Part shown: positions 1 through 32,936 of the stretch, piece after piece
Layout: the number at the start of each line of letters is the position of its first letter
Position numbering within the stretch: the first letter of the stretch is position 1
Source: Prasinococcaceae sp. CCMP 1430
Taxonomy: Eukaryota; Prasinodermophyta; Palmophyllophyceae; Prasinococcales; Prasinococcaceae
NCBI GenBank assembly: GCA_013416795.1
Contig: RQSC01000018.1
Span: 233,852-266,787, forward strand
Direction of reading: 5' to 3'
Length of the DNA stretch: 32,936 bases
Program-made: the position numbers and the translations under genes
Notes under the pieces: generated by a model
The model's database searches: none
The model's input: only the letters and a program-made list of their open reading frames with translations
What the model was told of the DNA's origin: nothing

Positions 1-1
1 C

Positions 2-1212
2 GCGCGGCCGCGGGCGTGCGCCGGCGGCGGCGGAGGAGGAGGCGCCCCGCCGCCGCGGAAGGTGCCGGCGTGGAAGGCCAAGCAGGCTGCGCGGGAGGCG
101 TTTATGGCGCAGAGCCAGGCGGCAACTGCTGCGGCGCAGGAGGCGTACCGCAGCAGGACAAACCAGGCGGCTGGGCAGACGAACGGTGCGTGTGCGCAGG
201 AGGGGGCTTCTCTCTCGCTTGAGCGGGCTCTCGCCCGGCAGCGTGCGAGCTCGCGCAAGGATGAGGGCGCGCCCTCCCCTCTTCCTAGCTAGCGTACGAA
301 AACTCACTCATTGGAGCGCCTCTTGCGTTCCCCCACCCACCCCTCCCCCCACGCATTCTCACATAGCTGCGGCGGCCCTCCCCGAGGGCTGCCCGGCGCT
401 CGCGGCGTTGCCGTTCGTCGAGTACCTCACGCCTGAGGGCGCCTTGCAGGACGTGTCGCCGCCGGCAGGTTCGGCCACAGGTGCCTCGCTGTACGCCATC
501 TTCGACGCGAGCGAGGCGCTGCACTTCGTGGGTCTGAGTCGTGATATCATGGCGTCGCTGCGCGCACATCTCGCACGCACGCCTGAAGAGACCCACCTTC
601 TCAAGGTGACGCACTTCGGCCGCGGTGTGCGACGCGATGAGCTCGAGGCGGCGAGCGCCGCGTGGGTGCATGAGGCCGGCGGCGCGGTGGGCATGGACGG
701 TGGGGCCGTGCAGCGTGCGTGGGAGGGCGCGATTGATGTCGGGCCGCTCATGGATGCCGAGGATCGTGCCGCGGTGGCCGCAACCGCGGAGGGCTCAAAG
801 GAGCGGAGGCTCGCGCTCAAGGTGGCCTGCCGCAAGGTCGAAGCGCAGCTCAAGGCTGTGCTCAAGGCGCGCAACGTCACAGAGCCCATCCGCTACGACC
901 CCAAGGTCAGATTCGCTCGCTCACGCGCGCGTCGCCGGCGTGCTGCGGCTGCCTGCCCAATGACGTGATGCCATCGCGTTCACGCGCACAGCTCGTGCAC
1001 GCACATCACCGCCGCGCCCCGCCCTCGCTGCTGGCTGCTCGCCTGTTGGTGTCTGACAGCGCAGCCCAACGATCGCTTCGCGCGCGCGCGCACAGCTTAA
1101 GGACAAAGGGCTGGTCGACATAAAGAGGCCACCACCACCCAGGCCGCCAGGCAGGCCGCCAACGACAAAGCCAGCTCCGGCAGCCAAGAAGGCACCGCCC
1201 GTTTCGACGTGA
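2..1212 (+). CDS. GIY-YIG-like plastid/cyanobacterial-type protein (5' partial, 3 exons visible)
   Basis: The reading frame enters from the left edge, so the start is outside the window. Exons are about 2-185, 367-905 and 1096-1212; introns 186-366 (GTGCGTG...ACATAG) and 906-1095 (GTCAGA...GCACAG) splice in frame. The core after ALPFVEYLTPEG reads SLYAIFD...LHFVGLSRDI...LRAHL, which resembles the GIY-YIG-related protein of cyanobacteria and plant plastids. The splice junction gives IRYDPK|LKDKGLVDIK, matching the family's conserved C-terminal block and supporting the second intron. It ends in a Pro/Lys-rich tail and TGA at 1210. The two signature Tyr positions are changed (LYA and FVG rather than GIY and YIG), so nuclease activity is doubtful. 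The molecular role of this family is not known to me. Plastid location is inferred from family distribution, since the N-terminus is not visible. Confidence 0.72.
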
Positions 1213-1344
1213 TGCGCGGCGACATTTGAGTGCCCTGCCCACAGCTGCTAGAGCAGCCGTGTCTCTCCACCTCCCGTTTCGACGTGATGCGCGGCGACAT
1301 TTGAGTGCCCTGCCCACAGCTGCTAGAGCAGCCGTGTCTCTCCA
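1198..1344. repeat. 75-base direct tandem duplication, two copies
   Basis: Bases 1198-1272 are repeated with a period of 75 at 1273-1344, with identity over essentially the whole second copy. Copy 1 holds the last codons and TGA of the GIY-YIG-like gene; copy 2 lies wholly in the 3' flank. The perfect match suggests a recent event. Confidence 0.9.
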
Positions 1345-1424
1345 GCCTATCCTCCCCGTAACACTTGACGCCGTGTGGGCGACAAGGGGTGCACAGTTAC
1401 ATGTGAGCACGGTCCGATGCACGC

Positions 1425-2321
1425 TCAGCTCCCTCGCGCCTCGGGAGTTGTGGGTCGCGAGCCTCTCCTGTCTGCGCCGCGCTCGGCGCCAGCGCTTTCT
1501 CGCGTTCGGTCGGCGCCGCTCCTCCCCCCCCGCCCTTGCCACTGCTCCTGCGCTCGTCGTTGGTGCTCGTGGGCCTGCTCCTTGGCCAGTTGCCGCGCGC
1601 CCTCGATGGCGTCGGCTGGCCGCGCATGATCGAGGGCAATGCCCACGGCCATATTGGCGACGACCCGCCCAGCGGCGTCGACGGACGGTGGGTTCTCGAT
1701 GATGACCGTGCGCACGTGGTAGTCGCCGCGCGTGATAGCGCGTGACGCTTGACGCGCGCTACTCGCTGCAACTGTGCGCGGCGGCGCAGTGTTGGCAGCG
1801 CCCGTTGTTTCCGTGATTGCTTCGCACACTGCACAGCGCACAGACGCCGCGCCGTGCGCGTACATGAGCATCGTGCCGCACGAGCCGCAGTTGAGGTGAC
1901 CGACGGCGTTTGCCGTTCCCGCCAGGTTGAGCGTTGAGCAGACGCTGCACTGTACCGTCGATGCCCCGCGCACGTACATAAGCAGCGAGCGGCAGCCTCC
2001 ACACACGAGCTGCGCCGTGCTCTGCTCCTGCCGCTGGCCCGCGTTGCCGCCCTCGTTGCCATCGCTGGCGCTCTCTGACGCAGCCGCGCGCCGCGCGTAA
2101 TGCGTGGACGTGACGACGTTGCACACCGAGCACCGCACGTCGCTCGCGCCCGTTGGATAGCGAAGCGTAACCGAACAGCCCGCGCACACGACCTGCTCTT
2201 GGTCTTGCCGGGAGCTTGCTGCTGCGGGTGGCTGCCGCGACTGCGGCTGCGGCGGTGTCTGGGGCAGCGACCTGGGCTGTGCCCCTGCCTGCGGTGTCTG
2301 TGGCACCGCAGGCGCACTCAT
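1425..2321 (-). CDS. LSD1/LOL-type zinc-finger protein, three zf-LSD1 motifs
   Basis: Single-exon frame of 298 residues from ATG at 2321. Three zf-LSD1 motifs of the form CxxCxxxLxYxxGAxxVxCxxC lie at about residues 46-67, 107-128 and 145-166. The N-terminal 40 residues are rich in Pro, Gln and Ala. The C-terminal 120 residues contain a basic and Gln-rich stretch with no domain I recognise. In plants these fingers belong to LSD1 and LOL proteins, which bind transcription factors or metacaspases and control cell-death and stress responses. The finger assignment rests on all four cysteines and the YxxGA core in each copy; the regulatory role is inferred from the plant family. The 3' end lies 80 bases past the tandem duplication. 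The start is the only ATG close upstream of the first finger; the frame stays open further 5'. Confidence 0.85.
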   Translation of the reverse strand: MSAPAVPQTPQAGAQPRSLPQTPPQPQSRQPPAAASSRQDQEQVVCAGCSVTLRYPTGASDVRCSVCNVVTSTHYARRAAASESASDGNEGGNAGQRQEQSTAQLVCGGCRSLLMYVRGASTVQCSVCSTLNLAGTANAVGHLNCGSCGTMLMYAHGAASVRCAVCEAITETTGAANTAPPRTVAASSARQASRAITRGDYHVRTVIIENPPSVDAAGRVVANMAVGIALDHARPADAIEGARQLAKEQAHEHQRRAQEQWQGRGGRSGADRTRESAGAERGADRRGSRPTTPEARGS

Positions 2322-2704
2322 GGCGTCGCCCGCGCTCAGGTCGGCAGCTGTTCCGGCAGCTGCCACCCGTCCGCCAGCTGCCCTGCAGTGGGTGTGAGTA
2401 CGCACGGGCGGTGCTGTGGTGCGCGCAGGCGACGCTCTGGTGCGCGTAGCCGACGCTCTGGCGCGTGTGGCAGTGCGAGGGCCGCGCCCAGCGTCCACGC
2501 TGGCGCACGGCGCGCTCAAATTTCGATCAGGTTCCGCGCTTTTGTTTGGCCCAACCTCACGTGGAAGGACCTGGAGAATTGCGGCTATTCGTAGCGCTCG
2601 AGCACGGACGGACGGCCCGCGCGCACGCGGGGAACACCTGTTTTTTTTTTGGGGCCTAGTTTGTGCCTCGGCCGCATGTCTTCCTCGGCAATGGAGTCTT
2701 TCTC
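2322..2704. other. Intergenic gap between LSD1-like gene and apyrase 3' end
   Basis: 383 bases holding the upstream region of the LSD1-like gene and the 3' flank of the apyrase, both on the minus strand. The only distinct feature is a run of ten T at 2641-2650, which reads as A10 in the apyrase sense about 55 bases after its stop. No conserved coding segment was seen. Confidence 0.5.
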
Positions 2705-4246
2705 TTACAATGTGGCGATGGCATCCCCGAGCGCCCATGCGGCCTCAACCTCGACGCCCTTGGGCCCGTACTTGATCTTCTTAACGAAGGTGACGGTGTC
2801 GTTGTCGCGCAGGCCGATGGCCTTGGTGAGCAGCGCGTAGATGTAAGACGCGTCCACGCACATGAACGGGTGGTCGCGGCCCTTGGGGAAAGCAGTTGGC
2901 AGGTTGGCGAAGGACGTCTCGCACACGGACTTGCCTGAGGCGACCATCGCACCGACCTGGCCCGAGACGGTCTCATCGTTCCCGCTGAAGGCAAAAGCCT
3001 TGGTCTCCTCTGCGCGCTCGTAGAGGTAGGACATGAGATACATGCTCTTGGCGCCTGCGCCGTAGCCGCCACCCCACGCGCCATCGAACGAGCACGCGGT
3101 CGTCACCTCGCACGGTGCGCCAACACGCATCGCGCTAGCCACGGCGTCGACGCATCCATCGAAAGCTCCAGTGCTCGCGCCGGCGGGCAGCGTCGAGGCG
3201 CCCCCGTTATACTTAAATTCGGTGGCCTCGGCGCCCTTCAGCGCGCACGAGCCCGCGGCGGCCTGCTTGAGCGTCGCCGCACGGCCCGCCATGAGGCCAA
3301 AGCCCAGGTAGGAATGCTGATACACGTGATAGGTACGCCCGCCGCCCCTGATATCCTTGACGTAGCCCTCGGGCGCGCCCTTCGCGGCGCCCGCCTCGAC
3401 GGCATAAACCACCTGCACGGAGCCTCCGCCGAGGTCTGTGACGCCCACGGTTTGGTCGAGCGGCTTGCCCATGTTGCCGAGGAGGTAGTTGACGGCGACC
3501 CAGCCGTACGCGCCTTCGTCAGCGCCATCGAGGATGCTCACGTTGTTCTCGTGGAACTTGAAGCCCGTGACAGCGAGCGTCTTGCGCACGGCGACAAGGA
3601 TGTCCTCGGCCTGGTGGCCGGGGAGCATGCGCAGGCCCGCCGTCGCCCGCAGCGTGACGACCGTGTCGGCACGCGCAGCCTCCGGCACGCGCTCGAGGGC
3701 TTTGTCGATCAGCGGCCCCAGCGATGCCGCGGCGGCCTCGGCGTCGCCCGCGTACGAGCTCAGTCCGGGCTTGAGCTGCTCGAAAAGCTCATCCAACAGC
3801 ACCGGGCCCGATCCTGCCGCCTCAAAGCGGTACACGTGCACGCGGCTGCCGGTCGATCCCGCGTCGAAGACAACCGAGTACTTGAGGCCCGTCGGCGCCA
3901 AGTGCCCTACGGTGGAGCCCGCCTCATCCCAAGCCGTGGGCGCGCGCGGCCAGAGCGCTACGACCAGCATGAGCACCATCACGGGCACCGACACAACGAG
4001 CAGTACCCCGCGGTAGCGGTGGAGCGTGTCCACTGCCGTCTCGCGGCGGTTCCAGCGCGGCGGCATGGCCGCGCGCTGCTGCTGCTGCTGATGGTGCTGC
4101 TCTGGCCGCGGCGGTGCCACGCCCTGCTGCTCCGGCGCGCCCGCCGCGCCGCCGGTCCCTTCCTCCGCAGCTACATCCTTTGCCTCCCCATCCGCAGCCG
4201 CGGCGGGCTTGTCCCCCGCCGCCTGCTCGCCCGCTGGCGCCGCCAT
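2705..4246 (-). CDS. Apyrase / nucleoside di- and triphosphatase, GDA1-CD39 family, membrane anchored
   Basis: 513 residues from ATG at 4246, no intron. An acidic, Ala/Gln-rich cytosolic N-terminus is followed by one hydrophobic segment at about residues 81-99, so a type II membrane protein is expected, with the catalytic part in the Golgi/ER lumen or outside. The apyrase conserved regions are all present: ACR1 FDAGSTGSRVHVY (about 127-139), ACR2 LRATAGLRML (about 199-208), ACR3 LDGADEGAYGW with the catalytic Glu near 244, and ACR4 VTDLGGGSVQ (about 269-278). The C-terminal half has the usual paired cysteines and ends in ALGDAIATL. The family hydrolyses NTP and NDP to NMP, removing UDP or GDP made by lumenal glycosylation or degrading extracellular nucleotides. 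Length and domain order are normal. It is divergent from the RRM gene. Confidence 0.92.
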   Translation of the reverse strand: MAAPAGEQAAGDKPAAAADGEAKDVAAEEGTGGAAGAPEQQGVAPPRPEQHHQQQQQRAAMPPRWNRRETAVDTLHRYRGVLLVVSVPVMVLMLVVALWPRAPTAWDEAGSTVGHLAPTGLKYSVVFDAGSTGSRVHVYRFEAAGSGPVLLDELFEQLKPGLSSYAGDAEAAAASLGPLIDKALERVPEAARADTVVTLRATAGLRMLPGHQAEDILVAVRKTLAVTGFKFHENNVSILDGADEGAYGWVAVNYLLGNMGKPLDQTVGVTDLGGGSVQVVYAVEAGAAKGAPEGYVKDIRGGGRTYHVYQHSYLGFGLMAGRAATLKQAAAGSCALKGAEATEFKYNGGASTLPAGASTGAFDGCVDAVASAMRVGAPCEVTTACSFDGAWGGGYGAGAKSMYLMSYLYERAEETKAFAFSGNDETVSGQVGAMVASGKSVCETSFANLPTAFPKGRDHPFMCVDASYIYALLTKAIGLRDNDTVTFVKKIKYGPKGVEVEAAWALGDAIATL

Positions 4247-4756
4247 CGCGTGCGCGCCCCGGCGAGGCGCCTGGAAAAAGCGCCCCCGCCCAAAGGCGCC
4301 CGAAGGCGCCCGCCGCTCGCTCGCTCGCTCGCCCACCCGCCCGAGGGCACGATCGCCTCCCCCGGCGGATGGCCTCGCGCCCCGCTTGTCCCCCTCCCCC
4401 CTCCGCGGAAAGGACCGCGCCGCGCCGCGCCGCTTCCCCCCCTCCTTCCGCCGCAGGGCGTGCCCCTGCCTGCGCGCCGCGACGGGCCGAGAGCATTCCC
4501 TGAGGTCCCCGGGCGAGCGGGCGGGCGGGGCGGGGGCGAGGCGCACGCGCAGCGGCGCGCCGTCGCATGCCAGCGCCCAACACCCCTGCGCTTCCACGTG
4601 CGCAAATCGGGCAAATCGGGACGAATTCGGAACGATACCACGGCGCGGAAACCTGGCCGTGACGACCTCTCGAGAGCGAGGAGAGCGCTGCTGCGGGGCG
4701 CCGCCACAGGCCGCGGCCGGCGCGCCGCGCCGCAGCGGGCGCCGGCGCGGGGCGCG
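4247..4756. promoter_or_regulatory. Bidirectional intergenic region, apyrase / RRM gene
   Basis: About 510 bases between two start codons facing apart. It is very GC-rich, with a CTCG microsatellite near 4317-4332 and a tandem 9-mer GCAAATCGG at 4602-4619. No TATA box is evident. Promoter function is inferred from the head-to-head layout only. Confidence 0.45.
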
Positions 4757-6907
4757 ATGGACGGCGGCGGCAAGCAGCAGCACCCGCCGCAGCACGTGCC
4801 GCCCGCCAAGCAGGCGGCACATGCGCCGGAGGCCGAGAGGCGGCGGCTGTTCGTGGTCTGTGGCAAGGGCGCGCGCGCAGCTGAGCTCGCGGCGCTCTTT
4901 CGGCAGTACGGAGCGCTCGCACGCGAGCCGCACGTCGTCGTCGACAAGCACAGCGGCGCCCCGCGCGGGTGCGCGTATGTACACTTCCGTGCGCCTGCGG
5001 ACGCCGCGGCAGCGGCGGAGGCGCTGGACGGCGCGCAAAAGACCTTCGCCGACGGGATCGCGCGGACCCTGAAGGTCGTAGTTGCAGAGCCCCGCGATGC
5101 TGGAGGCGGCGGAGGCGACGACGCGGGCGAGGTGCAGCAGCGTCAGCAGAAGCCAACGCAGCAGGAGGCGGCGCAGCAGCCGGCGGCGGCGGCGGCGGCG
5201 CCGCAGCAGCATCAGCAGCCACAGCCCGAGGCGGCGCAGCACCCGGACAATATCCCGCCTCGCAGCCGAGTCTTCGCGATCGTACCGCGTGACGCAGACG
5301 AGGCAGCTCTCTGCGAGGCATTTCGTAGCGCTGGCGGAGCGCAGTTACAGGGTGTGACGCTCGTACGAGACAAAAACACGGGCGAGTCCAAGGGCGCGGC
5401 TTACGCCAAATTTGCCACAGCAGCGGCTGCCGCCGCGCTCATTGAGCAGACGATGGAGACGAACGGTGGTCAGGTGGGTCAGTTCAAGGTCACCTTGAAG
5501 CTCGCCGAGCCTCGCGCAGCCAAGTCTGTGTCGAGCACGGGGGGCAATGCCAATGGGAATGGGGCGCACGGAGCACAGAGCAGCGGCGGCAATAGCACTG
5601 CGCGGGGGCACCGCACGCGCCGTGGCAAGCGAGCGCACCACCCGTCGATGTCGCGGTCTGTCGAGAGCGGGGCAACGGGCGCGGCCCCTGCATCGCGGCG
5701 GCGCACTGAGAGCAGTTCGGACACTGCGACCTCCGCCGCACGCCATGCGCACTCTCAGCATGCTCAACAGGCTCAACAGGCGCAACAGCAAGAAGTGATC
5801 TCAGGCATGGATATACACAGGAGTGTGGTGGCTGCGCTCGGAGACTCGTTCGCGCAGGTCATGGGTGTCCGCGACACGGCAGGATCTCCCAGCACCTCAG
5901 ATACATCGCGCGCGCACTCGCTGCCACCCGCCGCGATGGCCGCGATCGCATCGCAGCTACTTCGCAACGCCGGCATGACGAGCGCAGCTGCTGTCGCCGC
6001 GGCGGCCGCTGCTGAGGCGGCCACCGTAGACTTTCACCAAGCATCTGCCGAGGCTCAACGCCAGCAAGTGCACATGCAAGCCTACGCGAATCTGCAGGCG
6101 TATGCGCAGGCGAGGCAGGCGCAAGAGACGCAAATGCCATTTTTCCCCGCTCAAACGTTTAAGGCGCAGCCTTGCGCGTACGTGAACCCTGGACAACACG
6201 TACCTCACAGAGCAACCCCGCCTGGAGGTGCAACCCTGCCGCAGGCTTGTAGCGCTGCACTCGTGGAGCACAGCCCACGCGGCGATGAAACCCACGAAGC
6301 GCCGAGGACGCAGGAGGTGGACAGGGACGATGTCGTCGACGCTCAGGTCAGCGGAGACTCCGCCAGCACGGCTGTTGCCGCGGGCGAGCGACAGCAAGGC
6401 GTCGAGGCGGTGATGGTCGCACGGGGCTCGGGGCGGCCAACGCAGGAGAGTGCCAGTGGTGGGGCTGATACGCAACAGCCTCCAGTGGACGAGCGCAGGT
6501 TGTTTGTGACTTGGTCGAATGCGCTGCCAGTCGCGGGGGGCGAGAGTGCGCTGCGTGCGGCCTTTGAATGCTTCGGCACGCTTGAGTCGTTCCGCGTTGG
6601 CCGTAAGGGCGGGGGTGGCAACGGTAGCGCTGGCGGCAGCAGCACATTTGCGCACGTCGCCTTCACTTCCCGCGATGCGGCTACTGAAGCAAAGCGCGCT
6701 CTGGATGGAACCGAACCCGTCGCGGGCGTTGGGCTTCTGCGATGTCAGGTGGCTGATCCGGGGCATGGGCGGCGCAAGCGCCAGCGTGTCGATGCCGGGC
6801 AATCTCCAGCAGCAGGGGGCGACGGTCGCCGTCCCCGGAGCCAGGAACGTCCAGCGGCTATTGTAAGCCATGGCCACGAGCAGCAGGGGCGTGGAAAAAA
6901 GTTGTAA
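4757..6907 (+). CDS. RNA-binding protein with three RRM domains (RBM45-like architecture)
   Basis: 716 residues from ATG at 4757 to TAA at 6905, uninterrupted. RRM1 lies at about 30-112 (RNP2 RLFVVCGKG, RNP1 RGCAYVHF), RRM2 at about 170-252 (RVFAIVP, KGAAYAKF) and RRM3 at about 580-667 (RLFVTWSNAL, STFAHVAF). Between RRM1 and RRM2 is a Gln/Ala-rich linker. Between RRM2 and RRM3 is a long low-complexity stretch rich in Ala, Ser, Gln and His. A basic GRRKRQR cluster follows RRM3 and could be a nuclear signal. Two paired N-terminal RRMs with a distant C-terminal RRM recall animal RBM45 and plant BRN/CELF-like proteins; I favour RBM45-like without certainty. The RNA target is unknown. The start is the first ATG before RRM1 and follows the bidirectional region. 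Confidence 0.82.
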   Translation: MDGGGKQQHPPQHVPPAKQAAHAPEAERRRLFVVCGKGARAAELAALFRQYGALAREPHVVVDKHSGAPRGCAYVHFRAPADAAAAAEALDGAQKTFADGIARTLKVVVAEPRDAGGGGGDDAGEVQQRQQKPTQQEAAQQPAAAAAAPQQHQQPQPEAAQHPDNIPPRSRVFAIVPRDADEAALCEAFRSAGGAQLQGVTLVRDKNTGESKGAAYAKFATAAAAAALIEQTMETNGGQVGQFKVTLKLAEPRAAKSVSSTGGNANGNGAHGAQSSGGNSTARGHRTRRGKRAHHPSMSRSVESGATGAAPASRRRTESSSDTATSAARHAHSQHAQQAQQAQQQEVISGMDIHRSVVAALGDSFAQVMGVRDTAGSPSTSDTSRAHSLPPAAMAAIASQLLRNAGMTSAAAVAAAAAAEAATVDFHQASAEAQRQQVHMQAYANLQAYAQARQAQETQMPFFPAQTFKAQPCAYVNPGQHVPHRATPPGGATLPQACSAALVEHSPRGDETHEAPRTQEVDRDDVVDAQVSGDSASTAVAAGERQQGVEAVMVARGSGRPTQESASGGADTQQPPVDERRLFVTWSNALPVAGGESALRAAFECFGTLESFRVGRKGGGGNGSAGGSSTFAHVAFTSRDAATEAKRALDGTEPVAGVGLLRCQVADPGHGRRKRQRVDAGQSPAAGGDGRRPRSQERPAAIVSHGHEQQGRGKKL

Positions 6908-7015
6908 AGTATGCTTATCTAGTACAGTACTATCTATAGACTAGAGTGTGTACATGTTTTGCTAGCAGTCCGTGTCGCCTATCTAACCTTGGCAACTACC
7001 TGTGCCTCCTTGCAC
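6908..7015. other. AT-rich spacer between convergent genes
   Basis: The 108 bases between the RRM gene stop and the TYW fusion stop fall sharply in GC and are rich in CTAG, TATC and GTAC words around 6907-6965. Such a dip between two converging genes is a likely shared 3'-processing region. No AATAAA was seen. Confidence 0.4.
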
Positions 7016-10000
7016 CTACCCTGAGCATGATGCGCGCTGTCGGAGCGTCCTCGTGCACCTCTCGCCATAAAATGCGCGGTACGGCTCCGGCAGCTTGGCC
7101 AGCGCATCGCCTGCCTGCCTCGCCAGGCTGGCGGCCGCCTCGGCACGCACCGGGTCGCGATTGCCGTACAGGTCCTTGGCAGCGAGCTCGGAAGGCGCAA
7201 GCCCGCGCCAAAACACATTGGCAGAGACCGAAAAGTCATCGAGGGTGGCCACCGCATGCACCCAGAGCGCCGGAATGTACAAAGTGTCGCCAGGTCTGAG
7301 CACGCATTCGAGTGCGCCCATGTGCTGAGCCGCAGCGAGCATGTCGGCCTCGTCCAGCAGCCGCGTCGAGCTGCTGTCGGGTGCGATGCCGAGCGAAGTG
7401 GCTGCCGCTGGTGGGAAGAGCAGCACTCGCTTGCTGCCACGCAGCTGCACGAGTGCGTTTTCCATCACGTCGAAGTGGGGCCACAGGCTGCACCCAGGCG
7501 AGGTCACGCGAAGTATGCTCGAGTGATACCTCTCCGGGGCGTACAGCTCGCTCGGGAGCGCAACGCCTTGAGCAAGATCCGGGAAATCCTTTTCCAGATT
7601 CGCCCTGTCGCTGCGGGAGTCGCGTCCAACCGAACGTAGGTACAAGCATTGCGTTGAACGTGCAGCGCCGCCATTGGGGGAGGGGATCGCCGCGGCCTTG
7701 CGGACAAAGTCGCCGAAGCCCATCCTGACGTACTTGAAGTTTTTCCCGACAAAGTCCAGCGCCGCAGTGTCGTTGCACTCGTGCACGGTGACACTCGCGC
7801 CGGCACACGCGCTTGCAGCCATCCTCTCGGGGCTCCATGCGTCCGGGCCAGCTGGCAGAACCTTAAGCCCGGTGATCACGGCAGGCACCATGCCGTGCCG
7901 CAGGTCGGCGCCTATAGTACACACATCTCGTTCGCCTGCCTCCAGAACCCTCACACGCGCAGGCAAGGGCTTTGGACAAATGTGTCGCGCAGCATCGGCA
8001 GCGCCCGCAACCCCGGGTGTCCGCAGCAGCGGCGCCATGCCTGCCTTCGGGTAGCAGGCCACATCGACAACGATGTGATCCACGCGCGGTGCGTACGACT
8101 TAACCCGCTCGATGTGCTGCACGATGCATCGCAGCGGTGGTCCGCCGCACGAGCGCGCCGTTGCAAGGCTCTCGAGCGACGCCGCGCAGCCTCGCGCCCA
8201 CGTCTGGGTCTCGTCGGTGCGCACGTTGGCGTGTACGTGCAGGATGCCGCCCTCGGGGCGCAGGGCCTCGACAGCTGTGTGCCAGGATTTCTCAGAAGTT
8301 GGTATCAGGCCGAGCAGGACACGATGCGCGACGCCTTTGGGCGCCATTTTGCGGTTGTCGCCCTCACGTACCTCGCAGCGCGCCTCGACACCGTTCCGGC
8401 GCAGGTTGTGACGGAGCGCCTGCGCGGCGGGCGCATTCCACTCGCACGCCACCAGATGCGCCACACCCGCTCGCCGTAGCAGCGGTATGGTAAAGTATCC
8501 GATGCCTGCAAAGAGGTCTACCACAGTTTCGCCCCGCGCATGCACGTCGCCCATGCGTCGCTTCTCCGTCCCATTTCCGGACGAGTACATGACCTGCGTC
8601 ACGTCCAGGCCGTACACCACGCCGTTGTCGCGCACCTCCGTCCAGCCTCCGGATGCGGCCGCGCCCGAACGTGCGTACAGGATCGCGGCGCGGCTGTGGC
8701 GCTTCTCGCTGGCGTCAATCTCCGCCTGGCGCGCGAGGCGATTGCAGCCCAGTGCGCGCGCGACGACCTCCCAAATCGAGGGGGGTGCGTCCACGCCAGC
8801 TGTGGCAGCCGCCTCGATGTAGGGAGCCCACTCTTCGGCGGTGAATGCGCGCTGACTGAGCATGGCCACGTCGCCCAGCATCTCCCAACGCAGCGCTTTC
8901 GCCTCGGCGGCTGCGAGCGCATCGGCAGCCCGGGCGTCGAGAGATCGCGTGCCTGCGGTGGTTGCGGCGCGCAGGTAGTCGCACAAGCCCACGCGCAGGG
9001 CATCGCGCGGCGTGAGCGATGTGCGAGTGAGCACAGCGCTCCGGCCGCCGTCGCCCTGGCCGCCCTCAACCCCGAACTCCTCATCGCGCACAACCCGCGC
9101 CTCGGAAACTCTGTCGAGAAGGCCGATCGCGGCAGCGAGTATCTGAAGGACGCGCACGTCGGCGTCGGATTCATCACTGCCATCGGCTGCCACGGCAAGC
9201 TCGCCATAGGTACTCGCCCCGGAGGCGGCCGAGCCAAGCACACCAACAGCGGCTGCGTGTACGATGGGCAAGACGACCTCGGTTTCTGTCACGGGTACGC
9301 GCATCGAGCGGTCAAGGAGCTTGGAGGACTTGAGCGCATCCTTCCACGCCTTGGCGCAGCGCTTGCGCACCGCGAGCGCCGCAGGCGGGGCGAGCGCGCA
9401 CTGCGCGCTCACGTCGGTGGCGGGGGCGCCATCAGTGACGTTGAGCGCACCGAGCGCTGCAGGTATGTCGGAGCAGGTGGGAGCGTAGACACATGTGAGG
9501 TGGTCGAAGGCCTTCTCGAACCGCTCGATGCGCGCCCAGTTGTCGTGCATCTTGCCGTTAGATAGCCGCACGAGCGTGCGCAAGTACCGGTCGGACACAA
9601 GTAGCTCGCCGTTGAGCGCGACAGGCACCTCGAGGCGCACCGAGCAGCGCACGCTGCAAACGTGGCGCTTGTTGGAGGGCGCAATGCCGGACTCCCGCAG
9701 GCCAGCGCCGACGGCCGCCGCCACGAGCGCAGCGGCGGCTTGTGCAGAGCGGCACTCGACGGCGAGGATGAAGGGCTCGAAGCGCAGCGTCAGCGGCCCC
9801 GCGTGCGGCGAGGTATCGCGCGCGCAAGAGGCGGCTCTCACCACGGCCTCGGCGTCGGCGAGGCCGTGCTCGAGGTAGAGCCACTCGCCGCCGCCACGCT
9901 TGCGCTTTGGGTCGAAGTCGGTCTCGTCGCCGCCGTCGCCGCCAGGGGCGCGCGGCTCCTGGAAGAGCGCGAGCCTGCCAGAGCAGCTCGAGGTTGTGTA

Positions 10001-10189
10001 GTAGTCTTGCGAGGAGTTCACGCGCGCACAGAGCTCTTCCACGGGCGCGTCCACGCACCCCTTGCGACTACGGTCGACGCGCGCCGCTCCGTAGAGCGCC
10101 GTCATCGCTGCTGCGCGTCGCTGCTCAAACGCGGTGCCGCCGCCGCCGCCGCCGCCGCCGCATGCTGCCGCCGGCGTTGCCGCGACCAT
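7016..10189 (-). CDS. Wybutosine-synthesis fusion: TYW3 + TYW2 + JmjC (TYW5-like)
   Basis: 1057 residues in one uninterrupted frame from ATG at 10189. Residues about 21-230 match TYW3, the SAM-dependent methyltransferase of the yW pathway (KGCVDAP, SSQDYYTTSSCSGR, GEWLYLEHG, FEPFILAVEC, NKRHVCSV, SNGKMHDNWARIERF). Residues about 280-710 match TYW2/Trm12, the aminocarboxypropyl transferase (DVTQVMYSSGN, DLFAGIGYFTIPL, ACEWNAPAAQALRHNLRRNG, HRVLLGLIPTSEKSW). Residues about 760-1000 are a JmjC fold with Fe(II) ligands H905, D907 and H978 and a likely 2-oxoglutarate Lys at 920, ending SVSANVFWRG as in TYW5, the wybutosine hydroxylase. TYW1 and the TYW4 methyltransferase are not in the window. Substrate is tRNA-Phe position 37; action in the cytosol is inferred. 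The poly-Gly near the N-terminus comes from a GCC microsatellite. The internal Met at residue 29 is an alternative start. Confidence 0.93.
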   Translation of the reverse strand: MVAATPAAACGGGGGGGGTAFEQRRAAAMTALYGAARVDRSRKGCVDAPVEELCARVNSSQDYYTTSSCSGRLALFQEPRAPGGDGGDETDFDPKRKRGGGEWLYLEHGLADAEAVVRAASCARDTSPHAGPLTLRFEPFILAVECRSAQAAAALVAAAVGAGLRESGIAPSNKRHVCSVRCSVRLEVPVALNGELLVSDRYLRTLVRLSNGKMHDNWARIERFEKAFDHLTCVYAPTCSDIPAALGALNVTDGAPATDVSAQCALAPPAALAVRKRCAKAWKDALKSSKLLDRSMRVPVTETEVVLPIVHAAAVGVLGSAASGASTYGELAVAADGSDESDADVRVLQILAAAIGLLDRVSEARVVRDEEFGVEGGQGDGGRSAVLTRTSLTPRDALRVGLCDYLRAATTAGTRSLDARAADALAAAEAKALRWEMLGDVAMLSQRAFTAEEWAPYIEAAATAGVDAPPSIWEVVARALGCNRLARQAEIDASEKRHSRAAILYARSGAAASGGWTEVRDNGVVYGLDVTQVMYSSGNGTEKRRMGDVHARGETVVDLFAGIGYFTIPLLRRAGVAHLVACEWNAPAAQALRHNLRRNGVEARCEVREGDNRKMAPKGVAHRVLLGLIPTSEKSWHTAVEALRPEGGILHVHANVRTDETQTWARGCAASLESLATARSCGGPPLRCIVQHIERVKSYAPRVDHIVVDVACYPKAGMAPLLRTPGVAGAADAARHICPKPLPARVRVLEAGERDVCTIGADLRHGMVPAVITGLKVLPAGPDAWSPERMAASACAGASVTVHECNDTAALDFVGKNFKYVRMGFGDFVRKAAAIPSPNGGAARSTQCLYLRSVGRDSRSDRANLEKDFPDLAQGVALPSELYAPERYHSSILRVTSPGCSLWPHFDVMENALVQLRGSKRVLLFPPAAATSLGIAPDSSSTRLLDEADMLAAAQHMGALECVLRPGDTLYIPALWVHAVATLDDFSVSANVFWRGLAPSELAAKDLYGNRDPVRAEAAASLARQAGDALAKLPEPYRAFYGERCTRTLRQRASCSG
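10136..10160. repeat. GCC trinucleotide microsatellite
   Basis: About eight GCC units, read on the minus strand as the poly-Gly run at residues 11-18 of the TYW fusion protein. Confidence 0.85.
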
Positions 10190-10651
10190 CGCTGCCGCCG
10201 CGCGCCGGGGGCAGAACTTCGAGGGCCCCCGGGGAATGGCTCGCCAACGCGTCGCCCTGCAGAGCGCGCGCGCACACTGGCAGCCGCCGCAGCATTTGGC
10301 CGCCCGCCCTGCAGCGACGCGGAGTTACGGTTACAATCGCATCTCACCTTGTTGTTGATATTCCTCCCACCCTCGACAATGATGCATAGCGTGTCGTGGT
10401 GCTTGATATTTGGGGTAGTGGTAGGGTCTTATCATACTACAAGTGCATGCACAGAGGCTCTGCCTGCATTTCAGCACTTCTGTGACGGGAATTTCAGATG
10501 CATTATCTGGTGAATTACGGAGTGTATTCGATGCAAGTTCCATTCCGCGGTTTGTGTAGTCCCGGCGGCGGCCAAGCGGCGGCCGCGCTGGCGCGCGCGT
10601 GCGCGAGCGCTCCCGCATGATGTGGACCGGAGAGGGGGACGGAGGCGGGGC
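10190..10651. promoter_or_regulatory. Bidirectional intergenic region, TYW fusion / Puf6 gene
   Basis: About 460 bases between divergent genes. Bases 10320-10560 are noticeably less GC-rich than the surroundings, with ATGATGCAT, TATCATAC and ATGCATTATC words. No coding similarity was seen. Promoter function is inferred from position. Confidence 0.45.
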
Positions 10652-13027
10652 ATGAGCAGGTGGGACGGCTTGAGGCGTGGTGTGGCGTGGCTCGGGCCCG
10701 GAGGCTGAGGGCAGGCGTCCCCTCGCTCGCGAGTCCGGCGCGAGCCGCTCGCCACGGGGCCACAGCGCACGCGCCCAGCGCTGGCGCCGCGCGTGAGCGT
10801 TTGCGCAGGTGCCAGCGCTTGCGCGGTGGGGAGGGACCGTGCGCTTTTTCGAATCCTTCTTGTCGGCCTTGGCGGCGGCCGTGGCGGACGTGGTGGTGGG
10901 CGCAGTGGGCGCGGAGGCGGGCGCGGTGGCGGGCGCAGCGGGAAGGCGCCGCGTGGGGGCGGCAGCGGTCGCGCAGACGGCGGCGATGTGACCAAGCCCA
11001 AGGGCGGCGAGCGCGGCTGGGCCAAGGCAGGGGGCATGTCCTTCCTCAAGGGTCCCTCGCGCGGCGAAGGCGTCAAGGCGGCTACCGAACCGAAGAAATT
11101 GTCGGCCGCGCAGCACGCTAAGGCGCGCAACGACGCCAAGAGTGTGACTAAGGCAGTCGTCAAGGACGCGGTGGCACACTGGGAAAAGTTCCGCACGACG
11201 ACGGCACCGAAGGCTGAGCGCGAGCGCCACGCTGACGCCGCGCTGGACGCGATGGCCGGTGACCTGGTGGCGCTGTGCATGGGGCCGAAGACGGCGCGCG
11301 TCGCACAGTCGGCCCTCAAGTGCGCGTCCGACGCCAAGCGTGCGGCAGCGTTTGCCGAGCTCACGCCGCACATGGCCGAGCTCGCCAAGGGGCGCCACGC
11401 GCACTTCGTGGTGAAGAAGCTGCTCGACTACTTCGAACGCAACGATACGGCCGCGCTCGAGAGTGCACTGAAGCGCAAGACGGCTATGCTGCTTCGCCAG
11501 CAGTGGAGCGCGGGCGTGGTCGACCACCTGTACCACCTCGTGTCGGCCAAGCGCAGGAGGTTCATGCTGCTCGAGCTGTACGGCAAGGAGTTCACGCTGT
11601 TCGGCGCCGAGGACAACGTCGGTGCGGCTGCCGCTGATGCCGACGCCGAGCGCGCACCGACGCTGCCGCGCCTGCTCGCCAAGGCGAGCGGCGCAGACGC
11701 CCGCCGCGAAATTCTGCGGCGCACATACGACGCAATGTGGCCATGCATCGAGAAGGGGCTTGTTGACAGCCCGTTGGTGCACAAGTGGCTGGCTGAGTTC
11801 CTGCCCGTGTGCCTGCCCGGCCAAATGGAGGAGCTCGTCGAGGCGCTGTGCGGACCAGTGCTGCTGCGCATGATGCACACCAAGGATGGGGCCGCGGCCT
11901 GCTCGTGGATCGTGTCGCGCGCAACCCCCAAGCAGCGCAAGGCGCTCGCCAAGGCATGCAAGGGCCATGTGGCGAAGATTGCTTCCAACGAACACGGCGC
12001 GATCGTTATGGCCGCCTTTCTCAGCGTCCTCGATGACACGGCGCTCGCCAACAAGGCGCTGCTCGGTGAGCTTCGGGCGGGAGCGGATGACGTGGTGTGC
12101 AGTCGTGCCGCAGGGCGCATGGTCGCCGCGGCGGCGCTCGCGCCGCCGTCGGCGACCTCCGTCGGCGCAGAGGCGGTGGCGATGTTCGAGGCATGCGGCG
12201 TGCTTATCTCCGCAACGCAGGGCGAGAACGCCGATGCCGACGCCGACGCCGGTGAGCTTGCGGGCGATGGCGACGATGACAGCGATGACGATGGCGACAT
12301 TGCGGCTGAGATTGCCGAGGCTGCACGCGCCAAAAAAGCGGCGGCAAAGGCGGGCACCTCGGGCGTGAGCAAGAAGGCTGGCGAGAGGCGGCGACAGGAG
12401 CTCCTCGGCGGCTCAGGCCAGCTGGGCGCCACGGTGTGCGCGGCGGCCGCACGCAACGTCGGCAAGCTCATGCGTGATAGCAAAGGTGCCGGCGAGCTGC
12501 TCGTGGCGCTGGTCACTTCCACGAGCCTCGCACAGGCATGTCCCGAGGGACTGGCCGAGGTGTGCGAAGCCATCGCGGAGGAGGCCGCCAGGGAGGAGGC
12601 AGGTGAGGCTGAGGCGGGTGGAGAGACGGAACGGGACAAGAGTGACGGGGACGAAGGAGAGGACGAGGACGAGGAAGAGTGGGAGCCTGTGCGCACGCAC
12701 TTTTCCGGCAGCCGACTGCTGCGCCGGCTTCTGCAAGCGTCCCCTTTGGAGGGGCTGTCGCCCTCTCTGGCAGCGCGTGTGTGGCAGCGGGCGGTCAGCG
12801 GCAAAGTATCGATCTGGGGAAAGGACCATGGCGCCAAGGTGGTGGCGGCGCTGTGCGCAAGCGTGGACGCCGACGTCGCGAAGGCTGCGGCTCAGGAGGT
12901 CAAAGCAGCTGTGAAGGCCGGCGAGCTCGCCAAGGACGCGGTGCGAGTCGGCGGCAAGCGTGCCGCGGTCGAGGTGGCCGATGCTCCCAAATCGGCCTCA
13001 AAAACGAGCAAGCGCCTGCGGAAATGA
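10652..13027 (+). CDS. Puf6/PUM3-type pumilio-repeat and CPL-domain nucleolar protein
   Basis: The continuous frame ends at TGA 13025. Similarity to Puf6/PUM3 starts around AVVKDAVAHWEKFR and includes puf-like repeats (ARVAQSALKCAS, RHAHFVVKKLLDY, LVHKWLAEFLP, DGAAACSWIVSRATPKQRK, HVAKIASNEHGA), the CPL segment RRQELLGGSGQ, an acidic stretch DEGEDEDEEE, and the final GSRLLRRLL...KDHGAKVVAAL block with a Lys-rich tail. Puf6 relatives bind rRNA or mRNA and act in 60S ribosome assembly. The 5' end is uncertain. An RGG-rich leader precedes the first in-frame Met at 11036, but the frame has no ATG back to its stop at 10706. I propose a tiny first exon 10652-10659, then intron 10660-10905 (GTGGGA...GCGCAG, with a pyrimidine tract near 10842-10865). 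This gives M-S-S followed by GRGGGRGGGRSGK. The minimal alternative starts at 11036. Confidence 0.83.
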
Positions 13028-13552
13028 GGCAACGTGAGGAGGTGCGTGAGCTCACGCGTGCCTTTTAGTACACGCGGGTGAGGGGCGCTCGCGCGCATCC
13101 ACATTGGCTGTGAGGACAAGCACGCTTCCACAGCCCGGGCAGCGCTCGTGCCGTCCGTCGGCACTGGCGTCTTCCGGGCGATGAGTGGTCCACCCGATCA
13201 AATTCTGGGTGTGCCTTGCTAATCTGAGCTGGGCCCACGCCACGCCGGCGGTATGCCTTGTGTGCCATACGAGTATCCAGCGTCAGCTTGGTTGCCTTCG
13301 ACACCGGTGCTGACAATCTGCTTCCTGCATGGCTCTGTACCTGCGCCCGCGTGCTCTTTGACTCCTTACGGAAGGCTCTCTCCGGTCAGCGCAGGCATGT
13401 GTGGTGCTCGTCCGTTCGTGGCGTAAGCAGCATGGTTCCTTGTGATGCTGGTTGGGGTCGGCACCCGGGTCTTATTACTTGTTTGTGCGTGTGGGCACCG
13501 TGCGGAGCAGTTGCAGAGCATACACGCGCTCTTGAGGCCACCGCAGCGAGAG
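13028..13552. other. Convergent intergenic gap
   Basis: 525 bases between the 3' ends of the Puf6 gene and the DUF2064 gene. On the minus strand two short frames carry odd but unidentified text: TLDTRMAHKAYRRRGVG around 13265 and a CPGCG motif around 13140. Neither has a partner zinc motif or a family I recognise. They could be chance or a decayed element. Confidence 0.35.
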
Positions 13553-14607
13553 TTACGCGCGCTCAGCCTCGGCCTTTGCTCTCGCTGCGCACACGTCGAT
13601 CCTGTCTAGGAGCCAGTGGTCCTTGGGCGCGCCCGCTGCCCACTCGCCGAGGCTCGCCTCATCGTCTACATCCACGAGCATCGGCAGCGTCGTCGCGGGC
13701 GCCACGGACGCACCCGCGGCGGCGAGTGCAGCTTCAGTGCGTGCGCGTACCTCGGATGTGCTCCATGGAATGTCCTCGAAGGCCTGCGGCACGCTGCGCC
13801 CCCCGAGTGCGAGCAAGTAGTACCCACCGTCGGCGGCAGGGCCAATGCAAGCGTCGAAGCCGGGCGGGTGCTCTATGCCGCGCACTGCAGCGACTGCCGC
13901 GTTGATGGTGTCAGCGGTCAGGCCCGGCGCATCGCTGCCGATTGCGACGACGACGGGCACATCCGCCGCCTTTGCGGCGGGCTCGTCGCTCCCGTCCGCC
14001 TCCCCGCATGCGAACGCGTCCTCGAACGCGTGCGACAGCCTGGGTCCGAGGCCGTCCGCTTGGTGCTGCGCGACGACCTCATATTCCCGTGCGAGTGCGC
14101 CGCCGCGCAGTGACGCGACAAACTTTCTCATCGCCCCTACCTCGCTTGCGTCCGCGACCATCAACGCCTTGCGCGTGAGCGCCGTCACACGCGCGCCCTC
14201 AACGAGCGTGTGCTCGAGCATGCGTGCGTAGAGCGCTGCGGCAGCGCCATCGCCGGCCGTCGCCGCGAGGCGTGTCTTCACCTTGCCCGCGACAGGCAGC
14301 CTCGCAAAGACAAGCAGTGACGTACTTGCCGGCGCTCGCGCCTTCGCAGCCCCCCCATAGCCCGCGTCCGCTTCCTCGGCAGCTTCCTGGGTGGCGCGCA
14401 GCAGCGGATGCGCACGGGAGGGAGGGGCGGTGTTAGAGCGCCTATGCGCCTCGAGGCTGCTCGCCCGTGCGGCCGCGTGCGCGGGCCGGCTGGGCGCGCC
14501 GTCACCTCAATGCCGTGCCCTTGCATTGCCGCCGAGGCCTCATTGATCGACACCGTCGGCAATTGCGTCGCCCTGCGGTACGACTCGCCAGTCCTGTTCG
14601 ACGCCAT
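13553..14607 (-). CDS. DUF2064 / TIGR04282-type GT-A glycosyltransferase-like protein (2 exons)
   Basis: Exon 1 is 14607-14506 (ATG, 34 codons) and exon 2 is 14386-13553; the 119-base intron has donor GTGACG, a CTAAC branch point, a C/T-rich tract and acceptor CCCAG. The junction is phase 0 and gives 311 residues. Exon 2 carries the family's hallmarks: LLVFARLPVAGKVKTRL (about residues 58-74), IGSDAPGL, PAADGGYYLLAL, FEDIPWSTSEV and LPMLVDVDDE. This is the GT-A-like family common in cyanobacteria and other bacteria, in which the KTRL loop and SDxPG segment form the nucleotide-sugar site. Its substrate is not established. The frame of exon 2 has no ATG before the KTRL motif, so the intron is needed for a start, which supports the model. 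A bacterial or plastid-ancestor origin is inferred from the family. Confidence 0.82.
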
Positions 14608-14949
14608 CGCGCGCGTGCCAGCGCGCACCGGCCGCGCGCGGCTGCAGACGCGCGTGAGCGCGCCAGTCGTGGGCCCGCCCACGCACGTGCAAGGTCGCAG
14701 GGGTGCGTCGGCAGGCAGCGCTCCCCAACGAGCGCGCAGAGAAGCTCTCGAGGCTGCGTGCGCACATACACACGCACACGTATGGCGCGAGCGCGGCGCC
14801 TTGCCCCGACCTCCGCGGCCGCAAGGTGTGCTCAGACGCACAGCCGGGAAATCCTCTCGCGGCATTGGCGGCGCCTGCAGCGGACTGCGCGTTGGCGGCA
14901 GAGGGTGCTGCGGGGCGACACGTTCACACGCGTGCGAGACTTTCGATGC
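14608..14949. other. Spacer between DUF2064 gene and Amt-PP2C gene
   Basis: 342 bases upstream of the DUF2064 start and downstream of the Amt-PP2C stop, all minus strand. GC-rich, with alternating CGCACA/CACACG words around 14758-14782. No gene was recognised. Confidence 0.35.
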
Positions 14950-17640
14950 TTACTCCACGCCAGGGACGTCTACGGCGCCGCGCTCCTTGTCTCCCTCGTC
15001 TCCTATCGCCGCCTCGGGCGCGTCGCTCAGGACTCGCACGAGGGTCTCGAGCATGGCGGTGCCGCCGGCGTCGGCTGCGGTCCGAAAGTCGCACCCCGCG
15101 GGCGTCTCCCGTGACCAGTTCATGCTGGCGATTGTGATGTCGTCCGGGCAGCCACGATTGGCGCGCCGCACGCTGGCGAGGTAGGCCAAGTGAGCAGCGG
15201 CTCCTTTGGCCTTGACGCGCCGCACCGCTGCGGCAACCTCGGAGTCTTTGGCGACGTCCCAGAGGCCGTCCGACGCGACCACTAGCTGGGCCCAACCCAC
15301 CGCGGGAGGCAGCCTGCCCAGGTCGACCTGGCACACGTGTGGCGTGCCCATGACGCAGGCGTGCGCACGCGCATCACCCAGCGAGCGGCTCACGGCGAGG
15401 CCCCCGGGGTACACGCGCAGCGGCCCGACCAGCATGCCCGTGGAGCGCTCCTGTATGCGTCCCACGACAGCCCCGGCGGCCCTGACGCGGCGGACCTCTG
15501 ACTGCGAGTCTTCCGGGCGATGGTCCACAGAGAGGCGCACGTGCGCGGGTACGATGCCCTTGAAGAGGCCCGAGACGGCGCTGCCGCACTTCCCCCCGCT
15601 GCCTGGCCCAGCGCCCTCGTGCACCTCGGGCGTGATCAGTACGCACCTCGAGTCGCCCGCGTTGGCGACTGTGACAACGTCGCCGACAATCACCACCACT
15701 GTAGCGGTAGCCCCCGCTTTGACGCACGCGGCCTTGATCTCGGCGTCGAGTCGCTCCATGGCAGAGGTCAAAGCCGCGGGAAGAGCTGCCACGAGCGCCC
15801 CATCGGTCGTCGGCGACGCGCCTACTACGGGCGCCAGCGCGTCGAGCAGTGCAACCGGAAGGCGTTGGCGCGCCATCTCGGCTCCCTCGGCGCCACCGTG
15901 CCCGTCAAAAACACAGAACAGCCGCGCGCCCTTGAGCGCGCTCGCCTCGAGCTCTTCGTCGCTGAGGGTGCTGCGCCATTCGAGGTAAGTGCCGCCCACA
16001 CCGCTTTTGGCCGCGCGCCTCCCCGAGGGCAGCACCAGCACGCGGTCCTCTCCCTTGGCACACCTGGCGTGCACACGCCAGTCGATCGTCCAGGGGCCAT
16101 TGACTGGCGTGTCCGTTGAGCGGCGTGGGTGCGTGAACGAAATCATCTCGTCGCAGCTGCCGGGGGGCGCTGTGAGAGAACCCCCTGTTGCGGCGCTGCT
16201 GTGGCCCATGGCGGCCCGCTTGGCGTCGCATCTCCCCGCTGCCACGGCGCGCCGCAGGCGCAGCCTGGCTCTCGCTCCTCTCGCCGCCAATCTGGCCCAA
16301 GCAAGGCGAAGGCGCGCTCCAGCGAGCTCCCCACTCGTCATACCGGTGGAGACGTACTTGAACACTGGCTTGACGCTGGTCAGCAGGTTCGCGGGATTGT
16401 CCTCGATCCCGTCCCCTGTGTCGCGCGCCGCGCCCCCACGCGCCGAGCCCTCCCTTGCGAGCGAGTGCAGGTTCATCAGGAGCGCAACGATGTCCTCGCG
16501 CTCCATGATGCCGACGCGCTCTGTTGCACTCTCGAGCTCTTCATTCCCGGCTGCGCTGGCGGCGGCTCCTTGGCCTGGCGCGGTGTCCATGCCGCCAGAG
16601 CTGGGGGGCGCGCTCGCGAGCCAATCGACCGCCCAGAAGTAGCCCCCGACCACACCCATCGCCGTCACCAGCACCACTAGTGCTAGCGCCAGCCCCCCGA
16701 GGGCGCGCCACCCTACCGCGCTCGTCGCGTTTGCAGCGCCCGCGCCGTACACGACCCCCAAAAGCCCATTGTCGGTGACGGTGACCCCAAAGATCAAGCC
16801 TACGAGCGCACCCACACCGTGCACGGCGATGGTGTTGAGTGCATCATCGATGCGCACGTTGGCGAGCGCGAGAGTGGCGGCCACGAAGCCCAGCCCTGCA
16901 CAGGCTCCAATGAGCGCGGCCACATGCAGGTCCACGGTGCCGGCGACTGCAGTGGCCGCCGCAGCGCCTGCGAGTGCCCCGCGCACGGCCGTGTAAGGCG
17001 CTAACACGCCGAAGCCTCGTCCGCGGTGCCACGAGACCACGGACACGGCGGCGCACGCTACAAGCGCGCCCGTGGCGGGCGCCATGACCAGCGCGGCTGT
17101 TGCGGCGCCGACAACGTCCGCAGAGCCCATTGTACCGCCTGCGACGAGAGCCCACGGTACCGCGAGCGCACCGCTCAGCAGCAAGCCCACGAGCAGCACG
17201 AGCGCGCTCACCCCACCGAGGCCGTCATTCGAGCCCTCGAGGCCGCTCGCAGGAGCGTCTTCATCACCGGTGCCCCTGGGCGCCTCTTCCTTCGAGGCGG
17301 CCGGCCTTGCAAAGCGCCGCCGGCCGCGCATGTCGCGGCGCGATCCACGCACCAGTGCCATCGCCAGCACGGCCGACCCCGCGGCGAGGTGGGTGCATGC
17401 CGCACCCCCTACGTCGAGCGCGCCCGTGGCTGCCAGCCCCCCCCCGCCACTTGCGCCGGGGGCGAGCGCGCCCCCGTGGGACCATGCGACGCGCATCGCC
17501 ACAGGGCTCACCACGCCACCGATGAGCGCGCCCAGCGAGGCGCTCGAGAGCATGGTGGGCGCGCGGTCCCCCGCCCCGGCAGACGCGACTGCCGCTGCCA
17601 ACGCCGCCAACGCGGCCAGGTGCGCGCGCGCCAGCTCCAT
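14950..17640 (-). CDS. Ammonium-transporter-like membrane domain fused to a PP2C protein phosphatase
   Basis: One open frame; counted from the first ATG (17640) it has 896 residues. Residues about 1-345 resemble the later part of Amt/Rh channels: W53 in VAWSHGG, D76, first pore His H84 (GGAACTHLAAGS), and a C-terminal half with RIDDALNTIAVHGVGALVG containing the second pore His H274. The TM1-TM2 signatures are absent and the usual WFxFN block is replaced by LLLSGALAV. After a linker of about 150 residues comes PP2C (about 498-842): KGED (531-532), VFDGHGG with D579, VANAGDSR with D663, LSVDHRPED, GGLAVSRSLGD, VASDGLWDV with D791, and CPDDITI with D833/D834. All expected metal ligands are present. 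The frame stays open 5' to about 18010 without an ATG and adds one hydrophobic segment (VVAIVAAVVAFAAW), so an upstream exon is possible. It faces away from the AMT gene. Confidence 0.85.
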   Translation of the reverse strand: MELARAHLAALAALAAAVASAGAGDRAPTMLSSASLGALIGGVVSPVAMRVAWSHGGALAPGASGGGGLAATGALDVGGAACTHLAAGSAVLAMALVRGSRRDMRGRRRFARPAASKEEAPRGTGDEDAPASGLEGSNDGLGGVSALVLLVGLLLSGALAVPWALVAGGTMGSADVVGAATAALVMAPATGALVACAAVSVVSWHRGRGFGVLAPYTAVRGALAGAAAATAVAGTVDLHVAALIGACAGLGFVAATLALANVRIDDALNTIAVHGVGALVGLIFGVTVTDNGLLGVVYGAGAANATSAVGWRALGGLALALVVLVTAMGVVGGYFWAVDWLASAPPSSGGMDTAPGQGAAASAAGNEELESATERVGIMEREDIVALLMNLHSLAREGSARGGAARDTGDGIEDNPANLLTSVKPVFKYVSTGMTSGELAGARLRLAWARLAARGARARLRLRRAVAAGRCDAKRAAMGHSSAATGGSLTAPPGSCDEMISFTHPRRSTDTPVNGPWTIDWRVHARCAKGEDRVLVLPSGRRAAKSGVGGTYLEWRSTLSDEELEASALKGARLFCVFDGHGGAEGAEMARQRLPVALLDALAPVVGASPTTDGALVAALPAALTSAMERLDAEIKAACVKAGATATVVVIVGDVVTVANAGDSRCVLITPEVHEGAGPGSGGKCGSAVSGLFKGIVPAHVRLSVDHRPEDSQSEVRRVRAAGAVVGRIQERSTGMLVGPLRVYPGGLAVSRSLGDARAHACVMGTPHVCQVDLGRLPPAVGWAQLVVASDGLWDVAKDSEVAAAVRRVKAKGAAAHLAYLASVRRANRGCPDDITIASMNWSRETPAGCDFRTAADAGGTAMLETLVRVLSDAPEAAIGDEGDKERGAVDVPGVE

Positions 17641-18658
17641 TTCGCCGCCCCCGCCTTCGATCGCACCGAGCCCCGTGGCGCCTCCCGCAGCAACCTGAGC
17701 TGCTTCACCCGCTACGCGCCAACCCCACGCTGCGAAAGCGACCACGGCCGCAACGATGGCCACGACCGCGCGCCCTGCCTGCGCACCCGCGCCGCCCCCC
17801 GCCTGCACGCTGCCCGCGGCGCCCCCTCCGGCGCCGCACCCCCTCTGCCTTTGCTGCCGACGGCGGCCGTTGCGGAGGCGGCTCTGCGAGCCCAGGCGCT
17901 GGCTCTGGCGCCGCAGCCGCCGCAGCGGCGTGCTCTTCACCGTGACCTCCCGGAGCAGGAGGAAAGCGCGCGCCCGCCGCGCCCCGGGGAACGCAGCACA
18001 GACCCCTCATCCGGGCGGGGCCGGGACGGCGCCGCGCCGCTCGGCCAACCGAACCGAATCGAACCAACCAGAAACGAGCAGCCCCTCTCGCAACTCAAGC
18101 ACAGTCGTATCCTCGCGCCCATATGCGCCGCACGGCACGGTCGGACGGCCGAACCGTACGTGGGTACATTCAGTTAAACTGACTGTGTGGGTTCAACTGA
18201 CTGTGTGGTCGGGCTCTCCCGTTCCAAAAGGCGCAGCCCACATGATGGGGCCTGTTCCCCGGCGGACCTCTCGCGAGGGGGCACCGGGCCAGGTCAGCGG
18301 CAGGTGCGCGCGGTCCCTCCACCGCGGGGCGCCCGTGCGGGGCCTCGGGCGCCCGCGCGCATGCTCTGCACGCAGCATTCGGTTGGTCAACGCGCGGGGG
18401 CGCTGGGGCTCGGGTTGCGGCCCGGCAAATAATACGACGCCGCGGTGGCCCCACTCGCGGTGCCGCGCCACTTTGCGCCCCCGCCGCACCGCCACCCTGC
18501 GCCGCAGAGGCGCAGAGGCGGCAGCGGCGGTCGCTGCCGGGGGGAGGGGTCTGCGCGAAAGCTGCAGGGCAGAGCGGCGGCTCGTGCGAGGCGCGTTCAC
18601 GAGCGCGCGCGCCCACTGCTGGCGGGGCGGGGTGGTGGGACGCGCGCGGGCAGCGGCG
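17641..18658. promoter_or_regulatory. Control region shared by Amt-PP2C (-) and AMT (+)
   Basis: About 1 kb between the two ATGs. The part next to 17640 continues the Amt-PP2C frame and may be coding (to about 17850 or 18010). A second minus-strand frame from ATG 18067 (MRGLCCVPRG..., then an Ala/Pro-rich stretch) could be its true first exon. The central part, about 18070-18240, is less GC-rich and holds an 18-base tandem repeat. Promoter function is inferred from the head-to-head layout. Confidence 0.5.
18173..18208. repeat. 18-base tandem repeat in the AMT / Amt-PP2C control region
   Basis: GTTAAACTGACTGTGTGG at 18173-18190 is followed directly by the same 18-mer with one change (A to C at the fourth base) at 18191-18208. 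It lies about 450 bases upstream of the AMT start and could be a paired factor-binding site. Confidence 0.8.
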
Positions 18659-20464
18659 ATGGCAGGCGAGCTTGACGTGCTGGCGGCGCGCGTGACCGAG
18701 GCGGAGCGCGCCGCCAATGCCCTCTTCATGGCGACGGGGGTCGCGCTCGTGATGCTGATGCAGGCGGGCTTCGGCGCGCTGGAGGTGGGGGCGGTGCGTA
18801 CCAAGAACACGCGCTCACTGATGCTCAAGAACGTGATTGACTTCAGCGTCGGCACGATCATGTTCTGGCTGGTGGGGTACGGCGTGGCCTTCCCCGGCGC
18901 GGGCGCACGCGGCTTTGCGCTGCGCGGCAACGTTGCCGAGGTCGCGGGGGAGGGTGCGGGCGTCGCGGGCGAGGGCTCCTTCCTGCACTTCGCGCTCCTG
19001 CTTGCCTACGCGAGCACGAGCACCACCATCGTGTCGGGCGCGCTCGCGGAGCGCACTCGTCTGAGCTCCTACGTGGTCTTCGCGGCACTGGCCTTTCCTT
19101 TTATGTCGGGTTTGCCGATGCGGTGGACGTGGGGCCACGAGGGGTGGCTGAATGCGGCGGCGCGCGACGGGGGCGGGGCGGCGCCGCAGCCGCAGCTACT
19201 CGACGTGGGTGTGGTCGACTTCGCGGGCAGCGGCGTCGTCCACATGGTGGGCGGCGTCGCGGCGGGCGTGGGCTCGTGGATGGTGGGCCCGCGACTCGAC
19301 GAACGTGGGGTGGCACGCTTCGCAGAAGGCTGTCGCGAGGGCGACTTCATGCCTCACGCGCCCGCCTTAAGCACACTCGGCGCGCTGATCCTGTGGTTTT
19401 GCTGGTACGCCTTCAATGCCGCGTCCGCGCTTGGCGTGGTGGGCAGCGTGTCCGTGGTGGCTCGCGTGGTCGTGACCACCACCCTGGCGGCGGCGGCCTC
19501 AGGCTGCTCAGGCTTTGTCGCCTTCCTGGTCTTGCCCGCGCAAGTGCAACCCTTCGAGATGATCAATTGCCTGCTTGCCGGTCTCGTGGCGGTCACAGCG
19601 GGTTGCCCGGTGCTGAGCAACTGGGCGGCAGTCGTGGTGGGCGTGCTAGCGGCCGCTGTGTACTTGGGCTCCTCACGCCTCGCGCGCCGCATGGGCGTGG
19701 ATGACCCCGTGGACGCCGCTGCGCTCCACGGCTGCTGCGGCGCGCTGGGAGTGCTAATGGCAGGATTGCTTGCGGACGCCGAGCTGCTGGAGTCGACCTA
19801 CGGCGCTGGTGCGGGGCGTGCTGGCGCTTACGGCGTGCTCCTCGGCGGCGGGTGGCGACGGATGGGTGCGCAGGTGGTGGGCGTGTGTGTGTATGGCGCG
19901 TGGGGGCTGGCGCTCAGCCTCGTACTATTCGGCGCGCTCAAGCGCTCGCGTATCGTGTGGTGGGCACGCATGAAGAAAGCCGAACAGGACGGCCTCGACC
20001 TGTCGCTGTTCACGCGCGAGGAGCTGGTGGAGCGCTTCGGGAACGGCCTGCGCGTGTGCGCGCACGAGGAAATGAGCGGCATCGACGTGAGCTACCACGA
20101 CGGGCTGGCGTACCCGCCGTATCTCACGCCCTTCATCGACAGCATCAATGTGCTGCGCGAGCTGCAGCTGGCCTCGATGTGGGGCACCCTTCCCATACCA
20201 CCGAGCGCCCCGGGCGAAGAGAGCGGCAGAGACGGCAGCGAGGACGCCGACGACTCGTCCGCCAGGGGTCAGGCGGGGTCGACGGGCTTCGACCTGCTTC
20301 TTCGCCCCCGCGTGACCGACTCCAACAGGCAGCCCCTCGCAGCACGCGGCGCAGCGTACAAGCCCGACATGCGCCGCCGCTGGGGGAAGGGGGTGGCGGC
20401 CCCGCTCGCCGCGCCCACCGCCGCGGACGGTGCGCTCGCGCGCAAGACCGACGAGTCGCCGTGA
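18659..20464 (+). CDS. AMT-type ammonium transporter with long cytosolic C-terminus
   Basis: 601 residues from ATG at 18659 to TGA at 20462, no intron. About eleven hydrophobic segments cover residues 20-430. Conserved features are the first helix (ALFMATGVALVMLMQAGFGALE), the VRTKN turn and NVIDF after it, GALAERTRL, W158 in MRWTWGHEGWL, D187 and pore His H195 in VDFAGSGVVHMVGG, F252 in WFCWYAFNAASAL, and the second pore His H357 in DDPVDAAALHGCCG. AMT proteins carry ammonium across the plasma membrane. The tail after about 432 has the conserved EEMSGIDVSYHDGLAY region, which in plant AMT1 trimers gates neighbouring subunits and is controlled by phosphorylation, then roughly 110 residues rich in Ser, Asp and Arg. 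It is head to head with the Amt-PP2C gene. Confidence 0.95.
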   Translation: MAGELDVLAARVTEAERAANALFMATGVALVMLMQAGFGALEVGAVRTKNTRSLMLKNVIDFSVGTIMFWLVGYGVAFPGAGARGFALRGNVAEVAGEGAGVAGEGSFLHFALLLAYASTSTTIVSGALAERTRLSSYVVFAALAFPFMSGLPMRWTWGHEGWLNAAARDGGGAAPQPQLLDVGVVDFAGSGVVHMVGGVAAGVGSWMVGPRLDERGVARFAEGCREGDFMPHAPALSTLGALILWFCWYAFNAASALGVVGSVSVVARVVVTTTLAAAASGCSGFVAFLVLPAQVQPFEMINCLLAGLVAVTAGCPVLSNWAAVVVGVLAAAVYLGSSRLARRMGVDDPVDAAALHGCCGALGVLMAGLLADAELLESTYGAGAGRAGAYGVLLGGGWRRMGAQVVGVCVYGAWGLALSLVLFGALKRSRIVWWARMKKAEQDGLDLSLFTREELVERFGNGLRVCAHEEMSGIDVSYHDGLAYPPYLTPFIDSINVLRELQLASMWGTLPIPPSAPGEESGRDGSEDADDSSARGQAGSTGFDLLLRPRVTDSNRQPLAARGAAYKPDMRRRWGKGVAAPLAAPTAADGALARKTDESP

Positions 20465-21485
20465 GCCCGCACTCGCCGCGCCGCCGCGCGGCGCCAGCGG
20501 CCGCGGCGCCACCCCCTCCCAGTGGGACTCCGAGGGGGGGCGTACCCATGATCCCTTCGGGGGGCCGCCGACCGCGCACTGCGAACCCCACCGCGACGTG
20601 ATCCGGTGACGTCATGTGCCTCGCCAGTCACTGAAGACCCGGCCGGCGGGGCTGCGGCGCTCCCATCAAAACGCATGGCGGTGGTGCGCGCGCGCGCGAA
20701 GTGCGCGACATTGAGTTGCGAGCGTACCTTTCGACACGATACGCAACTTCGCCAGCTTGCACCGACGGCAACATCTGTCGCGAGGTGCGCTGTGCGCAAT
20801 CCGCCGAGACGTAGCACCACGGGAGAGCGTGCAGCTGCCGTCATGGTAATCGACTAATTGTCTGGCGCTCTCGACGTTGCGTGTGTTAGTGCGTGCGTGC
20901 CGACGTGGGCGGATCTGGGCCGCGCGAGCCCAGATTCGCTGAGGATTTTGCTCCTCCTGTCGGCGCCGACAGGACGCACGACTGGCGCCGTCGGTGGGTG
21001 GGTGTGGTCGGGGTGGGGGGCTGCGGCGAGGCCCGGGCGCGCGATGCGGCGCGCGCTCCCAGGGCAGGCGTGCGCAATTTTCCCGGCGGCGTTCGGATCA
21101 TCCCATCACATTCTAATGCGAGGTGCCCCCTCGGGCGGACCCGAAAGCGCCCGAGACGTAACGTGAGCAGCATCACTGCGCACATGGGTGGCTCTGGGTT
21201 TTAGTGCGACAGCGGTGGGCCGTCGCGGCCACACGTGCGGACGCTCACCGCTTGGCTGGCGCCGGCTGGGCCGCGAACACGGATGCAATCGGGGCGCAAT
21301 CGGCCGCGCGGCGGGCTCACTCCCCCGCGGCCACCCGATGGGGCGCGGAGACGGCCGCGGGCTTGCGGAGTGCGCGGCGGCGGTGGCGGCACGCGCGCCA
21401 CGGCGCGGGCGGCGGCACGAGCGTTTGGTTAGGGCAAGCCAGCGGCCGGCCGGCCGCGCCTCGAACGCGCGCGCGCGCGGCGTAC
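20465..21485. other. Gene-poor 1 kb between AMT 3' end and the histone-fold exon
   Basis: No recognisable coding segment on either strand, although later exons of the minus-strand histone-fold gene should lie here. A perfect TGACGTCA palindrome is at 20607-20614. Open frames here have unstructured Arg/Pro/Ala-rich text typical of GC-rich noncoding DNA. Confidence 0.4.
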
Positions 21486-21611
21486 GTATCGCAGGAGCAC
21501 GTCGGCGAGGCACCCGAGCCCCGAGCCCTGGGCCTTCTCCACCTCCATCTGCGCCATGATCTGCGCCACCACCTTGCGCGCGATCGCCTCGGTGTACCCC
21601 TCGAGCGTCAT
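21486..21611 (-). CDS. First exon of a Bromo_TP histone-fold protein (TAF8/TAF3-like), rest not found
   Basis: From ATG at 21611 the frame encodes 42 residues, ending LGCLADVLLRY just before a GTACGC donor at 21485. The pattern YTEAIARKVVAQIMAQM...GLGCLADVLLRY fits helices 1 and 2 of the bromodomain-associated histone fold in TFIID subunits TAF8 and TAF3 and in SPT7-like proteins. That fold normally continues with a third helix (IREIG...YAEL...). I could not find that helix downstream on the minus strand before the AMT gene; the frame runs instead into Arg-rich text and a stop at 21429. It may be the first exon of a gene with diverged later exons, or a fragment. The family call rests on a short match. 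Confidence 0.5.
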
Positions 21612-22230
21612 CGCACGCCGCGGGGAGCTCCCCCGCGCGCGCGCTCTGCCCCCCCACCCCCACCCGCACCCCGCTGCCGGGCGTGCTCGCGCACGCTTCG
21701 TGCGCCGGCGTTTCGCGCTCTCGGCGAGCGATACCAGCGGGGGACGCAAAGAAGTATCGAAGCACTGCGGCGAGACCAGAGCGGGTGCGCCGCGCGTCGG
21801 GAGCGGCGCGCGCCAGTGGCCGCGGTGGCGGGCGAGGCCCCCCCGCTCCCCCCCCTCCCAAACTCACCCACCTCCGTGCCTCGCAATGCTGCTGCCGGCG
21901 ACCCCGGCGGCCGGCGCGGCGCCGGCGCGAGGTGCGCAAAATTGGGCAGCGCGCGCGTGCCCGGCGCGAGCCCCGGAGGCGTGTTCGCTGAACACATCAA
22001 ATTCCCATGCGCACGACAAAAAGGCCCGCACCGCGCGACGGTTGCCCGATCCGCCCGTTTCGGTACGTGCGGATGTCAGCCGCACGGACGCGGCGGGGGG
22101 GTCCGCGCGCATTCGGCGGGGCGGCCGAGGCGTGCCACAGTGCACACGTAGCCACAGCCCGCGCATCCCCTCGCCTCACAACTGCCACGGTGTACACACG
22201 CAGGGCACACAAGCGACACTCGCGGTCATC
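21612..22230. promoter_or_regulatory. Intergenic region upstream of delta-carbonic anhydrase
   Basis: About 620 bases between the divergent histone-fold exon and the carbonic anhydrase start. GC-rich apart from AT-richer words near 21990-22020. Long open frames cross it but carry no recognisable protein text. CO2-responsive promoter elements cannot be assigned by eye. Confidence 0.35.
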
Positions 22231-23331
22231 ATGGGGCGCACGTCTGTCGCGACAGGCATGATCGGCATGGCGATGCTCTCGACGACCGGCACCAGCACTG
22301 CCCGTTCGCTCCTCGCGGTTGCTCCGAGCACGGCGGCTACCAATGGCAACCAGACGGCAGTAGCGGTCGCCGAGGCGGCGCTGTCGAGCGAGCACGGCAG
22401 CTCGCTCATGGGCACCAACGTGTGCGAGGGCAAGAAGCCACTCCACGCCGACGCCAACGCACAGGACGAGTACTTCAAGAACGTCGACTGCTTCGTCGAC
22501 ACCGTCATCCAGACGCTGGAGCAGGCCGGAGCCAATGTCACCGAGGGGTACAACGGCGAGCTCGACGTGGGCGACCGCGTGCCTATCACCGAGCCGTACT
22601 GGAAGGCGGGCCTGTGTCCGGTGAATGTGCACTGGCACTACGGCGCCGAGCACCTGTCGGTCGGTGAGTACGACGAGGCCGGCAAGGGACCCAAGCCCAT
22701 CGTGGACGACTCCACCCCCACCAACACCACCATTCTTTCAAAGGCAGGCGATGAGGACGTGCGCGAGGGCTTCCAGTGCCACCTTTACAACGAAAGTGAG
22801 AGCAGGTTCACCGCCGAGTACGACTGGAAGCACTGTGTGGGCATGCGCGTGGGGAAGACGTACGAGGTCCACTGGCCTCACAGCGCGGCGGGCGCCTGCG
22901 GCACGCCCAACCAGTACCAGACCCCTTTCTACGACGGCGTCTTCTGCACCGACGGCGTCATCTCGCTTGACCCGCTCAACACGTACCAGAAGATCGGCGT
23001 GCAGTCGCAGGTGTACACCATCGTCAACGACGAGACGTACTACTACCCCGACCTGATCCGCGGCATGATCGTAGACGGCGACTACGGCACGGACGTTGCT
23101 ATGTACACCGGTTCGACGACCGGCACGACGCGCGACAACGAGGTCTGCTCTCGCTTCACGCCGATCACCTGGCAGGTGGACCGCAAGTGTCACCTCATCT
23201 CGGCGTCGTCGTTCGATAAGATGTGCGCGGACATGAAGGCACAGCGTGACGACATGAGCAGTGATTTGTACGCCCACGGCTCTCGCGAGCTGGTGGCTGA
23301 CGAGCTGGCGGCGAACAACCATCAGGGTTAG
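22231..23331 (+). CDS. Delta-class carbonic anhydrase (TWCA1 type), secreted
   Basis: 366 residues from ATG at 22231, no intron. A hydrophobic N-terminus (TGMIGMAMLSTTGTSTARSL) looks like a signal sequence. The mature part carries the delta-CA hallmark NVHWHYGAEHLSVGEYD (H134, H136, H141 candidate zinc ligands), then GFQCHLY, DWKHC, TYEVHWPHSAAGACG (H214, H217), QTPFYDGVFC, VYTIVND, YYYPDLIRGMIV, YTGSTTGTTRDN, ITWQVDRKCHLISASSFDKM and a final DDMSSDLYAHGSRELV. This class was described from the diatom Thalassiosira weissflogii and occurs in haptophytes, dinoflagellates and some prasinophytes. It interconverts CO2 and bicarbonate, and a secreted form would supply CO2 at the cell surface for the carbon-concentrating mechanism. 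Conserved cysteines suit an extracellular protein. The ATG was chosen because a signal-like segment follows at once. Confidence 0.93.
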   Translation: MGRTSVATGMIGMAMLSTTGTSTARSLLAVAPSTAATNGNQTAVAVAEAALSSEHGSSLMGTNVCEGKKPLHADANAQDEYFKNVDCFVDTVIQTLEQAGANVTEGYNGELDVGDRVPITEPYWKAGLCPVNVHWHYGAEHLSVGEYDEAGKGPKPIVDDSTPTNTTILSKAGDEDVREGFQCHLYNESESRFTAEYDWKHCVGMRVGKTYEVHWPHSAAGACGTPNQYQTPFYDGVFCTDGVISLDPLNTYQKIGVQSQVYTIVNDETYYYPDLIRGMIVDGDYGTDVAMYTGSTTGTTRDNEVCSRFTPITWQVDRKCHLISASSFDKMCADMKAQRDDMSSDLYAHGSRELVADELAANNHQG

Positions 23332-23526
23332 TCTCTCCGGCAAGAGGACGCACCACCGACGACTGTGCACGTGGAGCCCCCGTGGCGTTCCACTTGTCCT
23401 TTTTGATGAGTTCTGTAGAGTACGCGGACAGGCCAGGAACGGACAGGCCGTGTAAAGCTATATGTACAAGTGATACACTTCATCATACAGAACATTAATA
23501 CAACAAATTGCGCGCACAGCGCCCGC
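23332..23526. other. AT-rich spacer between convergent genes
   Basis: 195 bases between the stops of the carbonic anhydrase and the DNAJC14-like gene. Bases about 23450-23510 are AT-rich (CTATATGTACAAG, ATTAATACAAC), similar to the spacer at 6908-7015. Likely 3'-end signals for both genes. Confidence 0.4.
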
Positions 23527-25100
23527 TCATCGCCTTCGCCGACTTCGCTTGCCTTTCTGCGGCTTCTCGTCCTGTCGCTGCTGCTTCTTGGATCCTCGTG
23601 CTTTCCTCTTGTCCGCCTTGGAATTCTTGTTCGTCGCACCCATCGCCTTGTGCACGTTGCACAGAGGGCTGTGGCGATTGGCCGGCGCATGCTTCAAGAC
23701 CGTCTTGTGCGCCCAATCGGTGATCTCAATCACCCGACCTGCTTCGCACACGAAGTATCGGCGTACAGGTCGCGAGCTGAGGCCGAAGATGATCTTCTGC
23801 TCGCGCTCTTCCACCCACAGGTCACCCTGCGAACAGAGGAGCGTGCGCAAGCGTGGTGCGGCGAGCGCGTGAGCACGCATGCAAGCGGACCAACAAAGCG
23901 CCATGCCGCACGCGTGCGCCTGCCAGCCCGGCGATCGCACGTACGTCCTCAGCGGCATGGAAAGTATCGCAGGCAGCACACCACCTCGCAGATCCGGTTG
24001 GACGGTCAGGCACTCCTGGATACGTCTCGTCGAAGTCCCCGTAGAGCTCCTCCATCTCGAGCTCCATGTCGTACTCGGCCCGCTGCGCGCGCGCGCACGC
24101 GAGGGATTGGTTGGGTTGGGGTTAGTATACAGGGTTTATACGACACCCACCTTGCAGTAGCTAGTACTAGTCTACTCTATATTGCGGCCCCATTCGCCCA
24201 ACGCGGCGACGGGACCTGCACACGGCTCGAGCGCATCGTACTGCGCACCTTAGAGCTGTCGCTTAGCACCTCGTACGACGCCTGCAGCTTTGAGAAGGCG
24301 CGAGCGGCCTGCTCGTTCCCTGGGTTCTTGTCTGGGTGCACCCTGCGTGACATCTGGAGATACGTCTTCCGGAGCGATGCCGCGTCGAACGTGGGCGCGT
24401 CGGGAGACAGGCGGAGCACCTCATAGTGCGTGTCGCAGCCGACAATGCTGTCGATGATCGCCTGCGACGACATCGTCGCGCTGTCTGCCCCGCTGCTTGC
24501 ACCTGCATCATTGCCAGCGAACCAGCCGGAGCTGTCGGACGCCGCACTCGTGCTCGGCCCACCACGCTCCGCGCGGCGCGCGCGGCCCTCGCGACGCGCG
24601 CGCCTGCTGCCGCTGCGCGTCTCTGGTGAGTTGCCCGCCGCCAGCAACGCATAGGCCTGCGCAAAGCTTGCGCCGACGAAAGCGGCCATCAGCAGCGGCA
24701 GCAGCCCGCGCGTTGTGTAGCATGCGTACGACGCGCTCGCGAGCATGCAGACCACGAAGAGCTTGGATGACAGCGTGATGGAGAAGGTGCAGTAGGCGAC
24801 CACGTTGAGCAAGACCATGGCCCACCAGCCGTACGCGAAGAGACCGAGGACGATGGCAAGACCGACCAAGGACAACGCCGGCCACATCAGCCCGGCGACC
24901 GCGCAGACCACGCCGAGCACGGTGAGGCTCCAGGTTGCCACGGGGAAAGGTGCCGCCATTGCGTAAACGAGTGCAGCAATCGATGCGCACAGGGTGTGCA
25001 CGTCCAGCATGAGCGACCTCACGCATGTGACCCCCACGAACGCAACGACGTTCATCGCCACGGTGATGCCCGACCTCGCGGTCGAGCCGAGCGCGCCCAT
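23527..25100 (-). CDS. DNAJC14-like membrane J protein with Jiv90 domain (3 exons)
   Basis: Exons 25100-24249, 24082-23945 and 23826-23527; introns 24248-24083 (GTGCGC...GCGCAG, with a perfect TACTAAC branch point) and 23944-23827 (GTACGTG...TTCGCAG). All junctions are phase 0, giving 429 residues. Residues about 10-155 contain five or six hydrophobic segments. The J domain is at about 223-290 with HPD at 255-257 (RRVHPDKNPG) and crosses the first intron (DSSK|RAEYD). The Jiv90 domain follows at about 300-385 (CAACDTFHAAEDGDLWVEE, FVCEAGRVIEITDWA), then a Lys/Arg-rich tail. This order is that of animal DNAJC14 (Jiv/HDJ3) and its plant relatives, ER-membrane co-chaperones for Hsp70. The zinc-binding first half of Jiv90 looks shortened, with only one CxxC clearly visible. 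The ATG at 25100 is preceded only by a GTG-initiated extension. Confidence 0.9.
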
Positions 25101-25339
25101 GGCGCCCCCAGCCCACCCAGCGCCCCCCGCGCCTGGCGCGCGCGTGCGCACGGCAGGCAGCCGCGCGGCCAGCTGCGCGCAGCCACACGGTCCGCTCCTG
25201 TTCCTTCCACCTCACCTCCCCACGTCTGACAGCACGCACGAGCGCGGACGCCCGCGATGTGGCGTGCTCTGCACCCCCCCCCCTTCCCTCCACCTCCCCC
25301 GCCTCCCAACCTTTTCACACACGTACTCACCCGAACAAC
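25101..25339. promoter_or_regulatory. Short bidirectional region, DNAJC14-like / USP7-like
   Basis: 239 bases between divergent ATGs. The part next to the USP7-like gene is a strong C/T tract (about 25273-25316) that would form its 5' leader. No TATA box was seen. Confidence 0.45.
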
Positions 25340-26476
25340 ATGTCAAACGCGGACTTCATGTCGGTCTTTCTCGACGTGACCGACGCATTGGAGCTGCCCC
25401 ACACCTGGTCGCGCGGCGCCAAGTTCACGCTGAGGCTCGTCAACCAGCGGAACCCCGAGCAGTCGCTCGTGAAGGATACGAGCCACAACTTCACGCGGCT
25501 GGAGCGCGACTGGGGGTTCGCGCAGTTCGTGCGCCTGGATGAGGTGCGAGACCCTGCGAAGGGCTTCATGGTGAACGACTCAATCGTGCTGGAATGCGAC
25601 GTGGGCATGTTCAAGGAGATCACGTGGTGGAACTACGACAGCAAGAAGGAAACAGGCTACGTGGGGCTGAAGAATCAAGGCGCCACATGCTACATGAACA
25701 GCCTGCTGCAGTTCCTCTTCCACATCCCTTTCTTCCGCCAGGCCGTGTACGGCCTACCGACCACGGAGGCGGACGAGCCCGCGAAGAGCATCCCCCTTGC
25801 GATGCAGATCCTGTTCTACAAGCTACAATTTGACAACAAGCCGGTGGGTACCAAGGAGCTGACCAAGTCGTTCGGCTGGGACTCATTCGAGGCCTTCCAG
25901 CAGCACGACGTACAGGAGCTCAACCGCGTGCTGTGCGAGAACCTCGAGGAGAAAATGAAGAAGACAGACGTCGAGGGAACCATCCAAAAGCTCTTCGAGG
26001 GCCACATGGTCAACTACATTGAGTGTGTGAATGTCGACTTCAAGAGCACGCGCAAGGAAGAGTTTCTGGACCTGCAGCTGCAGGTGAAGGATTGCAAGGA
26101 CGTGTACGAGTCGTTCGACAAGTACTGCGAGGTTGAAACGCTGGACGGGGACAACTTGTACGAAGCCGAGGGCCACGGGAAGCAGCCCGCGCGCAAGGGC
26201 GTGCTCTTCCAAGACTTTCCGCCTGTGCTGCAGCTGCAGCTCAAGCGCTTCGAGTACGACATGATGCGCGACATGATGGTGAAGATCAACGACCGCTACG
26301 AGTTTCCGCTCGTGCTTGACCTCGGCAAGAATGGCAAGTACATGACATCCGACGCAGACCTTTCGAAGCCCGCTCGGTATCTGTTGCACTCGGTCCNGAA
26401 GACGAAGCGCTCTGTCCCCGTCGCCGCCGCCGTGCCGCCGCCCGTGGCGCTCGCTGCGCCGCGTGCCGCCCTCTGA
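25340..26476 (+). CDS. USP7/UBP12-like ubiquitin protease, broken at an ambiguous base
   Basis: The frame from ATG 25340 gives 378 residues. Residues 5-90 match only the second half of a MATH domain (FMSVFLDV, WSRGAKFTL, RDWGFAQFV, GFMVNDSIVLE). Residues about 103-352 are very close to the USP7/UBP12 catalytic core: Cys box GLKNQGATCYMNSLLQ with C117, ELTKSFGWDSFEAFQQHDVQ, QKLFEGHMVNYIEC, VLQLQLKRFEYD and KINDRYEFPLVLDL. At residue 353 (codon CNG, N at 26397), right after RYLLHSV, similarity stops and an unrelated Ala/Pro/Val tail leads to TGA at 26474. The His box (GGHYYAF) and the C-terminal ubiquitin-like domains are missing, so the product as drawn would be inactive. A misassembly at the N is the simplest cause; a true truncation is possible. 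AATAAA lies at 26514-26519. Confidence 0.85.
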   Translation: MSNADFMSVFLDVTDALELPHTWSRGAKFTLRLVNQRNPEQSLVKDTSHNFTRLERDWGFAQFVRLDEVRDPAKGFMVNDSIVLECDVGMFKEITWWNYDSKKETGYVGLKNQGATCYMNSLLQFLFHIPFFRQAVYGLPTTEADEPAKSIPLAMQILFYKLQFDNKPVGTKELTKSFGWDSFEAFQQHDVQELNRVLCENLEEKMKKTDVEGTIQKLFEGHMVNYIECVNVDFKSTRKEEFLDLQLQVKDCKDVYESFDKYCEVETLDGDNLYEAEGHGKQPARKGVLFQDFPPVLQLQLKRFEYDMMRDMMVKINDRYEFPLVLDLGKNGKYMTSDADLSKPARYLLHSVXKTKRSVPVAAAVPPPVALAAPRAAL

Positions 26477-26932
26477 GCGCGAAAGCGCGATACCAGGGCA
26501 CCTCACCGCATGTAATAAAACTTCCCACAGAACCGTTAATGACACCTCGTGATATGCATGTGATGGCCACACCCCGCCGAGCGCAGCGCGAAATGTGAGC
26601 GCGTCTCAGATGCACACACAGCATCATGCGCGAATGTGCGGCCGGGCGGCGGCGCGCCGCCGATCGCAGTCCGCGCTGCCGGGGCTTTGCGTGGGGCGCG
26701 CCTGCCGGCGCAGGAACGGCGCGACACGCGGTCCGGGGCGATCCGCAGCCCGACGCGTGCCACAGAGGGGGCGCCGCGCGCGCGTCGGCGCGCACGTCGG
26801 CCGGGCGCTGCAGCGAGGACAGGGGACGGAGGGCGAACAGAGGCGCGGGGCGCCGACGTGATCCCTCCCATCGTACGCGTGCGTGCGCACGACGCACCCG
26901 CACGCACAGCGGCAGCACACGACTCGCGCGCG
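26477..26932. other. Region between the broken USP7-like gene and MESD gene
   Basis: 456 bases with an AATAAA at 26514-26519, 37 bases after the upstream stop, then a GC-rich stretch. I looked here for the missing His box and C-terminal part of the protease and found nothing like it. The right part is the presumed promoter and leader of the MESD-like gene. Confidence 0.45.
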
Positions 26933-28101
26933 ATGGTGCGCACTCTAAGGTTGCGCACTGCCGCGGCTGCGACACCCCTTGCGCTGGCGTGCGTGCTGGC
27001 TGCCATGCTCGCGTCCGCGCTTGGCGGCAGCAAGTTCGGCGTGCGCGTTGCCGAGGCAAAGCCTGGCATGCGTATCGGCAACGTGGACGACGTCGTGTTG
27101 CCGGAGGAAGTAGAGGAACGCGCACAAGCGCGCAAGAAATTCGAGGAGAGTGGCGCCAAGCAGCTCATGATGTTCGTTAGGCTCGCACAGAAGCAGGAGG
27201 ACGGCAGCAAAGCGCTTGCGAAGCGCTTCACCGACATGTTGCGCGCGGGTGGCCTCAACGTTGGCATGTATGCCATCGACGACAGCCTGATGATGGCGAC
27301 GACGACCGAGGTCGGCCGGTCGAAGATCGAGGAGGCGCAGGAATTCTTCCTCAGCAGGGACGAGGTCGAGAGCCTGGAACTAGACAGCAAGACCATCACG
27401 CGCGACGACATCGAGGTGCGTTCGCCCGTGAGGACGCAAGCGCCAATACAGCCTGTGCACACCACGCGCGCGCCTATGCCGCCCTGCTCAGCTGCGCTAA
27501 CGTCACCCCTCACTCCGCCCGCGGTGTGATCCCACACGCAAACACGGGAACAGAGGCGCAAGAAGCAGAGAGCGGGCGGCATGGCAAACGGTGGTGACTT
27601 GGACCAGCTGCTTGCGACGCTCAAGGGTGACGGGGTCGTGGGCGACAACTTCGGCATCGGTGACCTGCAAGCGGCTGCAAGAAAGGTGCGATCGCGCTCC
27701 CCGTCCCCTTAACCGTCCCTCCCTCTCTCGCGCTTTCAGCACGTACGACTTGTGCATGCCAAGCGCAAGCAAATGTGTCCGTACCGCGTCCCCGGCGGGG
27801 GTCCGTAGCCAGTGTGTTGTGCGCACGTCTCCCTCCAGTCCTTTCATCTATACTTTCTGACGAAGTGAGCCTGCATGCGCCCTGCCCGACCGCCCTCCGC
27901 GAACACCTATACACCCACTCCTGTGCGTGCGTACAGGGCATGAGCGGAATGGGTGGCGGCATGGCCGGGGACCTTGAAAAGGCAGCAAAGAAGGAAGCGA
28001 CGAAGCAGCACGAAACGCGCAGGCGCCGTCGCAGGCAGGAGAAGCGCGAGGCTGAGAAGGCCAACCGGGCCGCCGAGGCAACCGCCCGGGGAGAGCTCTG
28101 A
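26933..28101 (+). CDS. MESD/Boca-like ER chaperone (3 exons)
   Basis: Exons 26933-27415, 27554-27685 and 27937-28101; introns 27416-27553 (GTGCGTT...GAACAG) and 27686-27936 (GTGCGAT...GTACAG), all phase 0; 259 residues. A signal peptide is likely at 1-31 (TPLALACVLAAMLASALGG). The core at about 72-155 fits the MESD fold: SGAKQLMMFVRL, then FTDMLRAGGLNVGMYAIDDSLMMATT and EEAQEFFLSRDEVESLELDSKT. The tail is Gly/Met-rich, then very basic and charged (RRRRRRQEKREAEKANRA), ending in RGEL, which resembles KDEL-type retention signals (REDL in mammalian MESD). In animals this protein folds the beta-propeller/EGF modules of LDL-receptor-family proteins in the ER. The client in a protist is unknown. 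Assignment to MESD rests on the core pattern plus signal peptide, charged tail and terminal tetrapeptide. Confidence 0.78.
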
Positions 28102-28298
28102 GCAAGCGGCTCGAACTTGCATGCGCCCGCGCGCTCATGCGCCCTTGACGTTGTGGCGACGGCGACGCTGCTCTGTTGCGAGAACTGCATCGCAGCGCGA
28201 AGTAATGCACAGCAATCTTACGATACCATGACGCTCCACGTCGCGCTATGCCGTGCGCGCGCGCGCACGCACGTGGCCTGGGGCGGGACGAAAGCGCC

Positions 28299-29575
28299 CT
28301 ACCGCTGCCCGAGCCATTCTGCGCGCATCTGCACGAGGAAGTGCTCCATGAACTCATGCCGTTGCTGTGCGAGGGCTCGGCCGGACTCGGTCTTCATCAT
28401 GCCTTTGAGCTTGAGCAGTTTGTCAGTGAAATGTGCCACGCAGCTCCGCTCAGACTTGCGAGAGGCTCGCATGTACTCCTCTTTCGTGAGCGTGTGCGCC
28501 TCGTGCGATACCCGTGCGTCCTCTTCTTCTCCACCCTGTCGGTAGTGTTTGTCGCGCAAGCGTTTGCACAGTAGAGAGCGTCAGATCGCGTGCGCACGTC
28601 AGTCGGAGGGCACGCGCGGAACTGCGTCTGGAGCCGGTGCGCGGGCACACGCGCGCATACATGCGCACGCAGTCGGCCGCGAGTGCGGATGTGCGAAGGA
28701 CGACGTGCCCGTGCGCGTGCACGCGCACATTTGCGCTGCTCCTCACCCACAGCGGCGCACAGCGCTTCCCGCCGAACGCGAAGCAGCGCGCTATTCCCAC
28801 GGCGCCAATGGCGTCCAGTCGGTCCGCATCCTGTACGACTGCCAGCGCCGGCGTCAGCTTCGGTCGGGTTCCTCCTCCTAGTTCGTCCTGTGATTGAGAG
28901 AGAGCGCACGAGTCAGATAGTGTGCGTGCTCGCATCTATGCATGTGTTGAAAGGTGTAAGTGTGGGCGGTCGAGCATACCCGGCGCGACAAGAGACAAAC
29001 GCTCTGGGCTCCCCAACCAGAGCGCGGTCATCGATCGGCGGGGGCGCGCACACGTGATGCTGCGCAGGGCCCCACCTTGAAGCCCACGTGCTTGATGACG
29101 TGGCAGACAGCGTCGATGAAGGCTGCATCAGCGCCATTGTCCTCGAGGAAGGCGCGCGACGCAGCGACGCCCGCATCAGGGTCGCCGCAGTACTTGTAGT
29201 CTGCGTGCGCGCAGAGAGTGTGCACATGCACGCGTGCGGCGCAGGGCACATTGAGCGGACCGGACCGTCAGGGTGAATACGAGTGCCCGGATGCTCGCAC
29301 GCGCGCTCAAGTGAGCACAGGAACGAGCGAGGAAGTCCGCATTGAGACGCACCCTTTACGTCGTGCAGCAGCGCGGCCACCTCCGCCACGGCAACGTCTG
29401 CTGCGCCGAGCCCCTCGTCGGCGGCCAGCCTCGCGGCGCTCGCGCGCACGCGCTCGACATGCGCGAAGTCGTGCGAGCCGTCCGCGCCGGCGAGCTCGGC
29501 GCGCACGAATGCCTCGGCCGCGGCCACGAGCCCGCTGCTCGCGCACATTTCTGCTCCCTTGCTCCCTCGCCCCAT
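28299..29575 (-). CDS. HD-domain phosphohydrolase, YpgQ/YedJ type (4 exons)
   Basis: Exons 29575-29353, 29200-29076, 28887-28747 and 28535-28299; introns begin GTGCGTC, GTGGGGC and GTGAGGA and end in AG, with phases 1, 0 and 0. The product has 241 residues. Metal-binding elements of the HD fold are in order: SHDFAHVERV (H39), LLHDVKDYKY with H71/D72 across the first junction, ASRAFLEDNG and HVIKHVGFK, and QDADRLDAIGAVGIAR with D136/D138. The C-terminus has the family's FTDKLLKLKGMMKTESGRALAQQRHEFMEHFL block. Bacterial members hydrolyse nucleotides or related phosphate compounds; the eukaryotic substrate is not established. The Met at 29548 is an alternative start nine codons later. Each splice junction restores a conserved motif, so the model is strong. 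The gene converges on the MESD gene with 197 bases between stops. Confidence 0.9.
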
Positions 29576-30211
29576 CACTGCCACTGCCGCCTCCCGGCAC
29601 GTGTGGCGCCGCCAGGCACGTGCGCCGCCGCCCGAGCCGCCCACCGCACGCGCACGCGGCCGTTTGCGAATACGTATGCGTTTCGAAAAGCGTTTCCCAC
29701 CGGGAGCGGGTGTCGTCACCCACACCAATTCGTTTTGATACGTATTTGAGGCGCGCACGAGGAGCTCGCACGGGCACTTACTCTCCTGTGTGTAATTCAT
29801 ATATAAAGTACAATTACATATAAAAGTATGGGTGTGCTGTAAGTTGGGAGGTGCGTGCCGCGTGGAACGCCATCACCTAGGTCGCTGTCACCTCGGCTGG
29901 CAATCAATCGATTAGACTAGTCCCCCACTAGTCCTAATCAAATCAAATTGAATCACTCAGCGCTCTGTCGCGTCGGAGCGCGTGCGCCCGCTCAGCGTGC
30001 GGGTTGCGCGCGCAAGTAGCCGCGCTCTGTACGTGGGCCTACAGCGGCGCCTTTTTTGCGCGCGCCCGTGGCCGTGGCGGGGTGCCACTGCGCGCGCGCT
30101 GGCAGCCCCCCACCACCTTCCCCGACAACGACAGCCTTTTCCGAGTCAGCCGCCGCACCGAACGCGCGCGCACACACACGCACGCGTGCTTGCGCATTCG
30201 TGCAGTCGACG
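29576..30211. promoter_or_regulatory. AT-rich intergenic region with inverted repeat
   Basis: About 640 bases between the divergent HD gene and the ankyrin gene. Bases 29793-29830 contain TATATAAAG and ATATAAAAG, the most TATA-like words of the window, and 29905-29955 is AT-rich around an inverted repeat. The rest is GC-rich. Promoter elements for either gene could sit here. Confidence 0.45.
29910..29939. repeat. Inverted repeat, 12-base arms around CCCCC
   Basis: GATTAGACTAGT (29910-29921), loop CCCCC (29922-29926), then ACTAGTCCTAATC (29927-29939), which pairs with the left arm apart from one extra C. It could form a hairpin or be a palindromic binding site or element end. Confidence 0.75.
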
Positions 30212-31807
30212 ATGGCCGACGACGCCGCCGCGGGCGGCAGCAGCGGCAGCGGCGCCGGCGGCGACCCGCGGCCCTCGGTATTCGCTTCGGCGAAGAGCGC
30301 GCGCCAGGTGCTGCTGCTGGCCGTGCAAGCGGTGAGCGTCAACACTACGGCCTTACGCAAGGCGCAAGAGGATCGCGACGCGATACGGAAGGAAGTCATA
30401 AGTCGGGCAAATGCCTTTTTTTGGCTGCGAGAGCGTTCTCGCTATCGTCGCAGGTATCTGTGTCCGCGGGAGCAAGACGGGCGCCAGTGCCGCCGAGCCG
30501 GTGCAGCAGGCAAAAGCAGCGGCCATCGCATCGGCGGCTCTTTGGACGGCTGCAGCGGCGCCGACGGCCCTCGCGCCGCGCCTGCCGAGCGTGCGCGCCG
30601 GGCGCTGCTCCTGGTGGCGCAGGTGATGGGTGTCAGCGCTGCCGCCGTGCGCGAGGCGCGGGCGGAGGGCGAGCTCGCCGCGATGGACGCGTTGGGCTTG
30701 CCCGCGACCTCGCGCGCAGCCAGAGCTGGCGACATCGACCGCCTCCGGCTGTTGCTTGAGGCGGGCGCCGACACGGAACAAGCAGACGGCAAAGGCTGGA
30801 CTCCGTTGTTATGGGCAGTAGTAGGTTCTGGCGAAGGTACGGATTGCCTCCGGCTGCTGCTCGAGGCGGGCGCCGACGCCAACAAGGTGGACAACGACAG
30901 CAAGACTGCCTTGATTTTGGCAGTGGAACTCGGCGACGACCACTGCGTCAAGACATTGGTCGACGCGGGCGCCGACGCGGACAAGACCACCCTTTTTGGC
31001 TGGACTGCGCTGATGTTCGCGGCCCAAAATGGCCGCACTGACTGCGTCAAGACGCTGCTCGCCGCAGGCGCCGACGCGGACAAGGCCGAGCGTGGTGGCT
31101 GGACTGCGCTGATGCTCGCGGCCGACAAAGGCTTCACTGACTGCGTCAAGACGTTGCTCGGGGCGGGCGCCGACGCGGGCAAGACCAGGACCGATGGCAG
31201 GACTGCGCTGATGATCGCGGCCGACAAGGGCTTCACTGACTGCGTCAAGACGCTGCTCGACGCAGGCGCCGACACGGACAAGACCAAGCGTGATGGCTGG
31301 ACTGCGCTGATGTTCGCGGCCCAAAATGGCAGCGCAGACTGCGTCAAGACGCTGCTCCTGCGTCCGCGGCTACGCCCGGTACGATCGCCGGTGCTGCCTA
31401 CCTGACGCGACTCGCTCGCGGCCGACAAAGGCTTCACTGACTGCGTCAAGGCGTTGCTCGACGCAGGCGCCGACGCGGAACAGGCCGAGGAGGACGGATG
31501 GACTGCGCTGATGCTCGCGGCCAAAAATGGCAGCGCAGACTGCGTCAAGACGCTGCTCGACACACGCGCCGACGCGGACAAGACCACACGTGCCGGCTGG
31601 ACTGCGCTCATGTTCGCGGCCCGTGGACGCCACGCAGACAGCGTCCGAGCGTTGCTCAAGGCGGGCGCGCTGCAGTGGTAACGATGCCTACGGCCGGACT
31701 GCCGTGAGTTCTAGCGGCTCTGCCCGAGACGCCCCAACGCCGAGGTCGTCGCCCTGCTGCGCGCCGCGCAGCCGCCGCTGCCGTACGATGATTCCAATGA
31801 CGAGTGA
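30212..31807 (+). pseudogene. Ankyrin-repeat gene, disrupted by an in-frame stop and frameshifts
   Basis: From ATG 30212 the frame gives 397 residues to TGA at 31403-31405. The N-terminal part contains two related modules (ARQVLLLAVQAVSV and ARRALLLVAQVMGV), separated by Arg-rich text that may be an intron or out of frame. About seven ankyrin repeats follow, of the form GWTALMFAAQNGxxDCVKTLLxAGADADK. A 60-base block at 31358-31417 replaces the 57 bases expected in one repeat and contains the TGA. Beyond it the same frame resumes with LAADKGFTDCVKALL and two further repeats to TAA at 31679. The probable end, NDAYGRTAV then EVVALLRAAQPPLPYDDSNDE, is split over two other frames to TGA at 31805. 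These lesions indicate a decayed member of a multicopy ankyrin family; a 397-residue truncated protein could still be made. Function is unknown beyond protein binding. Confidence 0.75.
30998..31690 (+). repeat. 99-base tandem repeats encoding ankyrin units
   Basis: The word GGCTGGACTGCGCTGATG or a close variant recurs at 30998, 31097, 31196, 31295, (disrupted), 31496 and 31595, an exact 99-base period apart from one 102-base step. DNA-level similarity between units is high, pointing to recent unequal exchange or gene conversion. Confidence 0.88.
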
Positions 31808-32189
31808 GCGGGAAGAGGAGTGCCGCTCGGAGTACGACTCGGACGACTCGAAAACCATCCCGACAACGACTTTCCGGAGGAGCAGGACAGCGACTGGGAC
31901 GACGACATCTTCCCGCCGTACCCGTACGCGTACCTCCGACGGTGCGTACCGTCCAGGCCCGCTCCGCGCGGCGATCACGGCATCGGGGGCGACGACAGCG
32001 AGTACGACGTCGACGAATACGTCAAGGAGAGCGACAGCGAGTACGACTCGGGTGTCGACGAATACGTCGACGAATACGTCGAGGAGAGCGACAGCGAGTA
32101 CGACGTCGACGGACACAACGATGATAACGACTGACCGCGGTGCTCGCAGCTGGATGTCGCCACCACGATAAAGCCCAAATATAGTTAGT
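31808..32189 (+). other. Acidic repeat segment downstream of the ankyrin gene
   Basis: The frame around 31820-32134 encodes a strongly acidic tail (EEQDSDWDDDIF, then SEYDxxVDEYV units). At DNA level GACAGCGAGTACGAC recurs at 31995, 32034 and 32088 and GTCGACGAATACGTC recurs between them. An upstream frame carries EEECRSEYDSDD, so a frameshift probably divides one former acidic domain. It may once have belonged to the ankyrin gene or to the J-like segment that follows. No start codon can be assigned with confidence. Confidence 0.5.
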
Positions 32190-32936
32190 ACCACGCCAAA
32201 GTGGTCGCGCTCGCCAAGTCCCAGCAGCGCAAGCTGCGCATGCACGTCCACCCTGACAGGCTCACCGCTGCTCGCAAGGAGGCGCTCGGCCACGACCTCT
32301 TCAACAAGATCGCCGACGTCAACTGCGTCCTCGATGCGGCTCTGCTCACTGTGGGCGACGGCAAGGCGGTGGTTGCCTACCTCGACTCCCTTCCCCCCGA
32401 CCCCCGCACCTCCACCGCTGGCTGCGCGCCAGGGGCGGTTGAAGGCGTCGTCGTCGTGGGCTTCCCGCTCGGCACCAAGGACTTCGTGGCAGGGGCTCTC
32501 GAGAAGAAGGACGCGGTGTACTATCGCAAGCTCACCGCCTGCAACCAGTTCTCCGCGTGGGGGCACCACAGCGCAGCGCTCCTGCTGCTCCGCATGTGTG
32601 TCCACCCTATCAGCGACTACCTCCTGCGCGGCCTCTTCCCGGGCGGCAAGGGCGAACAGGACAGGTACGCTGAGCCAACACACTTCCTCGTGAAGCGTCA
32701 CCACGCCCTGCTCCAGGCCACGGTAGCGCTGCGGGCGGATAGCTACGAGTTCGTCCAGCTCCTGGTCGAGGTCGCGCCCTCCGCCGCCACCGACCTCGCC
32801 ACGTGGCTCTCCACCGCTCCGTTCCAGCCGAACTCACCGGTCGTCCGCTACTTCCGCGAGGGCATGCTTAGGTCAAAACGCCTTCCCCCGCCCGCGCGCG
32901 CGGGCGCTCTGCCGGCGCCGGGCCCGGCCGCGGGGA
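32190..32936 (+). pseudogene. J-like segment joined to a reverse-transcriptase-like fragment (runs off the window)
   Basis: Bases 32190-32219 and the frame from about 32222 together read YHAKVVALAK then QQRKLRMHVHPDRL, with HPD at 32249-32257 and LFNKIADVNCVLD after it, resembling helices II and III of a J domain; a one-base shift is needed near 32220. From about 32345 the same frame reads VVAYLDSLPPDP, then GVVVVGFPLGTKDFVAGALEKK and AALLLLRMCVHPISDYLLRGLFPG. That text resembles the segment after the polymerase core in non-LTR-type reverse transcriptases of algal genomes. No catalytic YxDD motif is present. The frame is open to the right edge and lacks a clear start, so it is treated as a decayed or partial element. 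The family match is from pattern memory only. Confidence 0.5.

Follow-up and report, generated by a model that had tools for sequence, protein, structure and literature searches.

An ammonium transporter-like domain joined to a PP2C phosphatase in an alga, probably a membrane-bound phosphatase regulating nitrogen uptake

To our knowledge, the outputs of known ammonium transporter (Amt) fusions are kinases or nucleotide-signalling domains. The output of the bacterial Sd-Amt1 is a diguanylate cyclase. This Shewanella denitrificans protein (8qj3, 8qj4, 8qpf) is an Amt with a long C-terminal extension, and its deposited structures describe it as a receptor that has an ON and an OFF state. In the bacterial Ks-Amt5 of Kuenenia stuttgartiensis (6eu6), an Amt turned from transport carries a C-terminal phospho-signalling domain, a histidine kinase; transport is lost, and ammonium binding drives the kinase (PMC5764959). 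In plants, the clade A PP2C ABI1 binds AMT1s and has been proposed to keep them active (AMT1;1/AMT1;2, CIPK23; PMC9516733). ABI1 is a PP2C with a functional link to an Amt, but it is a separate soluble protein under ABA receptors and is not fused to an Amt.

In this study, we analysed a stretch of 32,936 nucleotides from Prasinococcaceae sp. CCMP 1430 (the window), in which an uninterrupted minus-strand frame (17940-14950, 996 codons from GTG 17940) encodes an Amt-like domain, a linker and a PP2C domain. As an initial annotation had claimed, both domains were found in a single frame and where it had placed them. The Pfam search that it proposed matched both in the order Amt then PP2C: PF00909 (E 2.6e-13, in two stretches; 49.9 bits, cut-off 23.2), then PF00481 (E 3.7e-30; 105.9 bits, cut-off 20.3). 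Frame length was weak evidence because the window, at ~70% GC, has long spurious frames, among them frames of 902 and 1197 codons. The commonness of such frames would suit an artefact, in which two adjacent genes were merged by a gene-model or assembly error. We consider this explanation hardly credible, since there is homology on both sides of the frame, the fusion gene contains no N in the window sequence, and a diverged second copy has the same architecture.

The second Amt-linker-PP2C copy was found on contig C101 (L016:5977-3209, minus strand) as one open frame of 1049 codons, and its PF00909 score was 92.6 bits. In an end-to-end alignment the two proteins were 41% identical, and identity by part was about 44-45% in the Amt, 47% in the PP2C and 22% in the linker. 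The differences between the copies lay mostly at third codon positions, and NG86 dN/dS was ~0.43 for the Amt and ~0.38 for the PP2C, with dS near saturation. The codon comparison indicates that both domains are under purifying selection, constraint on the Amt being almost as strong as on the PP2C (44% vs 47% identity, similar dN/dS). The linker (16060..16611, minus strand; ~180 residues, cytoplasmic by prediction) is weakly conserved; its alignment to the paralogue's open linker scored 49 vs 31 +/- 5 in shuffles, and 3 of 500 shuffles reached 49. An independent paralogue with the same domain order, a linker match and purifying selection on both domains makes an assembly join very unlikely. As read from the two frames, Amt and PP2C are parts of one polypeptide, as in Amt-fused sensor proteins. 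Genome-wide scans with both profiles (24.5 Mb, 145 contigs) found no third site with PF00909 and PF00481 in one frame.

The PP2C domain (15112..16059, minus strand) contains the motifs KGED, FDGHGG, GDSR, ASDGLWD and PDDI. Its metal-ligand residues D581, D628-G629, D712, D840 and D883 are intact, which agrees with the initial annotation that the metal-binding Asp residues are all in place. In PPM1A, R33 is the phosphate-binding Arg; its equivalent is not clearly conserved here, and both copies have a Lys close to that position. Judged by its metal ligands, the domain is apparently catalytically complete and presumably an active phosphatase. A model of the PP2C made without an alignment was of low quality (pLDDT 41) and was set aside. 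The closest PDB relatives were plant clade A PP2Cs (E 4.6e-18), the group of ABI1. Within the genome, the nearest PP2C sequences after the paralogue were PP2C-kinase fusions on contigs C18 and C75, in which the PP2C is also fused, but to a protein kinase and with no Amt. Two PP2C-protein kinase fusions, each in one frame, were located at L012:1351-3393 (+) and L013:1-2652 (-). No relatives of the Amt-PP2C fusion were found among prokaryote genome contigs and viral contigs (both with short peptide patterns) or phage records, collections without eukaryotic genomes. The initial annotation knew of no described Amt-PP2C protein, and none was found in the literature searched, with eukaryotic proteomes outside the scope; the architecture is provisionally regarded as new.

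The initial annotation gave an 896-residue product starting at ATG 17640. This first in-frame ATG is probably too late as a start because the TM2-equivalent helix (17707..17769, minus strand), where the region conserved with the paralogue begins, lies upstream of it. In the 39 aligned codons upstream of ATG 17640, amino-acid identity to the paralogue was 54%, and the two copies differed by 0.28/0.31/0.69 at codon positions 1/2/3. Just before TM2, the paralogue carries an ATG whose context is good, and the window gene has a GTG there (codon 17763-17761). A GTG start, a spliced start and a lost ATG are all possible for the window gene; enumeration of spliced upstream starts gave 170 formal GT-AG solutions, none of them compelling. 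Hydropathy revealed no TM1-like hydrophobic segment in any of the three minus-strand frames up to 19200, a range that takes in the upstream region shared with a divergent neighbouring gene (17788..18658). TM1 is missing in both paralogues as far as visible, which in the C101 copy means 528 bases upstream of its ATG, followed by N.

The Amt-like membrane domain (16612..17766, minus strand) was assigned to the PF00909 family by profile in both copies. In place of the 11-TM fold with 5+5 pseudo-symmetry, 10 long helices (TM2-TM11) were predicted by an AlphaFold2 model built from 15 aligned sequences (pTM 0.66, moderate pLDDT of 61). The best Foldseek matches to this model were all Amt/Mep/Rh proteins, including 6eu6 (Ks-Amt5) and 8qj3/8qj4 (Sd-Amt1). 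AmtB has an 11-TM, N-out, C-in topology (PMC10433425), and by analogy, with TM1 removed, the N- and C-termini of the fusion should both be cytosolic.

Pore residues were assigned by alignment with the other Amts of the genome and by AmtB structure numbering. The register of TM6 was fixed by the paralogue, which is gap-free there, and the TM6 assignments in the window copy rest on it; a looser alignment puts a gap in TM6 of the window copy. The twin-His pair was present in both copies. In the window copy, His133 (17389..17391, minus strand; 945-aa numbering) and His323 (16819..16821, minus strand) align with AmtB H168 and H318; these are the two pore histidines that the initial annotation had recognised as H84 and H274, counted from ATG 17640. 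W148 and D160 (AmtB numbering) were also kept in both copies. The Phe gate F107/F215 was absent: L60 (17608-17610, minus strand) stands at F107 and Ser205 (17173..17175, minus strand) at F215, as in the paralogue. Near Ser205, L202 replaces W212, the Trp of the S2 site, and A209 replaces S219; the paralogue shares both changes. Half of the residues lining the pore are missing, and the S1 site (F107/W148/S219 with D160) is reduced to W148 and D160.

In AmtB, F215S abolishes transport and D160A is inactive, and F107A and S219A are tolerated (PMC10433425). Because F215 is Ser in the fusion, its Amt part is probably not a transporter. A fusion that still conducts ammonium and is regulated in cis by its PP2C would be in keeping with the retained twin-His and D160 and with the two tolerated substitutions. 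We regard it as very unlikely, given the missing TM1, the loss of W212, the effect of F215S and a linker without the classical AMT C-terminal motif. A plain membrane anchor, a degenerate Amt that localises the PP2C and senses nothing, would match the degenerate pore and the PF00909 score of just 49.9 bits in the window copy. This reading is rather improbable, since the Amt is nearly as constrained as the PP2C and the pore histidines were selectively kept.

The initial annotation had further suggested that the membrane part controls the phosphatase through its occupancy by substrate. The loss of TM1, the Phe gate, W212 and S219 weakens this suggestion and makes ammonium sensing via the canonical pore sites doubtful; ligand sensing with the retained twin-His, D160 and W148 is possible. 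In a receptor for ammonium, an ammonium analogue or pH, a ligand in the remodelled pore would move loop 5 or the linker and turn the PP2C on or off, in the manner of Amt-kinase and Amt-GGDEF sensors. This alternative stays alive because the twin-His, D160 and W148 were selectively retained in both diverged copies. Its nearest functional precedents, Ks-Amt5 and Sd-Amt1, are Amt domains turned sensors, and Ks-Amt5 lost transport yet retained binding (PMC5764959). However, Ks-Amt5, the sensor studied in most detail, keeps a complete Amt fold, the selectivity filter, the Phe gate and the His pair, whereas the loss of F107, W212, F215, S219 and TM1 has gutted the known S1/S2 sites of the fusion. 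We see such a receptor as a serious possibility, but one more probably wrong than right. The bolder proposal that eukaryotes have a family of receptor phosphatases responding to ammonium, in which a pore without the Phe gate would sense ammonium or protons through a D160/twin-His polar pathway and gate the PP2C directly, appears unlikely.

A full-length Amt gene (18659..20464, plus strand; PF00909 E 6.3e-83) lies 0.9 kb from the fusion gene and is transcribed divergently. TM1 is present in its product, and all pore residues are kept save F107, which is Tyr. At the position of the AMT1 regulatory (inhibitory) C-terminal Thr it has Ser (GIDVSYHDG); the plant AMT1 phospho-Thr epitope is G-Nle-D-Nle-pT-RHGGFA (PMC9516733). 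By identity (28-29%), this neighbour was the closest Amt to the fusions, with C120 level for the paralogue, and the loop-5 form GPRxDxxGxxRF is common to the neighbour and the fusions. In the Amt tree the two fusion domains were joined (100/100) and the neighbour came next, on long branches that leave descent of the fusion Amt from the neighbour as only a hint. A homology between the C-terminal tail of the neighbour and the fusion linker, suspected by eye, was ruled out by shuffling.

Several other observations were made in the window and the genome. A 474-bp copy of window 18438-18911, 99.4% identical, was found on contig C71 near 337,000; it contains only the beginning of the neighbouring Amt gene with the DNA upstream of it, and arose either by recent partial duplication or as a duplicate in the assembly. 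On contig C54, a frame (L018:6547-7605, plus strand) joins part of a glutamate synthase central domain (PF04898, E 4e-30) directly to an AmtB-type Amt (PF00909 E 4.2e-53), whose TM6 is interrupted by an intron. Immediately upstream are a single N and a GC repeat, and the frame is either a fusion of an ammonium transporter with GOGAT or a chimera made in assembly. An exon-by-exon search for the PII protein (PF00543) as a candidate partner gave no match in the genome, and 13 of 14 control genomes were matched. Elsewhere in the window, a delta carbonic anhydrase was found at 21556-23331 (plus strand; PF10563, E 5.2e-45), and one frame at 7016-10189 (minus strand) combines TYW3, a TYW2-type methyltransferase and a cupin/JmjC domain, placing several wybutosine steps in one protein.

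We propose that a non-conducting Amt-derived receptor or trimer partner tethers an active PP2C to the membrane, where it would most likely act on AMT transporters; we put the probability of this reading at about 0.45. The Amt-derived domain without TM1 and the Phe gate, probably non-conducting, would anchor the PP2C, which would lie in the cytosol at the end of the ~180-residue linker if the predicted 10-TM topology holds. The membrane part would most likely associate with working AMT subunits, for example those of the divergent neighbour, or with another membrane partner. The PP2C would then dephosphorylate the C-terminal regulatory Ser/Thr of the AMT, and uptake would stay active. The free PP2C ABI1 has been proposed to act so on plant AMT1s.

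Such a partnership is consistent with the loss of F107, W212, F215 and S219 in both copies, the intact PP2C metal ligands, the 10-helix Amt/Mep/Rh-like model, the adjoining Amt, which is near-canonical and has Ser where AMT1s carry the Thr, and the binding and activation of AMT1s by ABI1. It must be set against the conservation of the twin-His, D160 and W148 in both copies, none of which a pure anchor needs, and against the direct dephosphorylation of AMTs by ABI1 being itself a proposal. The Amt model is also only moderate, and no Amt is known next to the C101 copy: the contig gave no other Amt match, and the DNA upstream of the paralogue reads N. A role as scaffold or trimer partner of working AMTs fits no less well than ligand sensing, and we slightly prefer it to a receptor because Ks-Amt5 keeps its pore motifs and the fusion Amt does not. 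These results suggest that the protein is probably a membrane-bound phosphatase regulating nitrogen uptake and not a working ammonium channel.

In a eukaryotic alga, a phosphatase as the output would give signalling of the opposite sign to that of known Amt fusions. The fusion would also unite in one protein what plants do with separate AMT1 and ABI1. If the receptor-phosphatase reading were true, a single protein would couple the dephosphorylation of proteins to external nitrogen. The two paralogues share their partial loss of pore residues and may serve as a natural experiment that shows which residues of an Amt are required for something beyond transport.
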